In this document: positions 1 through 64,000 of the stretch, piece after piece | Layout of the letters: the number at the start of each line of letters is the position of its first letter | How positions within the stretch are numbered: position 1 is the first letter of the stretch | DNA from: Desulfurococcales archaeon | GTDB taxonomy: Archaea > Thermoproteota > Thermoprotei_A > Sulfolobales > Desulfurococcaceae | Assembly: GCA_015520735.1 (NCBI GenBank) | Contig: WAPN01000037.1 | Span: forward strand, 1 to 64,000 | DNA length: 64,000 nt | Direction of reading: 5' to 3' | Program-made: the position numbers and the translations under genes | The notes under the pieces: model-generated | What the model was told of the DNA's origin: nothing | What the model saw: the letters and a program-made list of their open reading frames with translations, nothing else | The model's database searches: none

Positions 1-991
1 CTGTTGCTCTTTCTAGTTTTTCCATGTCGCTTCTCTTTACTCTTCTTACTGCTAGTATTCCTTTCTTTGCGAGGAAGTGCTGGGCAACCTCATCAATACC
101 CTTCTGACAAATCACAACATTAGCACCAGTCGAAGCAATCTTCTCAACCATATCCTTCAGCATCTTCGCCTCCTCGTCGAGGAAGGCCTTTATCAGCTCT
201 GGGCTGGTAATGTTTATCTTTGCGGTTATCTCGGGCTTCTCTACTTCAAGGGGCGCGTCTAGAAGTGCAATCTTAGCATTTTCAACTCTCTTCGGCATGC
301 CCGGATGAACTACTTCCTTGTCAAGAACAATGCCGTAAATTAATTTTGAATCTAGGATGCTCCCTCCCTTTTTCTTCTCGATCTTTACATCGTCAACCCT
401 GAGCTTTAGTGTTCCGTCGGGCTGTTCCTCCGCGACTGTTATGGCCGCGTCGATAGCCATGTTGGCTAGTTTCTCCTCAATGCTTCCCTTACCAATATAT
501 TTACTTGACACAGCTGTATCAACGATCTTTCTTAGCGTTGCCCTGTCCTTCGGGTTTACCTTGATGGCTAGCTCATCGATTATCTTTAGCGCTTCCTTCA
601 TTGCCTTGATGTAGCCTTCGATTACAAGGGTCGGGTGTATGTTCTGGTCCAGAAGCTCCAATGCCTTACCGAGAAGAGCGCCTGCAAACACTACGGCCGT
701 AGTCGTACCATCTCCCACTTCAGCATCCTGTGCCTTCGCCACTTCAACGAGTAGCTTGGCGGCTGGGTGCTGGACTTCCATTTCCTTAACAATTGTTGCA
801 CCGTCATTAGTTACTGTTATGTCGCCAAAGCTGTCTACTAACATCTTGTCTAGTCCGCGTGGTCCTAGGCTTGTTCTCAGGACTTCTGCTAGTGCCTGGG
901 CTGCCATGATGTTTGCTCTGAGAGCTTCACGGCCAGTGGTTCGCTGGGCTCCTTCTTTGAGGATAAGTACAGGCATTCCATAAAGGCTCAT
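1..991 (-). CDS. Thermosome (group II chaperonin) subunit, N-terminal 330 residues
   Basis: ATP-driven cytosolic protein-folding chaperonin of the TCP-1/CCT family. The visible part starts [18 protein letters not shown] and carries the family ATP-binding signatures [16 protein letters not shown] and GDGTTT, followed by the intermediate and apical regions. The frame stays open to base 1, so about 200 C-terminal residues lie outside the window. Two ATGs are possible (997 and 991). GAGGTG lies only 1 base before the first but 7 before the second, so 991 is preferred. The promoter and a possible operator lie just upstream (1029-1064). Which paralogue (alpha, beta or gamma) this is cannot be decided here. 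Confidence 0.96.
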
Positions 992-1028
992 GCTCATACA
1001 CCTCTCACGTCAGGTTCTCTAGATACAT

Positions 1029-1064
1029 TTCCCTTGAGTATTGAGGGAACCGCTTCTATATAAA
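1029..1064 (-). promoter_or_regulatory. Thermosome promoter with inverted repeat at the predicted start of transcription
   Basis: On the minus strand a TATA box, TTTATATA (1064-1057), stands about 25 bases before an inverted repeat TTCCCT-9-AGGGAA (1029-1034 and 1044-1049). In archaea the start of transcription falls near that distance from TATA, so the repeat would cover it. That is the place where an archaeal repressor would bind. The box and repeat are seen directly; the regulatory role is inference. Confidence 0.5.
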
Positions 1065-1139
1065 TTTTACGTAGGAATCTCTAATATTTAGATCACGCAA
1101 ATAGGCGAAAATGAGAAAAACTGATCATAGGTGTCAAGA

Positions 1140-1472
1140 ATGGTTAGGAACGAGCTGGACACTGTGCTGAGCGTCTACAGGAAATACTTTGATGATGACC
1201 TCGATGTGTATAATGCCAATAGATTCCTAGCACTCGTTGGTGAGCTATTAGCTCACCTAGCGAATACAGGTAAACTGGAACTAGATGAATTAAGAAATAT
1301 AGCTATGAAAATAAGAGATGCGATCGTTAATGTGGGCGGGGAAATAAATCTCTATGTAATGGAGTTATTTGGGATACTTGAGAATGCAGAATCACCTAAT
1401 GATATAAAGGAAGCACTGGATCTCTCTCGCAGATTATTCAGGGAGGATAGATTCGAGAAACTAGAAGTCTAG
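1140..1472 (+). CDS. Small helical protein of unknown function
   Basis: 110 residues beginning MVRNELDTVLSVYRKYF. It is acidic, lacks cysteine, and is predicted mostly helical from its leucine spacing. No family was recognised. The longest frame starts with GTG at 1131, but AGGTG (1129-1133) is placed 6 bases before ATG 1140, so that ATG is chosen. It is divergent from the thermosome, and its stop overlaps the stop of the convergent thioredoxin-like gene by 4 bases. Confidence 0.7.
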   Translation: MVRNELDTVLSVYRKYFDDDLDVYNANRFLALVGELLAHLANTGKLELDELRNIAMKIRDAIVNVGGEINLYVMELFGILENAESPNDIKEALDLSRRLFREDRFEKLEV

Positions 1473-1819
1473 ATTTTTAACAAAACATTCCTGTTCCTGA
1501 GAACGCTTCTAATACCTCTTCTCAATACCATAAGATCAAGCTCTCTTCTCCCAAATACACCCTGCTGTTCAAATACTACTTTTCCATCTAGAAAGACTCT
1601 TATACAGGGAAGCGTATGAATACCATTAGATAATTCTGGTGTTTTCTTAACATTTATTCTGAGGACAAGTATTGATGGATCAACATGTTTTTCAACATCC
1701 TTCATTGTCGGGTAAAACTTTTTTGATTCCTCATTGTCAGGGTCAAAATACTCGACGATCACTACTTGATTAGTCTTAATTGCTCTAATAAAATCATCTC
1801 TTGTGTTTATCTCTATCAA
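1469..1819 (-). CDS. Thioredoxin-fold protein lacking the CXXC active site
   Basis: 116 residues that match the thioredoxin plan: the strand VVIVEYFDP, then a helix, a second strand LVLRINV, the cis-proline loop IHTLPCIRVF and the DGKVVFEQQG hairpin. Where thioredoxins carry WCGPCK this protein reads DNEESK (about residues 28-33), so the dithiol is gone and only one cysteine, just after the cis-proline, remains. A redox role is therefore unlikely; a binding or scaffold role is inference. The start is TTG with AGGTG 7 bases upstream. It lies 34 bases downstream of the zinc-ribbon gene, probably in one operon. Confidence 0.75.
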   Translation of the reverse strand: MIEINTRDDFIRAIKTNQVVIVEYFDPDNEESKKFYPTMKDVEKHVDPSILVLRINVKKTPELSNGIHTLPCIRVFLDGKVVFEQQGVFGRRELDLMVLRRGIRSVLRNRNVLLKI

Positions 1820-1853
1820 TACTGTACACCTGCTGAGTGTCTTACCTAAGGCC

Positions 1854-2603
1854 TTAATATTCTTGTTTCTTCTTTCCCATCTCCTCGATTATTTTCTCGA
1901 TGTCGGATTGACGCAGATGTATGGGGTAATAAATCTTCTCCCAAAAATCTATTCTGTATCTGGGACTTTTAACATCGATTTCGCTCAATAAAACAAAACC
2001 TAAGTTCATTACATCGTTTAGTTCGGCTAGGCTAGCATTTTTCACGTATTCTTCAAATTTTTCCTTGAAACTAAGTGTTTCTTTGATGTATTTCTCAGAT
2101 ACTATATTGCCGCAAACATAGCATATAAGGTCCGGCATTATTGCCCTAAACCCACATTTCGGGCACTCTATGGGGGATGGACGCCCATGTTTCTCCCATA
2201 GGCTCTGCAGCATCATTACTAGGTCTTCCCTGTTCATTTCCTTAGCCAACCTATATAGCCGTGGTATTTCTGGAATGAGTGCCCTGTCCCCATAGGTAAT
2301 TATAAATTCTAATTGATCGGGGGTAGGATTACGTATTGATTCCAGCATTTTTACAGCGATGATCATATTAATTTTCCGTCTATATCTATTGATCCTTTTG
2401 ATCAATGCATCTATCTTTGGCTTGTAACTTAAACTGGTGATAATCGTATGCATAATCTCTTTGACTATTTCGTGCTGTATTTTTTCATCTATGCCCAGAG
2501 TATCGAGTCCTAGGTATTCTGCTATGTCTTTGAAAATAGTCTCTGCATACGCGTCTATATCGAGCTTTTTCTTCCTTCTCCTGCGAGTTCTTTTTTTCTT
2601 CAC
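1854..2603 (-). CDS. Zinc-ribbon protein with basic N-terminus, unknown function
   Basis: 249 residues. The first 13 are almost all Lys/Arg (KKKRTRRRRKKK), suggesting nucleic-acid contact. A helical middle follows, then one zinc ribbon, CPKCG-x8-CYVCG, near residues 148-168, and a helical C-terminus ending KKKQEY. It is not recognised as a characterised family; it resembles a crenarchaeal conserved orphan. It uses a GTG start and leads into the thioredoxin-like gene. RNA or DNA binding is inferred from charge and zinc ribbon only. Confidence 0.65.
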   Translation of the reverse strand: MKKKRTRRRRKKKLDIDAYAETIFKDIAEYLGLDTLGIDEKIQHEIVKEIMHTIITSLSYKPKIDALIKRINRYRRKINMIIAVKMLESIRNPTPDQLEFIITYGDRALIPEIPRLYRLAKEMNREDLVMMLQSLWEKHGRPSPIECPKCGFRAIMPDLICYVCGNIVSEKYIKETLSFKEKFEEYVKNASLAELNDVMNLGFVLLSEIDVKSPRYRIDFWEKIYYPIHLRQSDIEKIIEEMGKKKQEY

Positions 2604-2705
2604 TCCTGCTTTTCGGACTACGGCTCACCCCGCTGAAAATAGATAATAAAGATAGGAAAAGATTCTAAACTAGTAGTGATCATATCTAATGATATCGTAA
2701 ATTAT

Positions 2706-2996
2706 CTAGTCATAGTTCTCGATGTATTCGGATACTAAATAACTTATCAGCATTTTAGCGATGTAAGGTCTAGCAGCCAATTTTCTCACAATCTTTTTAA
2801 ATCTTTCAGGGTTTTCATCACCATTTAGACTATCATCAATGATTTTTTCCGTAATAAATTCAAGGACATCTACATATCTTTCGGATAGATCTATCTTGTC
2901 TGAATAGTATTTTTCAATTATCTCCTCAATTATATCGCCAAGATACTGTTCTGTCAGATCAACCATATATTCGAGCAAAGCTATTTCCGCATCCAC
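2706..2996 (-). CDS. Small acidic helical protein, unknown function
   Basis: About 96 residues, rich in Glu, Asp, Ile and Tyr (EYLGDIIEEIIEKYY), probably all-helical, without cysteines or recognisable motif. The longest frame starts with GTG at 3005, but GGGTG (3007-3003) overlaps that codon and lies 6 bases before a second GTG at 2996, which is chosen. A TATA-like TTATAAAT lies at 3043-3050. It is transcribed toward the zinc-ribbon gene, 100 bases away. Confidence 0.6.
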   Translation of the reverse strand: MDAEIALLEYMVDLTEQYLGDIIEEIIEKYYSDKIDLSERYVDVLEFITEKIIDDSLNGDENPERFKKIVRKLAARPYIAKMLISYLVSEYIENYD

Positions 2997-3136
2997 TCCA
3001 AACACCCTTTACTCTCGTTGACCACTGTAAGTTTTAGCGTCCTTATAAATTGGTCCCCTATTTAAAGAATTTGTAGCTTAACCAAGTTTTTGAACTATGA
3101 AATAGTTTTAGGGGGTTATTATACTAACATAACATT

Positions 3137-3445
3137 GTGGGGGCGATAGTTTCGGTGGAGAGTCTCTCACCAATTATTAAATGGTCTAACAGATTATATT
3201 TCGAGGTTTTAGAGAAAAAATTCCACTCAGCTAAAATAATTGTGTTTGTGGAGGGTTTTGAGCCAGAGAATATTACAGTTAAAACAGATGGGAAATACAT
3301 TTATGTATATGCTTCTGATTATAATGGAGAGATCTATAGTATGTCATATAAATTGTGGTTTAAGATCACTAAGATGAAGAAAACATTAAAGAATGGTATT
3401 TTAACGCTCGAACTAAAGGGATCGAGAATTTTCTGGATTATATAG
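3137..3445 (+). CDS. Hsp20/alpha-crystallin-like small protein
   Basis: 102 residues with a short alpha-crystallin-type beta sandwich: IIVFVEGFEPENITVKTDGKY resembles the strand pair that opens the domain, and MKKTLKNGILTLELKG resembles the closing strand with its conserved N-G-I-L-x-L-x-L pattern. The usual C-terminal IXI anchor and a long N-terminal arm are absent, so it may not form large oligomers. The nearby thermosome gene fits a protein-quality setting. Start (GTG 3137, or GTG 3155) is uncertain. It converges on the phosphatase gene with 8 bases of overlap. Confidence 0.6.
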   Translation: MGAIVSVESLSPIIKWSNRLYFEVLEKKFHSAKIIVFVEGFEPENITVKTDGKYIYVYASDYNGEIYSMSYKLWFKITKMKKTLKNGILTLELKGSRIFWII

Positions 3446-4382
3446 TAACTATATAATTTTCTAGCCCTTTCTCTAGATCCGCATCCCTACTGATCCTCAG
3501 ATATGCAGCACTTAAAATACCATAAGCTGGTATCTTAGCATCAAATAATGTAATGACCTTTCCATCATGATTTATCTTATAACCATAATAAGATGGTTCA
3601 TGTGCTCGAACAATGTAATTCGTACCAGATAATTCCAAGGTTTTCTCCGTGATCTTCTTCCCAAACATGTATCCAGCTCCGCGCGGTGATTCCTGAACTG
3701 TGATATTGGACTCAATCGGGTCGTTCCATAGAATCTCCTCCAGAACGCCATCATCAATACTTGGAATACCGACCGAAAATGCCTCTTCAAAACTATACGC
3801 TTCAAGAACAGTGGATGGCGGGCCTCCATGTAGGAATAGTATTTTTCCGGGAACCCTTGCTATCACAGGGAGTCTTTGGAACATTCTGAAGAACAGTCTA
3901 TATAGTAGTATTCCCTTTTCTGTCCCATAAACGCCTCTCAGAATTGCTGAGAAATCATGGGGGTACGGCATTAATAGCGGCGGCGCCTCGTGATTGCCCC
4001 TTAAGGCCACTATCTTCTCGGGATGCAGTGATTTTAGATAAAGTATTGCTGTTAATACTTCTAACTGCTGATCCCCTCTATCGACATAGTCGCCGAGAAA
4101 GACAATCTTAATGTTATCATGTTCTAGTCTATTAAGAAGTTCCTCTGAGGATAGAATGTCCAGGAGAGTCCCAAAATCACCATGAAGATCACCGATCACA
4201 TATAGTTCTTCATAATCAGTTATTTCGATAAGGCCTGGAGGACGATATATTAGTCCACTATGTGTTTTATCGATCTTTTCTGAAACATCTATGATTAAGT
4301 TAATTATTTCCTTGAAATCAGACATAGTGCTTATCACTAGACTACTGAATTCTATTTCTTCCAATACAAGCACCATCCACAT
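3438..4382 (-). CDS. PP1/PP2A-type serine/threonine protein phosphatase
   Basis: Metal-dependent phosphoprotein phosphatase of the PPP family (archaeal PP1 type). All the core motifs are present in order: GDLHGD (about residues 64-69), GDYVDRG (97-103), RGNHE (128-132), HGG (185-187) and a late RAHEP. These supply the ligands of the two-metal centre and the phosphate-binding arginines. The length of 314 fits the family. Alternative starts exist in the first seven codons (ATG, ATG, or a TTG with GGTG 6 bases upstream). It lies 15 bases downstream of the HTH gene, possibly co-transcribed. Confidence 0.92.
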   Translation of the reverse strand: MWMVLVLEEIEFSSLVISTMSDFKEIINLIIDVSEKIDKTHSGLIYRPPGLIEITDYEELYVIGDLHGDFGTLLDILSSEELLNRLEHDNIKIVFLGDYVDRGDQQLEVLTAILYLKSLHPEKIVALRGNHEAPPLLMPYPHDFSAILRGVYGTEKGILLYRLFFRMFQRLPVIARVPGKILFLHGGPPSTVLEAYSFEEAFSVGIPSIDDGVLEEILWNDPIESNITVQESPRGAGYMFGKKITEKTLELSGTNYIVRAHEPSYYGYKINHDGKVITLFDAKIPAYGILSAAYLRISRDADLEKGLENYIVTI

Positions 4383-4397
4383 ATTGCCTTTCAGAAA

Positions 4398-5285
4398 TTA
4401 TTCTTGAGCTGGATAAACTAGTTTGACAGGGAATATTTCAACTTTAACATGGCTCGGCAAATCGATCGTGTAGAGTTTTTCCCAGGCGTGTATAGGATCT
4501 ATCCATGCAACCAGGTATGCCCTAAATGGATCATGATATGCTATGTCAAAAATATCTACTCCAACAAGTATTTTTTCACGGTAGAGTTTGAGTATAGAAG
4601 ATACAGCCTTAGCCATTGACGGCGATGATATTCTCAGTATTACACGCATAGAGTTTCTAGGCCGTATAATGTATCGTTTATAGACGAGATTATTGAGCAG
4701 ATGATTATAGTAATGATATTTTACACTATGAATATTTGTTAAACCTACTTCTTTCCATAAGGTATACAGATCAATATCATATTTGGAAAAATGTATATCT
4801 TTCAAAATCGTTATAGCAAGAAACTCATCTATATCATCGTAAACAACACATTTCTTGCATACATCAAGCTTTAATCGTCTCGAAAATGTAAACTCATAGA
4901 CTATTAGGGATTCAATTATTTTGCTTAATTCCATGATCTTTACACTACCAGTATGGACCTTGGGCTCTAATGTTCTGAGAAAGTACATGAAGAAAGTTGG
5001 TACAGGGAATATAGACAGGTAAATAAAGTCTGGTTTAGGGGTGATTTCATTAACATTGACTGTTCCAGTTCTCACCGTGGAGATCATTATCCACGACGGC
5101 TTTAGTAAGCAATGTGTATAAACACCAAATGTTCTATGAAAAATCCCTTCTTTAAGCCCCGCATTCACTATCCTTGAAATCTTTACCTTAGAGACACCAA
5201 GCTGAGTGGCTATCTCTGCTTGGGTGCTTCCACTATTAAGTCTTTCAACTATTAGCTCGAGAAGCTCTTTTTGATCAGGAAGCAT
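4398..5285 (-). CDS. HTH-containing crenarchaeal protein, putative regulator
   Basis: 295 residues. The N-terminal 55 form a helix-turn-helix of the AsnC/MarR kind (STQAEIATQLGVSKVKISRIV). The remaining 240 residues are not recognised; they include KCVVYDD and several aromatic stretches but no clear ligand-binding domain. A DNA-binding role is inferred from the HTH. It starts 3 bases after the stop of the 131-residue gene upstream, and the phosphatase follows 15 bases later, so the three are likely one operon. Confidence 0.65.
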   Translation of the reverse strand: MLPDQKELLELIVERLNSGSTQAEIATQLGVSKVKISRIVNAGLKEGIFHRTFGVYTHCLLKPSWIMISTVRTGTVNVNEITPKPDFIYLSIFPVPTFFMYFLRTLEPKVHTGSVKIMELSKIIESLIVYEFTFSRRLKLDVCKKCVVYDDIDEFLAITILKDIHFSKYDIDLYTLWKEVGLTNIHSVKYHYYNHLLNNLVYKRYIIRPRNSMRVILRISSPSMAKAVSSILKLYREKILVGVDIFDIAYHDPFRAYLVAWIDPIHAWEKLYTIDLPSHVKVEIFPVKLVYPAQE

Positions 5286-5288
5286 ATG

Positions 5289-5684
5289 CTAAGACCTTTC
5301 TATTATGTTAAGTGCATCCCTCATTTTATCTATTAAGTACTCACCACAACCAGTTATACTGCCCGAAACTTCCTCCTTGGTTTCCGTAACTCTGAATCCT
5401 GCTTCCTCGAGCTTATCAGCCAGGGTATGTCTTAATCCCTCATTACGTCTACGCAGAGAAATCCTCAGCCTATTTATATTGTTCTCATGTATTCTTATCG
5501 TCACTATGTTTCTTTCATCACTTGACACAGCATGAATAAGATATAGCTTATTCTTCTCACCCATGAGATTCATTTCAGTAACACTCTGTATCCTTACCCT
5601 ATAACCTCTGCTTTCAAGGAGTTTACCCAAGGCTCTACTAAGCTTATCATGTTCAGCGGCTACCATTTTCCTCACAGCCCCCAA
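5289..5684 (-). CDS. Conserved-looking protein of unknown function
   Basis: 131 residues, basic, with a repeated pattern: a helix plus G-Y/F-R-V strand occurs twice (ESRGYRVRIQ and EEAGFRVTET), suggesting two similar alpha-beta halves. No family was recognised. The start is ambiguous between TTG 5684 and ATG 5666 (GAGG just upstream). It is the first gene of a tight set with the HTH gene and the phosphatase, and it follows the tandem guide RNA candidates. Confidence 0.55.
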   Translation of the reverse strand: MGAVRKMVAAEHDKLSRALGKLLESRGYRVRIQSVTEMNLMGEKNKLYLIHAVSSDERNIVTIRIHENNINRLRISLRRRNEGLRHTLADKLEEAGFRVTETKEEVSGSITGCGEYLIDKMRDALNIIERS

Positions 5685-5754
5685 TCTACAGGCTCAGTAG
5701 CGGCCAAAACTCAACATCCAGGAATAATCTATGATTTAGAAGAGTATTTAATAC

Positions 5755-5810
5755 TCAGCACGCTCGTGTCCATATCATTCACTAACGGTCATACTGGGGA
5801 TATTCATCAT
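5755..5810 (-). ncRNA. Box C/D guide RNA candidate (second of a tandem pair)
   Basis: Minus-strand order: box C ATGATGA (5810-5804), 11-base guide, D' ATGA (5792-5789), C' TGAATGA (5781-5775), 16-base guide, box D CTGA (5758-5755). The first guide, ATATCCCCAGT, is complementary to ACTGGGGATAT; from memory archaeal 16S rRNA holds ACTGGGGATAA in its 5' domain, a 10-base match. The second guide (complement CACGCTCGTGTCC) was not placed. No clear terminal stem. The window also encodes Nop5 and fibrillarin, the proteins such RNAs use. Confidence 0.5.
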
Positions 5811-5822
5811 CGTTAAATGGGC

Positions 5823-5871
5823 TCCGACAAATGCCTTCTAATCATCCCTCATTGTCGGGAGTACTCTTCAT
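5823..5871 (-). ncRNA. Box C/D guide RNA candidate (first of a tandem pair)
   Basis: Minus-strand order: box C ATGAAGA (5871-5865), 12-base guide GTACTCCCGACA, D' ATGA (5852-5849), 3-base spacer, C' ATGATTA (5845-5839), 12-base guide GAAGGCATTTGT, D CGGA (5826-5823). The 7-12-4-3-7-12-4 spacing is exactly that of archaeal dual guides, and GGC/GCC next to C and D could form the short terminal stem. D boxes are non-consensus (ATGA, CGGA), which lowers confidence. Targets not identified; the first guide shares GTACTCCC with the guide at 60583-60594. Confidence 0.42.
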
Positions 5872-5885
5872 CGCCTTGAAAAAAG

Positions 5886-7796
5886 TTATCCCAGGACAGA
5901 ATTAAGCTTGTCCCTCACTAATTTAGCGACTGTTCTTCCGTCCACCCTGCCACGGACCCTAGCCATGACTATGCCCATGATTATGTTGAAGGCTTTCTGG
6001 GGCTTTGCTTTTACCTTTTCCCAATTCTTCTTGATCGCTTCATCAATTATCCTGTCTAGTTCTTCCTCACTAATCCTCGCTAACCCTAATGCTTTGGCGG
6101 CTTCCCGTGCACTCGCTTCAGGGTTTTTGGCGAGATAAGAGAGTATCTCAGGGATAGCTTCTTTTGCGATCTCTTTATTGGCTACTAGATCCATTACTTC
6201 ATCAATATGTCTATCCTCAATGTTCTCTATGGGTACACCTTCTCCTTTGAGCATTTTCAGTGTATTAGTTATTGTTGATGCTATAAGCGTCGGACTTACA
6301 TACCCTCTGTATTTTTCCACTAGTGCTTCGAACAGGTCAAGCCTTAGATCGTTTAGAATTGTAGTTGCTAATTCTTTGCTGAGACCATACTCCTTGATAT
6401 ATCTCTCTAGCTTCTTATCGAAGGGCTCCGGAACAAGTTTTTCTGCTTCACAGTGAAGCTTATCATCAACTAATACGGGCGGTATGTCTGTTTCGGGATA
6501 CATCCTAGCTGAACCGGGCCTTGGCCTCATATATTTTGTCGTTCCATCCGGATTCGCTGCACGTGTTTCAGGAGGAACTCCTTGGAAAGCCATCTTGGCC
6601 CTCATAACTACTGCTTCTAGGGCTTTGACAGCCCTATCGCGTCTATCGGCTACTAGGACTATTGTGTCTCTCTCTTTATCAGCGCCTAGTACTTCGTACA
6701 GCCTATTTACTTCCTCCTGTGTTATACCATATGCTGGTAGCTCGTCTGTATGGAATATTCCTCCTACCCCTCCCCATACACGGGCATAGTCCGCGAGTTC
6801 TGTTCCGAAGCGTCTACCAGGCTGTACTTCACGACCCAGCAAGCCCTTGAATCCCTTCAGGACTACTGCGTAGACACCACTATCCTTCCTTTGTATAGCT
6901 CTTCGTATGATCTTCGATTTCGTGTCACGGAAGATCTCGGACACGTCTTTAAAGTCGCTGACAATACCCTCTGGAGTAAGACCTCTTCTCTGTAGTTCAT
7001 CCCTTATCTCGAGCAATGTTTTTTGTCTAAGAGCCTCATATGCTACGACTTTGCTAATAAGGTAAAGGTGTTGTACTCCTTTGATCTCTATTTTTTCGCC
7101 TCCACTTATGGATACGTTTAGGTCTTGTCTTATTGTTCCTAGGCCACGTTTTGCCTTGCCTGTTAGCCGTACAAGTTGCCCTATTTTGAAAGCTACCCTT
7201 TCGGCCTCATCAGGATCGTTTATATCGGGAGCAGTAGCGATTTCTATCAACGGTATACCTAGCCTGTCAAGCTTGTATTCAACGAATCCCTTGCCCTGAG
7301 ATATTTTGCGGGCTGCGTCTTCTTCGAGGCATAGTGTCTGTATACCTATCTTTTTCTCACCATCGTATAGATAGCCGTCGAGCGCTATGATCGATGTCCT
7401 CTGGAACCCACTTGTATTGCTTCCATCTATCACTATTTTTCTCATGACGTGTATCTCGTCGACAATATACATGTTAAGCGCCTTAGCTACGGCGAGAGCT
7501 GTTATTAGCGCCTCGCGGTTAATTTCGTGGGGAGGCTCCTCATCGGCTTCAACAAGACATGAAGATGGCCTAGGGGCGTGGTAGAGGTATTTTACCCCTT
7601 TCCTCCACTCAAGGAGCGCGGCCTCATCTACTTCTCCTAGTTCGCTTCTTGCAGGCCTTAGTTCTCGGACGAACTTGTCCTCCGGTGCCTCCTCTACTAG
7701 TTTTGTTGGACAATTGCAGAATAGCTTATGCTTTGTATCCAGCTGTATATGTATTTCAAGCCCTACTTTGAGGCCTAAGGCCTTGTAATCGATCAT
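5886..7796 (-). CDS. gatE: Glutamyl-tRNA(Gln) amidotransferase subunit E
   Basis: Archaeal GatDE partner that binds Glu-tRNA(Gln), activates the glutamyl group with ATP and passes it to the ammonia made by GatD, giving Gln-tRNA(Gln). About 636 residues: GatB-like cradle ([23 protein letters not shown]), an inserted AspRS-type GAD domain in the middle (residues about 280-400), then the helical and YqeY-like tail, which is the GatE rather than GatB layout. The start ATG overlaps the gatD stop as ATGA, with GAGGTGG upstream, so translation is probably coupled. The tandem guide RNA candidates follow its stop. Confidence 0.96.
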
Positions 7797-9151
7797 ATTA
7801 TCCACCTCGGGTAAAGATTAACGGTTAGACGCGGGTTGATCTCTCCCTCGAAGTTCTCCAGCATGAGCTTCCTTACTTTCTCCAAATCCGTTGTATGTGA
7901 GCCGAGGATCCATGATAGTTTTACGTAGGCTGTTTCTGGTAGCATGTCGCTACCCGGTATGACTCCTGCTTCTATGAGTCTACGCCCTGTACTGTACACA
8001 TACAGGTCTATTCTGCCAAAGAGGCACTGGCTGGTTATGACCACAGGTATTCCCTCCTTCCGCGCTTTTTCGAGCACAGGAATGAGTCTGTTAGCTATAT
8101 GGCCTAGCCCTGTACCTTCCACTACTATGCCGTGGTAGCCGTCATCGATAAGGTGTTCGAATATGTCTGGATGCATGCCTGGATAGAACTTTATTAGGGC
8201 CACCTTGTCATCAAACTTGTTCATTAGCAGGGGGTCTTCATCTTTGTTCCTTCGATGCAACACTCTTCCAATGATCTCGATTTTCTTTTCGTCTGGAAAG
8301 ACCCTCGCTATAGGTAGATCATTTATCGATTGGAAAGCGTCTCTTCTACTTGTATGCATTTTCCTGACCTTTACACCTCTGTGCACGAGTGCGTATGTGT
8401 CCCCTGTTTCACCATGCATTACGACTACCGATTCCGCTATGTCAGCCTGAGCTGCTACTAGGAAAGCCGATTTAAGGTTAAATGCTGAATCAGTGCTGGG
8501 TCTATCGCTACTTCTCTGGGCACCTACAAAGACTATTGGGCCTGGTTTTCTTCTTATAGCAAACGCGATTGCAGCGGCTGTGTATCCCATGGTGTCGGTA
8601 CCATGAGCGATCACTACACCGGCTTTTCCTTTCTTGAACTCCTCATATGCTTTCTCAGCTATAAGGGCCCAGTGACCAGGGGTTAGGTCTTCAGAGAACA
8701 CGTTTAGTATGACCTTAGCATCGATATATGCTGTCTCACCTATTTCCGGCACCCATTCAAGTAGTTCTTCGACAGTCAATGCAGGTTTCACAGCACCTGT
8801 TTCGTAGTCGACTTTCGAAACAATTGTGCCGCCTGTACTTAGAAAGGTGACATGGGGCAGGCTAGATCGTTGAACTATCTTGGGCTTTGTAAATATGCGT
8901 GGTTTCTTCTTTGCAACAAGTTCTATCCTTGCGGTTTCATCTATTCTAACACCAACATTATAGCCGTTATCCAGCTTGATTACTATGATTGGCCTATAGC
9001 CGTAGAGTTTTTCGCGCGGCATTAATACTCCTTCAAATACTCTATCGCCACGAGCTATCTTTATCCGATCACCAACGTCGAGGCCCATATTTTTAAGGAT
9101 ACCAGCTATTCTGCCCTTATAGCCTAGATAAGCTTCATCTACACTATTCAA
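7793..9151 (-). CDS. gatD: Glutamyl-tRNA(Gln) amidotransferase subunit D
   Basis: Asparaginase-like glutaminase subunit that releases ammonia for GatE. About 452 residues: a small N-terminal domain (1-95), then the L-asparaginase fold with the catalytic threonines in STGGTIVSK and [10 protein letters not shown] and the family segment [11 protein letters not shown]. The start is TTG, with AGGTG 7 bases upstream. That Shine-Dalgarno lies inside a perfect inverted repeat TACACC-T-GGTGTA (9157-9169). First gene of the gatD-gatE operon. Confidence 0.96.
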
Positions 9152-9156
9152 TACGC

Positions 9157-9217
9157 TACACCTGGTGTAAATGAGTGTGAAGGCATAGTATTAAGAATAA
9201 TTCTGATCGCATCAGAA
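9157..9217 (-). promoter_or_regulatory. Two inverted repeats upstream of gatD
   Basis: TACACC-T-GGTGTA (9157-9169) spans the gatD ribosome-binding site, and TTCTGAT-CGC-ATCAGAA (9201-9217) is a 7-base-pair hairpin about 50 bases upstream of the start. The second could be an operator or a stop signal for the upstream rps30e transcript. Both repeats are seen directly; function is inference. Confidence 0.3.
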
Positions 9218-9336
9218 CTCGTTAACTATACTGCAAGATAGAATATTTCACGCGCTGAGACGCCAAATTAAGAAATTTCAAGAACGGGCGGAAAAGTCCC
9301 TAAAACTATTCCAGAGTAAACTAGTAGTTTTTATGT

Positions 9337-9510
9337 TTACCTTCTCCTCCTTCTACCGCGCACTACTTGCTGCGGCGCTAAGATCACTCTACGTACATAC
9401 TCCCATCTATTCCTCATCCTAGGTGGTCTGTTCTTCTTAGGCTTAGGCGGTATCTTTGGCGTCTGGCTCCTTACCTTTCCAGCCTTTGTAAGCGATCCGT
9501 GGCTCGGCAT
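9337..9510 (-). CDS. rps30e: 30S ribosomal protein S30e
   Basis: A 57-residue gene. The product begins [20 protein letters not shown], continues with a Pro/Lys-rich stretch and ends GRRRRR, which is the S30e signature (highly basic, S-H-G-S-L-x-x-A-G-K-V-R). The start is ATG at 9510 with GGAGG 8-12 bases upstream. S30e is a small-subunit protein of archaea and eukaryotes. It lies between nop5 (divergent) and gatD. Confidence 0.95.
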
Positions 9511-9613
9511 GTTTTTTCATCCTCCTGCTTTGGCTATTCTGGATTAATACCATATAAATCTTTATCTCTACGTAGAATAGGCGGTGGATTATTAATGTGT
9601 TAGAATACATTAT

Positions 9614-9633
9614 AACTGGGTTTAAATAACCAG
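9614..9633 (+). promoter_or_regulatory. nop5-flpA promoter with flanking repeat
   Basis: A TATA-like TTTAAATA lies about 40-50 bases before the nop5 start and is enclosed by ACTGG...CCAGT (outer arms of an imperfect 20-base palindrome). Position fits an archaeal promoter; the palindrome might bind a regulator, which is inference. Confidence 0.4.
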
Positions 9634-9669
9634 TAAAACCTACTGATCAATATAGGTCTGGTGATTGTG

Positions 9670-10914
9670 ATGAAGAAGGCATATCTAGCTGAATCGGTAA
9701 TAGGCGTATTTGCGTTTGATGAGAACGGAGAGGTCATAGCAAAGTCTCTTGCACCAAAGAATCTCGACGATAACGTGGAGTATCTTCTCAGGCTCGAGGA
9801 GGGGGCCGAGACTCCTCAGCTTAGAGAAGTATTAGAGCAACTGAAGGAGAAGGGATATAACCATATCGTCGTGGAGACCCCCGAGATCGGTAAACACGTG
9901 TCAAAAGTAGGGCTGGAGCCCGAAGTACAGATTGCTCACAAGGGCGCAATCATTCTACGAGAGAACCTAGCAAAATACGGCATTGAGAACGGTTTCGCCG
10001 AGGATGAAGAAAGCTTCTTCTCAACACTACACGAAATACTCATTGAGACGACTAGAAGAAAATTAAGGCGTGCAGCACAGAAGCGTGACATGTTAGCTGT
10101 TCAGGCCATAAGGACTATTGATGATATAGACAAGACTATAAACCTGTACGTCGCAAGGCTTAGGGAATGGTATAGCCTCCACTTCCCCGAGCTCGATGAG
10201 CTGGTCAGAGAACATCTCGACTACGCGAAGATAGTCTACGAGCTAGGACATCGTATGAACATAACAAAAGAGAACTTGATAAAGCTAGGGTTCAGCGAAC
10301 AAAAAGCCGAGAAGATCGCCGAGGCGGCTAAGAAGAGCATGGGCGCAGACCTAAGCGACTTCGACATAGAGTACATCAAAACACTAGCAGGCATCATATT
10401 AGACCTTTACAAGCTACGCGAGACCCTCGAGGGATACATAGAGGCCATAATGAAGGAGGTTGCACCAAACATAACAGCACTCGTAGGTCCCAAGCTAGGA
10501 GCAAGGCTCCTAAGCCTAGCCGGCGGCCTCGAAAACCTGGCGAAAATGCCTGCCAGCACAATCCAGGTATTAGGAGCAGAAAAAGCATTGTTCAGAGCAC
10601 TGAGAACAGGTGGTAAACCACCTAAGCACGGCGTGATATTCCAGTACCCGGCAATACATAGAAGCCCGAGGTGGCAGCGCGGTAAGATCGCGAGAGCCCT
10701 CGCGGCAAAACTCGCCATCGCAGCTAAGGTCGACTTCTTCACAGGTAGATTCATCGGAGATAAGCTGAAAGAAGAACTCGAGAAGAGAATCGAGGAGATC
10801 AAGAGGGTCTACGCGAAACCGCCGGCCAGAAAGAAAGAAGAGAAACCCTCTAGGCCTAGACCCACCAGGAAGAGGGGCAAAGGTATGAGGAGAAGAGGAA
10901 GAAGGAGAAGATAA
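9670..10914 (+). CDS. nop5: Nop5/Nop56/58-like C/D RNP scaffold protein
   Basis: Core scaffold of the archaeal box C/D ribonucleoprotein: its N-terminal domain holds fibrillarin, its coiled coil dimerises, and its Nop domain clamps L7Ae-bound guide RNA. About 414 residues. The Nop domain is clear (GPKLGARLLSLAGGLENLA, then HGVIFQYPAIHRSPRWQRGK), and the tail is very basic (RPTRKRGKGMRRRGRRRR). ATG 9670 is chosen over GTG 9661 because GGTGA sits 5 bases before it. Directly upstream of fibrillarin, as in most archaea. Confidence 0.97.
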   Translation: MKKAYLAESVIGVFAFDENGEVIAKSLAPKNLDDNVEYLLRLEEGAETPQLREVLEQLKEKGYNHIVVETPEIGKHVSKVGLEPEVQIAHKGAIILRENLAKYGIENGFAEDEESFFSTLHEILIETTRRKLRRAAQKRDMLAVQAIRTIDDIDKTINLYVARLREWYSLHFPELDELVREHLDYAKIVYELGHRMNITKENLIKLGFSEQKAEKIAEAAKKSMGADLSDFDIEYIKTLAGIILDLYKLRETLEGYIEAIMKEVAPNITALVGPKLGARLLSLAGGLENLAKMPASTIQVLGAEKALFRALRTGGKPPKHGVIFQYPAIHRSPRWQRGKIARALAAKLAIAAKVDFFTGRFIGDKLKEELEKRIEEIKRVYAKPPARKKEEKPSRPRPTRKRGKGMRRRGRRRR

Positions 10915-10928
10915 GGAGGTGATGATAT

Positions 10929-11633
10929 ATGTCCCAGGTCGTATCGGTTAGGCCTCATGACAAATATTATGGTGTATACATAGTTGAGCTAGAAGATGGG
11001 AGTGTAAAGCTTGCAACAAAGAACCTTGTACCAGGCCATCGAGTTTACGGAGAACGATTGTTCAGATACAACGGTGTAGAATATCGTGAATGGAACACCT
11101 ATAGAAGCAAATTGGCAGGTGCACTTGCAAATGGTCTAGCAGAGCAGCCGATAAGGGAGGGCCACAAAATCCTATATCTAGGAGTAGCCACGGGAACAAC
11201 GGCTAGCCACGTTTCCGACATAGTGGGGCCGAAGGGCAGAATATACAGTGTCGAGTTCGCGCCAAGGGTCATGAGAGAATTCGTCCTAGTAGCGGATATA
11301 AGGAAAAACCTCTACCCCATACTGGGCGATGCGCGTAAGCCTCAGAACTACAGGCACTTAGTAGAGATGGTTGATGGAATATATGCTGATGTCGCACAGC
11401 CTGACCAAGCAACGATCGTTGCCGACAACGCCGACTTCTTCCTAAGGGAAGGAGGCTACATATTGTTGGCCATTAAGGCTAGAAGCATAGACGTGACTAA
11501 GGAGCCCAGCGAAGTATACAAGAGAGAGATCAATACGTTAAAAGAGCGCGGATTCGAAATCATTGATGTCGTACACCTAGAACCATATGATAGAGACCAC
11601 GCAATGGTCTATGCAAGATATAAGAGGAAATAG
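10929..11633 (+). CDS. flpA: Fibrillarin-like rRNA/tRNA 2'-O-methyltransferase
   Basis: Catalytic subunit of the C/D RNP; it methylates the ribose 2'-OH of the nucleotide chosen by the guide RNA using SAM. 234 residues with the fibrillarin order: [12 protein letters not shown]-domain, NPFRSKLAAA-type segment (here [14 protein letters not shown]), SAM site [15 protein letters not shown], and [13 protein letters not shown], plus [23 protein letters not shown] stands upstream of ATG 10929, an ideal ribosome-binding site, 14 bases after nop5. One operon with nop5. Confidence 0.97.
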
Positions 11634-11685
11634 TAATCATATTATAACAGAATAAGATATTTACCCGAATTTCAAGGTGTTTTTT

Positions 11686-12573
11686 ATGCAAGATAAAAAA
11701 TTAATTGAAGAAATCGTCGAAAACATCGTCAAAACCCTCAAGAAAGCCGGGTTTAGAGTAGAGATACTAACTTATCCTCAGAACCAAAGATCAATTGACA
11801 TCACCGGAGCACGTGATGATCTGAGAATAGTCATTAAGACAGTCATCGATGCACGCAGCGTTTCAAACGTTGAGGTTAAAGACCTTGAAAGAGCACGGCA
11901 TGCTTACAAAACATCATCACTGATTGTCGCAGAAAAACATGGGAAAAACGAGCTTGAACCCGATGTTATCTACAAGAGAATGAATATTAACGTGATAAGA
12001 TGCGATACTCTCGAGCAGGTACTCCTTAAGGATGAGAAACTGTATGTCTACAAGTCACACGGCGTGTACAGTGTCAGAATAAGCCCCGAGAAATTCAGAA
12101 AAAGAAGAATGGAGCTAGGATATAGTCTTGGCGAAGCCGCAGATCTCATAGGGGTCACAAGAAAAGCAGTTTATGATTACGAGCATAAAAGAACAAGCAT
12201 AAGTATTGAGACAGCCCTCAAAATCGCGGAAATTTTTGGCGAAGATGTTCTAGAGCCTCTCGAAATACTGAGGCCTGAAGTAACGCGTACAATGGAAGAT
12301 ACCCCTACCAATAAATTCGAGGAAGAGCTCCACCGTATAGCAAAAGAGTGCGGACATAGATTCTACAGGTTCATGAGAACACCAGTAGACTTCGCACTAT
12401 CAAGCAATAACAATGTTGTATCGATCACCTTGAAGACTAGAAACACTCGTGCATATCGGTTAAAAGTTAGAGAAAGCGAGCGATTATCAAGGATAATTGA
12501 CTCCAAGCATATCATTATAGAGAACAGAGACGATGTTAGGAAGCTCAAGGAAAGACTTGATTCAAATAAGTAA
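11686..12573 (+). CDS. Archaeal HTH-type regulator with N-terminal nuclease-like domain
   Basis: 295 residues. A lambda-repressor type HTH is clear at about 145-200 (RRMELGYSLGEAADLIGVTR...YEHKRTSIS). The first 110 residues have a restriction-endonuclease-like look (RSIDITGARDDLRIVIKT, then LIVAEK), as in the conserved archaeal family typified by MTH967-like regulators; enzymatic activity is not implied. The longest frame starts at GTG 11677, but that GTG is part of AAGGTG, 6 bases before ATG 11686. It follows flpA and leads into the NTPase and Trm1 genes. Confidence 0.8.
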   Translation: MQDKKLIEEIVENIVKTLKKAGFRVEILTYPQNQRSIDITGARDDLRIVIKTVIDARSVSNVEVKDLERARHAYKTSSLIVAEKHGKNELEPDVIYKRMNINVIRCDTLEQVLLKDEKLYVYKSHGVYSVRISPEKFRKRRMELGYSLGEAADLIGVTRKAVYDYEHKRTSISIETALKIAEIFGEDVLEPLEILRPEVTRTMEDTPTNKFEEELHRIAKECGHRFYRFMRTPVDFALSSNNNVVSITLKTRNTRAYRLKVRESERLSRIIDSKHIIIENRDDVRKLKERLDSNK

Positions 12574-12586
12574 CAGTGAATGAGAG

Positions 12587-13162
12587 ATGGGCGGGCGGCC
12601 CATATATATAATAACTGGACGCCCAGGCATAGGTAAGTCAACTCTATTTAACAGAATAATCGAGTTTCTTCTTGAGAAAGGAATAAATGTAGATGGTATT
12701 AGAACCCCCGAAGTAAGAAGAACGGGAAGAAGGATCGGTTTCAAAATAATCGATATATCCACGGGCAGAGAAGCGTGGCTTGCGAAGAAAGACGCTACTT
12801 GTAGAGGGCCCAGGATAGGCTCCTATTACCTGTGTGTATCCGAAGCCTCTGAACTAATAAAGGAGGCGCTAATCAGAGCGATCAGCCAGGCAGACGTTAT
12901 AGGAGTAGATGAAGTTGGGCCGATGGAGCTTAAATTACCCGTGTTCTCAAGATTACTAAGAAACGCTATAGACTCGAATAAACCACTTGTATTAGTAATA
13001 CATTACAGGCTTGACGCGGAATTCCTCGGGCTAAAGAGCCGTGTAAGGAAGTATATAGTCACCGTAGAGAACAGAAACATGCTTAGCAGAAACCTACCAG
13101 GACAAGTATATAAGGAGGTAAAAGAATATCTTGCAGAACAAAAGCATAGTTTACGGCTTTGA
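12587..13162 (+). CDS. Nucleoside-triphosphatase, THEP1 family
   Basis: 191 residues. P-loop GRPGIGKSTL near residue 11, Walker B-type VIGVDEVGPMEL near 103, and the R-T-P-E-V-R and GFKIIDIS segments identify the THEP1/NTPCR family, slow NTPases with broad specificity. The cellular role is unclear even for studied members. It starts 13 bases after the HTH gene and overlaps trm1 by 32 bases, so the run flpA-HTH-THEP1-trm1 may be one transcript. Confidence 0.9.
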   Translation: MGGRPIYIITGRPGIGKSTLFNRIIEFLLEKGINVDGIRTPEVRRTGRRIGFKIIDISTGREAWLAKKDATCRGPRIGSYYLCVSEASELIKEALIRAISQADVIGVDEVGPMELKLPVFSRLLRNAIDSNKPLVLVIHYRLDAEFLGLKSRVRKYIVTVENRNMLSRNLPGQVYKEVKEYLAEQKHSLRL

Positions 13163-14297
13163 AACCATAATAAACGAAGGAAAAGCAAAACTGATAATAC
13201 CTGATCCAAAACTGTACCGTAGACCCGACGGGAAATACGAGCCTTCATGGGCTCCAGTGTTCTATAATCCAATGATGAGGGTAAACAGAGACATAACGGT
13301 GGCAGTAACAAAAACCTTACTTGGAGAACAGTTCTTCTTCGTCGAACCTCTTTCAGGAACAGGAATTAGAGGAATTAGACTTGCTCTTGAATCTAGCGGT
13401 GAAGGGATAATCAATGATGTAGATCCCATAGCATATTATTATATGCGCCGAAACATCGTCTTAAATGGGGTTGAAGATCTAGTTTTACCCATGAATAACG
13501 AGGCGAACACTCTTCTTAACAATTTAACCTTTACAGGAATACCAGTTGATTTTATAGACATAGATCCGTACGGTTCCCCCATCCCGTTTATAGATTCCGC
13601 TTTTAAACCGCTAGCAAAGAATGGCCTCATAGGTGTAACGGCAACTGATACAGGGCCTTTAACATGTAGTCATAGAAACAAGGCTCTACGAAGATACTGG
13701 GTAAGATGCCATGAAGTAGACTTCGAGAAAGAGCTCGGATTACGGATACTGATTGGTAATATAGTTGCAAGAGCTGCAAGCCAGGATCTAGCACTCTATC
13801 CTATTTTAAGCTACTATCATCAACACTACTATCGCGTGGTATTTAGAGCCAAACGCAGTGGACTAGAATCTTACCGGGTAATTGACAACTGTATTGGGTA
13901 TATTCAATATTGTCCAGACACCCTTGAGAGGTGTTATTCGAAAGAGCTCGGAGAAACATGTACGAGGTGCCAAAAACCAATTGTGCTCGGCCCTCTCTGG
14001 ATCTGCGAGCTCTCTGATTCTGACGAACTGCCTAGCATAAGGAGGACCTTGGAAGAAATGTGTGATTATGACAAGAATGCCCTCAAGATACTTGATCATC
14101 TAATTATGGAGTCAAAAATACTAACACCATATATCAGATACGACATATTGTTTGGTAGAGCTAAGAAAAATATGCCCAAGATCAATGTTCTAATCAAAAA
14201 GCTCAAGAATAAAGGGTATTACGCTACGAGAACACATTTTGACCCTAGAGGAATAAAGACTAATGCACCCATAGAAGAAATTATCAACATGTTTTAA
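13131..14297 (+). CDS. trm1: tRNA (guanine-26-N2)-dimethyltransferase
   Basis: SAM-dependent enzyme forming m2,2G26 in tRNA. 388 residues: the N-terminal segment INEGKAKLIIPD is typical of Trm1, the SAM domain contains EPLSGTGIRGIRLALES and the catalytic DIDPYGSP, and the C-terminal part holds a zinc-binding set CIGYIQYC...CTRCQKP...WIC. The start is TTG 13131, with AAGGAGGT 11 bases upstream inside the THEP1 gene. Length is normal. Confidence 0.95.
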   Translation: MQNKSIVYGFETIINEGKAKLIIPDPKLYRRPDGKYEPSWAPVFYNPMMRVNRDITVAVTKTLLGEQFFFVEPLSGTGIRGIRLALESSGEGIINDVDPIAYYYMRRNIVLNGVEDLVLPMNNEANTLLNNLTFTGIPVDFIDIDPYGSPIPFIDSAFKPLAKNGLIGVTATDTGPLTCSHRNKALRRYWVRCHEVDFEKELGLRILIGNIVARAASQDLALYPILSYYHQHYYRVVFRAKRSGLESYRVIDNCIGYIQYCPDTLERCYSKELGETCTRCQKPIVLGPLWICELSDSDELPSIRRTLEEMCDYDKNALKILDHLIMESKILTPYIRYDILFGRAKKNMPKINVLIKKLKNKGYYATRTHFDPRGIKTNAPIEEIINMF

Positions 14298-14312
14298 TTA
14301 ACAAATTCACAA

Positions 14313-14723
14313 TCACACGTTACGTTTTGGCTTTTTACGCGGTATCTCCATTTGTATCCATTCCGTCAATAAATCACATGTAGTCGGATCAAAATATCCA
14401 CCTTGATAACATTTACCTATATTTGGACAAACCATGCATGGTATGTCAAAGTACTTGCGAAAATCAATGATGGGCATACTAGGTTTTTTCTTTGTTTCTA
14501 TAGGCTTTGGTACAGCAATAACTCGGTACGTTCTTCTTCCACCATATATTATTGGTTCGCGTTTAACATAACCAAGCATCTCTAACTTTTTGAGAACTCT
14601 TGAAGCATCGCGGCTCGTTATTTTTAGTTCTTTCCAAAGAACGTTCTGAGGTATACCCTCTTTGCCCTTGGAAAGCACATACTTGTATATCTTCTTATCA
14701 AGTTCTGTTAATACTTTCGGCAA
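14313..14723 (-). CDS. rpc34: RPC34/RPC39-like winged-helix protein with Fe-S cysteine set
   Basis: 136 residues: a winged helix (LTELDKKIYKYVLSKG...ITSRDASRVLKKLEMLGYV) followed by CMVC-x5-C-x9-C near residues 96-114. The combination, with PIIYGGRRTYRV between, matches the crenarchaeal homologue of RNA polymerase III subunit RPC34 (human RPC39), whose cysteines bind a 4Fe-4S cluster. A transcription role is from family knowledge. TTG start with AAGGGGATAA upstream. Convergent with trm1. Confidence 0.82.
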   Translation of the reverse strand: MPKVLTELDKKIYKYVLSKGKEGIPQNVLWKELKITSRDASRVLKKLEMLGYVKREPIIYGGRRTYRVIAVPKPIETKKKPSMPIIDFRKYFDIPCMVCPNIGKCYQGGYFDPTTCDLLTEWIQMEIPRKKPKRNV

Positions 14724-14947
14724 ACTTATCCCCTTGGTAAACTTAGTATCATGTTAAAACATACATTATTTGATCTTGTATCACCATTCTCGTTAACCAT
14801 GTTATTAGTTCAATCAAGAAGAATATATTTCTATCTCAGTGTAACTCTCGAACTAGAAGTGTTAAAATAGCATCATAAAAATATTCAAATAAATAAGTAA
14901 AAGTTCAGCCATTGTATTTTCATAGTTGGCGAGAGGCAACATGATCT

Positions 14948-15853
14948 TCAAAGTTCAACAGTTATATCTAGGTTATCTATTAAGTCGCTATACCTGTTTC
15001 TAATGGTAACATCTGTTACTTCTGCCGCGCTCGCGACTTCAAGCTGTGTTCTCTTTTCATCCAATAAGATAGATGACACATAGACAGCGGCTGTGGCTAA
15101 CCCTATAGCGCTCTTACCGTTGTTTAATTCTAATTTCTTTGATAAGTTTATCAAATATGCGGCTAGGAATCTCGCTTTATCGGATAAGCCTAATTTATGA
15201 GTCAAATAGGGTACGAAGAAGGCGGGATCGTCTCTCTTGATCATCTTATTGATATCACTTATGGCCTGATGTATTCTCTTTTCAGCATGCCATAGGTCAC
15301 GATAAGGTATGCCGGCTTCTTTAGCGAATAGTTTGGCTGATTTAAATATTCCATGTACTTTATATGCAAGGTATATCGATGCGGCCGCCATCATTTTGAG
15401 GGTTTTATTTTTATAGTTTTTATCTTGGACAGCTCTTTGAAGAATATTTCCAGCTGTTTCTGCGACATACTTTGGAGGTTTGAGTAGGCGTACATAGTCA
15501 TTCAAATGTCTTAAGGCACGCTCAACTATCCGATCCTTTTTTGTTACTCGTGCTTTCTTCTGTATTCTCCTGATTTCTCTCCACTTCTTGATCATCTCTT
15601 TATCAGTTGTACGTATTCCACCAACAATAGTTGCACCTAGTCCTCCATCATGAACCCTATTGGTATATGCGCCACTTGTTCTTCTCACGGCTAGTTCATT
15701 TTCGAAAAATCTGTAATCTCTTCCAACATCGATAACACGATCATCAATTACTGCTCCGCATTTAGTACATACATACTCGTGAGAGTCGGGATCAAATATT
15801 ATCGAAGAACTACCACAATAAGGACAAACTATATCGATATGTTCATACTTCAA
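14948..15853 (-). CDS. tfb: Transcription initiation factor B
   Basis: TFIIB homologue that recruits RNA polymerase to the TBP-DNA complex. About 301 residues: N-terminal zinc ribbon CPYC-x16-CTKC, B-reader/linker (RDYRFFENE, GLGATIVGGI), then two cyclin folds (LNDYVRLLKPPKYVAETAG and LAAYLINLSKKLELNNGKS). The longest frame starts with GTG 15862; since that GTG belongs to AGGTGAT, the TTG at 15853 is preferred. It follows gar1 by 23 bases, a common archaeal pair. Confidence 0.95.
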   Translation of the reverse strand: MKYEHIDIVCPYCGSSSIIFDPDSHEYVCTKCGAVIDDRVIDVGRDYRFFENELAVRRTSGAYTNRVHDGGLGATIVGGIRTTDKEMIKKWREIRRIQKKARVTKKDRIVERALRHLNDYVRLLKPPKYVAETAGNILQRAVQDKNYKNKTLKMMAAASIYLAYKVHGIFKSAKLFAKEAGIPYRDLWHAEKRIHQAISDINKMIKRDDPAFFVPYLTHKLGLSDKARFLAAYLINLSKKLELNNGKSAIGLATAAVYVSSILLDEKRTQLEVASAAEVTDVTIRNRYSDLIDNLDITVEL

Positions 15854-15876
15854 AGCTATCACCTTTCAGAAAAATC

Positions 15877-16200
15877 TTAACTCATACGTGAGCGGGGCTT
15901 TCCCCTCCCCCTTTTACGCTTTGCTTTCTTATTTTTCCGCCGCATAAACCTCTTGGTTCTTTTCTCCATGTAATAATATACGGGCCCTGTTTCGATGTAT
16001 TCGATAACGTCTTTTGATTCCGGCTTTATCACTATAAATGGCTTGTCAACCCTGCCAATAACATCAACAATTTTGCCAATTCTCTTAAGATCTTTATCAT
16101 AAGCTATGTGCCCCACAAGCCTCCGCGGATCCTTGATCTTACTCTTGGCGATTATCAGACCGTCATTGGTCTTACTTATTATATATCCCAGTTTTTTCAT
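15877..16200 (-). CDS. gar1: H/ACA RNP protein Gar1
   Basis: 107 residues. Beta-barrel of the Gar1/Naf1 family (KIKDPRRLVGHIAYDKDLKRIG, then PFIVIKP) followed by a Lys/Arg/Gly-rich tail (RRKNKKAKRKRGRGKPRSR). Gar1 is a component of the pseudouridylation RNP with Cbf5. The GGTGGAT Shine-Dalgarno lies 5 bases before ATG. Upstream of tfb in one operon. Confidence 0.93.
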   Translation of the reverse strand: MKKLGYIISKTNDGLIIAKSKIKDPRRLVGHIAYDKDLKRIGKIVDVIGRVDKPFIVIKPESKDVIEYIETGPVYYYMEKRTKRFMRRKNKKAKRKRGRGKPRSRMS

Positions 16201-16296
16201 TAGAATCCACCGGGGGAGGTAATACTCCGGTATTTACTTTTAAACATAAAATAGTTAAGAGTAAGGTCTCTTCAAAATATGGACCTGTTCATCATA

Positions 16297-16396
16297 GGTA
16301 TTACTAGTTTCTTATAATGTATAATTAAAACATATAGTAATACCATATTCAATACTTACCTCAATAGTACGAATTTAATACCGACAGGTATTACTA
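16297..16396. repeat. Three copies of a GGTATTACTA motif upstream of gar1
   Basis: GGTATTACTAG (16297-16307, plus), TAGTAATACC (16335-16344, the same motif inverted) and GGTATTACTA (16387-16396, plus). Two of the copies face each other. The same arrangement of three occurs at 30622-30697, and a single copy lies at 55580-55590. A shared protein-binding site is inference. Confidence 0.4.
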
Positions 16397-16399
16397 TCT

Positions 16400-16696
16400 C
16401 TAGTACTTTTCTCTTAAACGCTTAATCTCAGAAGCAATAAGCCTGAGGGTCTTGAGTTTACTACCTCGTTTCAGAACAACTACTCGTTTATCCGTACTCC
16501 ACCATTCGCGAGGATAACTTGCTTTTTCAACCTGTGGTTCTAGCCCTAGTTTTTCGGCGGCCCTAAGTATTTCGTCTATCTTAGGATTAGGGATTGTATC
16601 TGCTATGGATATTTTCCGGCCCAGTTTTCGTGTTTTCCCAGAATCTATATAGTTGGGATAAACAACTACTCGTTTTCCTTCATGTTCACGGCTCAT
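16400..16696 (-). CDS. srp19: Signal recognition particle 19 kDa protein
   Basis: 98 residues with the SRP19 hallmarks: VVVYPNYIDSGKTRKLGRKI at the N-terminus, ILRAAEKLGLEPQVE, then YPREWW and the basic C-terminal end. SRP19 binds helices 6 and 8 of SRP RNA to order SRP54 binding. GGTG stands 7 bases before ATG. It lies between rps8e and gar1, all on the minus strand. Confidence 0.95.
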   Translation of the reverse strand: MSREHEGKRVVVYPNYIDSGKTRKLGRKISIADTIPNPKIDEILRAAEKLGLEPQVEKASYPREWWSTDKRVVVLKRGSKLKTLRLIASEIKRLREKY

Positions 16697-16794
16697 TTAG
16701 AGGCACCAACACACCAATTGCCTGCGAGATATTGTTTTAGATAAAAGATTGTTTGGCCAATAAATAAACGAGTATAACTCAATATAATGGTGTG

Positions 16795-17184
16795 TTATTC
16801 TTTCTTTATTAGAACGCCGTTAAGAACGCCATCCTGGCCAGGCCTTGAGGTAACCCGTACCAATCCTATTTCTGTCCTTACAATCGCTCCCTTAGTTATA
16901 TAATTTCTTCTAGCCATCTGCGGATTCGAGGGTGTTTCGACTACCTCGAGTATTCTTAGTTTTCTGGATTTGTTCTCTCCCGGTACAGCTACGTTTATGT
17001 ATGCAACTTTCTTGAGTCTAACCTTCATGTTTCCTCCTCTAACACGTATGATTCTGCGCTTTTCAACTGGACCGAGCTGTGTTTCTGCAGGTGGTCTGCC
17101 TAATTCATACTTTCTCTTCAGACGGGCCATCACCTTTCGTCCGCCAGATGGCTTCTTTAAATCGTTGCCCTGATACCATGACAT
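16795..17184 (-). CDS. rps8e: 30S ribosomal protein S8e
   Basis: 129 residues. Family features: [17 protein letters not shown] at the start, [14 protein letters not shown], the [12 protein letters not shown] segment, and [18 protein letters not shown]. Small-subunit ribosomal protein. AGGAGGTG is located about 9 bases before ATG. Confidence 0.97.
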
Positions 17185-17220
17185 TATCTATACACCTCCT
17201 AAGTTAGAGTTGGTTAGCAT

Positions 17221-17799
17221 TTATTGTATTTTAAGGATTTCTTCCAGCTTTTCTAAACCGGGTAGTTTGATGAACTTCTTCGTATTCATAAACGGTATAA
17301 GGGCTGATAAGGTTGCTTGATAACTTAGTTCTATCCTAGTGATGTATCCGTATGTGTAGTAGCCAATAGCACCTATGTTACGCCTTATACTCGTTAGCCC
17401 TGATTCTCTTGCCATGATATCGGCTAGTTCTTTTCCTCCAACTAGTTCTTTACAATATTCAAGAGGTAGCGGGAAGAAGAGACTAGTGCCTATACTATAC
17501 TTGTCCCTATGTATTATCACGGCTACTTGGCCGCTATGGCAATAATCATCAGTTATCTCGATTATCCCGGCCTCAAGTCCTACTCCAAAACAGTCTGACG
17601 ATGTACACTTCTTATATGACTGATATGCTCGTTTGACTGCACCGTAAACCACTTCATTAAGTCCTATGGGTTGAGGTTTAAGATCTTTTATTCTAACTAT
17701 ATATGTCTTAGTCTTGCCTATGAGCCTGAATGCTTTCTCAACACCAATTATTTTCGCAGGGTTCTCTGTCCCGACATATATATTTATTGTCTTCTCCAT
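17221..17799 (-). CDS. Non-canonical purine NTP phosphatase (ITPase/XTPase, YjjX/DUF84 family)
   Basis: About 192 residues. It opens INIYVGTENPAKIIGVEKAF, typical of the family that hydrolyses inosine and xanthosine triphosphates to keep deaminated bases out of nucleic acids; GVGLEAGI and ESGLTSIRRNIGAIGYYT support it. ATG 17799 is preferred to GTG 17808, which is part of GAGTGAT. It lies downstream of the divergent uppS promoter region. Confidence 0.88.
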   Translation of the reverse strand: MEKTINIYVGTENPAKIIGVEKAFRLIGKTKTYIVRIKDLKPQPIGLNEVVYGAVKRAYQSYKKCTSSDCFGVGLEAGIIEITDDYCHSGQVAVIIHRDKYSIGTSLFFPLPLEYCKELVGGKELADIMARESGLTSIRRNIGAIGYYTYGYITRIELSYQATLSALIPFMNTKKFIKLPGLEKLEEILKIQ

Positions 17800-17881
17800 A
17801 GTAATCACTCAACTCAATATGTTTTTGTTTCAAACTATTTATATGGGGGTCTATTCGTAGAGTAAAAACTGGGTATTTAAT

Positions 17882-17895
17882 AAGTATTAATACTT
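17882..17895. promoter_or_regulatory. Perfect 14-base palindrome upstream of uppS
   Basis: AAGTATTAATACTT is its own reverse complement. It lies 30 bases before the uppS ATG, near the expected start of transcription, in the 125-base gap shared by uppS and the divergent NTP phosphatase gene. An operator role is inference. Confidence 0.35.
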
Positions 17896-17924
17896 GGTTC
17901 TCAACGTCTAACAAGGGATATATC

Positions 17925-18728
17925 ATGAAGACGATTAAGGGAATGCTTTTCAAGATTTACAAGGTGATATCGAAACCCGTTTACAAATTATACGAGAGAA
18001 TTCTGTGGATGCAGATAAAAGACGGGCCGTTTCCAGTTCATATCGGAATAATCCCTGACGGTAATAGGAGATGGGCTAGGAGGCTTGGAATGGATCCTAT
18101 GTTTGGGCATAAGATAGGGTATGAAAGAATAAAGGATGTTATCAACTGGATACTTGAACTAAACGTTGAGGCAATAACAGTATATGCTATGTCTAGTGAG
18201 AACTGTCTTTATAGGCCTGAACAAGAAAGAAGACACTTATTTGAACTAGCTAGAAAGGGTCTTCAAGAACTTATGAATATGAGAGCAATCCATGAAAATA
18301 AGGTTCGGGTCAGAGTTTTTGGGAAGCTTGACCTTGTTCCAAGAGACATCGTAGAGCTCGCCAAAAAACTAGAGCAAATAACCAAAGATTATGATAAACA
18401 CGTATTGAATATAGCGTTATGTTATGGCGGACGCGACGAAATAATAAATGCTGTTAAAAGGATAGGCATGGATATAAAGGAGGGCAAGCTTGAGCCCAAC
18501 GACATAAATGAGGAGATATTCTCACATTATCTGTACACTGATGGAATTCCTGATCCTGATCTAATCATCAGGACTAGTGGTGAAGTGAGGATAAGTAATT
18601 TCCTCTTATGGCAGTCAGCATATAGTGAGCTGTATTTCTGTGATGTCTTCTGGCCAGAGTTTAGAAAAATCGATTTCTGGAGAGCAATAAGAAACTATCA
18701 GCATAGAGAAAGAAGATTTGGTAGATAA
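17925..18728 (+). CDS. uppS: cis-Prenyltransferase (polyprenyl diphosphate synthase)
   Basis: Makes the long cis-polyprenyl diphosphate that becomes the dolichol-type carrier for N-glycosylation. 267 residues with the complete set of motifs: HIGIIPDGNRRWARR, GHKIGYE, YAMSSENCLYRP, DLIIRTSGEVRISNFLLWQ and ELYFCDVFWPEF. The ATG is preceded by AAGGGAT. Length is normal for archaea. Confidence 0.95.
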   Translation: MKTIKGMLFKIYKVISKPVYKLYERILWMQIKDGPFPVHIGIIPDGNRRWARRLGMDPMFGHKIGYERIKDVINWILELNVEAITVYAMSSENCLYRPEQERRHLFELARKGLQELMNMRAIHENKVRVRVFGKLDLVPRDIVELAKKLEQITKDYDKHVLNIALCYGGRDEIINAVKRIGMDIKEGKLEPNDINEEIFSHYLYTDGIPDPDLIIRTSGEVRISNFLLWQSAYSELYFCDVFWPEFRKIDFWRAIRNYQHRERRFGR

Positions 18729-18743
18729 TTTTTATGGACTGTT

Positions 18744-19661
18744 TTATTTCGACTCCTCAAAGATATCTTCAACGTCTCCGTACAGAACTTTTAGCTCTTC
18801 GAGCGTTAATCTCTTCTCACCGCGTTTTATCTTTTCTTCAACCCTACGGCGTTTCTCCTCCAGGATTTTCTTAAGTTTGCTTTTTTCTATTTCTCTTAGA
18901 ACCTCTTGATACTTTTCCCTAAGGGACCTTAGGTCAGCCACGCTCTTATTTATTTCCTCTGATAATTCATCAAGACGCTTTTGCCTCTCTTCAATAGATT
19001 TGCTCAGCTCGTCTACCTTTTCGCTCATCTCATTAATTCTAGTTCTCAGTGCATTTCTTTCTTCATCTAGTTTGCTTATCTTGTTACTTAATTCATTGAT
19101 TTCTTTTGTAAGGGCGTTTATTACGAGTCTTAATCCTTTTAGCTCAGCGCGTAGCTCTATGTATTCCTTCTTCTCCTGTTTGGCTTTCAGGGCCTTTTCA
19201 AGCAAGTCCTCAAGACGCGCTATTTCCCTTATGATCCTGTTTTCTTCTTCTACAGAAAGTATTCTGGTCTGCTGTATCCATTCAAGTCTTTCTATTTCTC
19301 TTCTTATTGCCGAGATCGGCATCCTTATCTCCTGATCTAGCATTTGTAGCTGCTCACGCTTTTCTCTTGCTAGACTTAAGAGTGTGCGGAGCTCCTGGAT
19401 CTTTTCTCTGCGTTCGCTACGTAATTCTCTGATCTTTTCAACGAGTTCTTGCCTCTTTATATTAAGCTCTTTTAGTTTTGACCTTAGCTTTTTTAGTTGT
19501 TCAATTAGCTTTCTTCTTTCTGACCTGAGATCCCTTAATTCGGAAATCAGAATTACGCGTTCGTTTTTAAAAGACTTGATTTGATTTCTGACTTCACCGA
19601 TCTGATTACTTATTTGTACCAATAATTGCTGGAAATTCTGTCCGCCACTGTTTTGTTCCAT
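18744..19661 (-). CDS. Long coiled-coil protein (COG1340-like)
   Basis: About 305 residues, nearly all heptad-type coiled coil rich in Glu, Lys, Arg and Leu, from about residue 15 to 285, with a kink near IRMPISAIRR. The N-terminus is Gln/Asn-rich and the end (RLTLEELKVLYGDVEDIFEE) is an acidic helix. It belongs to the archaeal coiled-coil proteins of unknown role, possibly related to chromosome or ribosome-associated factors. ATG 19661 is preferred. It follows the acetyl-CoA synthetase operon by about 20 bases. Confidence 0.75.
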   Translation of the reverse strand: MEQNSGGQNFQQLLVQISNQIGEVRNQIKSFKNERVILISELRDLRSERRKLIEQLKKLRSKLKELNIKRQELVEKIRELRSERREKIQELRTLLSLAREKREQLQMLDQEIRMPISAIRREIERLEWIQQTRILSVEEENRIIREIARLEDLLEKALKAKQEKKEYIELRAELKGLRLVINALTKEINELSNKISKLDEERNALRTRINEMSEKVDELSKSIEERQKRLDELSEEINKSVADLRSLREKYQEVLREIEKSKLKKILEEKRRRVEEKIKRGEKRLTLEELKVLYGDVEDIFEESK

Positions 19662-19681
19662 GATATTACCCACACCTTTCT

Positions 19682-20380
19682 CTACTGCTTCAGTATCACT
19701 CTAGCGTCCACGACTACTGCTCCATCTGGATAGGCAATTACAGGATTTAAGTCTACCGAATCAACCTCAGGGTTCTCCTCTAAGAGTTTGGCGACCGCAA
19801 TTATTATGTCTGCTATGGCCTTCTTGTCCACAGGCGGCTGGCCACGATAGCCCTCGAGAAGCTTTGCGGACTTTATTTCTTTCATCATCTCATAGGCGTC
19901 CTCATAGCTTATCGGAGCCACTCTGAATGATACATCTTTGAGTACTTCTACGAATATTCCTCCCAGGCCAAACATTACTACCGGGCCGAATATGTTGTCC
20001 CTTAGCCCACCGATAATTATCTCGAGTCCTTTCCTAGCCATTTTCTGTACAAGTATACCGGTTATACGGGCGCTCGGCACGTTCCTTGACACGTTCTCGA
20101 TTATATTTTTAGCTGCCTCGATTGCTTCCTCCTTGGAGTTTACACCGACAATTACACCGCCCACATCACTTTTATGGCTAATATCCGGACTGACGATCTT
20201 GAGGACTACTGGGAATCCCATTTTCTCCGCTAGCGCGCCAGCCTCCTCTGGAGTCTTTGCGAGTCCTGCATCAGCTATCGGCGCCCCATAGGCCTTGATT
20301 AGTTCTAGAGCTTCGTGCTCTAGGAGTTTTCTTCTTTCTTCTTTTAATGCATTTAGAATTATCTCTCTGGGCTCTACCAT
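19682..20380 (-). CDS. acdB: ADP-forming acyl-CoA synthetase, beta subunit
   Basis: ATP-grasp subunit of the enzyme that converts acyl-CoA, ADP and phosphate to acid, CoA and ATP, the main substrate-level ATP step of peptide- and sugar-fermenting archaea. 232 residues: LVKAYGAPIADAG-type opening, DISHKSDVGGV with the phosphate-accepting histidine, ATP-grasp strands (GLEIIIGGLRDNIFGPVVMF) and the DLNPVIAY magnesium site. It lies 6 bases after the alpha subunit gene. Confidence 0.93.
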   Translation of the reverse strand: MVEPREIILNALKEERRKLLEHEALELIKAYGAPIADAGLAKTPEEAGALAEKMGFPVVLKIVSPDISHKSDVGGVIVGVNSKEEAIEAAKNIIENVSRNVPSARITGILVQKMARKGLEIIIGGLRDNIFGPVVMFGLGGIFVEVLKDVSFRVAPISYEDAYEMMKEIKSAKLLEGYRGQPPVDKKAIADIIIAVAKLLEENPEVDSVDLNPVIAYPDGAVVVDARVILKQ

Positions 20381-20386
20381 CTTAGA

Positions 20387-21769
20387 TCACTCCCTCGCAA
20401 CTCCTCTTATCTTGGAGTAGAGATATAATGCTCTGAGGGCTCTCGCTGCCCTCTCAGGGGATTCAAATACTGGTATCCCTTTATCTTCAAGCAAGTCTTT
20501 AAATTTCTCCGCTTCTTTACTGCCTATCGATATCGCTATGATCGGTTTCCCGTATTTCCTTGCTTCAGCCAAGTAATCGGCCAGCTTGGAGGTTATACCC
20601 GGGACTTGTGGTAGAGCACCTACCACTACTGCGTCAACATCATGTCTCGGTAGCAGTATGTCAAGCACTACCTTGTATCTGTCATCGTCAGTATCTCCAG
20701 TCAAGTCTATGGGGTTCTCAACAATACAGTGTGGGGGCAATACTTTACGGAGCCCCTCTTTCAAGTCAGCCGGTGAACGGGGCAGTAGGAAGCCTTCTGT
20801 TGTGAGGGCATCTGTCAGCATTACCCCTACGCCGCCAGCATCTGTTACGACGTATACTTTTCTGCCTTTCATCAATGGCTGTGTTAGAAGGATCTTGGAT
20901 AGATCCATAATCTCGTCGAAGCTCATAGCCTCTATTAATCCGGCTTGTTTGATAGCTGCTTTGTAAATAGAGTAGTTCCCGGCAAGTGCCGCTGTGTGAC
21001 TTGCGGCGGCAGTGCTCCCTCTACCTGTCTTACCAGCCTTGTAAATTACGATCGGTTTTTTCTGAACCACTTCTTTGGCTTTCTCGATGAATAATCGTCC
21101 CCTGCCCGGTTTTAGGCCTTCTAGATACATTATTATCAAGCCTGTTTTATCGTCATTGGCCAAAAAATCTAGTAGGTCAACATCATCGACATCTATCTTG
21201 TTGCCATAGCTTATCGCTCTGGAGATCCCTATGTTTCTATAAGCCATCCAGTCGAGGAGAGCAGATGCAAATGCACCGCTCTGACTAATGAAGCTTATCT
21301 TACCTTTTGGCGGCCTCATCATTTTCTCATCTGGTAAGAAGAAGGTATCCACACCGCTCCAGTTATCATATATCCCAAGGCAGTTGGGGCCAAGTATTCT
21401 TATACCATATTCTCTTGAGATCTTTACGATTTCTTCTTCAAGACGTTTTCCTTCTTCAGTACCTGTCTCCCTGAAGCCTCCGGTTATTATTATCGTGGCC
21501 TTAACTCCCTTTTCCCCAGCATCGCGTAGAACCCGGGGAACCTTTGGTGCAGGTATCGCTATTACCACTAGATCTGGGGTCTCGGGAAGATCTTTTATGC
21601 TTGGATAACATTTAAGCCCCATAATCTCTTCATGCTTAGGGTTGACCGGATATATTCTGCCCCTGAATCTCTTCTTGAAGTTTGCCAGGATAACATTACC
21701 AACCTTGCCCGGCTTCGGGGAAGCACCAACTATGGCAACACTGTTAGGATTGAAGAACTTCTCGATCAA
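20387..21769 (-). CDS. acdA: ADP-forming acyl-CoA synthetase, alpha subunit
   Basis: CoA-binding subunit of ACD, homologous to succinyl-CoA synthetase alpha. About 460 residues: Rossmann CoA-binding domain (SVAIVGASPKPGKVGN), GPNCLGIYD, then the ligase domains with GRGSTAAASHTAALAGN containing the phosphorylated histidine. The longest frame begins at TTG 21787, but AAAGGTGATA upstream of TTG 21769 marks the latter. The alpha/beta genes form an operon. Confidence 0.93.
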   Translation of the reverse strand: MIEKFFNPNSVAIVGASPKPGKVGNVILANFKKRFRGRIYPVNPKHEEIMGLKCYPSIKDLPETPDLVVIAIPAPKVPRVLRDAGEKGVKATIIITGGFRETGTEEGKRLEEEIVKISREYGIRILGPNCLGIYDNWSGVDTFFLPDEKMMRPPKGKISFISQSGAFASALLDWMAYRNIGISRAISYGNKIDVDDVDLLDFLANDDKTGLIIMYLEGLKPGRGRLFIEKAKEVVQKKPIVIYKAGKTGRGSTAAASHTAALAGNYSIYKAAIKQAGLIEAMSFDEIMDLSKILLTQPLMKGRKVYVVTDAGGVGVMLTDALTTEGFLLPRSPADLKEGLRKVLPPHCIVENPIDLTGDTDDDRYKVVLDILLPRHDVDAVVVGALPQVPGITSKLADYLAEARKYGKPIIAISIGSKEAEKFKDLLEDKGIPVFESPERAARALRALYLYSKIRGVARE

Positions 21770-21879
21770 GAGAGTATCACCTTTCAACTATTCAATTGAT
21801 ATCCATCATGTTTCTACATTGATGTCCAGATTAAAATATTACGTATTAGGAGAACCTAACATATTACGCAAACAAATAC

Positions 21880-22665
21880 CTAGAGAACAGGCGAAGGCTC
21901 CTCCGTATAATAGTCTTCTCCACCAGCTACAACCCTCTGAATAACAGCATAGAGATTATCCATTCCGCTCATATTGGTAGATGATACAAATACAGTGTCG
22001 TGTGTCAATGTTTTTTCCGCTATTACCTGTACGTCTTCAGCATCCCATAGGATCCTGCCCTTCTTCTCTCTCATCACGGCAAGGGCAAGATATTCTGGTT
22101 CCTCCATATACTTATTAATCTCTTCTAACATCCAATCCTCGGCAAGATCGGTTTTCGTAAGTACAAGAACCTGAGGGAAACCTATTCTAACCCATGCACT
22201 AGCGGCTAACAGCAATGCTGAGAGGAAGTTAGAAGGACTCACTGCATATAATGTATCTATTAGAAAGAGCGATACAGCTTTCGCCGTCGAAACAATTGTG
22301 TTTAGAACTATGGGGCCTGACTCCCTGAACGCGAAAATCTCCATCTGGCCAGGAGTATCAAGTATTATGTAGTTTGTTTTAAGCGACCATATCTCCTCAC
22401 TTATTTCTTCCGCTTTCAAAGCTAGCATGTCAGCAGCCGCGACAAGAGCCCCGTTAGGGCCTAGACCATATTTTTTCATCAGGTCATGTGCATTAATGTA
22501 TTCTCTTACATCTATGGCTGGCTTATAAGGCAAATTTTCAACAGCAGGATCGAGATTTACTATGACCGAATCTAGAGAGTGCGACGATAAGTATTCTTGG
22601 AGAGAAGCAGACAATGTTGTCTTGCCGCTACCAGCAGTGCCAAGTACAATTATGAAGTAAGGCAT
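21880..22665 (-). CDS. GPN-loop GTPase
   Basis: About 261 residues. P-loop GTAGSGKTTL near the N-terminus, NLDPAVENLPY, the diagnostic GPN loop in GLGPNGALV, DTPGQMEIF and the NKxD-like TKTD. The family forms dimers and, in eukaryotes, is needed for RNA polymerase assembly; the archaeal role is open. The acidic C-terminus is typical. ATG 22665 is chosen; GTG 22677 overlaps the ribosome-binding site. Confidence 0.92.
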   Translation of the reverse strand: MPYFIIVLGTAGSGKTTLSASLQEYLSSHSLDSVIVNLDPAVENLPYKPAIDVREYINAHDLMKKYGLGPNGALVAAADMLALKAEEISEEIWSLKTNYIILDTPGQMEIFAFRESGPIVLNTIVSTAKAVSLFLIDTLYAVSPSNFLSALLLAASAWVRIGFPQVLVLTKTDLAEDWMLEEINKYMEEPEYLALAVMREKKGRILWDAEDVQVIAEKTLTHDTVFVSSTNMSGMDNLYAVIQRVVAGGEDYYTEEPSPVL

Positions 22666-22698
22666 GTATTTCCCCACACAGCCATATAGTACTAAATA

Positions 22699-23772
22699 TT
22701 AGATAAAGAAGAACTGCTTATGTGTTCCCCAGAAATGCCCTCTGAAATTAAGCCTATATCCACATTTCTTGCATCTAAAGTCCTCTGTTAGATTCCATTC
22801 GAGAACATAAAAGCCTCGTCGTTTCACCACGAGTGCCCCGCAATTAGGGCAGTATGTGTTTTCAAGCTCATGTCCCCACACATTACCTAGATAGACATGT
22901 TTTAATCCTTCCCCCATCGCTATTTTCGCCAGCTTTTCAAGCGTTTCAATAGGTGTTGGATAGAGGTCTGAAAGCCCGTATTGAGGATGAAACCTAAGTA
23001 TGTGGAACGGCGTTTCAGGGCCGAGGTTTTCAACGATCCATCGCGAAAGCCTCCGCATATCCTCTTCTTTGTCACCATACTCTGGCACAACCAAGTTTGT
23101 TATCTCTATCCACCATCCTTTCTCCTTCATGGCTAGGATCGACTCAAATATAGGCTCCGGGTCTAGAACTCCTATGAATTTCTTGTAAAACTCCTTGTTA
23201 CCTGCTCCCTTGAAATCTACCGTTGCTGCATCCATATAGGGTCCTATCTCGTCAATGGCTTCCGGCGTCACATATCCATTTGTCACCATAGTATTGAATA
23301 ACCCTTTCTTTTTCGCGAGCCTGGCGACATCATACATGAACTCATAAAATATTGTTGGCTCGTTGTATGTGTAGCTTATGCCTTGGCATCCATTGATTAT
23401 TGTTTGACGGACAACTTCTTCTGGCGTGAATAGCTCACCGAATAGTCTCTCCCTTCTTGTCTGACTCAATACCCAGTTCTGGCAGAACTTACAGAAGAAA
23501 TTACATCCCGCCGTTGAGATCGAGAACACATAGGCTCCTGGGTTGAAATGCATTAATGGTTTCTTCTCTATGGGATCCGGATTAGCGGCAGTCAGTAATC
23601 CGTATACAAGTGTGTATAGTTTCCCCTCATGATTATACCTGACACCACATGCTCCATAGGCGTGGTTGACAATTAAACACCTTCTATGGCAAAGGTTACA
23701 TCTGACTTTTTTATCCCCCAAGCTTTCCCAAAACCTCGCTAGCCTAGCGCCGGGTCTGTCAATAATCGACAT
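22699..23772 (-). CDS. Radical SAM enzyme of the AmmeMemoRadiSam system (PflA-like)
   Basis: 357 residues. N-terminal cysteine cluster CNLCHRRC with a following CGVR, radical SAM motif TAGCNFFCKFCQNW (C-x3-C-x2-C), YNEPTIF, and a C-terminal zinc ribbon (CPNCG...CKKCGY). This layout is that of the archaeal AmrS-type enzymes, related to pyruvate formate-lyase activase. The substrate is unknown. No Memo or AMMECR1 gene is adjacent here. ATG with GAGGGGT upstream. Confidence 0.88.
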   Translation of the reverse strand: MSIIDRPGARLARFWESLGDKKVRCNLCHRRCLIVNHAYGACGVRYNHEGKLYTLVYGLLTAANPDPIEKKPLMHFNPGAYVFSISTAGCNFFCKFCQNWVLSQTRRERLFGELFTPEEVVRQTIINGCQGISYTYNEPTIFYEFMYDVARLAKKKGLFNTMVTNGYVTPEAIDEIGPYMDAATVDFKGAGNKEFYKKFIGVLDPEPIFESILAMKEKGWWIEITNLVVPEYGDKEEDMRRLSRWIVENLGPETPFHILRFHPQYGLSDLYPTPIETLEKLAKIAMGEGLKHVYLGNVWGHELENTYCPNCGALVVKRRGFYVLEWNLTEDFRCKKCGYRLNFRGHFWGTHKQFFFI

Positions 23773-23869
23773 AATATACCCCTCTTTCCTTACTATTAGG
23801 AAATCTTTAGATATACATGTTATTATCTCTAAACATGTAGTTCAGCGAGCAACAATGCAGGGGTCACCT

Positions 23870-24781
23870 ATGTCAAGCAAAATAGTTGTTGTAGGCGGCC
23901 ATAACTATACTGATGAAGCTAAAGAACTAGCGGATTTGCTAGGCGCTTCTCACATAGGCTTGACGTATAAGCGTTTTCCCGATGGAGAGATCTATGTAAG
24001 ACTGGAGGAGCCAACCATAATTTCAGGCTCAATGACAGTATTATTGAATACAATGTATCCGTGTCAGAACGATATGTTCGTCGAGACATTGTTTCTTTTG
24101 AATGCAGTGAAGAGATACAATCCTAAAAGGATAATATTATGTATACCTTACCTAGCATATGCAAGACAAGACAAAGAGTTCCTCTCCGGTGAAGCCATAA
24201 GCGGTGAAGTGATAGTCAGGTCTTTATCATTGAGTGGCGCGGATACATTGATTGTTGTCGATATACATGCCCCACACCTTTTAGATCATTTTGGAGGTAA
24301 TACAGTTAATGTTCTTATTAGTGATCTCCTCGTAGGAGAAGCCCTTAAATCGATGAACAATCCACTTGTCCTGGCACCCGATAAAGGCGCTGTTGGGAGA
24401 GCCCGTTACGCGGCCGAGACGCTTGGCCTTGAGTACGATTATCTCGAGAAACACCGGGATCGCGTAACAGGAGAGATAACCATTAAGCCTAAGAGGTTAA
24501 GCGTCAAGGACCGAGACGTGATCATAGTTGACGATATCATAAGTACGGGTGGAACAATAGCCAAAGCCTCGGAAATAGTATTAGAACAAGGCGCTAGAAA
24601 AGTCTATGTTGCCGCGTCACACACTCTTCTAATCGGTGACGCTCTAAATAAGATCAAAAGAAGCGGTGCCAAAATGATAATAGCTGCTAATACCCTTGCT
24701 CAGAAAATTAATGACAACTTTATCCGTTATGTGGACGTGATCCCTAGACTTAAAGAAGTTATTGGTACCTTAATCAGCTAA
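23870..24781 (+). CDS. prs: Ribose-phosphate pyrophosphokinase
   Basis: Forms PRPP from ribose 5-phosphate and ATP for nucleotide and histidine synthesis. About 303 residues with FPDGEIYVRLEEP, the YARQDKEF loop, VVDIHAPH, PDKGAVGRARYAAE and the PRPP-binding VDDIISTGGT. The open frame extends 68 codons upstream over the radical SAM gene, but AGGGGT stands 5 bases before ATG 23870, which fits the family N-terminus (SKIVVVGG). Confidence 0.95.
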   Translation: MSSKIVVVGGHNYTDEAKELADLLGASHIGLTYKRFPDGEIYVRLEEPTIISGSMTVLLNTMYPCQNDMFVETLFLLNAVKRYNPKRIILCIPYLAYARQDKEFLSGEAISGEVIVRSLSLSGADTLIVVDIHAPHLLDHFGGNTVNVLISDLLVGEALKSMNNPLVLAPDKGAVGRARYAAETLGLEYDYLEKHRDRVTGEITIKPKRLSVKDRDVIIVDDIISTGGTIAKASEIVLEQGARKVYVAASHTLLIGDALNKIKRSGAKMIIAANTLAQKINDNFIRYVDVIPRLKEVIGTLIS

Positions 24782-24794
24782 TCTATAATTAGAT

Positions 24795-25811
24795 GTGGAG
24801 AATATGAAACACGTGTTTAGGCTCGATGCCTCTAATCTGGTTTTATCTTTTAAGGAGTTATCTGCCCTCCTCGAGACATATACTGGACAAGCAATCGATC
24901 CGGAATCATGCATTTCTTCCTTATGCATAATCGATGTTGATGATCGTATTTTTAAGAAAGTGGTTGCAAGAGCTGGATACATTAAAGAGGCTGGACAATT
25001 AATTGCAATCGGAGATCTAAGTGATCCCGCCAAGGATATTTTCATTGATCAAAATCCTATTGAAGCAGGCAGGTATACTATAAAATATATCCGGTTATCA
25101 TCATTTATCATCGATATCAGCCAAGATTATCTGAGGAATATGATCATAAGGAAGATCGGCATCATACCTGATAGGAGGGGCCAACGAATAGTTTTATCCT
25201 ATATTGTGAATAATCTAGTTATAACTGTCGTTCTGAATTACATACGTAGGGCTAAAAACTACGAGTACCGTGCTCCGTCAAAAAGACCCTTTTTCAGAAG
25301 CATAGCCTTACCTGTCAGGCTTTCTAGGGCTTTGATCAACCTTACGAGGCTTAAGGAAGGCGAAAAAATCCTTGACCCGTTCGCTGGGACGGGAAGCATT
25401 CTGCTTGAAGCATACCATATGGGTTTGAAGAGTATAGGCGTAGAGCTTGACTGGAAGATTTCACATGGTTGCATAACTAACCTTAAGCACTATCATGTGC
25501 CAGCACCACTTCTTCTCGCTGACTCTACAGAGCTTGAATTGCAGGATATTGATGGTATAGCAACTGATCCACCGTACGGTAGAGCCGCAAGTACTCATGG
25601 AAAAGAATCATTCTCTATATATAGGCGTTTCATAGAGAAAGCCTCGGAATGGCTTCGTAGGAGGGGTTATCTAGTGTTTATGTCGCCGACATACTTCAAT
25701 GAGCATATCGATGAAGCACTATGTAGTTATGGCCTAATACTCTGTGATAAGATATACATGTATGTGCACGGCGGGCTTACAAGAACAATTTATGTAGTTG
25801 AAAAGCCATGA
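24795..25811 (+). CDS. tRNA G10 N2-methyltransferase (Trm11/Trm-G10 type)
   Basis: 338 residues. An N-terminal THUMP-like part is followed by a SAM-dependent methyltransferase domain with DPFAGTGSILLEAY, IGVELDWK and the catalytic ATDPPYGR. Archaeal members make m2G10 or m2,2G10 in tRNA. It starts 13 bases after prs (GTG 24795 or ATG 24804) and overlaps rnz by 4 bases, so tRNA modification and processing genes are coupled. Confidence 0.88.
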   Translation: MENMKHVFRLDASNLVLSFKELSALLETYTGQAIDPESCISSLCIIDVDDRIFKKVVARAGYIKEAGQLIAIGDLSDPAKDIFIDQNPIEAGRYTIKYIRLSSFIIDISQDYLRNMIIRKIGIIPDRRGQRIVLSYIVNNLVITVVLNYIRRAKNYEYRAPSKRPFFRSIALPVRLSRALINLTRLKEGEKILDPFAGTGSILLEAYHMGLKSIGVELDWKISHGCITNLKHYHVPAPLLLADSTELELQDIDGIATDPPYGRAASTHGKESFSIYRRFIEKASEWLRRRGYLVFMSPTYFNEHIDEALCSYGLILCDKIYMYVHGGLTRTIYVVEKP

Positions 25812-26566
25812 ATACAAAAATATTCATGCTGGGAACGGGTGCCGCGATCCCCATGAAAAGAATGCTTCCCTGCATCTGTATTAAAGTAGATTCGAATTTA
25901 TACGTCTTTGATATAGGAGAGGGATGCCAGAAAACTATGCTGGAAATGGGGTTGAGCCCAGTCAAAATAAAGGTTATATTCGTAACCCATCTCCATGGCG
26001 ATCATTATCTCGGGATATTTGGTCTCCTACAGACAATGCATCTAATGAGCCGAGAAAAAGAACTCCTAATAATAGGGCCTGGTCGGCTATCGAGCATATT
26101 GAACGCTTATGCTTCTTCAGGCCTGCTAAACATAGGCTTTCCATTATATTTCGAACCATTACATGAAGGAACAGTCTACAAAGATGATAAGATCGCTGTA
26201 TCATCATTTTTAGTTGACCATATTCCATCATCTTACGGTTATGTTATTGATATTATAAGGAACAACAAGAGGATCACCTATACTGGTGATACGAGACCAT
26301 GTCATTCAATAGTTGATAACTCGAAGAATGTTGATGTATTAATTCATGAATCAACATTTACTAGTGATATGGCCGAGGAAGCCCATGCCCAAGGCCATTC
26401 AACAGCGCTAGATGCAGCTATGGCGGCAGTGAATGCTAAGGCTGATCTGCTTGTGCTAACCCATATAAGTGCGAGGTATGATGACCCCTTGGAGTTGTAT
26501 AGAGATGCATCAAGAATATTCAACAATGTTGTTGTCGCCGAGGATAGAATGGTTATATACTTATAG
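25808..26566 (+). CDS. rnz: Ribonuclease Z
   Basis: Metallo-beta-lactamase endonuclease that cuts tRNA precursors 3' of the discriminator base. 252 residues: LGTGAAIPMKRMLP opening, the zinc motif THLHGDHYLG, later TGDTRPC, HESTF, and HAQGHSTALDA, and LTHISARY near the end. Relevant here because none of the three tRNA genes in this window encodes CCA. ATG overlaps the previous stop. Confidence 0.95.
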   Translation: MNTKIFMLGTGAAIPMKRMLPCICIKVDSNLYVFDIGEGCQKTMLEMGLSPVKIKVIFVTHLHGDHYLGIFGLLQTMHLMSREKELLIIGPGRLSSILNAYASSGLLNIGFPLYFEPLHEGTVYKDDKIAVSSFLVDHIPSSYGYVIDIIRNNKRITYTGDTRPCHSIVDNSKNVDVLIHESTFTSDMAEEAHAQGHSTALDAAMAAVNAKADLLVLTHISARYDDPLELYRDASRIFNNVVVAEDRMVIYL

Positions 26567-26950
26567 CCTAGGAGCGAGCCAGTCAATAACGCTCCTAATA
26601 TCATCGGCTTCTATAATTATCCTTACAGCACCTAGAGGAGATTCACGCTCATTATCTATCAATGAGATCTTGCCCATGTAGGCGGCTTGCTTATGGAATA
26701 AGATCTCTACTCTATTACCACGCTTCCTACGATATATATATGATCTCACTGCAGGAATAATCTGTGAGACCCTTATAGCTTCGTAGAGGGGCTTAATGGA
26801 CGAAAGCTCTGCAGACTCACCATATATTATCCTGTATCCGGGGCCTTCACGTTCGGCTAGTTGACCTTTGTAGAATGTCTTTATAGCTTTTTTGACTTTC
26901 TCGAGGTTTTCTGTTGGATAGAGTGGTGCCTCAATGTATATCCTTATCAA
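26561..26950 (-). CDS. UPF0201 (DUF54) protein, possible RNA-binding
   Basis: 129 residues beginning MIRIYIEAPLYPTENLEKV, with the family segments IPAVRSYIYRRKR, LFHKQAAYMGKISL and SPLGAVRIIIEADD. The archaeal UPF0201 fold resembles a ribosomal-protein-like alpha-beta domain; function unproven. The start is TTG with AAGGTG 7 bases upstream. It overlaps the end of the kinase gene by 20 bases; the same UPF0200-UPF0201 pair is common in archaea. Confidence 0.85.
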   Translation of the reverse strand: MIRIYIEAPLYPTENLEKVKKAIKTFYKGQLAEREGPGYRIIYGESAELSSIKPLYEAIRVSQIIPAVRSYIYRRKRGNRVEILFHKQAAYMGKISLIDNERESPLGAVRIIIEADDIRSVIDWLAPRL

Positions 26951-27512
26951 CTCCGAGCACCTTTTCTAACACTCTTGTTACTTGTTTCTTTGTCTCCTCG
27001 ATCGACTCCTCGTTTACGATCATATAGTCTGCCAAAGCAATAACATTACCTATTCCGAAACTGAGCTCTGTCATATCCCGTTTTACGAATTCTTCCCAGG
27101 TTTTCGGATCCCCAGGCCGCTGTCTCTCCTTGATTCTCTTAAACCTAGTCATGGGAGATGCATGAACAGCTATTATTTCGACCGATTCTCCAGCGGTTTT
27201 GAATATGTTTACCTCTGTAAGGCTTCTGACCCCATCAATGATGACTATGCCTTGCTCTTCTTTGATCATCTCTAACGTCTTCCTAGCAACAATATCATCG
27301 CCATATTTCTCGCGTAGTTCTTGGGCAGTTCTCCTCATGTTTTCCGGCGTTATACTACCGTATTTCCTGATCGTCTCCTCTCTTATGACGTCACCCATAC
27401 AATACGTTGGTATGCCCATCTCTCTAGCCATGTTGGACACAATGCTCTTGCCAGCGCCGGGCATACCTGTAACCAGGAGAAATCTCAGCTTTTTGTGCGA
27501 CATACTATTCAT
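26931..27512 (-). CDS. UPF0200-type nucleotide kinase (dephospho-CoA kinase-like)
   Basis: 193 residues. P-loop VTGMPGAGKSIV, GDVIREE, the REQRPGD-type lid (here KERQRPGDPKTW) and VNEES near the end. Belongs to the archaeal P-loop kinases related to dephospho-CoA and adenylate kinases; the substrate is not known from sequence alone. Two ATGs nine bases apart are possible starts. Confidence 0.85.
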   Translation of the reverse strand: MNSMSHKKLRFLLVTGMPGAGKSIVSNMAREMGIPTYCMGDVIREETIRKYGSITPENMRRTAQELREKYGDDIVARKTLEMIKEEQGIVIIDGVRSLTEVNIFKTAGESVEIIAVHASPMTRFKRIKERQRPGDPKTWEEFVKRDMTELSFGIGNVIALADYMIVNEESIEETKKQVTRVLEKVLGVDKDIH

Positions 27513-27601
27513 TCCACAGCCCTAATCAAGGATTTTTGAGAAACCAATTTAATGTTTCCCGCCAGTATTAAAGGTTTAAGTGAAGAGCAGGGTGAATAGT
27601 T

Positions 27602-28174
27602 TTGCCAAGAGATTACATGAGAGTATTTATCGCGGTCGATATTACTAACGATGATGTTCTCGAGAAACTCGTCAGGACACGTGACCTGCTATTGGAGTCC
27701 AAAGCGGATCTCAAGCCTGTGTCCCGCGAGAACATGCATATAACTTTACGCTTCATAGGCGAGATACCCTCAAGTCTGGTCCACGAGATATGTGATTGTT
27801 TGAAAGAGCTCAAATTCTCTCCCTTCAAGGTACGGGTTAAGGGTATCGGCGTATTTCCGACCATTCATAGGCCACGCGTGATATGGGCGGGAGTTGATGA
27901 AGGAGTAGAGGAGCTCTCCAAATTACATGACGATGTAGAGAAGATATTGAGAAGACTACATATTCCTCCCCAGAGGGAGAAGTTCATACCACACATAACT
28001 CTTGCCCGTGTACGTAGTGGCAGAAACATACAATCACTAATTAAGATCATCGACTCTATAGCAGATCAAGATTTCGGAGAATTCATGGTAAACGAGGTGG
28101 TACTGAAGAGAAGCATATTGACGCCTCAAGGACCAATATATAATGATGTGTGCAAGGTTCGGGCAATTGACTGA
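27602..28174 (+). CDS. thpR: RNA 2',3'-cyclic phosphodiesterase (LigT/ThpR)
   Basis: 190 residues of the 2H phosphoesterase superfamily: the two histidine motifs are HITLRFIGEI (near residue 43) and HITLARVR (near 127), and the FIAVDIT opening is typical. It opens 2',3'-cyclic phosphates in RNA ends. The TTG start has GGGTGA upstream. It overlaps the CCA-adding gene by 32 bases. Confidence 0.92.
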   Translation: MPRDYMRVFIAVDITNDDVLEKLVRTRDLLLESKADLKPVSRENMHITLRFIGEIPSSLVHEICDCLKELKFSPFKVRVKGIGVFPTIHRPRVIWAGVDEGVEELSKLHDDVEKILRRLHIPPQREKFIPHITLARVRSGRNIQSLIKIIDSIADQDFGEFMVNEVVLKRSILTPQGPIYNDVCKVRAID

Positions 28175-29582
28175 GCCACTAACAAGTATTGAAAAGAAAG
28201 TTTTAGATCAGATTAAGCCTAAGGCCTCCGAATACGATTTAATGAAACAGGTTTTCAGTAAAATTAGGAGAGCACTCTCCTCCATTCTTGACAAATACGG
28301 TATTGAAGCCGAGATTACACTACAGGGGAGCATTGCACATGATACCTGGCTAAGCGGAGAAAGGGATATGGATGTTTTCGTTCTCTTTCCAAAGACTTGG
28401 AGTGTTGATGAACTCAAAGGAAAAGGCTTCAAAATTCTCCTCGAAGCTGCGGAGAAATTCGATAAATACACGATAAGATATGCGGAACACCCTTATGTTA
28501 GGGTTATAATTGATAGTGTTGAAGTAGATCTCGTTCCAGCTTTCAAATTAGATGATCCCTCAGAAATAAGGACAGCCGTGGATAGGACACCGTTCCATAC
28601 AAAATACGTTAGAGAGAGCCTTAGAGACGAACTGAAAGACCATGTCAGGCTATTGAAGAAGTTCTTGAGGAGTTTAGGAATATATGGTGCAGAGATAAAA
28701 ACAAAAGGCTTCTCCGGCTATCTATGTGAGCTTCTCATAATAGCCTATGATGGCTTCAGAGACCTATTGAGGGGGGCTAAGCACTGGAAACCCCCTGTTA
28801 GGATAAATGCATTAGGGGACGACATAGACTTCGATGAGGTTTTTGAGAGGATGGTTAGGAGGTATCCTGGCTGTCCAATGTATGTACCCGATCCTGTTGA
28901 TCCGAGACGAAATGTTGCAGCTGCTGTTTCGCTGAAGAATGTTATTACTATGAAAATTGCTAGCTACTGCTACCTTACGAATCCAAGGATGGAATATTTC
29001 TTCCCACCAGATGAGGAAGGAGTAGATAAGGATCTACTACGTGAGCAGATAAAAAGGAGGTGTATTGTTCTCATTATTCTCCCGGTGAAAGAACAGCTGC
29101 CCCCGGATGTGCTGTGGGGGGAACTTCAGAGAGTAGCTGATAGGGCATCAAAGGTACTGAAGAACTTTGATTTCATGCCGTTCGACCAAGATGTATGGAC
29201 CGATGAAAAAGAATTGGCCATCATAGCTATTGAAATAGACGAGTGCTCTAAACCATACCCAAGACTGTATTATGGACCATCATCATATAGTTTGAAACGA
29301 GTGCATAGCTTCATCAGATCTCATGTTCTTAGAAATAGCTTTGGTCCATGGATCAATGAGAAGGGAGAACTAATGTCCTTATCTACGCGGAGATACTCGG
29401 ATGTGAAAAAACTTCTTGTAGAACGTGCAAGGGAGTATATTGTGACGCCTCATTTCAGAGGATTACAGCCCCGTATAGAGCTTTTGGACGAGTATATTGA
29501 CGAGTTAAGGGAGGACGCACTATATTGGCTAGCATTATTTGTGAGGAAAAGGCCTTATTGGATGGATTATTGCATAGAGTAG
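28143..29582 (+). CDS. cca: CCA-adding enzyme (tRNA nucleotidyltransferase, class I)
   Basis: 479 residues. The nucleotidyltransferase core GSIAHDTWLSGERDMDVFVLF with its two aspartates, and EVDLVPAF with the third, is diagnostic; the tail-domain portion follows. It adds the CCA end to tRNA, needed here because the tRNA genes lack it. The exact start is unsure (ATG 28143/28146 or a later TTG). It overlaps thpR upstream and the kinase-like gene downstream by 58 bases. Confidence 0.94.
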   Translation: MMCARFGQLTEPLTSIEKKVLDQIKPKASEYDLMKQVFSKIRRALSSILDKYGIEAEITLQGSIAHDTWLSGERDMDVFVLFPKTWSVDELKGKGFKILLEAAEKFDKYTIRYAEHPYVRVIIDSVEVDLVPAFKLDDPSEIRTAVDRTPFHTKYVRESLRDELKDHVRLLKKFLRSLGIYGAEIKTKGFSGYLCELLIIAYDGFRDLLRGAKHWKPPVRINALGDDIDFDEVFERMVRRYPGCPMYVPDPVDPRRNVAAAVSLKNVITMKIASYCYLTNPRMEYFFPPDEEGVDKDLLREQIKRRCIVLIILPVKEQLPPDVLWGELQRVADRASKVLKNFDFMPFDQDVWTDEKELAIIAIEIDECSKPYPRLYYGPSSYSLKRVHSFIRSHVLRNSFGPWINEKGELMSLSTRRYSDVKKLLVERAREYIVTPHFRGLQPRIELLDEYIDELREDALYWLALFVRKRPYWMDYCIE

Positions 29583-30337
29583 ATCCCTCAGACTCGTATG
29601 TCAAGAGAATACTATGTTATCCTGAGGAAAGATGCGAACTACTTGTAAAGCGGATAAACGAGATACAAAAACACGGTGTCATAGGTTTTCTCAATTACGG
29701 CGAGATACTCATCGAGAAGAACGTAAGGATTCTCGGGAAAGGTTATTCGTCAATAGTAGTCCTGGCATGCCTAAAACATATGGGGAAACCCATAGCTCTC
29801 AAGATAAGACGCCTTGACAGTAGGAGGAAAAGTCTCGAGTATGAAGGGTTCATGCTGGATTACCTATCATCAACCGGCTACACACCTATACTTTATTTTT
29901 GGTCAAAGGATTTCATAGGAATGGAGTACGTTAGAGGTATTAGTCTAGAAAAAGCCATTAAACAGACAATGGCCACAAATAACACCAAGCGCTTGCTAAA
30001 AATATTAAAAAAAGTATTAAGTGCTTCGTATCTCTTCGATCTTCTCGGAATAGATCATACTGAGCTGAACAGACCATATGGTCACATCATTGTGACACAA
30101 AATAATTTACCGATTTATCTGGACTGGGAAAGCGCTAGAATTAGGAAGCGTCCACATAATCTAACAATGGTGACATCATATCTGTTTATACGTTCCAAAT
30201 GCAGTGAAAACCTGCGGGGATTATTAGGGATAGATAGGAAAGGCGTTATTGATCAGTTGCGGAAGTACAAGCACTCCCCCACATCTGTATATCTATGGCT
30301 TATCAAGCTATTCCAACAGGCTTATCGTGAGCTATAA
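29525..30337 (+). CDS. Serine/threonine protein kinase-like protein (COG2112 type)
   Basis: 270 residues with a eukaryotic-like kinase layout: glycine loop GKGYSSIVV (about 72-80), the ATP-anchoring lysine in IALKIRR, hinge MEYVRG, a catalytic loop IDHTELNRPYGHII in place of HRD, and metal-binding YLDWESA in place of DFG. These changes match the archaeal COG2112 group. Targets unknown. The start is unclear: TTG 29525 or, with AAAGG 6 bases upstream, TTG 29558. It overlaps cca and, convergently, the zinc-ribbon gene. Confidence 0.75.
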   Translation: MASIICEEKALLDGLLHRVDPSDSYVKRILCYPEERCELLVKRINEIQKHGVIGFLNYGEILIEKNVRILGKGYSSIVVLACLKHMGKPIALKIRRLDSRRKSLEYEGFMLDYLSSTGYTPILYFWSKDFIGMEYVRGISLEKAIKQTMATNNTKRLLKILKKVLSASYLFDLLGIDHTELNRPYGHIIVTQNNLPIYLDWESARIRKRPHNLTMVTSYLFIRSKCSENLRGLLGIDRKGVIDQLRKYKHSPTSVYLWLIKLFQQAYREL

Positions 30338-30593
30338 GAAGGGCCTCCTGCCCAGTACCAAGTACACGGTTGTGGATGGTAATATCTAACGCTAAGGGCT
30401 TTCTTCTCCGCGCTATGTTTATTTTAATATCTTTTAGATTCGGTCTACGTAGATCATGCTTACATCTCGGACATATACCACCATGAGCATTTATTACTTC
30501 GCTAGGGCTAGGCAAACCGAAATAGTCCTGCCCCACTTTATTAAATTCCCATAAAACATAACCACAATGGCGACACACATATTTGACTGGCAT
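30303..30593 (-). CDS. Small zinc-ribbon protein, unknown function
   Basis: 96 residues with two CXXC knuckles, CRHC (near 7-10) and CPRC (near 41-44), separated by a W-E-F-N-K and proline-rich insert, then a basic strand region. Not recognised as a named family; it resembles crenarchaeal conserved zinc-ribbon orphans. Its 3' end overlaps the kinase-like gene by 35 bases. Three copies of GGTATTAC lie upstream. Confidence 0.65.
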   Translation of the reverse strand: MPVKYVCRHCGYVLWEFNKVGQDYFGLPSPSEVINAHGGICPRCKHDLRRPNLKDIKINIARRRKPLALDITIHNRVLGTGQEALLIAHDKPVGIA

Positions 30594-30621
30594 ACATAGT
30601 CACCGAGTTTGTCTTTATAGT

Positions 30622-30697
30622 GGTATTACCGTACTTAGATGAGCCTCCTAGTAATACCATAATCATATATTTTAAAATATCATGGAGTGGTATTACT
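30622..30697. repeat. Three copies of the GGTATTAC motif before a zinc-ribbon gene and tRNA-Pro
   Basis: GGTATTAC (30622-30629, plus), TAGTAATACC (30649-30658, inverted) and GGTATTACT (30689-30697, plus), with a weaker GGTATTAT at 30701-30708. This repeats the plus-minus-plus order seen at 16297-16396. The rest of the 276-base gap holds AT-rich promoter-like DNA, including a TATA-like CCTATAAAC about 40 bases before tRNA-Pro. Confidence 0.4.
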
Positions 30698-30869
30698 GTG
30701 GGTATTATCAAAATGTATAACCTTATTTAAATAGATATTACAAGTACTACGAGGAAAAAAACTTATATATAGACACTCCACCCCGATACTTTCAGTCTTA
30801 ATTATTCAGAGACTAGACCTAATACCTATAAACCCCCTATCCATGTCTATAATAATTCACGGGCATTAA

Positions 30870-30980
30870 GGGGCCGTAGTCTAGCTTGGCTAGGATGCCG
30901 GCCTGGGGGGACACCCCCGCCTAGCCAAGCCTGGTGTCACAGAGCGCCGGTGATCCCGGGTTCAAATCCCGGCGGCCCCA
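30870..30980 (+). tRNA. tRNA-Pro (GGG) with a 36-base intron
   Basis: Acceptor GGGGCCG/CGGCCCC, T arm CCCGG-GTTCAAAT-CCCGG-type, anticodon stem CCGGC/GCCGG and anticodon GGG (30905-30907) after T33. The intron is 30909-30944, at the canonical position between bases 37 and 38, with an inner helix GACACC/GGTGTC; the bulge-helix-bulge is approximate. Mature length 75, discriminator A, no encoded CCA. An 11-base stretch of the intron (30920-30930) is perfectly complementary to the D arm (30884-30894). Confidence 0.93.
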
Positions 30981-31121
30981 CTATTTCTCGATTTTATTAT
31001 AAAAGATAGCGCATCATTAGAAGAGTTAGATATTTTATCCTTTCACGGATCATTCATACAAAATGAGAGGAATAATTAGCTCTCGAGACATATTCAGAGA
31101 TATATTTAATAACGTTGAAAT

Positions 31122-31137
31122 ACTATATGCATGTAGT
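31122..31137. promoter_or_regulatory. Palindrome upstream of the ArsR-type gene
   Basis: ACTATATGCATGTAGT is a 16-base palindrome with one mismatched pair. It lies 38-53 bases before the ArsR-type start, in a region with TATA-like ATATATTTAATAAC just upstream. Winged-helix ArsR repressors usually bind such sites at their own promoters; that role here is inference. Confidence 0.4.
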
Positions 31138-31174
31138 TATATATGTTGAATAGGAAACCCGTGGGTGAATTAAT

Positions 31175-31567
31175 ATGGTAAAAATCAAAGAACTATTGGA
31201 GCTCGTTAAAGATATGAAGTGTTTTGATGAGCTCGAGAAGTTCTATCAGGACAAGCTTGACCAGGAGATCAAGATGCCAGGTGATGAGGAACTAAAGAAA
31301 TATCTTGACATTATTGAGGTTCTAGCCAATCCGTTGAGGCTGAAGATCCTAGCATTGATAAGTCAGCAGGAACTACCAGTGTGTATGTTAACGAAGATCA
31401 CTGGCAAGGAACAGAGCCTGATATCCCACCACCTATCATTGCTGAGAGAGCGCGGTCTGGCACAGGTTAGGGTGGCAGGGAAGTTCAGGTACTATAAGTT
31501 TGTTGGACCCAAGTGGGTTAAGCAGCTACTGGACCTAATAGTCCACGGCAAAGAGTTCTGCGAGTAA
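31175..31567 (+). CDS. ArsR-family winged-helix transcription regulator
   Basis: 130 residues. A helical N-terminal extension of about 45 residues precedes an ArsR winged helix: VLANPLRLKILALIS, LPVCMLTKITGKEQSLISHHLSLLRERGLA, then the wing VRVAGKFRYYKF. Cysteines are at positions 20, about 73 and near the C-terminus (EFCE), so a metal or redox sensor is possible but the classical CVC pair is only half present. GGGTGAA lies upstream of ATG. No obvious target gene next to it. Confidence 0.85.
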   Translation: MVKIKELLELVKDMKCFDELEKFYQDKLDQEIKMPGDEELKKYLDIIEVLANPLRLKILALISQQELPVCMLTKITGKEQSLISHHLSLLRERGLAQVRVAGKFRYYKFVGPKWVKQLLDLIVHGKEFCE

Positions 31568-31577
31568 TCATATTATC

Positions 31578-31590
31578 TTTTTTACTTTTT
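31578..31590 (+). terminator. T-rich terminator after the ArsR-type gene
   Basis: Two T runs (CTTTTTT and ACTTTTT) begin 11 bases after the stop. Archaeal RNA polymerase terminates at such oligo-T tracts without needing a hairpin. Confidence 0.5.
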
Positions 31591-31711
31591 ATCATCAAAT
31601 GCAATGAGATATAATCTGACTCAGGGGGCAAAACCGCTGCTTATTAGTTGATATTCTATCAGATTTGGTGAGGGTATTGGCGTTAAACAAAACGGATTTT
31701 ATTTCTTGTTC

Positions 31712-31975
31712 TTAGGCTGAACTTACCTCTTTCTCTCTTCTCTCTATCCAACCAGCTCTGTATTTCCAAAGTGTCGGCGGGGTCCATATGATCCATGCAG
31801 GTATCTTCTTTATGAGCTCATAGGCCTCATCCCAGCCTTCAAGGCCTAGTTTCTCGGCTAGCTCGTCGAGTCCCATTGGCCGGTGAAGATACTCTCTGAT
31901 TATATTGAGTGTTTCAATATTGATCTCTATTTCCTTATCACCTATCCTGATCACGTACTGGGGCTCTTCCTGCAT
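31712..31975 (-). CDS. Small protein of unknown function
   Basis: 87 residues: an N-terminal beta pair (YVIRIGDKEIEINIET), a helix-turn-helix-like centre (YLHRPMGLDELAEKLGLEG) and an aromatic C-terminus (IPAWIIWTPPTLWKYRAGW). It may be a small DNA- or protein-binding adaptor, but no family is recognised. GGGAGATGA precedes the ATG. Confidence 0.6.
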   Translation of the reverse strand: MQEEPQYVIRIGDKEIEINIETLNIIREYLHRPMGLDELAEKLGLEGWDEAYELIKKIPAWIIWTPPTLWKYRAGWIERREKEVSSA

Positions 31976-32058
31976 TCTCGTATCATCTCCCTAATTTTAT
32001 CATCTCTACAGTTCTGGTAAGGTTTATGAATAGGGGGATTTTTAATCTTATGTGGCCG

Positions 32059-32111
32059 ATGAAGAGGCGTTCCAGCCCTGATTTGTGAGGAAAAATCTTT
32101 CGCCCCACCGA
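32059..32111 (+). ncRNA. Box C/D guide RNA candidate
   Basis: Plus strand: C ATGAAGA (32059-32065), 12-base guide GGCGTTCCAGCC, D' CTGA (32078-32081), 3-base spacer, C' GTGAGGA (32085-32091), 16-base guide, D CCGA (32108-32111). GGCC before C and GGCT after D can pair as a 4-base-pair terminal stem. It lies in the 157-base gap between two minus-strand genes. The C box and D box each have one non-consensus base. Targets were not identified. Confidence 0.45.
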
Positions 32112-32132
32112 GGCTAATAGAGGTAAAAAGAG

Positions 32133-35100
32133 TCATTTTATCTTTGCGATCACTCCGGGCTTCGGCTCATATATTGTGCCTTCTCGTTTGAGTTTTCTGA
32201 GCATTTCGTTTGTAAAGTCCCTTGCAAATCCCTTGTCCATTGCTTTTCTCACGAGTTCTTTGTATTCGATCTCGTCTGTTTCTTCAAATATCTCGTCAAT
32301 GAATCGGATGAAGGCTTTCATACGTTCCTGCTTACTGCGGGGTGTCCCAACCATGATCGTGTCTATGTCTATCCTGCCTGTCTCTACATCTATGCCTGCT
32401 CTTTGTAGACTATAGTACATGAGTCTTATAGCCTCTTCAGCATCCTCTATTGTCACCTTGTTTTTAAGCGCCATTTTTGCATGAGCCTCGCTCAGCCTTA
32501 CAAGTGCTTCTAACTGTCTCGCAGTAATAGCTATTGGGGCTTCTTCCGAAACACCACTAGCACGTCTCATCGATACAAAGAACTCCTCAAGAAGATGTAC
32601 AGCTTCTTGGGTTAGCTGAGGTCTAATATATCTTCTCGCATAGCTTATATACTTCTTCAATAATTGAGGCTCTATAATAGGCTTAGCTTTCTCCACATTT
32701 CCGTGGACAGACAATATGTGGCGTGCCAGCATCCTGTCCCGCTTCTCATGCGGTATATCCTGTATTATAAATATAAGATCGAATCTTGAGAGAATCGGCG
32801 GTGGTAAATCAATGTTTTGACCTATAGACTGCTTTGGATCATATCTTCCGAACTTTGGATTACCAGCCGCAAGGACCGAGGCCCGAGCATTTAACCTAGC
32901 AACTATTCCGGCCTTAGCAATACTGATCGTGTTGTGTAAGACAAGACCATGAGAGATAAATAAGTGGTATGGCTCAATAGTCACGTCATATACCCACTTG
33001 ACGCCCTTATTCTCCATTATTTCCTTACCGATCACTATCCGTGGTATACTGAGTTCCCCGAGCCTCTCCTCAATATCTAGCAGTACTTCTTTAAGTTTGT
33101 TGAGAGAATCACTTATTTTTGTGAGGAACTTTCTTACATCCTGGCCAGCGGTTAGTGTTAGAAGAAACATACAGTTTTCTTTTGAAACACCATGACTCTT
33201 TAGATTTCCCATTGTCTTAGTAAAGTCATTAAGTATACCAGATATTATGGTTTCCAGCGTAGTTTCGGATATATTGCCTAAAATAATCCTCTCGAACAGA
33301 TCATGACCTACAAGCTCTTTTAGTCCGCCAGCAACAGCGTATACTATTTCTAACCACGAATCAGGATAACCCTCTAACATTTTACTCGATTTCAATATAC
33401 GTGAACGAGTTTCCTCGCCAATGATATAATGTGCTAGTTTCTCGAGGCTTCTCGGCCCTGATATAATTAGCTCTCTACCAGCTATGAAACTGTTTATTCC
33501 CAGTCTCCACAGGATTTCCTGTATTACTAAGGCCGAAACACGATCTACTTGTAATGAGACTAGACAACCATTAATATTTGCCTTTCGAGAGAAGAGCAGT
33601 GTAATAACTTTACGGATGATTTCCTCAGATATTATCAGTTCATTCAAGAAATCATTCCCGACCAAATTATCTTTATTTAGTATACCGGGATCATTCAGCT
33701 TTTCGACATCCTCTGAGGTAAGCTCACCCAGCAAAGCCTTGTAAATTAGCAGAGATGCTTCCTCCAGCCCGTATTTCTCTATAAGTCTTTTGACTCGTAC
33801 GGCAAGTCCTGCAAGAACAGGATATCTCTTGACGCCTAGAACAATCATGTTGGGCTCTATTTTCTCGGCAGGCAATACGGTAATACGCCCCTCTAAATAC
33901 ACGACTACAGGATGTTCAGGAGTAACTACTATTTCGCGCCCATTACTGAACTTTAATCTTACAAATTTTCTCGGAGCAACATGCCTACTAATCCTATCCG
34001 CTCTAACAATTAGGGGTGTACGAGTATAGAGATCGTATCCTATGAGAAACACGTCGTCTACGAAAAGAACATCGGTTTCCCCGCCATGTAATATTTTGTC
34101 AGGGTTTTTCTCCATGAGCGAATCAACGTATTCCCCTATTTTGACAAACCGTCCATCAGCCAACATGATCTCAAAGTCTGGATGATAGCTTTGTTGTTCA
34201 AGTGCTTCATGGATTGCGCTACGGTCTTCTTCTCTCATCTTATCGATCTCATCTATAGCGGCAAGGCCTCCATCGGCCAAGACTAGGGCACCTGCCTCAA
34301 GGTACCACTCACCAGTATGCTTGTCACGTAGTACGCTCGCGGTTAGGCCCGCGGCTGATGAGCCCTTTCCACTAGTGTATATTCCTCTAGGTGCAAGCCT
34401 CGCAGCGTATTGCAACATCTGTGATTTAGCAGTACCTGGATCCCCAACTAATAGGACATGTATATCTCCACGAATCCTAGTCCCATCAGGGAGGATTTTG
34501 GGTACTCCACCGAATAGCTGGAGGGCTATGGCTTCTTTTATGTTCCAATGACCGTAGATCGATGGTGCTATGCTAGCAATTATTTTCTCTCTTATCCATG
34601 GATCCCGAGCCATTTCCCTGATTTTCTCCTCGTCTTCACGGGTGATCTCTATTTCCTCGAGTATTTTCTGCTGAACATCCACGTAGTTTGCCTCTATGTA
34701 GAAGGAGAAGACCGCCTTACTGCCTGCTTTCTGCATGGATGCTGTAGGCATAACTCTTAGGATCCCTGTTATCGTTATCCTATCTCCGGGCCGCGCAATG
34801 TCAACGAGGTCGCCAGTTAATACGACTTCTATGCTTCTCGGTATTTGGCCTGGCGGAACCTCCTCGGGTTTTTCCTGTACTACTACTTTCTGCCAATCAA
34901 TGAACTTTGACTTATCCGGTAATAACTGGAATTTTCCGCCTTTCCCACAGATAGGGCATATTGCTGGCTTTTCTATCCGTTCTCCCATTTCCCCATATTC
35001 GGGGTAATCGAATTCAGCTCCACACTCCGGATCTAGGTGCTTATATCTTGCCTTGACGAGTTTTGCCTCGACCCTTGTAAGCCTAGTTAGTATTCCCTCG

Positions 35101-35486
35101 ATAGCGACCATTTTACCAATATACTCACTTGTGAGTTCTCTTACCCTTATTATACGTGACAAATTCCGGAATCTAGGATAGAATTTCTCGACAGCTTGGG
35201 CGTAGTCAGGGTTTTCCTTAAGCAATAACTCTTTGATCGCCCGGCTTGCAGCGTCAAGAGCTATTTCGGGATTGTCCTCAATAATATGGGCGAGCTGCCT
35301 GTCGAAAAGAGTTATATCGTCGAAATCAATAACAAGGCTCTTTTGACCCATTAACGCCATTTGAGATAGGCGTTCACGATACTTGAAGCTACGGGTTCTG
35401 CGATCCATATATTCCCATAGAAATCTCTTAAACCGGGTTACAAGATCATCTATTTCCTGTGTAAATGCTTCCATATCTAAGCTCAT
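32133..35486 (-). CDS. mcm: Replicative DNA helicase MCM, interrupted by an intein
   Basis: Hexameric 3'-5' replicative helicase. About 1117 residues including a 420-residue intein (32931-34190); the spliced protein is about 697, normal for archaeal MCM. N-terminal domain with a zinc site (CGAEF, CPICG), AAA+ core with Walker A VGDPGTAKS, Walker B AAIDEIDKM, arginine finger SRFD and a C-terminal winged helix. ATG 35486 is preferred to ATG 35501 because GGTG lies 9 bases before it. It follows the gins gene by about 20 bases, the usual gins23-mcm pair. Confidence 0.96.
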   Translation of the reverse strand: MSLDMEAFTQEIDDLVTRFKRFLWEYMDRRTRSFKYRERLSQMALMGQKSLVIDFDDITLFDRQLAHIIEDNPEIALDAASRAIKELLLKENPDYAQAVEKFYPRFRNLSRIIRVRELTSEYIGKMVAIEGILTRLTRVEAKLVKARYKHLDPECGAEFDYPEYGEMGERIEKPAICPICGKGGKFQLLPDKSKFIDWQKVVVQEKPEEVPPGQIPRSIEVVLTGDLVDIARPGDRITITGILRVMPTASMQKAGSKAVFSFYIEANYVDVQQKILEEIEITREDEEKIREMARDPWIREKIIASIAPSIYGHWNIKEAIALQLFGGVPKILPDGTRIRGDIHVLLVGDPGTAKSQMLQYAARLAPRGIYTSGKGSSAAGLTASVLRDKHTGEWYLEAGALVLADGGLAAIDEIDKMREEDRSAIHEALEQQSYHPDFEIMLADGRFVKIGEYVDSLMEKNPDKILHGGETDVLFVDDVFLIGYDLYTRTPLIVRADRISRHVAPRKFVRLKFSNGREIVVTPEHPVVVYLEGRITVLPAEKIEPNMIVLGVKRYPVLAGLAVRVKRLIEKYGLEEASLLIYKALLGELTSEDVEKLNDPGILNKDNLVGNDFLNELIISEEIIRKVITLLFSRKANINGCLVSLQVDRVSALVIQEILWRLGINSFIAGRELIISGPRSLEKLAHYIIGEETRSRILKSSKMLEGYPDSWLEIVYAVAGGLKELVGHDLFERIILGNISETTLETIISGILNDFTKTMGNLKSHGVSKENCMFLLTLTAGQDVRKFLTKISDSLNKLKEVLLDIEERLGELSIPRIVIGKEIMENKGVKWVYDVTIEPYHLFISHGLVLHNTISIAKAGIVARLNARASVLAAGNPKFGRYDPKQSIGQNIDLPPPILSRFDLIFIIQDIPHEKRDRMLARHILSVHGNVEKAKPIIEPQLLKKYISYARRYIRPQLTQEAVHLLEEFFVSMRRASGVSEEAPIAITARQLEALVRLSEAHAKMALKNKVTIEDAEEAIRLMYYSLQRAGIDVETGRIDIDTIMVGTPRSKQERMKAFIRFIDEIFEETDEIEYKELVRKAMDKGFARDFTNEMLRKLKREGTIYEPKPGVIAKIK
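32931..34190 (-). mobile_element. Intein in MCM (420 residues) with degenerate homing-endonuclease region
   Basis: Inserted after EALEQQ and before TISIAKAGIV, inside the conserved AAA+ segment that normally reads EQQTxSIAKAG. Splicing blocks: N-terminal Ser (block A SYHPDFEIMLADG), block B VTPEHPVVV with its histidine, and the C-terminal YDVTIEPYHLFISHGLVLHN followed by Thr+1. The middle (residues about 560-790 of the precursor) has only degenerate LAGLIDADG-like traces (ALLGELTSED, YAVAGGLKEL), so the endonuclease is probably inactive. Boundaries are seen directly from the flanking MCM conservation. Confidence 0.93.
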
Positions 35487-35509
35487 AGATATGAGCACCA
35501 TCCATTAAA

Positions 35510-36151
35510 CTATATTTTTTCTACACCTAGCTCGGACACCCAAGTCAACAATGAATCTCTAAGGATCCTGTATAAGAGTTTCTCCTCCATACTCATCTTA
35601 TCTAGAAAATCCTGCGAAACTTCAATCATAAGAAGTGTATTAATTATTTTTCTTAATCTTATCCTTCCCACGGTGTAGAGCAGATCTACATATTTTTTAA
35701 GATCATCAAGCAGATTTATATCCTGCCTTTCTTGCAGTCGCTTCTTAATATTTTCGATCTCTTCTCTGACAAGCATATAGAAATGAGGCTCTAACTTAAC
35801 GAGCTGCGGCTTCTTAAGTGTTGCCTCCTCATTATATGCGATCTTAGACAGTTTCTCGAGATCTATTATATCATCCTTTATTTTAACAACGCCTTGTCTC
35901 TCTAGAGCCCGGGCAATCCATCTCGGTAATGTATATTCTGAACCCTTAGATAGATCTATAAACCCCTCATTAGTAAAGACGCGAGATACGTCGCTGAGTA
36001 TTTCAACCTTAACTTCTTCTTCCTCATAATCCCTCCTTAGTACATCCAGAGAGCGCTCAATTATAAGGGCCGATAAAGACTCCTGCAAAATGGCCGTCCC
36101 CAAAATTACTGTATTTTTGAAATAACTATTAAGGAAGCCCCCATATAACAT
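35510..36151 (-). CDS. GINS complex subunit (Gins23-like)
   Basis: 213 residues. A small beta domain near the N-terminus (ILSDVSRVFTNEGFIDL, LPRWIARALERQGVV) precedes a helical domain (EEIENIKKRLQER...YTVGRIRLRKIINTLL), the B-then-A order of archaeal Gins23. GINS joins MCM and Cdc45/GAN in the replicative helicase. The first 25 residues may be untranslated; a later start is possible. Co-transcribed with mcm, divergent from rfcS across 39 bases. Confidence 0.8.
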   Translation of the reverse strand: MLYGGFLNSYFKNTVILGTAILQESLSALIIERSLDVLRRDYEEEEVKVEILSDVSRVFTNEGFIDLSKGSEYTLPRWIARALERQGVVKIKDDIIDLEKLSKIAYNEEATLKKPQLVKLEPHFYMLVREEIENIKKRLQERQDINLLDDLKKYVDLLYTVGRIRLRKIINTLLMIEVSQDFLDKMSMEEKLLYRILRDSLLTWVSELGVEKI

Positions 36152-36190
36152 TATTTTGAGACAGCCGAAATACTGCTAGGTGTATTATTT

Positions 36191-37177
36191 ATGAGCTCGA
36201 GACAAGTTCTCGCAGAACTACTATGGGCTGAAAAATATAGGCCTCGCTCACTCGACGAGATCGTTGACCAAGAAGAAATAGTGTCTAGGCTCAAGAAGTT
36301 TGTCCAAGAAAAAAATATGCCCCACCTACTTTTCGCTGGTCCGCCTGGTACCGGTAAAACAACCGCCGCACATTGTTTAGCACATGATCTCTATGGCGAG
36401 AATTATAGGCAATACATGCTAGAGTTGAATGCAAGTGATGAGAGAGGAATAGATGTTATAAGGAGCAAGGTTAAAGAATTCGCACGGACAAGAATTCCAG
36501 GCAATATTCCATTCAAGATCGTTCTACTGGACGAAGCAGACAACATGACATCGGATGCGCAGCAAGCACTGAGACGACTAATGGAAATGTACACAGCCAC
36601 TACAAGATTTATTCTAATCGCGAACTATCCCAGCAAGATCATAGAGCCTATCCAGAGCAGGTGTGCGGTGTTCAGGTTCACACCTCTTAAAAAAGAGGAC
36701 GTCATAGCGAGGCTTAAATGGATCGCCGATCAGGAGAAGGTCGAATACGATATCGAGGCTTTGGAGGCAATATATGAATTAAGCGAAGGCGATATGAGGA
36801 GAGCTATAAACATACTGCAGGCCGCAGCCGCGATCGGTAAAGTGACCGTTGACGCCGTCTATAAAGTAGTAGGACTAGCCCATCCTAGAGAAGTACGTCA
36901 GATGATAAACCTTGCATTATCAGGTAACTTTACCGAGGCGAGAAATAAGCTTCGACAGCTCATGATAAACTATGGTTTAAGCGGAGTTGACGTCATTAAA
37001 CAGATTCATAGAGAGATATTCAGCCAAGAAATAAAAATACCAGACGAATACAGAATCATCATAGCTGATCTAGCAGGAGAAATACAGTTCAGACTCGTAG
37101 AAGGGGCAGATGATGAGATACAGTTAAACGCGTTCCTAGCAAGACTGGCGTTCATAGGTAAGAAGCTCAAGGTGTAG
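36191..37177 (+). CDS. rfcS: Replication factor C small subunit
   Basis: Clamp-loader ATPase that loads PCNA. 328 residues: [18 protein letters not shown], Walker [10 protein letters not shown], Walker [12 protein letters not shown] motif IQSRCAVF and sensor 2 [15 protein letters not shown] lies 8 bases before the ATG. Followed 8 bases later by rfcL. Confidence 0.97.
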
Positions 37178-37185
37178 CGACGGCC

Positions 37186-38457
37186 TTGACCAAGAAACTT
37201 CCCTGGATAATCAAGTATCGGCCGAAGAAGGTAGCAGACGTCATAAACCAGAACCAGGCTAAGAAAACCTTCCTTCAATGGCTAGAATCATGGCTTAAAG
37301 GCAAACCTTCTAAGAAGGCGGCTCTGCTCTACGGACCAGCTGGATGCGGAAAAACCAGCCTTGTCGAAGCTGCTGCGAGGGAGAATGGACTCGAAGTAGT
37401 TGAGATGAATGCTAGTGACTTTAGGAGAAAACAAGATATCGAAAGGATCGCGAAAATAGCTGCTACTCAGAGAAGCCTATTTGCTCGTGGAAAGATAATA
37501 TTGCTTGACGAAGTTGATGGTATAAGCGGTATGGCCGATAGGGGCGCTGTAGATGCTATTCTACACCTAATCGAAACGACACGCTATCCGGTAGTGATGA
37601 CCGCGAATAATCCTTGGGATCAGAAGCTAAGACCTATTCGTGAAGTCTCGCTCATAATACCTTTTAAGCGGCTTAGTGAACGAGATGTTGTCATTGCGTT
37701 GAAAAGGATTTGCTCAGCGGAAAAGATCGAATGCGATGAAAAGGCTCTGAAGGAGATCGCTAAGCGTAGTGAGGGGGATTTGAGAAGCGCCGTTAATGAT
37801 CTCCAAGCCATAGCCGAGGGTTATGGCAAGGTAACACTAGAGCTTGTAAGAATGTTTTCAACATACAGAAATAGGCAGTATGCGCCGTTCGAGGCATTAA
37901 AGAATCTTTTCAACGCGAAGTATGTCTTCCAAGCTAAAAATGCTGTGTCACAGGCAGACATAGATTATGAGACCATGATGATCTGGATCAATGAACACAT
38001 ACCAACATACTATGATGATCCAGAGGAGATATGGAGAGCATATGAAGCCCTAGCTAGGGCAGATGTGTATCTCGGAAGAATAAAGAAAACAGGCGCCTGG
38101 AGTTTATTGCCATACGTGTTCGAAATGATGGGGCCAGGCGTAGCCTTTGCAAGAAAGATATATAGGTATCGCTGGAAAGTGTTCAGATCACCGCAAAGAC
38201 TACATCTACTTGCGCAGACCAAGCGGAGCAGAGAGATCAGAGAAGGAATAGCCCGTGCACTTGCCCCGGCATTATTGACAAGCAGGCACAAAGTCAAGAC
38301 CGATGTTATACCGTTCATCAAAATAATATTTGAGAAAAACCCCAAGTACGCTGCAAGATTAGCCATAGGCTATGGATTAGCTGAGGAGATGATCAAATGG
38401 CTCGCTGGACCGAGTGCGAGAGAAGTATTGCAATACTTTAGGCGATACAAAAAGTAA
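37186..38457 (+). CDS. rfcL: Replication factor C large subunit
   Basis: Large clamp-loader subunit. 423 residues with [16 protein letters not shown], Walker [11 protein letters not shown], Walker B LLDEVDGI and sensor 2 [11 protein letters not shown], then a C-terminal helical collar. The C-terminal basic PIP-type tail found in some orthologues is not obvious (ends YFRRYKK). TTG start, AAGGTG 11 bases upstream, inside the end of rfcS. Confidence 0.96.
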
Positions 38458-38467
38458 GAAACATCAC

Positions 38468-38659
38468 TCACTTAACAAGCCTAAACAATCTTAGTCTCCC
38501 AAATCTTCTTTCCTCCACGACACCTTTCTCCTGCAACTCACGCAGTTTCTTAACCAACACCCTATAATGTAAGCCCGTGATTCTAGCAAGACGAGTAATG
38601 TTTAGCTCACCATATTTTTGTAGAGTATCAATGATGATCTGCTCACTATTGCTTTTCAT
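38468..38659 (-). CDS. Small winged-helix protein downstream of orc1
   Basis: 63 residues, a bare winged helix: IIDTLQKYGELNITRLARIT, HYRVLVKKLRELQEKGVVEERRFG and the wing RLRLFRL. Its ATG overlaps the orc1 stop as ATGA and has GGAGGAG upstream, so it is co-translated with the initiator. It could act in origin control or autoregulation; that is inference from position. Confidence 0.8.
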   Translation of the reverse strand: MKSNSEQIIIDTLQKYGELNITRLARITGLHYRVLVKKLRELQEKGVVEERRFGRLRLFRLVK

Positions 38660-39927
38660 CTCCTCCTCCCCGACTGCTTCATACTAATTTTCTTCTGTAT
38701 AAGATCAACTACATATTGTTCAAGCAGATCCAACGGACCATAATGTATGCTTATGAGTGTTGTTCTACCTCTAAGGCCCTTACCGCTCGTTCTAGCGTCT
38801 ATGACGCTGGCTTTCTTCAGATTCATAATGTATCCGTATACCTGCGTATGCCTACGCGGTTGTTGATCAAATTCTTCACATACCATTTCATACTCTCTCT
38901 CAACATCACCCATCTTAACGTAGGTCTGTCCAGTACGTCTGAGAAGCCTGATAATGGCCAGCAGTATCATTAATTCATGTAATGGACTGTATAGGATTGT
39001 TTCCGAAATGTTTATTAATTCTCTACTTGTCTTCGAGATTGCTTTTCTGACATGTTCGATAGTCACTCGATCACTTCCTTCATGCTCTGCCGCATCACCT
39101 GCAAGGAGAAGAATTTCTATTGCATGCCTAGCATTTCCTCCCCCGCCTTTATCGCTACCCTCATACTCAGCAATAAACTTCAGGACCTCATCGTTTACTA
39201 CTCCTGGGTAAAAGGCCTGTTCAGCTCTATACTTAAGAATATCGTATAATTCACCACTAGTATAGGGTTTTAATCTTATCATGTGCTTCAACAAATAACT
39301 CTCGGTAGAGGGATCAAGGAGTGATAGCTTAGAAGTATCGAGCGATATAAAGATAAAGTTTAGGCGCTTCAGAGAGGTAATTGTATCATCGTATGTCCTA
39401 ACTATGAAATATACTGCATCGCTTCCAGCTATACTGGCGAAATAATGAAACTCATCAAGAGCTATTATTGCATAGATATTGTTTTCTTCTAAATGCCAGA
39501 GTATTGCATCGTACATTTCCTTAACAGATAAACCTCTTTGGGGAAGGGGCACTTCGAGCTGACGAGCTATTTCTGCCACAACATTATATAATGTTCTATT
39601 CCTATGACAGTTAACATGAACATATCGTAAATTATATCCTTTTAGGCGCGCGATTCTAGCGAACTCTCTACCAAATACTCTAGCAGTAACTGTTTTTCCT
39701 ACACCTACGCCTCCTACTAGTAGGACTCTTTGAGAAAAACTACCGGGGGATATGATCAAGTGTTTGAAAGCTGATGCTAGAAGCTTAATTTCTTTCTCTC
39801 TATGAGGTAATTTATCAGGAATATACTCGGGTGCAAGGCTTTCCCTGCTCTTAAATATTGTCGGTCTACTGAGTTCTTCCTCGATGATCTTCCACGTCTC
39901 ATTATCACTGGAATGATCCATATTCAA
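38656..39927 (-). CDS. orc1: Orc1/Cdc6 replication initiator
   Basis: AAA+ origin-binding and MCM-loading protein. About 423 residues: Walker A GGVGVGKT, Walker B IIALDEFHYF, sensor 1 FIFISLD, sensor 2 GGGGNARHAIEIL and the C-terminal winged helix (YGYIMNLKKASVIDART...GLRGRTT). The frame extends to GTG 39936; the TTG at 39927 has GGGTG 6 bases upstream, and ATG 39921 is also possible. No origin-recognition boxes were recognised beside it. Confidence 0.93.
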   Translation of the reverse strand: MNMDHSSDNETWKIIEEELSRPTIFKSRESLAPEYIPDKLPHREKEIKLLASAFKHLIISPGSFSQRVLLVGGVGVGKTVTARVFGREFARIARLKGYNLRYVHVNCHRNRTLYNVVAEIARQLEVPLPQRGLSVKEMYDAILWHLEENNIYAIIALDEFHYFASIAGSDAVYFIVRTYDDTITSLKRLNFIFISLDTSKLSLLDPSTESYLLKHMIRLKPYTSGELYDILKYRAEQAFYPGVVNDEVLKFIAEYEGSDKGGGGNARHAIEILLLAGDAAEHEGSDRVTIEHVRKAISKTSRELINISETILYSPLHELMILLAIIRLLRRTGQTYVKMGDVEREYEMVCEEFDQQPRRHTQVYGYIMNLKKASVIDARTSGKGLRGRTTLISIHYGPLDLLEQYVVDLIQKKISMKQSGRRR

Positions 39928-39983
39928 GGCGGGCACCCGGCACTTTCACTCTACTATTTACATAAACAGTATAAAAAATGATG

Positions 39984-40484
39984 CTAACACTCACCCACCC
40001 CCACTATCAACATATCATCTATACCTTCCACATGCATACAGACACGAGAAGATGGATCATGATGCACTCCATACTTCCTCATAGCTTTGATAAAGGCTCT
40101 CCATATATGCGGGCTCAACCCCCTTCGTCCCCTTATTTTAACTTTTAATTTAACATTGTTAGGTAGTTGTTTTTCTGTTAATAGTTTGATAACAATTTTC
40201 TCAGCATCTTCAAAATTAAATTGGTCTAAACTATTGATGACAATATGAACGGGAATTATTTTCTCAACAAAACCATACTCGTAACTTTTTGCATACTTAT
40301 AAGCCATATCCGGATGTAATTTTGAGTAAACTAATAGGAGTCCTTGGTATTTAGTTTTTAGAACAATAACCTCCGGATCCTTGTGGAACATTCTATTACC
40401 AATCTCCTCTTCGCACCAATCCTCGCTCCCGGCTCTACATGTTATGATTAAAACTAGATCTCTCTCATGGTTATTGCTATTCAT
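39984..40484 (-). CDS. THUMP-domain protein (Tan1/THUMPD1-like)
   Basis: 166 residues. A THUMP-type domain is suggested by DLVLIITCRAGSEDWCEEEI, LLVYSKLHPDMAYKYA and the C-terminal VCMHVEGIDDMLIVGVG. In eukaryotes the stand-alone THUMP protein helps acetylate C12 of tRNA; the archaeal role is inferred. ATG overlaps the trkA stop by 4 bases. Confidence 0.75.
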   Translation of the reverse strand: MNSNNHERDLVLIITCRAGSEDWCEEEIGNRMFHKDPEVIVLKTKYQGLLLVYSKLHPDMAYKYAKSYEYGFVEKIIPVHIVINSLDQFNFEDAEKIVIKLLTEKQLPNNVKLKVKIRGRRGLSPHIWRAFIKAMRKYGVHHDPSSRVCMHVEGIDDMLIVGVGEC

Positions 40485-41140
40485 TTCTGCTCCTCAGTAA
40501 ATTTTCTAACCAGTTCATCCTGATATTGCGGTTTAACGAGAAAAAGTACAGTATCATTATAACGTATAGTGGTGTTCTCATCTACGAATATTGATTCATC
40601 CCCCCTTAAAACAAGTATTGGTCTAGCCTTATCAAAGTCTATATCGAGTTCTTTCAGTTTTTTACCATCTAGGCTTCTGGTGATCCTAATTGGAAAGAGG
40701 CGCGTATTTCCTCTCAGTATTATCGAAAGATTGAGTATATTAAAGTCCTTTAGCATTGACAATGCCTGGAATGACATTAGACGGCTCGGATTTATGATAT
40801 TGCTTATCCCCATATAGATCAACAGATCATTATAGCCGGGATCCTCTATTTCAGCTATGATTCTTTTGACGCCCATAGTCTTAGCTATGAGTGATATTAT
40901 GACATTATCCCTATCATTACCAGTTACAGCAACGAGCGCGTCTGCCTCACCTATACCGCTCTCCTTGAGAACCTGGGGGTGAGCTGCATTGCCATGAATT
41001 ACCAGACAATCAAGTTTTTCAGCTAATTCTTCCGCGCGGCGCTTGTCTTTTTCGATAACTATTACTTCATGTCCCTCGCTTATCAATGCATTGGCCAGCT
41101 CGACTCCCGTATCTCCTCCACCAGCTATAATGACCTTCAT
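40481..41140 (-). CDS. trkA: TrkA-type K+ channel/transporter regulatory protein
   Basis: 219 residues: an RCK/TrkA-N Rossmann domain with VIIAGGGDTGVELANAL, LVIHGNAAHPQVL and VAVTGNDRDNVIIS, then a TrkA-C ligand domain (about residues 140-215). NAD(H)/ATP-sensing gate for TrkH. Lies 13 bases downstream of trkH, on the same strand, in an operon. Confidence 0.94.
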   Translation of the reverse strand: MKVIIAGGGDTGVELANALISEGHEVIVIEKDKRRAEELAEKLDCLVIHGNAAHPQVLKESGIGEADALVAVTGNDRDNVIISLIAKTMGVKRIIAEIEDPGYNDLLIYMGISNIINPSRLMSFQALSMLKDFNILNLSIILRGNTRLFPIRITRSLDGKKLKELDIDFDKARPILVLRGDESIFVDENTTIRYNDTVLFLVKPQYQDELVRKFTEEQK

Positions 41141-41153
41141 ATCGTTCTACACC

Positions 41154-42545
41154 CTATTTATAGAATAAGTTGTAGAAAACAATAATGAATGGTATTATCT
41201 CGACTCTCCCTAACCACATATCGATTATTAAAACTATTTTTAGAGGAACCGCTAACTGCCATGATGATACCCCTACTGATAAACCCGTTGTTGCTAGGGC
41301 AGAGGCTGTCTCGAACAAGCTACTAGATAAACTATACCCATACATCATAAAGATTAATGTACTCACAACAAGAACCAACAGATATACAAATAATAGGTTA
41401 TATGCAAGTTTAATGTCATCGTCCTGGATGATTTCTCCCGAGACTTTAATAGGCAATATTGTGCCCCTAGGCGCTAGTGTCCGCTTAATGTGCCTGACAA
41501 AAGATTTTACAAGGATTATTATCCTTAGTTGTTTAATACCGCCACCAGTGCTTCCTAGACAAGCACCACTCAGCATTAAGATCACTAAGACAAATCTCGT
41601 CAAATCATTGGAATCAGCGAGATTAAGAGCCGTGTATCCCGTTGTCGAGGCTGCCGATACTGTTTCAAAAATGGATTTCATGAGTGGTATACCCGATGCC
41701 ATAGATAGTAGAATGGATCCGATCAAAACGCCTATAGTAAAGGACACTAGTTGTGGGGAAAAAATTCTTCCACGCCTGTATTTCAGAAGCATATAGTACG
41801 TAACGAGTGGCTGAGCACTTATAAACATGAATAACGTGACGATCGGTAATAGATTCGATGGGAAAATAGCGTAAGTTGAAAAGCCTCCGGTACTAACAGT
41901 TGTTAATGCATTAATTACAGCTGAGTATATATTCATTCCGAGCACTAAATAGGTGATAAAGGCCGAGAAAGTGAGTACGGAATATATCTTGAGTATTTCA
42001 ATAACATTTTTCCTACTCAAGGGACTGATCCTGATCTTACCGAGATGAGCTAAGTAAATATTGTAAGCTGCTGATCCAGGGGGAACTAGAACGGTTAAAG
42101 TGAAAAATGCTATTCCGAGTCCACCTATCCATTGATAATATGATCGTAGAAAATCCACTGTCGGATCCATGGCTGAGGGGGGCAAACACGAGAGTCCCGT
42201 AGTAGTAATAGATGACACTCCTTCAAATAATGCGTCAATTAAATCTACACCCTTAGTAAGAAGAGGAAATAACATCATAAAAGGTGGTAGCAGGAAGGCA
42301 AAAACCATTATGGTCATTGCCTCAACTAGACCTACTGAGCCGGGCTGATACTGTCTTGATAACATGTATCCGATGACATAAATGATTATTGTTTCGAAGA
42401 CCATTAGAAGCTTAAAAGCGAGCGACTCCTCAAATAGTAGAGCAAATACTGTGGGAACAATATTTGCTATCGATAAAACTATTAGTACATTACCCACATA
42501 ATGTAACATCGTATCTTTATCATATCTTTTAAATGACAGTTCCAC
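41154..42545 (-). CDS. trkH: TrkH-type potassium uptake membrane protein
   Basis: 463 residues, about ten membrane helices, with four pore-loop repeats recognisable by ITTTGLS, VSTGGFS, ASTTGYT and LATTGLS segments, which form the K+ selectivity filter. Plasma membrane. GTG start with GGAGG close upstream; a downstream ATG (residue 13) is possible. Partner of trkA. Confidence 0.94.
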   Translation of the reverse strand: MELSFKRYDKDTMLHYVGNVLIVLSIANIVPTVFALLFEESLAFKLLMVFETIIIYVIGYMLSRQYQPGSVGLVEAMTIMVFAFLLPPFMMLFPLLTKGVDLIDALFEGVSSITTTGLSCLPPSAMDPTVDFLRSYYQWIGGLGIAFFTLTVLVPPGSAAYNIYLAHLGKIRISPLSRKNVIEILKIYSVLTFSAFITYLVLGMNIYSAVINALTTVSTGGFSTYAIFPSNLLPIVTLFMFISAQPLVTYYMLLKYRRGRIFSPQLVSFTIGVLIGSILLSMASGIPLMKSIFETVSAASTTGYTALNLADSNDLTRFVLVILMLSGACLGSTGGGIKQLRIIILVKSFVRHIKRTLAPRGTILPIKVSGEIIQDDDIKLAYNLLFVYLLVLVVSTLIFMMYGYSLSSSLFETASALATTGLSVGVSSWQLAVPLKIVLIIDMWLGRVEIIPFIIVFYNLFYK

Positions 42546-42654
42546 TAACCTCCGGATTCATTAGAGGCATTATGCTGTATTATCATTAATCTATAAAAAC
42601 ACATATAGCATATATGTCCGAACAAAGATCATAGATGATGTTGGGATGAAGATT

Positions 42655-43485
42655 ATGACTCCCCCAGACCCGTGGAGGGATGAGGAGGGTTTCGCGCCCA
42701 GACCGTCTAGTTTCTTGGAGAATAAAACACACAAGAAGAAAGTAATAGTATCATTCCCCTCACACCCCTTGATGATCATGCTTTATCTGCTCTTGCTATT
42801 TCCCCTATTTGTCTCTGCACCATATGTTTTCGGATATTTATCGTCTCTTCTAGGAATATCGAGGCCGGCCGCTTCTGTGTTAGGGCCATTGATTTTTCTT
42901 CTAAGCCTTGTTCTGAGCCCTTTCAACATAGTGATTAAGAGGATCAGTACGGGAAAACAAATGATAGTATTAGAGCAGAGGTATGTGTACTTCTTTGGCA
43001 TCCCTTTTCCAGTCATTACTCCGCGTGTTGTGAAACAGGAGATTGTTCTTGCCATCAATGTCGGCGGCGCAATGATCCCTATAGGGCTGAGTGTGTTATT
43101 GTTGCTAAAAATGGCTATAGATTCTCCTCATATTCTCGCCTATTCTTTAATTGTGATCAGTGTAACGGCCATGACATCTTATTTATCGTCACGTGCAATA
43201 CCGGGTGTAGGCATAGCTGTTCCAGCGTTCCTACCTCCTTTGACGAGCGTGGTTATGACAGCCTTATTGATCCGTGAATCATATATGGCCATACCAGTCG
43301 CATACGTAGGTGGAGTATTGGGAAGTCTTATTGGTGCAGACATACTTAGATTAGGGAAGGAACTAAATAGGTTTATCGAGTACTACGGTGCAACCATGCT
43401 GAGCATTGGAGGCGCTGGAACCTTCGACGGAATATATCTCTCAGGCCTTATAGCATCATTACTTGTACCTTTATTCACATATTAA
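42655..43485 (+). CDS. DUF1614 membrane protein
   Basis: About 276 residues. A cytosolic basic N-terminus is followed by some seven membrane segments; GTFDGIYLSGLIASLLVPL near the end and the GVGIAVPAFLPP loop fit the archaeal DUF1614 family. Function unknown. ATG 42655 is preferred (GGGATGA 5 bases upstream) to ATG 42646. Its 3' end is 60 bases from rps25e on the same strand. Confidence 0.8.
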   Translation: MTPPDPWRDEEGFAPRPSSFLENKTHKKKVIVSFPSHPLMIMLYLLLLFPLFVSAPYVFGYLSSLLGISRPAASVLGPLIFLLSLVLSPFNIVIKRISTGKQMIVLEQRYVYFFGIPFPVITPRVVKQEIVLAINVGGAMIPIGLSVLLLLKMAIDSPHILAYSLIVISVTAMTSYLSSRAIPGVGIAVPAFLPPLTSVVMTALLIRESYMAIPVAYVGGVLGSLIGADILRLGKELNRFIEYYGATMLSIGGAGTFDGIYLSGLIASLLVPLFTY

Positions 43486-43500
43486 CCTGGAAAGACGCAC

Positions 43501-43511
43501 AAATTTAAATA
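43501..43511 (+). promoter_or_regulatory. rps25e TATA element
   Basis: AAATTTAAATA lies 36-46 bases before the rps25e ATG, the right distance for an archaeal promoter with a short leader. Confidence 0.45.
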
Positions 43512-43546
43512 TCGATAATCACAAAACCCTAGTCCAGGTGACCAAC

Positions 43547-43819
43547 ATGGCCAAGGGTAAGAGAGGGCGCAAAGAAGAACCAACAGAGACTAAAAGAATA
43601 GTGTCGCTTGAGGCGCAGATCGAGGTAACAGGAGATATAATAAAAAGATTCGAGCGAGACTTGAAGCGTGGCTCGTTTAAGGTTATAACTCCTTATCAAT
43701 TGGCGCAAATATATAGTATCAGGATTAGTACCGCGAGAAAACTATTAAGAGCCGTTGCTGAAAAAGGGTTGATAAAACTGTATAGTGGTGGGAGAAACCC
43801 AATATATGTCAAAGCTTAG
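43547..43819 (+). CDS. rps25e: 30S ribosomal protein S25e
   Basis: 90 residues beginning MAKGKRGRKEEPTETK, with a winged-helix core (VITPYQLAQIYSIRISTARKLLRAV) and ending PIYVKA, as in archaeal S25e. The open frame extends upstream to 43463, but GGTG 7 bases before ATG 43547 and the family N-terminus set the start. S25e occurs mainly in Crenarchaeota and related phyla. Confidence 0.94.
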   Translation: MAKGKRGRKEEPTETKRIVSLEAQIEVTGDIIKRFERDLKRGSFKVITPYQLAQIYSIRISTARKLLRAVAEKGLIKLYSGGRNPIYVKA

Positions 43820-43824
43820 GGATA

Positions 43825-44865
43825 TCATAGTATTTTATTGAGTTCGCTGTTCTCATAGATTACTACATTGTTTCTTGTATTTACTATTAATTGATTCCTA
43901 TCACGGTCACATATTATGATCTCGCCATAAAGTTCCGACGCACGAATTATATCTCTTATATCTTCTACCTTAACGATCTCTTTATCATAATGAATAAATT
44001 TACCGTAGAATATTCTGGACTTATATTTCTTCAATACTTTCTCGGGATAGTAGTCACCATTACTAATCATGTAATATGCTATGGCGCCTAGAGTTGAAAG
44101 CATTACAGTAGCAGATAAGAGTGTTGAGTAAAAAGTTTTCTCACGAAGCCAGACTGTGTTTATCTCCATACCGAATATCGTCGTATTACCTGGTATGTAT
44201 ACTCTGCTATCCTTCTCTACGGATAGCGTTGTGTTATCAGTTCTTGTCTTGACGATTTTATTTAACTCATCATAATCGATAGTTAGGGACGGGGCGAAAC
44301 TGTATATACGGTAGGCATAACCATAATAGATTGTGTATACCAACTTATACCTTATTATTATGGTATATCCCAAGGGGTTTAGTCCTATCTGGTCGTTTAT
44401 TTTCTTCACAAATGAAGTATACTTGCCAAATGATACATATCCACTATCAGTAATAGTTACATTAGCTACATCAATATTTTCTTCTGTAATGATTTTTCTC
44501 CATGACGCTGTGGAGATTTCTATTATCTTGATAATACTAATTGTTTTGTTAGTTGGTTCACCATATAGCGGATCAGCGTAGTATTTAGTATTGATCGTAG
44601 TGTTATATAGAATGCCTCGCGCCAAGGACAGATAGATAGATTTACTACTTGTTTCCGTCTTATTGTCGAATAGTATTGATGGTTTTATATGATAGTTGAA
44701 TGATATATGAGCATCTGATTCCAAGAGTTTGGTTTTAACACTCCTCTGGATATAAGAAGGCGTTCTATATGCTATGCTAAGGGCGGATGCGGATACTACG
44801 AATACAGCCATGGATATCACGAGTACAATGATTAGTATGGTTTTATAGTTCTTAACGAATTTCAT
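43825..44865 (-). CDS. DUF5305-type membrane-anchored extracellular protein
   Basis: 346 residues: an N-terminal membrane helix (ILIIVLVISMAVFVVSASAL), about 220 outward-facing residues of beta-rich sequence with many N-x-T/S glycosylation sites, a second membrane helix (about residues 250-272) and a cytosolic tail. This layout and the neighbouring signal peptidase point to the archaeal DUF5305 group. Its GGTGGT lies upstream of ATG, and it overlaps the peptidase gene by 14 bases. Likely an accessory factor for fibre assembly or secretion, by position only. Confidence 0.7.
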   Translation of the reverse strand: MKFVKNYKTILIIVLVISMAVFVVSASALSIAYRTPSYIQRSVKTKLLESDAHISFNYHIKPSILFDNKTETSSKSIYLSLARGILYNTTINTKYYADPLYGEPTNKTISIIKIIEISTASWRKIITEENIDVANVTITDSGYVSFGKYTSFVKKINDQIGLNPLGYTIIIRYKLVYTIYYGYAYRIYSFAPSLTIDYDELNKIVKTRTDNTTLSVEKDSRVYIPGNTTIFGMEINTVWLREKTFYSTLLSATVMLSTLGAIAYYMISNGDYYPEKVLKKYKSRIFYGKFIHYDKEIVKVEDIRDIIRASELYGEIIICDRDRNQLIVNTRNNVVIYENSELNKIL

Positions 44866-46060
44866 ACATGTACCACCTTTTTATGAGTTTTATATAATAT
44901 GATAAAAACAATATAAGAAGAATTACCGATACTGTGAAAAGAAGCCCCATATAATAAGTTCCTAACAAGCGTGATATAGCAACAAGCGGTAACCCTATAT
45001 ATGGTAAGACGGCAAAGGTCTTGCCTATTATCTTATCTGACCTGATCTTCCATGGATCAATATAATTATTGGCATCGCCCTTTGTAATAATGTAGTTATC
45101 CTCCACAGAGTGTATTCTATGCACTATTATTGTGCCCTGTGTTGAAAAGACTATTATATCTCCTACATTGTAATGATCTTCCTTTTCAACAAGTACAAGA
45201 TCGCCAGGATTTACAGAAGGCTCCATCGAGCCAGTGAGGACCACAAATGAGTGTAAACCCGCAATCTGGAACAGAGCGACTAGGCCTAGTATTATCAGAG
45301 GAAAAATAGTCTTTATTTTACCAGTAATGCTGGCTTCTGCTTTGGGAGTCAGTAAGGGGCTGTGAGTAAACTTGGTATAATCAAGTATAAATAGAGAGGC
45401 TATTAGCCCTATCATTAGCATAATACTGGACATATACATTTTTATCATGGGCTGGATGGGAAAATAATACCAGATCATATCAACTCCTAATCGATAAGAG
45501 ACCGCAGGCAATAGACCATATGATATAATAATAATGCTTGTGACCATATTCATCATTAGTTCTCTCATGAATAAAATACTCATCTCCCCAATGTTTGTTA
45601 CAAACTGTACTGTCTGAAACATAATGACGGACATTATGATGCTTATAATAAGTATAAATAGTAAATTCCATTTCTTCAACATCAATGCCTTTACATGCTC
45701 AATAGCCATGAGACTAGTTAGTGTTAATATAAACGGCATTATCGCTGTAATGGGTTCTATGAAATAGATACTTTTACCGAAACCAAATATTATTCCTGAG
45801 AAGAAGAATGGTGCCAATGTAGAAGCTATCATTAATGGTATATATGATGATATGATACCATATGTTGGCTTTTTATATACCACGCATCGATAAGTTATAG
45901 TAACAACTAGTATGTTTAAAACTATCGGTACAAGATAGAATGCTGCACCATATAGTACGTTTAGATATTTTAGCATATATGCTGTTAAGATGAGTAGAAA
46001 TGGTAGAAGAGTCAATATGTACTGTCTAGTCGTTGATAACAAATTTGTATCTCTCTTCAT
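44852..46060 (-). CDS. Archaeal signal peptidase (SipW-like) with large multi-membrane N-terminal domain
   Basis: About 402 residues. The C-terminal 150 form a type I signal peptidase of the ER/SipW kind: catalytic serine in LTGSMEPSVNPGD, VHRI with histidine in place of the bacterial lysine, and KGDANNYID for the aspartate. Ahead of it are about 230 residues with seven or so membrane helices, which ordinary archaeal signal peptidases lack. It sits directly after the two secreted fibre-type genes, whose signal peptides it probably cuts. ATG 46060 is preferred to TTG 46072. Confidence 0.88.
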   Translation of the reverse strand: MKRDTNLLSTTRQYILTLLPFLLILTAYMLKYLNVLYGAAFYLVPIVLNILVVTITYRCVVYKKPTYGIISSYIPLMIASTLAPFFFSGIIFGFGKSIYFIEPITAIMPFILTLTSLMAIEHVKALMLKKWNLLFILIISIIMSVIMFQTVQFVTNIGEMSILFMRELMMNMVTSIIIISYGLLPAVSYRLGVDMIWYYFPIQPMIKMYMSSIMLMIGLIASLFILDYTKFTHSPLLTPKAEASITGKIKTIFPLIILGLVALFQIAGLHSFVVLTGSMEPSVNPGDLVLVEKEDHYNVGDIIVFSTQGTIIVHRIHSVEDNYIITKGDANNYIDPWKIRSDKIIGKTFAVLPYIGLPLVAISRLLGTYYMGLLFTVSVILLILFLSYYIKLIKRWYMYEIR

Positions 46061-46132
46061 GATTTTATACAAAAGAGTTTGTATATAGGGGTTGAAAAAT
46101 ATTCCCCCTATTTTTTACAGTTATTTTATCCT

Positions 46133-46813
46133 TTAAGCACCCGAAGGCACATTGCTGTTATATTCGTTCCACTGGATGGCATCATAATATATTATGAATG
46201 TCAAGTTAGTGTTTTGTGGCATATCCTGTAGTATTGTTATATCGAAACTAATATCGGCACTTTGACCTGGATGTAGTTGTGCACCAAAGTTGTCTCCCCA
46301 CCACATCATGATATCCGGCTTACCATCGCCATTGAGATCTATAGGTGTACCATTGGTTTGTTGCTCGCTATATAATGAGTAAAATGTTGATGTCCCTGTA
46401 CCGTTATGGAATCTTATTCGCCATATTTTGAGTGGTATTGTACCTGAGTTGATAACACTAAATCCTACGTGGGTATAATACCATGGATAGCCATTTACTA
46501 TCGTTATGTTTAATGCATCATAGTCTCCATCACCATCAGTATCTATTAGGTTAACATATGTTGTTCCAACATCTTTGTTTTCGGGAACCGGAATAATGAT
46601 CTTTTGCGGTATTGCATGGAAGTCTACCATATTGTCTGGCGTATTTGGTGGATCAGTTGATGACACAGTACCATACACAAACGCAAAGTCTAACTTGCCA
46701 GTGTTAACATAATTGTTTATCAGTAGTGTTTGGTACCACATTGCATAAGCTACTATTGAACCTATGAGCATTATGAGCGCGAATATTCCGATTATTGCGA
46801 TTTGTTTTCTCAT
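46133..46813 (-). CDS. Secreted TasA/camelysin-like fibre protein with Ca-binding-type loops
   Basis: 226 residues. A hydrophobic signal (IAIIGIFALIMLIGSIVAYA) runs into AMWYQTLLINNYVNTGKLDF, the pattern of SipW-processed TasA/camelysin proteins. The mature part is a beta-sandwich type sequence with INSGTIPLKIW, and two D-x-D-G-type loops, DTDGDGDYD and DLNGDGKPD, that resemble calcium sites. A close relative lies 77 bases upstream (shared NGYPxY and GTIPxK motifs and a C-terminal QWNE). GGTGAAC precedes the ATG. An extracellular filament subunit is inferred. Confidence 0.78.
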   Translation of the reverse strand: MRKQIAIIGIFALIMLIGSIVAYAMWYQTLLINNYVNTGKLDFAFVYGTVSSTDPPNTPDNMVDFHAIPQKIIIPVPENKDVGTTYVNLIDTDGDGDYDALNITIVNGYPWYYTHVGFSVINSGTIPLKIWRIRFHNGTGTSTFYSLYSEQQTNGTPIDLNGDGKPDIMMWWGDNFGAQLHPGQSADISFDITILQDMPQNTNLTFIIYYDAIQWNEYNSNVPSGA

Positions 46814-46836
46814 GTTATGTTCACCAGATTTTTATT

Positions 46837-46853
46837 TGGAGGTTGTACCTCCA
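46837..46853 (-). promoter_or_regulatory. Hairpin between the two fibre-protein genes
   Basis: TGGAGGT-TGT-ACCTCCA forms a 7-base-pair stem with a 3-base loop in the 76-base gap. It could stabilise, process or attenuate the transcript so that the two subunits are made in different amounts. Confidence 0.35.
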
Positions 46854-46889
46854 TGAAAAACTTGTCATACTGTTTCATATCGTGTTACC

Positions 46890-47474
46890 TTATATCCGTA
46901 ACGTATTGCGGGGTACTTCATTCCACTGAGCGAATGTTAGTGATATATCGAATGCGTATGTTGACATTTCAGATGCAGCTTGTTTGATACATATTGATAA
47001 TGTATAGGTACCGTTCTCATTAGGATGTATCTGTGTATCTTTAGGTATACCTAGGTTGACACGTAGAGCTGTTGTATTTACACCTGTTATAGTATAGTTG
47101 AGTAGTTTAACTGGTATTGTGCCTATGTTAGTCACATTGAAGGTTATGTCCGCAAAATAGCCCGGATAACCGTTAATGATCGTTACGTTTAGCTTTATGG
47201 TATTATTCTGTTCATCAAGTATCTCGGGGGTCACTATAACACTTGCTACATCTTTACCCTCAGAATTATCATAGCATGAACCATCATCGCACCCACACTG
47301 AGGATCGGGGCCATTGTCGTTGACAGCCCATCCACCAAACGCAACACGTACCTCTCCTGTATGGATGTACGTGTTTATGTTGATAGTTTCGGACCACATG
47401 GCTAATGCTGAGCCAAATGCCGTAAGAAGCGTGGCTAGCAATAGCACTCCAAGGGTTTTGCTTAAGGCGTACAT
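46890..47474 (-). CDS. Secreted TasA/camelysin-like fibre protein with cysteine loop
   Basis: 194 residues. The signal sequence LGVLLLATLLTAFGSALA is followed by MWSETININTYIHTGEVRV, again SipW-type. The mature domain shares INGYPGY, NIGTIPVKLL and C-terminal QWNE with its neighbour. A loop with three cysteines in DPQCGCDDGSCYDN, plus one later (SICIKQ), may form disulfides or a metal site. Many N-x-T/S sites. First structural gene of the locus, with AAGGTGA before the ATG and an operator-like repeat upstream. Confidence 0.78.
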   Translation of the reverse strand: MYALSKTLGVLLLATLLTAFGSALAMWSETININTYIHTGEVRVAFGGWAVNDNGPDPQCGCDDGSCYDNSEGKDVASVIVTPEILDEQNNTIKLNVTIINGYPGYFADITFNVTNIGTIPVKLLNYTITGVNTTALRVNLGIPKDTQIHPNENGTYTLSICIKQAASEMSTYAFDISLTFAQWNEVPRNTLRI

Positions 47475-47527
47475 CTTTTCACCTTAGGAGATAAGGGTGT
47501 CGATAAACTTATATTTATGAAAGGCAG

Positions 47528-47571
47528 ATTTTGTCCAGAGTTTGTATATGTATGAATTCTCTAGACAAAAT
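47528..47571 (-). promoter_or_regulatory. Inverted repeat around a TATA-like element before the fibre locus
   Basis: ATTTTGTCCAGAG (47528-47540) and CTCTAGACAAAAT (47559-47571) pair at 12 of 13 positions. The 18-base spacer contains a TATA-like CATACATATAC on the minus strand, about 70 bases before the first fibre gene. An inverted repeat that embraces the TATA box is a classic place for a repressor to shut off an archaeal promoter; the adjacent winged-helix protein is the obvious candidate. Confidence 0.5.
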
Positions 47572-47685
47572 GGGTTTTTACAAGAAATGAATCAATAATT
47601 CTAGAGGTAAGACACTATAAACAATTATCTGAAAAATCTTTTATAACTACATACAATGATTCTAGTTCATCATTAAAAACAAAGA

Positions 47686-48369
47686 TTATAAGATCCGAAG
47701 TTCTCTCACGATGAATTTATCCTTAAGCCTTCTGAATTTTTCACATTCAAGTAGACCGAATAAATGGTCAAGATATCTTCTAATGTTTAGGAGTTTATCT
47801 TCGGACACGAATAATATGACGCTATAGCCTGTATCAAGAGAGACTATTATTAGCCAGGACAATATTTGCTGGATTTCTAGCTCCGTTGCATCTTTTGAGA
47901 GAAAGCCTATGATATATTCTTTCCCATTTATCTTGACATATAGATCAATGAAATACGTCCTAGTGGTTTGTCCCTTGACATTCATTCCCAGCCTAGTGGA
48001 TTGTTCTATCTCAACGCACTCGCCTTCAGCTCCTATTTCTCTGCAGAACTCCTTCAAATTATCAATAAGCCTTGTAGTTGTTGTATGTTTGTTTCCCATG
48101 AACTTTCTGATCCTAGTGATAAGCATTAAAAGACGAGCTCCTCGAGGGGTTATCCTGTACATTTTACGGTCTCGACCATCATTTATAATCTCTAACGCAC
48201 CATTGTTTACGAGGTCGGAAAGAATGGATTCAAGACTGCGGGTATTCAGATTAGCCGCATAGAGTATTCTCGTCTTTCTTGCCTTACCTTCCTTCTCTAT
48301 GTACCTTAAAATAGCCTCAATAACCTCTATCTTGTTACGATTCCGTCGTTCTTTTTCCATTACACCCAT
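47686..48369 (-). CDS. Winged-helix transcription regulator of the fibre locus
   Basis: 227 residues. A winged helix of the archaeal PadR/wHTH type fills residues about 12-85 (EVIEAILRYIEKEG...LNTRSLESILSDLVNNGAL...GRDRKMYRITPRG). The C-terminal 130 residues, with IGAEGECVE and YTVKINGKEYIIGF-like strands, form an unknown, perhaps sensing, domain. It is transcribed toward the fibre genes with 211 bases between. Two 13-base direct repeats precede its start, suggesting autoregulation. Confidence 0.75.
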   Translation of the reverse strand: MGVMEKERRNRNKIEVIEAILRYIEKEGKARKTRILYAANLNTRSLESILSDLVNNGALEIINDGRDRKMYRITPRGARLLMLITRIRKFMGNKHTTTTRLIDNLKEFCREIGAEGECVEIEQSTRLGMNVKGQTTRTYFIDLYVKINGKEYIIGFLSKDATELEIQQILSWLIIVSLDTGYSVILFVSEDKLLNIRRYLDHLFGLLECEKFRRLKDKFIVRELRIL

Positions 48370-48385
48370 CTCATTATTAATACAG

Positions 48386-48411
48386 ACACGTTATATGTAC
48401 ACGTTATACAT
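48386..48411 (-). promoter_or_regulatory. Tandem 13-base repeats upstream of the winged-helix regulator
   Basis: ACACGTTATATGT (48386-48398) is followed at once by ACACGTTATACAT (48399-48411), 11 of 13 identical. They start 17 bases before the gene and overlap its likely promoter. Binding by the encoded protein is inference. Confidence 0.4.
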
Positions 48412-48537
48412 ACAAATACTCTGTTATAAAATTTTTGTATGATTTCTCCGATTCCAAAGAAATAAAAAATGATGACATAAAATTTTAAATATAGATATGC
48501 TCATGTGCGAACAAAATTATAACGCAGAGAAAAAGCG

Positions 48538-48545
48538 TTATAAAA
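48538..48545 (+). promoter_or_regulatory. tRNA-Gly TATA box
   Basis: TTATAAAA lies 40-47 bases before the tRNA-Gly 5' end, as expected for an archaeal tRNA promoter with a short leader. Confidence 0.45.
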
Positions 48546-48584
48546 CCATCCAGCCCTACAAATCTATACGGCCCCCAAAACGCT

Positions 48585-48660
48585 GCGGCGGTCGTCTAGC
48601 CTGGACTAGGACGCCGGCCCTCCAAGCCGGAGATCCCGGGTTCAAATCCCGGCCGCCGCA
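48585..48660 (+). tRNA. tRNA-Gly (UCC) with C at position 33
   Basis: 76 bases: acceptor GCGGCGG/CCGCCGC, anticodon stem CCGGC/GCCGG, loop CCTCCAA, T arm CCCGG-GTTCAAAT-CCCGG, discriminator A, no encoded CCA and no intron. The loop reads C32 C33 U34 C35 C36 A37 A38, so the anticodon is UCC but the nearly invariant U33 is replaced by C. Confidence 0.93.
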
Positions 48661-48841
48661 CCATTCTTTCCGTATCCAAGACAGTATTGAATTACAATAA
48701 CCAGGAAAAATTACACGGATTTTCAACCTGTAGAACTTCTTCCAGCTTGTAATCTCTATCCTCTGCCATGGCGGCTCATCGGGGTAATCGAGTATATTAG
48801 GACATCGACCAATTATTATACTATAGCGATGGGTGGTGAAA

Positions 48842-50053
48842 ATGACTGTTTATCATGTTGACAGGGTTGCACGGGACCTCTACGTACTAAGAGTTGATGA
48901 TCGATCAACGAAGTACTTTGAGGGATTATGGGAGATCCCTGAAGGTATTACTTATAACTCATATGTTCTTACTCTACCGGATAAGGTCGTCTTATTCGAT
49001 GGTTGGAAGAGAGATTATGCTGAGGAATTCCTAGAAGCATTAAAGGAGATAGTCGATATAAATGATATCGATATTATTGTTGTCCACCATATGGAGCCTG
49101 ATCATACCGGCTCCCTAACAGTACTTCTGTCAAAAATGAATAAACAACCAATGATATATGGACACCCAATGGCTCGCTCGATGCTTAGTTCTTTCTATGG
49201 TTTGAACAACATAAAATTCGTGCCTACAAGAGATAAGATGAGGATCGATCTTGGAGATGAACGCATACTATTTATACATACTCCATGGCTTCACTGGCCA
49301 GAAACAATAGTTACTTTCCTTGAGGAACGAGGTGTTCTTTTAACATGTGATGTATTTGGCGGCTATTCTATTCCACGCAAATTATTCGATACAGAGCTAA
49401 GTGAAGACGAGATCAGAAAATATCTTATCTATGCGAGAAAATACATGGTAACTGTTATAGGGAGCTATAGGAGCCACGTCATTCCTGCCATCAAAAAACT
49501 AAATGAGCTAGGCATTAAACCATCCATAATAGCCCCTGCTCATGGCCTCGTATGGAAACAAAACCTGAATGCAATAATCAACGCATACAAGGATTTCGCG
49601 CAAAACAAGTACGATGAACATAAAATAACCATTATCTATACATCAATGTATGGCTTCGTAGAAGAAATAATTGACACTATTAAGGATTCACTCGAAAAAC
49701 ACGGATATACTATAAAGACCTATAGGTTCACGGATAAAGAGCGTCCAATGATCTCGGAGATTCTAACGGATGTTGATACCTCCAAAGCCGTGATTATAGG
49801 GATAAGCAATTATGAAGCATCGATTCACCCACACATCGAGAACACATTAAGCATTCTGATTAAGAAGATCAAGGCAAGAAAACCCACACTAATAATAACA
49901 GTATATGGATGGGGAGACGCTGCTAAAGCGCTTGTCAAAAAGAAACTAGAGAATACACCATTATCCCCAATAAATACTATAAGTGTAAAGGCTGGGTCAA
50001 AACCGCAACAAAACATAATAGAGGGGTTCTTAGGGAGAATCATAAGCGCGTAG
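48842..50053 (+). CDS. Flavodiiron protein (FprA-type oxygen/NO reductase)
   Basis: About 403 residues: an N-terminal metallo-beta-lactamase diiron domain with HHMEPDHTGSL supplying ligands, CDVFGGY and later APAHGLVW, then a flavodoxin domain (IIYTSMYGFVEEI). These proteins reduce O2 to water or NO to N2O in anaerobes, using rubredoxin or F420H2. ATG 48842 is preferred, with GGTGG 5 bases upstream. It is followed by an erythrin-VIT1 gene, a plausible oxygen and iron stress set. Confidence 0.94.
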   Translation: MTVYHVDRVARDLYVLRVDDRSTKYFEGLWEIPEGITYNSYVLTLPDKVVLFDGWKRDYAEEFLEALKEIVDINDIDIIVVHHMEPDHTGSLTVLLSKMNKQPMIYGHPMARSMLSSFYGLNNIKFVPTRDKMRIDLGDERILFIHTPWLHWPETIVTFLEERGVLLTCDVFGGYSIPRKLFDTELSEDEIRKYLIYARKYMVTVIGSYRSHVIPAIKKLNELGIKPSIIAPAHGLVWKQNLNAIINAYKDFAQNKYDEHKITIIYTSMYGFVEEIIDTIKDSLEKHGYTIKTYRFTDKERPMISEILTDVDTSKAVIIGISNYEASIHPHIENTLSILIKKIKARKPTLIITVYGWGDAAKALVKKKLENTPLSPINTISVKAGSKPQQNIIEGFLGRIISA

Positions 50054-50074
50054 CGTAGCAGATGGTGATCCGGC

Positions 50075-51193
50075 CTGAATAACGAAGAGATAATAAAAAC
50101 AGCTATTACTATGCACAGGGACGAAGTTGAAACAAGTATTATTTATAGCGAATTAGCCAAGCGTATTAAAAACCCTGAGGTATCCAAAAAACTACAAATG
50201 CTTGCCAAAATAGAGAAAAGACACGCTGATTTCTGGAGAAATTTTCTTGAAAAAAGAGGAATAGACATTAATAGGATAAAGATCAGCAATATACTTCTTA
50301 GATTGAAGATCGCGTTATTCGGGATACTCGGCTATGGCCTGACTCTCAAGATTCTTGAGCTGGGAGAGGACAACGCGGTTAAAACATATTCACAACTTCT
50401 TGGATCACCCGAAATAACCGAAGAGGAGAAACAACAGCTCAGAAAGATCCTAGAAGACGAGCTCGTACATGAGGAAGAATTCGAGGAGGAAGAATCTAGA
50501 TTAAAGGAATTCTTACTTCATGTACGCGACGCTATTCTTGGTATGAACGATGGATTAGTTGAAATATTATCTGTATCAGCAGGTCTTGCCGGCGCATACG
50601 GCGACCCGATATACGTTGCTCTAGGAGGCTCTATCGTGGGTATTGGGGGCGCTCTTTCAATGGCTGTGGGAACCTATATCAGTGTCAAGGCGCAGAGGGA
50701 TGTAAAGCTTGGAGCCCTCACAAGGATAAGGCTCGCAGCAAAATATGCAACAAACGTATTGATCAAGAGAGTCAAGAAACATCTTCTCAAAAGAGGCTAT
50801 AGTGTGAAGGCGATCGAAAACATTAGTAGGGATGCGAGCTCAAACCCCGAAATACTAAGTAAGATTATAGCTGAGGAAGAGTATGGCATAACTGAGGATG
50901 CTCTCGAGAATCCAAAAATAGCGAGCCTCTACACAGGAGTGTTCTATATTATAGGTGCTTTTGTACCGCTTATACCATATTTTCTCGGCTTACCGATACT
51001 AGGTGCACTAATATCTTCTTTCATCATGGCTGCCTCGATGCTCGCAGTATCAGGAACTATAGTTGCCATATCGTCAGGACTAGCTATTAAGAAAAAAGTC
51101 ATAGAACTCGTGTTATCTGGCCTAGGCTCAGCTATCGTGACATACGGCATAGGTGCCCTAGCATCCATGCTTTTCGGCATAGAGGCGGGATAA
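50075..51193 (+). CDS. Erythrin-VIT1 fusion: ferritin-like domain plus iron/manganese transporter
   Basis: About 372 residues. The N-terminal 145 form a ferritin-like helical bundle with two E-x2-H iron motifs (EKRH, and DELVHEEEF); the rest is a VIT1/CCC1 membrane transporter (LGMNDGLVEILSVSAGLAGAY, VGTYISVKAQRD). It probably stores or exports iron and protects from peroxide. The first ATG (50111) would remove most of helix A and has no ribosome-binding site; CTG 50075 has GGTGAT 5 bases before it and restores EEIIKTAITMHRDEVE, so CTG is proposed. 21 bases after fprA. Confidence 0.85.
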   Translation: MNNEEIIKTAITMHRDEVETSIIYSELAKRIKNPEVSKKLQMLAKIEKRHADFWRNFLEKRGIDINRIKISNILLRLKIALFGILGYGLTLKILELGEDNAVKTYSQLLGSPEITEEEKQQLRKILEDELVHEEEFEEEESRLKEFLLHVRDAILGMNDGLVEILSVSAGLAGAYGDPIYVALGGSIVGIGGALSMAVGTYISVKAQRDVKLGALTRIRLAAKYATNVLIKRVKKHLLKRGYSVKAIENISRDASSNPEILSKIIAEEEYGITEDALENPKIASLYTGVFYIIGAFVPLIPYFLGLPILGALISSFIMAASMLAVSGTIVAISSGLAIKKKVIELVLSGLGSAIVTYGIGALASMLFGIEAG

Positions 51194-51235
51194 TATGAGC
51201 AAACAGAGACAATACAGAGAACCAGTCGGTGAACA

Positions 51236-52021
51236 TTGTTGCTAGCCATAACGACGCTCATCCTGCTGTTTCTAGGTGCTTTAGTCATAGGATTTGTTTC
51301 GGCTATGAGCGGTATTGGTGGCGGTAGCCTCATAGTACCATATATGATCCTTGTGCTCGGATTCGATGTGAGAGTTGCTGTAGCGACGAGCCTAGTTGCG
51401 ATCATTGTGACTTCATCAATAGCCGCGAGCGAATATCTTAGGGATAACCTAGTAGATTTAAAGACTGCATTAACATTAGAGCCCATCACCACTATTGGCG
51501 CCATACTTGGTGCCATCATAACTACTTCAATACCACCAACAATAATTAAGACCGGCCTAGGCTTCATATTATTATATGTGTCCATGTCAATGCTTTTGAA
51601 GGCTCTTAGGCCCTCGAAGACTATAAAAACCATAAAGAGAAAAACCAAGAGAGCCACAAAGGCGCTCGCACTACTAGTATCTTTTTTCGCCGGAATATTA
51701 TCAGGTATGTTCGGAATAGGGGGTGGAGTACTAAAGGTACCAATCATGGCTGGACTACTAGGTCTTCCTATAAAAACAGCCGTAGCCACAAGTTCTTTCA
51801 TGGTAGGATTAACAGCTACTGGCGGGAGCATCGTCTACGTATCCAAGGGAATACCTGAACCACTCGCTGTCGCCGCTCTGGCATCGGGAATTATTCCGGG
51901 AGCCTATATTGGTGCAAGACGCCTTGAAAAACTAAGGCCAAGAACTGTAAGGCTTGTTTTCGCCCTGATACTACTCTATGCGGCGATTAGACTGATCATA
52001 TCATTAACACATATTATTTAG
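51236..52021 (+). CDS. TauE/SafE-family membrane exporter
   Basis: 261 residues, about eight membrane helices in two repeats, each with the family G-G/I-G-G-G motif (MSGIGGGSLIVPYMIL and MFGIGGGVLKVPIM). The family exports sulfite, sulfoacetate or related organic anions. TTG start with GGTGA upstream (two adjacent TTGs). Followed by a DUF1634 gene, a frequent companion. Confidence 0.9.
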   Translation: MLLAITTLILLFLGALVIGFVSAMSGIGGGSLIVPYMILVLGFDVRVAVATSLVAIIVTSSIAASEYLRDNLVDLKTALTLEPITTIGAILGAIITTSIPPTIIKTGLGFILLYVSMSMLLKALRPSKTIKTIKRKTKRATKALALLVSFFAGILSGMFGIGGGVLKVPIMAGLLGLPIKTAVATSSFMVGLTATGGSIVYVSKGIPEPLAVAALASGIIPGAYIGARRLEKLRPRTVRLVFALILLYAAIRLIISLTHII

Positions 52022-52030
52022 GTAATCAAA

Positions 52031-52297
52031 ATGGTGGAGGCTCACCATATACTTAGATATGGAGTAATAACAGGACTAGTCATTCTCGTAGCAGGGCTTT
52101 TAATTTCTATTCTAACAGAAATCACCGTTATCCTATGGTTTGGGATCTACATAATAATAGCGACTCCATTACTATCTGTAGCCTTAATATGTGCTAGAAA
52201 CATTAAAAGCAAAGAACGGAGCGGTCTAGGACTACTAGCACTACTAGAGATCGTGGTAGTCATGCTATATATTCTCGTCGTATTACATGTACTATAA
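52031..52297 (+). CDS. DUF1634 small membrane protein
   Basis: 88 residues with three membrane segments (VITGLVILVAGLLISIL, VILWFGIYIIIATPLLSVAL and LLALLEIVVVMLYILVVL). DUF1634 genes commonly follow TauE-type exporters and may be accessory subunits. It lies 9 bases after the exporter gene and overlaps the convergent KaiC-like gene by 6 bases. Confidence 0.85.
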   Translation: MVEAHHILRYGVITGLVILVAGLLISILTEITVILWFGIYIIIATPLLSVALICARNIKSKERSGLGLLALLEIVVVMLYILVVLHVL

Positions 52298-53644
52298 TGT
52301 TCTAATAGACAGCTTTTTATTCTCAAATAATACCTCGAAGTACTTCTGAGGTGGAGATGATAACCTCATTTTCCGAACATATATTAATCTTCTAACGCTT
52401 CTATCCGCCCTTTCAAAATTCATTTCGATAATGCCATCACACATTGTACTTAGCCATACATATAATTTTTCTTCAACTCCCTTCTCGTATATCATCGATA
52501 ACATCATGGTTGCATTTGAGCTCTTTGAATAATATATCAGATCTCTGACATATCTATGAAAATCATGTCCAAATTCCTTCCATAGACTGTATAGCCCGTC
52601 GATAAATATGACGATCGGTTTTGAGAAGTCGACTATTCGATTTATGATGCTGAAGAATGAATTAATAGTAATAGTTCTCGGATTTATCGAGTGTATCGTT
52701 AAATCACCCTTTAATCCCTCTATATTGAACCCTAGAAATCTAAGAGTCTCTACAAGTTGTTGCTCCGGCTCCTCAAAGCTAATGTAATATACATGCTCTC
52801 CTTTTCTAGCCATATTATATGCTGTTGTCAACATAAGGATTGTTTTACCTACCCCCGATGGACCTATAAGAAGCGTAGATGTCCCCCGAATAAGTCCTCC
52901 ACCCAAAATATCATCGAACCCATCGATTCCTGTAGGTATTCTTACCTCATGATTTATGTTGCTTCTAAGCTCCTTTAAAATACCATGAGGATGTATTGTT
53001 ACACCATACTCTTTATTCATGTCTAGCTCATAGATCATCCTTGTCTGTGGAATATCCTTTATTTTAGCAAGCTCTATGAATCTTCTCGGTGCACCGTAGG
53101 AAGGGTGCTCTATTTTAATCCTGACAACTATGTCTGAGATTATTTCAGCCCTAGATCTTAATCCATGCAGTGGGCTTCGAGATATCATCAGAACCACGCA
53201 TTTCTTCTCCCCACAATTTGTTTTTATCATTTTCCTTATAGACAATAAATCAGAGGTTGAAGCAAATTCTATTATCGGATCTATAAAGTCTATAACTATC
53301 ATACCCGGGCTATAAGTGTCAATTATATCGTTGAGGAGTTGTGAGATCATTATTAATCTGTCGGAAACGGGCACTATTTCGAATCCATAGTACTTGAATT
53401 GCCCGGCATTGATATAGTCATCTAGATTTATCCTTAATATATTGGAAAATATATCCCTTATATCAGGCGGCTCAAGGAGAATACCTATCCATGCCACTTT
53501 TTGACCATATTCTTCAATAACTTCCTTAGCAACACTAGCGCTAAATATAGTCTTACCTGCACCTGTTGGTCCCTCTATCAGCACTATAGACCCAGGCTTT
53601 ATTCCGCCCACTATATCCCTTATGAATTGCGGGTTCTTAGTCAT
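52292..53644 (-). CDS. KaiC-like double RecA-fold ATPase
   Basis: 450 residues with two KaiC domains. The first has Walker A GPTGAGKT near residue 25 and MIVIDFID as Walker B, the second GIDGFDDILGGG, GPSGVGKT (near 258) and VIFIDGLY. Archaeal KaiC-like proteins act in signalling and motility control. No rhythm genes are nearby. ATG has GGTG upstream. Confidence 0.9.
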   Translation of the reverse strand: MTKNPQFIRDIVGGIKPGSIVLIEGPTGAGKTIFSASVAKEVIEEYGQKVAWIGILLEPPDIRDIFSNILRINLDDYINAGQFKYYGFEIVPVSDRLIMISQLLNDIIDTYSPGMIVIDFIDPIIEFASTSDLLSIRKMIKTNCGEKKCVVLMISRSPLHGLRSRAEIISDIVVRIKIEHPSYGAPRRFIELAKIKDIPQTRMIYELDMNKEYGVTIHPHGILKELRSNINHEVRIPTGIDGFDDILGGGLIRGTSTLLIGPSGVGKTILMLTTAYNMARKGEHVYYISFEEPEQQLVETLRFLGFNIEGLKGDLTIHSINPRTITINSFFSIINRIVDFSKPIVIFIDGLYSLWKEFGHDFHRYVRDLIYYSKSSNATMMLSMIYEKGVEEKLYVWLSTMCDGIIEMNFERADRSVRRLIYVRKMRLSSPPQKYFEVLFENKKLSIRTL

Positions 53645-53813
53645 GTGCTGGGCACCTTCTTAACATTATAAAACTATGTTATTTTATTATATTATAGTAT
53701 GAGTTATTTATTGGATTCTTAATATTGATTTAAAACACTTTTCAAATTATTAAAAACAGTATTATATAGTTTGCAGAAATTATATCCAGATTTGCTATAT
53801 ATTTTGTATTGTT

Positions 53814-54476
53814 CTATTGAATATCTAATGCTGAAAAGGTACCGCCTAGGGCTCGATCGCCAGCATCTCCAAGACCTGGAACTATGAAATAGTTTTTATC
53901 GAGTTTTTCATCAACCGAGCAGACGATTATGGCTTTTACATTCTTCTCATTCGAAAGCTTCTCTAAGCCTTCTCTACTAGCAATAACCGAACCCACTATA
54001 ATATCAGAAGCGCCAAGTCTACTAAGTAATTCTACGGATCTCTTTAGTGTTAAACCAGTAGCAAGCATGGGATCGAGAAGAATCACTACTTTTTCGCGCA
54101 GATCTCTAGGTAATCTCGTGTAGTATATTTCTACATCCAGGTAGCCTTTACTATGGTCTTCTATCCTCCTTGCCGCTATCAATCCTATTCCAGCCCATGG
54201 CATTGATTTTACAAAGCCATATAGCAATGGAAGAGATGCTCCCAGTATACCGACCGCAATCACCTCTCCTGAAATAGTCAATCCCTTAGCCCGTCCTAGT
54301 GGTGTCGTTACTTCTATGCTCTTCCAATTCAGGAATTTTGCTATCTCAAACCCGATGTAGAAGCCTATCTTCTCCATAATCTCCCTAAAGAGTGGCGGCC
54401 GGGTTCGTGTATTTCTAAGAATTGTTAGATATGATTTAATAAGCGGGTTATCTATCACCACAATCTTTCTATCCAT
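53814..54476 (-). CDS. upp: Uracil phosphoribosyltransferase
   Basis: Salvages uracil to UMP with PRPP. About 220 residues: VVIDNPLIKSYLTILRN, PRPP-binding VILLDPMLATGLTLKRS, and the uracil-binding VPGLGDAGDRALGG at the end. The frame extends to 54509, but the family N-terminus places the start at ATG 54476. Divergent from the pyroglutamyl peptidase gene. Confidence 0.92.
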   Translation of the reverse strand: MDRKIVVIDNPLIKSYLTILRNTRTRPPLFREIMEKIGFYIGFEIAKFLNWKSIEVTTPLGRAKGLTISGEVIAVGILGASLPLLYGFVKSMPWAGIGLIAARRIEDHSKGYLDVEIYYTRLPRDLREKVVILLDPMLATGLTLKRSVELLSRLGASDIIVGSVIASREGLEKLSNEKNVKAIIVCSVDEKLDKNYFIVPGLGDAGDRALGGTFSALDIQ

Positions 54477-54535
54477 TGTGCCCTGCAAACCTTTAGAATC
54501 ACAGCACATTATTATACTTAACGTTGGGTGTTGGG

Positions 54536-55180
54536 ATGAAAATACTTGTCCTTGGATATGGGAGTTACAATGGTTATCTATTCAATTCATGTATTGATGT
54601 CGCCCTGGAAATAAAGAATAGATTATCTACTAGTGGAAACGTCGTCTATGTAAAAATTCTAAGGGTTTCGCTCTCAGAGGTCTCTAATTTTTTCTCAAAC
54701 GAATTAGAAAAGATCCAGCCAGACATAATTATTGGACTCGGAATGTATCCTGGGGCACGTATGCCCATACTCGAGGCAGCAGCAATCAATATTGCTAGCT
54801 ACAGGATCCCCGATGCTGACCATAAAATCTACCCGTACAAGAGACTATTTAATAATGAACCACTTATTAGAACGCCTATCTTTGATCCCGCTCATATAAT
54901 TGAAGAATGCAGAAAAATAAACCACAACATAACTGTAGGTCTGTCTACAGGGACCTATCTATGTAATGCATTAGCCTACCACATATACAGGTGGAGCCGG
55001 GAGACGGGCCGATTAGGGGTGTTCTTTCATATACCAATGATATCAGATACTCTTATGAAGAACAATATGTTAGGACAAGACAATTATCCGCTTGTATCCC
55101 TCCACGATGTCGTTGAACCTATTCTTTGTGTATTAAATAAGTTACTAAATGGCTTCGAGAAGCAAGGGCCTCACAAATAA
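54536..55180 (+). CDS. pcp: Pyroglutamyl-peptidase I (C15)
   Basis: About 214 residues. Opens KILVLGYGSYNGYLFNSC and contains the catalytic Glu in GARMPILEAAAINIA, the Cys in STGTYLCNALAYHIY and the His in FFHIPM. It removes N-terminal pyroglutamate from peptides, useful to a peptide fermenter. ATG 54536 has GGGTG upstream and replaces ATG-like 54524. Convergent with nikR by 36 bases. Confidence 0.9.
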   Translation: MKILVLGYGSYNGYLFNSCIDVALEIKNRLSTSGNVVYVKILRVSLSEVSNFFSNELEKIQPDIIIGLGMYPGARMPILEAAAINIASYRIPDADHKIYPYKRLFNNEPLIRTPIFDPAHIIEECRKINHNITVGLSTGTYLCNALAYHIYRWSRETGRLGVFFHIPMISDTLMKNNMLGQDNYPLVSLHDVVEPILCVLNKLLNGFEKQGPHK

Positions 55181-55558
55181 TACGCCTTTAACACTGTTTA
55201 TTTTTCTAACCAGTTCTCTGATGATAGGTGAATCTCCTCTCACAAGTATGGCTAGCATACATTTTTCCTTCGTTAGATGAACATGAAGAGTTGCAACAAT
55301 TACTTCTATATACTCATGCTGAATATCGGTAAGTTTCTCATCTACACCATGCACATCATGATTATATATTACACCGATAACACCCGATACTTTACCCTTT
55401 AAACGCCACTTGTTCTCAGCTATGAATAACTGTATTGCTTCCTGTATAGCTCGGGACCTGCTCCTAATTCCGAGGGATTTCATACACTCCCTTAGCCCCT
55501 TGTCCAGTTCCTCACTCAGATATACTCCAAATTTAACTCCTCCAGCTTTCTTATTCAT
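55145..55558 (-). CDS. nikR: NikR-type nickel-responsive regulator
   Basis: About 137 residues. Ribbon-helix-helix domain (VKFGVYLSEELDKGLRECMKSL...SRSRAIQEAIQLF) followed by an ACT-like metal domain. Nickel ligands match the H-x10-H-x-H-x5-C order exactly (QHEY, LHVHL, EKC). DNA binding is Ni-dependent in the family. ATG 55558 with GGTGGT upstream. A GGTATTACTAT copy lies 22 bases upstream. No nickel transporter is adjacent. Confidence 0.92.
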   Translation of the reverse strand: MNKKAGGVKFGVYLSEELDKGLRECMKSLGIRSRSRAIQEAIQLFIAENKWRLKGKVSGVIGVIYNHDVHGVDEKLTDIQHEYIEVIVATLHVHLTKEKCMLAILVRGDSPIIRELVRKINSVKGVLFVRPLLLEAI

Positions 55559-55579
55559 CCAGACCACCTAATATGCAAA

Positions 55580-55590
55580 GGTATTACTAT
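55580..55590 (+). repeat. Single copy of the GGTATTACTA motif before nikR
   Basis: GGTATTACTAT, the same core as the clusters at 16297-16396 and 30622-30697, here 22 bases upstream of the nikR start. Confidence 0.35.
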
Positions 55591-55613
55591 ATACAAAATA
55601 ATATAACAAGCAG

Positions 55614-56663
55614 CTAAGAAAGTACATCGGCTGCTACCCCCCAAATACGCAATAGAAGAGGCAGGTTACTCCATTTTCTTACTTCTTCTATAGCGTCGAG
55701 ACCCAATATTTCGCCTGAAGATGTGATCGCATGTGCACCAATAATGTTCATTCTAGGGTCTAGAAGTATTTTTGCCTCATCGCGTGATCCCCTCTTTTTA
55801 ATGGTAACATATATGTACTTATAGCTACTCAGATCCTTGCCTCTAAGGAGGTTGTTCACTATGTCTAGGTTGAATGACTCAATTTTTGAATCAGCTAGTA
55901 GCGATGAATTAAATAGGATCTGTGCAATGGTTACTGGATCAGCAAGCTTTAGACTTCCCTCTTCAATAGAGAGCTTTGGTCTGGCCTCCTCAGGTGCTCT
56001 TACTTCTTCCAGTTTCTCAGGCTTAGTTTTTTCAGCACCGATTTTTTCGCCTTCCTCGACCTTGGCTATTGGCTTAGTCTCCTCCGTGGCTGGCACAGGC
56101 GTTGTCTCACCTATGCTTGGAACAGTCTCAGCCATAACTTCGGGCTGTGCCTCGATAGGAGTCCCCCTTATTTCTTCAACCTCCTTACGAGCTCTCTCCA
56201 GAAGCTTTCTCAGAATAATAGGTTCTTTCTCGCCCGGCTTATACTTACGATCAACAGGACCGTTTCTACCTAGATACGATCTAAGTTCTTGGACATACTT
56301 ATTTATAAGTCCTCCCAACGCCCTCCTATTTTCACCGGATATCTCGATCTCGAGGTTAACCGTAGTTGTTCCCGGAAATAGAACCTGAAGTCTTGCTGTT
56401 ATACGTATCTCAACGGTAGATCCGACGCCCTCAATCATTATATCGTAGTCATTCAGTAGCTCGACACGAAACAATATTACGTCATGGAATCTCGTCAAAC
56501 CTCTTCTAAGGCTTAATTCGGCTAGAACACCGTCCTTCGCTTTTTTAACACTTTTCACAAATGATAAATACTTTAACGTCTCTTCTAGATCGATTAGGCC
56601 TAATCTAACCCTATCTATTTCGAGCGGCGAAACTACTACTCTTTTAAAAACTAGCGACGACAC
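55614..56663 (-). CDS. Protein of unknown function with Pro/Glu-rich linker
   Basis: 349 residues: a first domain of about 130 (VVVSPLEIDRVRLGLIDLEE, IRITARLQVLFPGTTTVNLE) with alternating strands, a linker of about 90 residues rich in Pro, Glu and Lys (residues 165-255), and a C-terminal domain of about 95 (LADPVTIAQILFNSSLLADS). No family recognised. GTG start with GGTGA upstream. It follows nikR by about 50 bases but is probably its own unit. Confidence 0.6.
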   Translation of the reverse strand: MSSLVFKRVVVSPLEIDRVRLGLIDLEETLKYLSFVKSVKKAKDGVLAELSLRRGLTRFHDVILFRVELLNDYDIMIEGVGSTVEIRITARLQVLFPGTTTVNLEIEISGENRRALGGLINKYVQELRSYLGRNGPVDRKYKPGEKEPIILRKLLERARKEVEEIRGTPIEAQPEVMAETVPSIGETTPVPATEETKPIAKVEEGEKIGAEKTKPEKLEEVRAPEEARPKLSIEEGSLKLADPVTIAQILFNSSLLADSKIESFNLDIVNNLLRGKDLSSYKYIYVTIKKRGSRDEAKILLDPRMNIIGAHAITSSGEILGLDAIEEVRKWSNLPLLLRIWGVAADVLS

Positions 56664-56826
56664 GTAGAGTCACCTTTCCAGACCCTATTATATATCAATG
56701 TTACAATAAATATAAGTATATATTATATCCACTACGTACTATTAAGTAGTTACATGATAATACAACTCATTATGATATGTCCCACGTTTCTCGAAATAAG
56801 GTATAGTGATAAGTGATAATATCACA

Positions 56827-57603
56827 TTAGAACCTAATAATAGCAGGGCTTCTGATCTTATTTACTTTGCCAACGATTGCTCTGCGCTTTTCAGATAAGT
56901 AGTATTTGATCGTCGAGCTCATAATAACATAGCTTTTATCGAGTTTCAAATCATAGTAATCATAGTAGCCCTGATGTTTTTCATCGCTTCTCGAATAATA
57001 TACAAAATAACCTCTAATAGAGGAGTTTAAAGTATTGAAGCCTATAATTCCTATAGCAAGACCTGTTCTAACACAGCTGGGATTATTTACTATTTGCTCA
57101 AGTATTTTTTGCGGTATTTCATCGAATTCCTCGTCGGAGATATCCTTGACCAGATTATATGTATCGGATCTATTGTTTTTGTTATTAATACATTCTTTCT
57201 TCAATGTTCCGTTCATAACCAGCCAAGAATCATAATTATCAACTGTATAGAAGTGAAATGGGTGCGTGTCAACGAGGCTTCTTCGATATCCAGGTGATGC
57301 TAGCCTTGCGTGAACCATTAAAGCAAGGGCTTCATTCATTTCTGTTATCCATTGGAGGCTATTGATCATCTGGCCATATCCTTTCTCGTCCATGTAAATC
57401 GGCGTTAAGGATTTATATTCAACGATATAATTGGATGTTATGATCACATAACCCCATCCGTCGGAATGAGTTGCTTTTCTACCATTAGTATATCGAGCTA
57501 AAAAAGGATCATGTTCTGCAGCTGCTCTCAATGATTCTATGAACGGTATGATTTCACCCATTTTTGTGTCCTGTGAAAAAACACCAATAATCATTCTGCA
57601 CAT
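56827..57603 (-). CDS. Class II glutamine amidotransferase-like protein
   Basis: 258 residues, a stand-alone N-terminal-nucleophile amidotransferase: Cys2 in MCRMIIGV, THSDGWGYV, LMVHARLASPG and DTHPFHF are the substrate-site motifs. No synthase domain is attached, as in the COG0121 family; the acceptor is unknown. The start is fixed by the needed Met-Cys. It follows the SAM-hydrolase gene by 10 bases. Confidence 0.88.
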   Translation of the reverse strand: MCRMIIGVFSQDTKMGEIIPFIESLRAAAEHDPFLARYTNGRKATHSDGWGYVIITSNYIVEYKSLTPIYMDEKGYGQMINSLQWITEMNEALALMVHARLASPGYRRSLVDTHPFHFYTVDNYDSWLVMNGTLKKECINNKNNRSDTYNLVKDISDEEFDEIPQKILEQIVNNPSCVRTGLAIGIIGFNTLNSSIRGYFVYYSRSDEKHQGYYDYYDLKLDKSYVIMSSTIKYYLSEKRRAIVGKVNKIRSPAIIRF

Positions 57604-57613
57604 GTAGGTGCAC

Positions 57614-58432
57614 CTAGGATGGACTGTACTTATAGATTTTTATCCTATCTCCGGTTTCAACTTTGAGAAACTCTGCTGCGCTGGATTTGTTGATTCCAAT
57701 CTCGAAATATCCCCATGAGTTGATATAGCATGCGACTTCTCCTTCGGGAACATTACTGAAGCTACGTACATATGGGCACTTGAATCCTCTAGAGCCCAAG
57801 ATCACGTCCAGAGTATCTCCAAGGTTTATACCTATTTTTTCAATGAGTTCGCCGCTTATGTTACTCATGATGTTTCCGAAGTGATCAATATAGATGATCA
57901 TTCCTTCGATGACATTACCTGTTATCCTCGGTTTCCGTATATCTAGTTTCACGTAGTCATCGATCGGCTCGCCGAGCTGTTCTGGTTCTAAGCCACGTGA
58001 TAACCACGCTGCTATGGGTGCAAATACGTCTCTGCCGTGGAAGGTGCCTGAAACTCTTGGAAGCCTATATGGTGATCTTGATATATCATATACTCCTATT
58101 ACTCCGTCTTCCTCGGCAAGCAGTGATAAACATCCATTGTCTGGGCCCACCAAGTAATAGTTTTTCGTGACAATCAGGATTGCACGCCTAGAGCTACCTA
58201 CACCAGGATCCACCACACACGTAAAGATGGATCCGCGTGGGAAATACTTGGCAGATACTAAGAGTATCACGGCTGCTGCATTTATATCGAACTTTCTCAC
58301 ATTATGGGTCAAATCTATTATCTGTGCTTCAGGATTAATGGTCTTTATAACGCCCTTCATAACGCCTACATAGGGATCCTTTAACCCGAAATCCGTTATT
58401 AGTACAATAGGCCCACTCAAACCAACCACCAT
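57614..58432 (-). CDS. SAM hydrolase (adenosine-forming), DUF62 family
   Basis: About 272 residues. ITDFGLKDPYVGVMKGVI, DLTHNV, VVDPGVGSSRRAI and GPDNGCLSLL are the DUF62/SAM hydroxide adenosyltransferase signatures; the second domain has FHGRDVFAPIAA. Catalyses SAM plus water to adenosine plus methionine. The start is uncertain (ATG 58432, or a TTG near 58420 with GGTGGTTGG upstream). Lies ahead of the amidotransferase gene. Confidence 0.9.
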   Translation of the reverse strand: MVVGLSGPIVLITDFGLKDPYVGVMKGVIKTINPEAQIIDLTHNVRKFDINAAAVILLVSAKYFPRGSIFTCVVDPGVGSSRRAILIVTKNYYLVGPDNGCLSLLAEEDGVIGVYDISRSPYRLPRVSGTFHGRDVFAPIAAWLSRGLEPEQLGEPIDDYVKLDIRKPRITGNVIEGMIIYIDHFGNIMSNISGELIEKIGINLGDTLDVILGSRGFKCPYVRSFSNVPEGEVACYINSWGYFEIGINKSSAAEFLKVETGDRIKIYKYSPS

Positions 58433-58486
58433 GCAATTACATCCATAAAGATAGGTTAAATTAAGCAAAAATAAATGATACTAACT

Positions 58487-58555
58487 GGTTGCCGGGGATG
58501 GAGCCGATGGGCGGGCTGAACAGTGATGATCCATTGTAGCAACAACCCGGCAACC
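58487..58555 (+). ncRNA. Box C/D-type guide RNA candidate closed by a 10-base-pair stem
   Basis: GGTTGCCGGG (58487-58496) and CCCGGCAACC (58546-58555) pair perfectly. Inside: degenerate C GATGGAG, 12-base guide CCGATGGGCGGG, canonical D' CTGA (58516-58519), 3-base spacer, canonical C' GTGATGA (58523-58529), 12-base guide TCCATTGTAGCA, degenerate D ACAA. Spacing is the standard 7-12-4-3-7-12-4. By memory of 16S rRNA, the first guide pairs with CCGCCCGTCG (C1402 region) and the second with GCTACAATGG (about 1230). A tRNA-Ile follows 156 bases later. Confidence 0.55.
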
Positions 58556-58663
58556 CATGATATTTATTAGTTCATCTGCATATTCTTCAAACACGGGCCC
58601 GATGACAGGCAGCGGATAAACGGATCAGAGGATGAAGACATATTATTGGGAGGGCCAAACAAG

Positions 58664-58671
58664 TTTATAAA
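58664..58671 (+). promoter_or_regulatory. tRNA-Ile TATA box
   Basis: TTTATAAA lies 41-48 bases before the tRNA-Ile 5' end, matching the distance seen for the tRNA-Gly gene. Confidence 0.45.
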
Positions 58672-58711
58672 CTAAGAACACGGTTACAACACTAATCGGA
58701 AAAGAATACGG

Positions 58712-58785
58712 GGGCCCGTAGCTCAGCCTGGTGGAGCGCCCGGCTGATAACCGGGAGGTCGGGGGTTCGAATCCCCCCGGGCCCA
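58712..58785 (+). tRNA. tRNA-Ile (GAU)
   Basis: 74 bases: acceptor GGGCCCG/CGGGCCC, D arm with GCTCAGCCTGGTGGAGC, anticodon stem CCCGG/CCGGG with loop CTGATAA, anticodon GAT after U33, T arm GGGGG-TTCGAATC-CCCCC, discriminator A. No intron and no encoded CCA. The stop of the next gene begins at the very next base (58786). Confidence 0.95.
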
Positions 58786-59346
58786 CTATTTCTCTGCGTC
58801 AATCACCATTGTTTCAACTATACTTGTTGCTGGTATAATGTATGGTATTTGAACTAGGTATCGTGCTAGCCTGGTCTCTATGGGGTTGAAGAGGAGGTAT
58901 ACATTATCGTATGTTTTGCCTTCTGTGTGCAGCAGTGTTGTGATTGATGCTATCCCCAGCATATTTGATACTAATACTGGTTCGTGTTTTTCCCCGAGGT
59001 ATGTGATTATTTCTCTTAGTTTTTCCGGGTTATAGGGTACTATTTCGGCTTTGTCATTTATTCCCTCAAAGTAATCGATATTACTAATATAGTCTAGGAG
59101 CCTTGTTGCTGGCAGATATATTCGGGAAGATACCCCTCTACTATTTAGTTCTTCAAGGAGGACTTTTAGAGGCCATAACTGTATTACTCCACCCGGTATG
59201 ATATTGAGGTGCGTATCTCCGGTTATAAAGTCGAATATCTTGGAGTGCTGAGCCCACGGTGTTGGTGGGACTGAGAGTATTTTCTGTATCTTTAAGGGGT
59301 CCAAGTATCTTCTGTATAATGGTTCATCACAGTTCAGGACAGCCAT
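58786..59346 (-). CDS. Protein of unknown function, Rossmann-like
   Basis: 186 residues with alternating hydrophobic strands and helices (GGVIQLWPLKVLLEELNSRGV, EPVLVSNMLGIASITTLLHTE). Not recognised; the layout hints at a Rossmann-type fold. Its stop touches the tRNA-Ile 3' end. It is the last of three minus-strand genes with the 98-residue and amidohydrolase-like genes. Confidence 0.6.
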   Translation of the reverse strand: MAVLNCDEPLYRRYLDPLKIQKILSVPPTPWAQHSKIFDFITGDTHLNIIPGGVIQLWPLKVLLEELNSRGVSSRIYLPATRLLDYISNIDYFEGINDKAEIVPYNPEKLREIITYLGEKHEPVLVSNMLGIASITTLLHTEGKTYDNVYLLFNPIETRLARYLVQIPYIIPATSIVETMVIDAEK

Positions 59347-59382
59347 TAAGTAAATGACTCTCGATATTATAGATTCAATACC

Positions 59383-59679
59383 TTATGCTTTGAGGAAACC
59401 TATTTCTTCTCGTAGCCTTTTCTCCAGGGCTTGTGAAGTATTTAGGAGTAAGACTCTGGTACTATCATAGTATTGCCGGTATTCACGGTATTTCTCCATA
59501 TAGCGATGTGTTTTTACAAGAAACGTATCGCTATAAGGGTAGATTATATGGGATAAAAGGTAAATGTTCTTTAGCGCTTCATCTATGCCACGTGGATTAG
59601 AGAGAAGCATGGCTTTCCTGGTGAAGCTATCGATAAACTGGTTGAATATAGCTATATTGAAGATCTGCCCAGCGCGCAT
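59383..59679 (-). CDS. Small helical protein, unknown function
   Basis: 98 residues, helical, rich in Tyr and Arg (YMEKYREYRQYYDSTR). No cysteines and no recognised family. It starts 7 bases after the stop of the amidohydrolase-like gene, so the two are likely co-transcribed. Confidence 0.6.
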   Translation of the reverse strand: MRAGQIFNIAIFNQFIDSFTRKAMLLSNPRGIDEALKNIYLLSHIIYPYSDTFLVKTHRYMEKYREYRQYYDSTRVLLLNTSQALEKRLREEIGFLKA

Positions 59680-59686
59680 CTGTTTA

Positions 59687-60523
59687 CTACCATAGCTTTA
59701 TTCTTGGGGCCTGTAGTATTAGTGGTTCATTCTTATCGATGTATAATTCTCCAGCTACTATCACGGTGTCAGGGTTATAGCCTGACCTGAGTAAATCCAT
59801 ATAGTTCCTCGGTGTTACTAGTTTGGGTGGTTCAGCTATTTTGTAGAGAACTATATCGGCTCTTGATCCTTTGGCTAGTTTTTTATCGCCGAGCCTTAAA
59901 GCCTTATATGGTCTCCACAGCACGTCAAGCACTGCATCCAAGTTGTTTTTACTGCTCATATTTAGTAGAGCAGATACATTATAGGTGTGTAGGCCTCTGA
60001 GATCTAATAGCTTGCAGTTATCATCTATATGGTCCGGGCGACATATCTCGGTCCAGCCGAATAATGTGTCTCCAATCAGTATGCCATTATCTGACTTGAT
60101 CCCACTGAGATAAACGTTTTTCTGATCTTCCTTTACATAGTCCTCAATAAGTATGGCTGGGAATTCTACCTCCTTAAGTACATGTTTAACGATGGATGTG
60201 TCCTTATCCATTATGACTGGTAACGTTACACCGTTCATAACTAGCTCGTAGAGAGCCGCTTTTACTATCTCCTTCTTATCAATAGAGCCAGTCTCATAAA
60301 TGCCAGGGTATCTTTCTGTGAGTGAAACGAGAACACTGAAGCCGGGAAAAGCTATGTATTCGCTATTATAGTCGAGCACTAGTTCGGCGAACTCGTATTC
60401 AACCGGCAGTTCTTCACCGAGATCGGCTATCTTGTCGTTATCAATATATATGTACATGTTCTTGAACTCATTCTCTTCAGGAACAAGTATATTCTTTAGT
60501 AAAACCCTTACTCCTGAACTCAT
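59687..60523 (-). CDS. Amidohydrolase-like protein lacking the metal-binding HxH
   Basis: 278 residues. The N-terminal VLLKNILVPEENEFKNMYIY and the C-terminal GSRADIVLYKIAEP resemble the small beta domain of amidohydrolases (dihydroorotase/imidazolonepropionase type). After FPGF, where the HxH metal motif should follow, it reads SVLVSL; no other histidine pair is at the expected places. It may be a catalytically dead relative. A guide RNA candidate ends 26 bases upstream of its start. Confidence 0.6.
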   Translation of the reverse strand: MSSGVRVLLKNILVPEENEFKNMYIYIDNDKIADLGEELPVEYEFAELVLDYNSEYIAFPGFSVLVSLTERYPGIYETGSIDKKEIVKAALYELVMNGVTLPVIMDKDTSIVKHVLKEVEFPAILIEDYVKEDQKNVYLSGIKSDNGILIGDTLFGWTEICRPDHIDDNCKLLDLRGLHTYNVSALLNMSSKNNLDAVLDVLWRPYKALRLGDKKLAKGSRADIVLYKIAEPPKLVTPRNYMDLLRSGYNPDTVIVAGELYIDKNEPLILQAPRIKLW

Positions 60524-60548
60524 TTTTCCTCACATCCATGTATAGGTG

Positions 60549-60601
60549 TCAGCTAAAGGAATTATCTTCATCGTTGCCTCCAACCGGGGAGTACTCATCA
60601 T
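60549..60601 (-). ncRNA. Box C/D guide RNA candidate aimed at both sides of 16S helix 27
   Basis: Minus strand: C ATGATGA (60601-60595), 12-base guide GTACTCCCCGGT, D' TGGA, 7-base spacer, C' ATGAAGA (60571-60565), 12-base guide TAATTCCTTTAG, D CTGA (60552-60549). From memory, archaeal 16S rRNA contains CCGGGGAGTAC and TTAAAGGAATT about 25 bases apart; the guides pair with the two segments (the second with one G-U pair), on either side of helix 27. Box D and both spacings are canonical. Confidence 0.6.
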
Positions 60602-60693
60602 CCAGAACAAGATCTGGATAACACGCTATTAATCCTTCCTTTCATTACGAATATATACATGAATATATAGGTATATTCAATTGGTGTACAACA

Positions 60694-62514
60694 ATGCATG
60701 GTTGGAGTGGCAGGATTCTACGCATAGATTTATCAAGGCAAAAAACAAGCATCACCGCTATTGACCCTGCTATTCTCAAAGATTTTATAGGAGGCCGGGG
60801 CCTGGCCATCAAGATCCTGTGGGACGAGCTACCACGAGGAGTTGATCCGTTCTCCCCATATAATAAATTGGTATTTGCTGTAGGACCTCTCTCGGGAATG
60901 CCGTTACCGAGCAGTGGTAAAATGATCGTTGCTTCGAAGAGCCCATTAACAGGCGGGTATGGTGATGGGAACGTAGGTACAATGGCCAGCGTCCACCTGA
61001 GGAAAGCAGGTTACGACGCAATAGTAATCGAGGGCAAGGCAAAAAAGCCCGTGTACATCTATATCGAGGATAATAAGGTCGAGATCAGGGATGCAGAGCA
61101 TCTCTGGGGCCTCGACACATTCACCGCGGAAGACAAACTGGCCAAGGAGCACGGCAAGAACGTGGGCATCCTTCTGATCGGACCTGCGGGAGAGCATCTC
61201 GTAAGATATGCAACAGTGATCTCTATGAAGGGCAGAAGCGGTGGAAGACCAGGAATGGGCGCAGTCATGGGGAGCAAGAAGCTGAAAGCAATAGTGATAA
61301 AGGGTACAAAGGAGCCTGGCATCGCAGACCCAAAGAAACTAAGAGAAGAGGCCAAAAAAGCATACGAGGAAGTCCTCAAGGCCGAAGGCTATGATTTCTG
61401 GATAAGGCAGGGCACGATGATGACGATTAACTGGAGCAATGAGAACAGCGTTCTCCCAACAATGAACTATAGGGAGGGAGTATGGGAGTACTATGATAGG
61501 ATAAGTGGCGACCTGATGGAAAAGATCAAGATCAAGAGAAGAGGGTGCCCATACTGTAACATGCAGTGCGGAAACGTCGTGATCGATGATATAGGAGAGG
61601 AAAGCGAGCTCGACTACGAAAACGTAGCAATGCTCGGAAGTAACATACTGCTTCCCGATCTAAGGAGGGTGGCTGAGCTAAACAAGCTTTGCGACAAACT
61701 CGGGCTAGACGCTATCTCAATGGGCAATGTTCTAGGCTTCCTCATGGAGGCCTCAGACAGGGGACTAATAGATGAGAAGATCGGTTGGGGCGACTATAAG
61801 GCTGCAAAACAACTAGTCATCGATACGGCCTATAGGAGGGGCTTAGGCTATCTGGCAGCCGAGGGAGTAAGAATATTATCCAGGCATCTAGGCAAAGAAG
61901 CAGAGGAATTCGCGATCCATGTCAAGGGCTTAGAAGTATCAGCATATGATTGCCATGCAGCCCCAGGAATGGCCCTGGCATATGGTACATCACCGATTGG
62001 GGCCCATCATAAAGATGCTTGGCTAATAGGCCTTGAGGTGAAAATGGACAGGTTTAGCTACGATAAGATCAAGGTAGAGAAACTATTATTCCTACAGAGA
62101 GTACGCGGAGGAATGTTTGAATCACTGACAACGTGTCGTCTACCATGGGTGGAACTAGGTGTAAACCTGGAACATTACCCCAAAATGCTATCATACATTA
62201 CGGGAGTAACGTACACGCTTGACGACATCTATACCGTAGGCGACAGGATCTACAACCTCATCAGGGCGTTCTGGATAAGAGAGTATGGATGGTGGGACAG
62301 GAAACTAGATTACCCACCGATCAGATGGTTCAAACACCCGCTGACAAAAGGACCCTTCACAGGCGCTAAGCTCGACATCGATAAATATGATAAAATGCTG
62401 AACCTCTACTACGAGCTACGTGGATGGGACGAGAACGGAGTACCACGCGAAGAGACGTTGAGGAAGCTCGGCCTGGACTATGTTATACCCGTTATCAAAG
62501 AAATTATTGGCTAA
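60694..62514 (+). CDS. aor: Tungsten-dependent aldehyde:ferredoxin oxidoreductase
   Basis: Oxidises aldehydes to acids with ferredoxin reduction, working with the acetyl-CoA synthetase in peptide fermentation. 606 residues: [16 protein letters not shown]-domain, [16 protein letters not shown] and the pterin-binding regions, and the 4Fe-4S cysteines CPYC-x3-C at about 288-295 with a fourth in TTCRLPW. This fits the AOR/FOR family; the exact substrate cannot be told. Promoter-like ATATATAGGTATA lies upstream. A T run follows the stop. Confidence 0.95.
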
Positions 62515-62518
62515 ACCC

Positions 62519-62524
62519 TTTTTT
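62519..62524 (+). terminator. Oligo-T stretch after aor
   Basis: CCCTTTTTTA follows 5 bases after the aor stop and precedes the riboflavin kinase gene; typical of archaeal termination. Confidence 0.4.
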
Positions 62525-62593
62525 ACACCAGCACATCGTTTCTCATACTGACATTGTATATCGAGCCAAGACTGTTCACGGGTAGGGGCGATC

Positions 62594-63001
62594 ATGGTCA
62601 GAACAATCATTAAAGGAACAATAGTGTCAGGACTAGGGGAAGGTAGGAAATATGTTCAGCTGTACTCAAGCCAGTTCAAGAGAAGAATAGGCATAATCCC
62701 CTACCCAGGAACACTCAATTTAAGAATAGAGAAGCCATTGAGAGAAGTCATAGTAAAACATAAACACATCGTTGTAGATCCTCCGTCGCCAGAGTACTTT
62801 CCAGTCCTAGTGTACTGTGCTAAGCTGGAGGGTATCAGTGTTTATCTTGTCCGTCCCCTTATAACTCGCCATGATGAAAGAATAGCGGAAATTATTTCCG
62901 ATAAATACCTACGCAAAGAACTCGGCCTAAAGGATGGTGACCAAGTAGTGCTAGAGATTGGTGATTGTTGCGATCATGATGGTTGCTCTGGTAATCTGTA
63001 A
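62594..63001 (+). CDS. ribK: CTP-dependent riboflavin kinase (DUF120)
   Basis: Makes FMN from riboflavin using CTP. 135 residues with TIIKGTIVSGLGEGRKYV, PYPGTLNLRI and the DPPSPEY segment of the archaeal RibK family; no wHTH is fused. FMN would serve the flavodiiron protein nearby. The end is acidic and Cys/Asp-rich (CCDHDGCSGNL), an odd tail. It overlaps the Cas4-like gene by 28 bases, convergently. Confidence 0.9.
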   Translation: MVRTIIKGTIVSGLGEGRKYVQLYSSQFKRRIGIIPYPGTLNLRIEKPLREVIVKHKHIVVDPPSPEYFPVLVYCAKLEGISVYLVRPLITRHDERIAEIISDKYLRKELGLKDGDQVVLEIGDCCDHDGCSGNL

Positions 63002-63606
63002 GGACATATACGCTGGAAGATACAATACCTGCATTCCCACTGCCATTTCGGATGCACATTATCATATACTAGCTCCCTAAGCATCGACTCGACATCAAGG
63101 GCAGTTCTATCAATACTGTACTCGAGAAGCCTATCAGGAGTAATGTAGATCAAGACGCCTTTATCCAGATCGAGCATATTCAGATAGATCTGTAGCTGGA
63201 GTATATGGTGTTCTCTGGGAAGATTATGATTTCCTCTGCCGCTCTTTATTTCAACTACTATACCCTCTTCCTCACTGTATGCATCAACCCTGCCTTTAAG
63301 AATGTATTTTTCATCATCTATAGTATATGTCTTCTCAATAGGTTTTTCCACAACATATCCTTTCTCGCTTAGATACGCTTCTAACCCCTTGTGTATTAAA
63401 TCTCCAAATACTGTTATGGGTTCAAAATGAATTGTTAGCTCTGGAAAACTACGCCGTAACAAGTACTTGTGAGAACACGAGATTAGATCAGTAACGTATA
63501 CTATATGTGGATCCCTGAGCTCCTCAAGCCGTTCCATTTGCTCCTTAATCCTATCCCTATATATTATTGATATGATCTTGTGACTAGGGCCTATTGAATA
63601 CTCCAT
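62974..63606 (-). CDS. Solo Cas4-like RecB-family exonuclease
   Basis: 210 residues. PD-(D/E)XK nuclease core: GRVDAYSEEEGIVVEIKSGRG, then a QLQIYLNML helix. The four cysteines for a 4Fe-4S cluster are one near LISCSHK and C-x2-C-x5-C in CRYCIFQRICPY. It resembles Cas4 (DUF83). No CRISPR array or other cas gene lies in the window, so it probably serves DNA repair or recombination. It overlaps the Nudix gene by 16 bases. Confidence 0.85.
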   Translation of the reverse strand: MEYSIGPSHKIISIIYRDRIKEQMERLEELRDPHIVYVTDLISCSHKYLLRRSFPELTIHFEPITVFGDLIHKGLEAYLSEKGYVVEKPIEKTYTIDDEKYILKGRVDAYSEEEGIVVEIKSGRGNHNLPREHHILQLQIYLNMLDLDKGVLIYITPDRLLEYSIDRTALDVESMLRELVYDNVHPKWQWECRYCIFQRICPYRLPEQPS

Positions 63607-64000
63607 TTTTGTCCACCGGGTAAAGGAAGCACATGTTTCTTCAGTGCTTCTACAGCATATTCTCCTCTTACCAAGTGTTTCCTAATAAAACGTATTAAAC
63701 GTGAAGTAGGAGGGGTTATCGGAGAGGGTGGATCGGATAATTCATAGAAGCCTGCCTGGACGGCATCGCTTCCTGGGACGACCTTAGTTGTGAGCGGTTC
63801 TACTAGGAGGTCTATTAGGACAAAATGCTCGTCACACCCTGGGTAATCCTTAGGGGTTATCTCATCAACCCATATGACACCTAGTGGGATCCCCCTAATG
63901 CTCGTCTCTTCTTCAAGCTCTCTGAGACAGGCCTCAATAATATGTTCTCCATATTCGAGATGCCCACCCGGTACAGCCCAATAACCTTCGCCAGGGGGAT
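63591..64000 (-). CDS. Nudix hydrolase (start outside the window)
   Basis: At least 135 residues, open at the right edge. The Nudix box is complete: GGHLEYGEHIIEACLRELEEE (G-x5-E-x7-R-E-x2-E-E), preceded by YWAVP. The C-terminal part contains WVDEITPKDY. The family cleaves nucleoside diphosphates linked to another group; the substrate here is unknown. It ends GGQKWSIQ, 16 bases into the Cas4-like gene. Confidence 0.9.
   Translation of the reverse strand, partial: PPGEGYWAVPGGHLEYGEHIIEACLRELEEETSIRGIPLGVIWVDEITPKDYPGCDEHFVLIDLLVEPLTTKVVPGSDAVQAGFYELSDPPSPITPPTSRLIRFIRKHLVRGEYAVEALKKHVLPLPGGQKWSIQ

Follow-up and report, generated by a model that had tools for sequence, protein, structure and literature searches.

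The closest described counterpart of the locus analysed here is AbpX of Pyrodictium abyssi, which has been described as an ABP-like donor-strand-exchanged fibre (PMC11952670). Archaeal bundling pili (AbpA) are presented as TasA-like donor-strand fibres in passages of two papers that cite their description (PMC9674648, PMC10151520). In Bacillus, the TasA/SipW/TapA system of B. subtilis and the TasA-CalY-SipW system of B. cereus, the latter with two paralogues, have a dedicated ER-type peptidase, an aromatic residue at P2', a conserved proline motif and dedicated regulation (PMC9674648, PMC10151520, PMC13082335, PMC10269814). TasA with an aromatic P2' is cut poorly by the P-type LepB and is cut by the ER-type SipW (PMC10269814). 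The threads of Sulfolobus acidocaldarius (Saci_0406, 7pnb) are exported through Sec, processed by signal peptidase I and equipped with an N-terminal donor strand (PMC9715654).

The window, that is, the whole 64,000-nucleotide stretch of Desulfurococcales DNA analysed here, carries a locus that shares the listed features of the Bacillus systems. However, it lacks TapA and any detectable sequence similarity to TasA structures, and it has a DUF5305 gene and a winged-helix regulator, whereas Bacillus has TapA and SinR. The threads, whose export, processing and donor strand correspond to what is proposed below, give a weak fold match (E=0.024) but differ in gene cluster and isopeptide bonds, and no sequence similarity to them was found. 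AbpX resembles the pilins of the window over most of the mature domain (9sj2, 9rhp), including the N-terminal WSETL...TG strand, the YPG and GTIP motifs and the A↓xW cleavage site (arrow, cut), although it lacks the second loop of secA. Its locus (L109) comprises one pilin and a peptidase; a second pilin, DUF5305 and a regulator were not detected beside it. A preliminary description had likened the locus to bundling pili; the relative detected is AbpX of Pyrodictium and not AbpA of Pyrobaculum, which is alike by description and showed no sequence similarity.

The best reading is a module apparently new in composition whose principle is already known. We consider it likely that this regulated, dispensable module builds a surface fibre of the TasA/ABP kind by donor-strand exchange, using two pilins. 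The AbpX homology and the conserved gene order favour this reading, which retains the original proposal of a TasA-like fibre or bundling-pilus locus that brings along a peptidase and a regulator. It would add to the known donor-strand biofilm fibres a gene module of hyperthermophiles that is widespread and whose parts are defined, and would link DUF5305 to fibre assembly.

Gene set, gene order and natural deletion

Five co-oriented open reading frames were confirmed at 43825-48411, all on the minus strand (Table 1); the regulator, two secreted proteins, peptidase and DUF5305-type protein are all present as first placed. Gene-order conservation outside the source genome, set beforehand as a test, was found: the order regulator-secB-secA-SPase-DUF5305 recurs in many genera across the order, and the gene set is thus not a product of chance. 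Relatives of secB were present in 81 of the 229 genomes searched at class level. All five genes stood together in 19 of 43 fetched loci, and most of the rest were cut by contig ends or had one gene absent or moved. The member composition, initially regarded as distinctive, is not confined to the source genome but is the usual one for the order. In some other genera, a third long pilin adjoins secA, in one case with an SdrD_B domain.

Table 1. Features of the locus, in window coordinates
Feature	Position	Strand	Remarks
DUF5305-like membrane protein	43825..44865	(-)	overlaps SPase by 14 bp
Signal peptidase (SPase), ER-type	44852..46072	(-)	probable real start TTG 46042, giving 396 aa
SPase promoter	46062..46087	(-)	motif TATATACAAACTC 46075-46087 beside TATA-like TATAAAAT 46062-46069
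secA, 226 aa, candidate second pilin	46133..46813	(-)	signal peptide 46742-46813
Ca-binding-type loop 2 of secA, DLNGDGKPD	46313..46339	(-)	
Ca-binding-type loop 1 of secA, DTDGDGDYD	46517..46543	(-)	
Donor strand predicted for secA, residues 1-20 of the mature protein	46682..46741	(-)	alignment with AbpX and secB
Small intercistronic hairpin GGAGGT-ACA-ACCTCC, secB-secA	46838..46852	(-)	
secB, 194 aa, candidate first pilin	46890..47474	(-)	signal peptide 47400-47474
Donor strand predicted for secB, residues 1-20 of the mature protein	47340..47399	(-)	aligns to AbpX residues 1-20
Promoter motif CATATACAAACTC upstream of secB	47538..47550	(-)	
Regulator, 227 aa, winged helix	47686..48369	(-)	
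Candidate operator region, regulator's own promoter	48386..48421	(-)	weak

In the sister genome G001, a single 3.37-kb deletion, from 44285 to ~47655, removed both pilins, the SPase and part of DUF5305, leaving the regulator intact; this genome keeps only an ordinary 173-aa signal peptidase. Judged from this comparison, the module appears to be a dispensable unit that G001 lost in one event, and G001 and its sister constitute a natural deletion pair.

Homology and fold of the secreted proteins

The motifs NGYP, GTIP(L/V)K and QWNE, noted earlier (the second as GTIPxK) as common to both secreted proteins, were found in secB and secA alike, and most of their positions are invariant or near-invariant among 33-36 orthologues. 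The two proteins are homologous (hhalign, E=8e-36). The secB profile (A2), built without AbpX, matches AbpX (9sj2) with E=9.6e-10; the match runs from residue 27 to 161 and spans most of the mature domain with the N-terminal donor segment included; the secA profile (A1), likewise built without AbpX, matches it at E=6.8e-6, and both proteins match it as single sequences. The stretch QWSETLSLSATISTG is C-terminal in AbpX 9rhp and N-terminal in 9sj2, from which we infer a self-complemented donor-strand construct. The AbpX gene also adjoins a 380-aa peptidase of the same large-membrane-domain type.

The AF2 monomer model of secB has a predicted 8-strand beta fold (pLDDT 87). No match below E=0.001 was obtained in the fold search of the secA and secB monomer models, and this search was therefore not used as proof; TasA (8aur) ranked 15 for both, weakly (E=0.024 and 0.035, TM 0.24-0.32). 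The AbpA, TasA and CanA structures had no sequence match to secA or secB, even with a broad 22-row profile, which retrieved AbpX alone; as AbpX is one of its rows, that E-value is not independent. Across the PDB, the secA, secB and mixed profiles retrieved no AbpA or CanA chain at E≤10. Clostridia relatives used as a bridge to TasA again led only to AbpX, weakly, and the NCBIfam SipW-signal model gave a weak match in only 3 of 16 orthologues. Among 33 orthologues of secA, D67 and D71 of loop 1 are at least 90% conserved and G72 is invariant, while in loop 2 D135 and D139 are invariant and D143 is at least 90% conserved; loop 1 also gave marginal dockerin and FG-GAP matches.

Signal peptidase, cleavage site and DUF5305

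The SPase matches TIGR02228 at 76.4 bits, above the cut-off, and its profile matches human SEC11C (E=5.5e-22). A hydropathy scan predicts about eight transmembrane segments followed by the catalytic domain; the Ser/His catalytic dyad is invariant, with Ser282, His318 and Asp333 unchanged in 14 sequences. On the equivalog model for Bacillus SipW, which has a cut-off of 190 bits, it scores 49 and so is not a Bacillus-type SipW. All 71 of the 71 pilins examined have A/S-x-W at the cleavage site, which places Trp at P2' and, at the level of sequence, is the signature of a SipW substrate. Features of SipW-dependent export thus occur together: the Ser-His dyad, the linked gene and the aromatic P2' in the substrate. 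The genome also encodes a separate ordinary 173-aa signal peptidase, and the most likely reading is that the SPase is dedicated to pilin cleavage.

The mature proteins are predicted to begin, directly after an A, with MWSETININTYIHTGEVRVAF in secB and MWYQTLLINNYVNTGKLDFAF in secA. In the alignment with AbpX residues 1-20, the N-terminal donor-type strand sits directly after the cleavage site, and residues 1-18 of the secB monomer model are without secondary structure. We propose that both pilins are exported through Sec and that the dedicated ER-type SPase cuts A↓(M/L)W in each, whereby the N-terminal strand MWSETLxxNxxVxTGE would be freed. The freed strand would slot into the groove left open in the beta-sandwich of the following subunit, and a thin polymer would result.

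The DUF5305-like protein consists of a transmembrane segment (10-28), an ectodomain, a second transmembrane segment (249-267) and a C-terminal domain of ~80 aa. On its own, the protein of the window falls below the Pfam PF17231 cut-off (12.4 vs 29 bits); the model is matched by 12 of 16 family members (best 1.9e-13), and with the orthologue profile a genuine DUF5305 protein of 124.8 bits was retrieved from a Bacillota contig (L082). That the protein is a hidden pilin was considered and rejected, as it has no profile similarity to the pilins; among the literature searched no paper names DUF5305. In 22 of 28 loci, the SPase and DUF5305 genes overlap, by 4-20 bp. The DUF5305 protein, which is translationally coupled to the peptidase, would most likely act in the membrane as the partner that anchors or initiates the fibre. 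Bacterial relatives with the peptidase-DUF5305 pair bear on whether the fibre originated before the domain split or was transferred between domains.

Proposed assembly of the two pilins and alternative readings

Between secA and secB, likeness over mature residues 2-21 is 0.56 within a locus and 0.47 between loci (p=0.0002), and third codon positions of the donor strand show the same tendency (0.48 within vs 0.33 between). In mature residues 22-36 and the core, no significant within-locus excess of likeness was found at the protein level. The donor strands therefore appear to be homogenised within each genome and the bodies not, although gene conversion that local identity by itself promotes may be an alternative cause. 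As each genome keeps the donor strands of the two proteins alike, secA, with its two Ca-type loops, is probably part of the secB filament or of a mixed one. More tentatively, the product may be a heteropolymer of two pilins whose donor strands remain interchangeable through gene conversion while their bodies diverge, with an SPase-DUF5305 membrane complex coupling cleavage to strand insertion and a core common to archaea and Clostridia. If true, this would give DUF5305 its first function. For the question of how one filament accommodates two pilins, the module offers a clear co-evolution test.

TapA starts TasA fibres, and secA might similarly serve only as tip, base or adhesin of a secB fibre, or each pilin might form its own homopolymer. 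That secB is the nearer to AbpX, that the intercistronic hairpin could set unequal secB and secA expression, and that other genera have the third long pilin, one with SdrD_B, would suit such a division of labour; this is possible but doubtful, given the homogenised donor strands and the co-assembly of TasA and CalY in B. cereus heterofilaments (PMC13082335). It is rather unlikely that secA and secB instead form calcium-dependent, cannula-like tubes of the CanA type. The two conserved Ca-type loops of secA recall CanA, which polymerises with divalent ions (PMC12326000), a behaviour that the title of another, cited paper puts down to calcium and donor strand complementation; however, secB lacks such loops, and the profiles that found AbpX found no CanA chain in the PDB at E≤10. 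Similarly improbable are non-polymerising, S-layer-associated or binding proteins with an accessory signal peptidase: weak fold matches do include Ig-like non-pilus proteins, and weak choice-of-anchor matches occur, but the profile match reaches a solved filament subunit with its N-terminal strand, the peptidase is dedicated to substrates with an aromatic P2', and the five-gene unit is conserved. Camelysin-type metalloproteases (peptidase M73), suggested by the name camelysin of TasA relatives (PMC10151520), are highly implausible, since PF12389 matched nothing in the whole genome while the Bacillus subtilis control was positive, and HExxH is absent from secA and secB.

Regulator and regulatory DNA

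Returning to the proposed donor-strand fibre module, its regulator gene precedes secB in most loci and encodes an N-terminal winged helix (PF14947 HTH_45, E=4.7e-16; HTH_45 in 13 of 13 orthologues) and a variable C-terminal domain. The expectation of matching regulatory DNA is supported by a motif common to the secB and SPase promoters, through which the winged-helix protein probably controls both. Its 12-bp form ATATACAAACTC has three copies in the 1.53 Mb genome, in these two promoters and once elsewhere; the third was dismissed as a regulator target because it lies inside a coding gene. Three genus members have the same 26-bp block, TAGAGAATTCATACATATACAAACTC, in the secB promoter, one genus member has the motif doubled in tandem, and the SPase motif is conserved in sister genomes. 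With two mismatches allowed, the motif is not commoner than chance in the window (4 vs 2.1 expected); it is supported by its exact copies, by where they lie and by their conservation.

In the regulator's own promoter, a direct repeat ACACGTTATA at 48386-48395 and 48399-48408 (+) is only partly conserved in two sister genomes, whereas a degenerate inverted motif copy CATACAAATACTC at 48409-48421 (+) is conserved in both, with a single base changed in the more distant genome. The secB-secA hairpin of the window itself has a z of only -1.0; related genera have stronger hairpins at the same place, with compensatory changes between loci L030 and L033.

Locus architecture and fold of the secreted proteins

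The locus is best read as a member of the donor-strand bundling-pilus (AbpX-like) kind, and its two-pilin, DUF5305-bearing form is common in this order. The five-gene unit is bounded, because its 3' neighbour, an S25/winged-helix protein gene (43550-43819, +), lies in opposite orientation and its 5' neighbours, tRNA-Gly and a flavoprotein gene, are both divergent.

Genes of the locus (window coordinates) and extra long pilins of related loci (coordinates of each locus)
Feature	Location	Strand	Description
reg	47686-48369	-	gene 1 of five; winged-helix regulator
secB	46890-47474	-	gene 2 of five; candidate pilin
secA	46133-46813	-	gene 3 of five; candidate pilin
SPase	44852-46072	-	gene 4 of five; ER-type signal peptidase
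DUF5305-like gene	43825-44865	-	gene 5 of five; membrane protein
L061	1724-3115		extra long pilin
L062	8323-9306		extra long pilin
L063	6399-7808		extra long pilin
L076	7594-8910		extra long pilin
L112-L114			extra long pilins

By hhalign, the secreted proteins secA and secB are homologues (E=8e-36), and the NGYP, GTIPxK and QWNE motifs that the preliminary description assigned to them were found in both alike. The single solved family matched by either profile is AbpX, the filament subunit of Pyrodictium abyssi (9sj2, 9rhp), with E=9.6e-10 for secB (residues 27-161) and E=6.8e-6 for secA; ABPx has been described as a donor-strand-exchanged, ABP-like fibre (PMC11952670). Through a 100% match, the AbpX gene was placed in genome G167, which is presumably P. 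abyssi. A peptidase of the SPase type (380 aa) follows the AbpX gene there; DUF5305, a regulator and a second pilin were looked for beside it, and none was detected. AF2 models of secB (pLDDT 87) and secA (pLDDT 80) are beta-rich, with the first 18 residues of each lacking secondary structure. Foldseek searches with both models returned no significant match; the top 15 for secB include chaperone-usher and class-5 fimbrial subunits, the Sulfolobus thread and TasA (E 0.009-0.024), which is at most compatible with a fibre-subunit reading. Additionally, secA may bind calcium through two Ca-type loops, in which the Asp residues are invariant or nearly so.

Processing and membrane partner

Every one of the 71 pilins inspected has a signal peptide ending in A or S and a mature protein that starts with xW, mostly MW; the search pattern demanded W at this position, and no pilin (0/71) failed it. 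An aromatic P2' residue renders TasA a poor substrate of LepB (P-type) and one that the ER-type SipW cuts (PMC10269814). SPase matches SEC11, retains the invariant ER-type Ser and His, and carries approximately eight predicted membrane segments N-terminal to the catalytic domain. Given the P2' W, the ER-type character of SPase and a second, ordinary signal peptidase (173 aa) in the genome, SPase is best read as dedicated to the pilins, and it may be the sole peptidase cutting them. A TATA-like box is located downstream of the first start of its ORF, TTG 46072. The true start is probably TTG 46042, since sister genes begin there and the box lies 20-27 nt upstream of it; the transcript is perhaps leaderless.

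In 22 of 28 loci the DUF5305 gene overlaps SPase, the overlap being 4-20 bp; its product has an ectodomain between two predicted TM segments, and a Bacillota contig (L082) encodes DUF5305 alongside a same-type peptidase and a pilin. This coupling to the peptidase suggests that the DUF5305 protein may act in the membrane as a partner that anchors the fibre or initiates it.

One fibre or two

Over mature residues 2-21, which overlap the predicted donor strand (residues 1-20), secA-secB agreement was 0.56 within loci versus 0.47 across loci (p=0.0002 when partners were permuted among 27 clustered loci, a procedure that ignores phylogeny). The excess is also present at the end of the signal peptide, ends after residue 21, and persists, albeit weaker, without the four most similar pairs and under stricter clustering; in the core, it was non-significant at the protein level. 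At third codon positions, the corresponding values were 0.48 versus 0.33 in the donor region and 0.38 versus 0.33 in the core. The pattern resembles that of gene conversion limited to the 5' ends of both genes. The likeness fits a need for both strands to enter the same grooves and suit one peptidase, as they would in a mixed filament, and co-assembly has a precedent in TasA and CalY of B. cereus (PMC13082335). Gene conversion promoted by local identity alone could give the same pattern.

A hairpin, often preceded by a T-tract, lies between secB and secA in the window (46838-46852) and in L030, L033, L040, L044, L047 and L054, with two compensatory pair changes between L030 and L033. It may set the secB:secA ratio.

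Regulation

The candidate motif ATATACAAACTC has three genomic copies: 5' of secB, 5' of SPase and within an unrelated coding gene. The secB block is kept in three genus members despite differing flanks and is doubled in one, and the regulator promoter holds a degenerate inverted copy. Because the regulator gene is linked to the module, we infer that its product binds ATATACAAACTC. The motif was not seen in the other genera inspected. The regulator promoter also contains a tandem direct repeat, ACACGTTATA (48386-48408; 13-bp period), which the more distant genus member keeps only in part.

Distribution and natural loss

Locus contexts were compiled for about 60 loci by a protein search (61 relatives) and by scanning GTDB species genomes. 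The order reg-secB-secA-SPase-DUF5305, whose conservation elsewhere the preliminary description had left as one of its tests, is the usual form within the family, and several further families of the order have it too. Relatives were titled Desulfurococcales, Desulfurococcaceae, Pyrodictiaceae, Acidilobaceae, Ignisphaera and Zestosphaera, along with three Clostridia/Bacillota contigs. Relatives of secB occur in 81 of 229 genomes of the class (E<=0.01) and 37 of 398 sampled across the phylum (1e-10); the window's genome has no pilins beyond secA and secB. The pilins are the slow-evolving part of the module (median pairwise identity 54-56%, versus 20-28% for DUF5305, SPase and regulator).

In the sister species G001 (99% complete; DNA ~91% identical), the sequence joins window position 44284 directly to 47656 (L123, G001:C7, ~7946-7951). 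This single 3.37-kb deletion took out both pilin genes, SPase and the first part of DUF5305; a remnant of DUF5305 and the regulator are left, the latter intact (95%), and secA was sought elsewhere in G001 and not found. Hence the ancestor of the genus had the module, which is dispensable and was lost in one piece. The join shows only a few bases of microhomology, and a MAG assembly error there retains a small residual probability.

In-frame stops interrupt secB in two near-complete genomes (G009:C1:63044-63595, TGA; G174:C30:89565-90098, TAA), possibly through decay, phase variation or sequencing error. The bacterial pilin relatives (L081-L083; Clostridia, Bacillota and Syntrophomonadaceae contigs) carry the P2' W and the YPG and GTIPVK motifs and adjoin a peptidase of ~400 aa, with a clear DUF5305 also in L082. 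A diverged pilin-like additional gene (190-227 aa) adjoins the regulator in L044 (5577-6149), L047, L054, L057 and L074. Some genera encode an extra long pilin (327-502 aa) 5' of the peptidase; that of L061 contains an SdrD_B domain and is a possible adhesive subunit.

Follow-up and report, generated by a model that had tools for sequence, protein, structure and literature searches.

All guided ribose methylation is modeled structurally on archaeal C/D ribonucleoproteins (RNPs), and a small RNA gene in the 64,000-nucleotide stretch of archaeal DNA analyzed here (the window) raises the question of how a C/D guide RNA could be built when its internal boxes are perfect and its terminal boxes are degenerate. 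Read directly, positions 58487-58555 of the plus strand run GGTTGCCGGG-GATG-GAGC-CGATGGGCGGG-CTGA-ACA-GTGATGA-T-CCATTGTAGC-A-ACAA-CCCGGCAACC, with the following parts:

58487..58496, + strand: 5' arm of the terminal helix, GGTTGCCGGG, adjoining GATG with the 3-nt bulge absent (sequence, fold and covariation)
58497..58500, + strand: GAUG, remnant of the terminal C box (RUGAUGA), of which positions 1-2 are G-G and lie inside the helix
58505..58514, + strand: D' guide, CGATGGGCGG, pairing with 16S CCGCCCGUCG, with 58511 opposite C1402 (N+5)
58516..58519, + strand: D' box CTGA, canonical (sequence and alignment A1)
58520..58522, + strand: k-loop spacer ACA, 3 nt (sequence)
58523..58529, + strand: C' box GTGATGA, canonical (sequence and alignment A1)
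58531..58540, + strand: D guide, CCATTGTAGC, pairing with 16S GCUACAAUGG; 58537 would face A1236 (N+5)
58542..58545, + strand: terminal D box, degenerate, with ACAA instead of CUGA (sequence comparison)
58546..58555, + strand: 3' arm of the terminal helix, CCCGGCAACC (sequence, fold and covariation)
10117..10794, + strand: Nop5, protein partner of C/D guide RNAs (PF01798, 6.9e-82)
10947..11624, + strand: fibrillarin, methyltransferase of C/D sRNPs (PF01269, 3.1e-108)

The original prediction described a C/D guide RNA with perfect internal boxes, degenerate outer boxes replaced by a GC-rich stem, and a closing stem of 10 base pairs, and this description was borne out. CTGA and GTGATGA are read directly and the RNA has conserved orthologs; at the ends GAUG is kept, ACAA stands where the D box should be, and the helix adjoins them. 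Sequence and fold both give 10 contiguous perfect pairs in the terminal stem, the fold has a z value of -3.99 with none of 200 shuffles folding equally well, and the three innermost pairs have predicted probabilities of at least 0.98. The gene is intergenic, with a minus-strand SAM hydroxide adenosyltransferase gene (57614-58468) on one side and, downstream, a second C/D-like RNA followed by tRNA-Ile (58712-58786). Among the features that define archaeal C/D guide RNAs, we found internal D' (CUGA) and C' (RUGAUGA) boxes, genes for fibrillarin and Nop5 in the same window as the RNA, homology to canonical members (orthologs with four boxes and the same two guides exist), and guides of the expected length (about 10–12 nt) complementary to rRNA, in N+5 register for the D' guide and, for the D guide, only when ACAA is counted as a D box. 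No terminal kink-turn of C and D boxes, with its bulge of 3 nt, was found in the window RNA. As judged from its sequence, this RNA is a genuine, conserved C/D-type guide RNA that has diverged from canonical C/D sRNA.

C1402 is a universally methylated P-site nucleotide, and it is the site to which the better conserved of the two guides points. Both guides form 10 bp with 16S rRNA, and the N+5 rule leads from the D' guide to C1402 and from the D guide to A1236 (E. coli numbering; same-genus 16S, L045), in agreement with the earlier claim that they fit 16S near 1402 and 1230. These targets were read on same-genus (L045) and family 16S sequences because the window's own assembly breaks inside 16S; the two target stretches were unchanged across all the same-genus and family sequences compared. 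The 16S partner of the family form of the D' guide, CGA(C/U)GGGCGG, is CCGCCCGUCG, and that of the D guide, CCAUUGUAGC, is GCUACAAUGG. In the same-genus genome used here (L045, L047; G007 contig C7), the 16S gene appears to be interrupted, apparently by an intron, as its model match 501-828 extends over 971 bases. A ribose methyl group on C1402 has been mapped in E. coli, P. abyssi (Cm1369), yeast and human (PMC11542601). In most genomes the D guide retains its pairing with 16S near A1236. In genus g14 (L022, L025, L027, L028, L030) it is replaced, in one genome by a guide that pairs at 12 positions with that genome's own 16S, and in the distant f15 genomes it is absent. Because the C1402 guide stays in both groups, predicted targeting of C1402 is the fixed function of this RNA family. 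Two f15 loci (L229, L230) have an 11-bp bulgeless helix and the C1402 guide only, and are possibly natural single-guide archaeal C/D RNAs.

Orthologs of the window RNA are widespread. Blastn matches strongly in most of the family's genomes: E values lie between 2e-41 and 5e-56 for the genus itself and run from about 1e-18 to 1e-4 for other genera. A covariance model made from 31 sequences found orthologs in 37 of the 40 family genomes, in 121 of 214 genomes of the order, and, with the lower sensitivity that applies at phylum scale, in 60 of 397 phylum genomes. Named carriers include Staphylothermus, Thermogladius, Ignisphaera, Pyrodictiaceae and Sulfolobales MAGs; we take G021 and G020 to be Staphylothermus marinus and S. 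hellenicus, G026 to be Thermosphaera, G102 to be Ignicoccus hospitalis and G108 to be Ignisphaera aggregans. L008/L014 are probably the Staphylothermus orthologs, and L009/L010 those of Thermosphaera. Only tRNAs reach the gathering score in Rfam, and the window RNA falls in no Rfam family at that score. A scan of its own genome for the canonical C-D'-C' pattern gave only 3 matches. In alignment A1, the ATG of GAUG is invariant in all 31 rows and its G is present in at least 90%, the D' guide core and the D' and C' boxes hardly vary, and no gaps fall between GATG and D'. The possibility that GAUG is kept as an extension of the guide was rejected, because the bases that separate it from the D' guide core vary freely.

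The open end of the RNA is where it departs from other C/D sRNAs. In a kink-turn, a bulge of 3 nt must separate the stem from the tandem G.A pairs that boxes C and D form (PMC6770171); in the window RNA, the helix meets GAUG directly and pairs the three nucleotides that a terminal kink-turn leaves unpaired. With A1 in the bulgeless register, 10 of 10 pairs showed double changes and the score was 0.445, against 0.145 for shuffled alignments (0/500), and controls with the register slid along scored between 0.07 and 0.21. A2, which comprises 29 sequences outside the window's family, 3 of them also in A1, was 81% paired in the bulgeless register and scored 0.554 against 0.175 shuffled (0/500); of the five covariation measures, two gave weak results (62/500 and 28/500 shuffles). 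As A2 was chosen to exclude families that have true kink-turns (f7, f8 G156, f9), it tests the register among the remainder of the order rather than the whole. In alignment tests of the same type, the kink-turn register with its 3-nt bulge was 35% and 38% paired, at or near the level of shuffles, and a shifted register restoring the bulge was rejected for want of a clear pairing signal. All three would-be bulge nucleotides covary in A1 and A2, and the innermost three pairs read GGG/CCC, CCC/GGG, GAA/UUC, GGA/UCC, GCU/AGC, ACC/GGU or GCC/GGC, depending on lineage. Relatedness among the sequences inflates the shuffle tests; nevertheless, these innermost-pair variants represent several separate changes. 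One set of pair counts is biased where the D box is absent, because the stem position was then picked for the best helix, a bias of which the alignment-based counts from A1 and A2 are free. Judging by these alignments, the helix takes over the bulge nucleotides of the kink-turn rather than merely adding to the outer boxes. This point was missed by the original prediction: exactly the nucleotides left unpaired in a kink-turn are paired here, and the pairing is conserved beyond the order.

We consider it fairly probable that the window RNA, as a diverged archaeal C/D sRNA, directs 2'-O-methylation to 16S C1402 and is built on its k-loop, with a straight helix at the open end and a second guide that is mostly an anchor. 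Sequence, conservation, complementarity, helix covariation and the absence of kink-turn pairing come from the analysis itself, and we infer expression, protein binding, methylation of C1402 and the anchor role. The internal D'-ACA-C' would form a normal k-loop and bind L7Ae, through which Nop5 and fibrillarin would be recruited, and the D' guide would present C1402 for 2'-O-methylation. At the open end, an unbroken GC helix stacking on a G.A mismatch would close the RNA, and the RNP would be asymmetric, because a straight helix replaces the kink-turn there. The second guide would now mostly anchor the RNA and bring two 16S segments together, setting no methylation site; it probably acts as an anchor or chaperone. 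Several points weigh against this explanation. Archaeal C/D activity reportedly depends on having a kink-turn or k-loop at each end (PMC8413462), and an asymmetric RNP might therefore be inactive. GAUG and the A adjacent to the helix are conserved, which would be odd if nothing reads them, and two of the covariation measures in A2 are weak.

The conservation of GAUG is one reason to consider an ordinary symmetric C/D sRNP, in which the long helix would belong to the precursor and be mostly removed by trimming or circularization, leaving L7Ae to kink GAUG and NNAA. A protein-induced kink after trimming is the main rival, because box C/D kink-turns fold only upon L7Ae binding (PMC5689011) and archaeal L7Ae can do without the second G.A pair (PMC8413462); moreover, maturation depends on the boxes and not on the flanks (PMC7994747). 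However, the conserved pairing extends to the very base adjoining GAUG, the kink-turn register gives no clear signal, and holding the three would-be bulge bases unpaired is predicted to cost about 9 kcal/mol. Compensating changes at all three bases that must open would be left unexplained, and we regard a symmetric particle as unlikely. An RNA that has given up methylation altogether, a C/D-derived chaperone pairing with 16S at 1236 and 1402 to help the 3' major domain fold, would account for the conservation of both guides despite the loss of terminal boxes, and double guides have been proposed as chaperones (PMC7994747). It would not account for the almost invariant D' box, C' box and N+5 register to C1402, nor for f15, which loses the D guide yet keeps the C1402 guide, and it seems to us less likely still.

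The original prediction also proposed a permuted or circular guide. Hyperthermophiles commonly have circular C/D sRNAs, in archaea such RNAs often circularize with no bulge-helix-bulge motif (PMC7994747), and the helix of the window RNA juxtaposes its ends. The order stem-GAUG-guide-D'-C'-guide-stem, which is the same in every family sampled and in orthologs with normal boxes, gives permutation no support. For circularity, inspection of the closing helix by eye showed no bulge-helix-bulge motif, which would have a pair of 3-nt bulges separated by 4 bp; its 10 pairs are contiguous, and we give a permuted or circular guide very little credence. An Ignisphaera ortholog (L056, 375-460, minus strand) comes closest to such a motif, with 3-nt and 2-nt bulges that the window RNA lacks (GCGG-AGA-CCCC-GAUG / CAUC-AA-GGGG-CCGC).

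Relatives of the window RNA show several states of the open end. Orthologs in f7 have a textbook kink-turn with a 3-nt bulge (UUGGGC-UAU-GAUG...CUGA-GCCC), and f8 G156 has a true 3-nt-bulge kink-turn with a long stem. Orthologs in f9, which we take to be the Sulfolobaceae and label as such, have normal RUGAUGA/CUGA boxes and little stem. In f2, f3 and f22 a bulgeless helix is combined with a usable D box (AUGA, CCGA or CUGA). Most members of f1, the window's family, have lost the D box too (NNAA). Because f7 has true kink-turns and the Sulfolobaceae have normal boxes, the RNA family, as read from these sequences, descends from canonical C/D sRNAs; the bulgeless helix likely arose first, with the D box decaying later. 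Nearly every relative that has a canonical D box shows a spacing of 5 from D guide to helix; the spacing ranges over 5-8 in the window's family, where the D side has relaxed and the D' side is fixed. In two probable Sulfolobaceae genomes (L202, L203) the ortholog begins a few bases past a tRNA 3' end, and in the probable Ignicoccus hospitalis (L212) it lies about 18 nt past one, an arrangement that suggests tRNA-sRNA co-transcripts.

Among known systems, the canonical Sulfolobaceae orthologs (L201-L203) share with the window RNA the internal D'/C' k-loop, the guide sequences and the order of parts. Canonical archaeal C/D sRNAs, including the Pyrococcus sR26 type, likewise have two guides of about 10 nt with N+5 targets, but they have RUGAUGA/CUGA ends, with a 3-nt bulge when stemmed, whereas the window RNA has a bulgeless helix and has lost its D box. 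The Sulfolobaceae orthologs match Rfam sR3 (RF01133) below threshold (E 3e-5, 28.6 bits against a gathering score of 41), a similarity that comprises the boxes and part of the D guide. The window RNA is also below threshold and the D' guide differs, and membership in sR3 was rejected on these grounds. Eukaryotic guides for the C1402 equivalent (AtU43/Arabidopsis 18S Cm1645, yeast Cm1639, human Cm1703) are C/D snoRNPs directed to the same site (PMC11542601), and the likeness noted here is that shared site. Yeast has asymmetric C/D snoRNAs without a functional C'/D' motif, which have likewise lost one protein assembly site; the motif they lose is internal, whereas the window RNA loses the terminal one (PMC8413462).

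The particle proposed here has consequences beyond this locus. A covarying helix that replaces one kink-turn in scores of genomes is a natural test of the rule that both kink-turns are essential, and the test falls at a universally methylated nucleotide of the decoding center. If true, asymmetric C/D sRNPs would break the rule of symmetric assembly for archaea. The guide family also implies that searches demanding RUGAUGA/CUGA at the ends overlook RNAs of this kind. A stable archaeal lineage of asymmetric C/D sRNPs, with L7Ae on the k-loop only, a straight helix at the open end, and one methylating and one anchoring guide, is a proposal we put forward tentatively, at somewhat less than even chances. 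No prior description of bulgeless terminal helices was found in the literature searched, which was covered in part.

The neighboring gene has similar ends:

58596..58656, + strand: second C/D-like sRNA (GGCCC-GATGA ... GA-GGGCC), core GCAGCGGATAA, a conserved neighbor

This second sRNA follows the first in nearly all family genomes and has a bulgeless form in many of them (CCC-GATGA...TGA-GGG). In the complete genome of the relative G020, bulgeless ends also occur in at least two C/D candidates that are unrelated and whose guides match rRNA (near 1439837 and 1292554), and about 10 others have ordinary ends in what was a home-made scan of a small sample. Because the adjacent sRNA and these unrelated candidates are bulgeless too, bulgeless terminal helices could form a wider class. 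Over 8 bp the core of the second sRNA matches tRNA-Leu genes of G020, and it shows no clear target in rRNA. Elsewhere in the window, a tRNA match at 30870-30980 (plus strand) spans 111 nt and is probably an intron-containing tRNA missed by ARAGORN.
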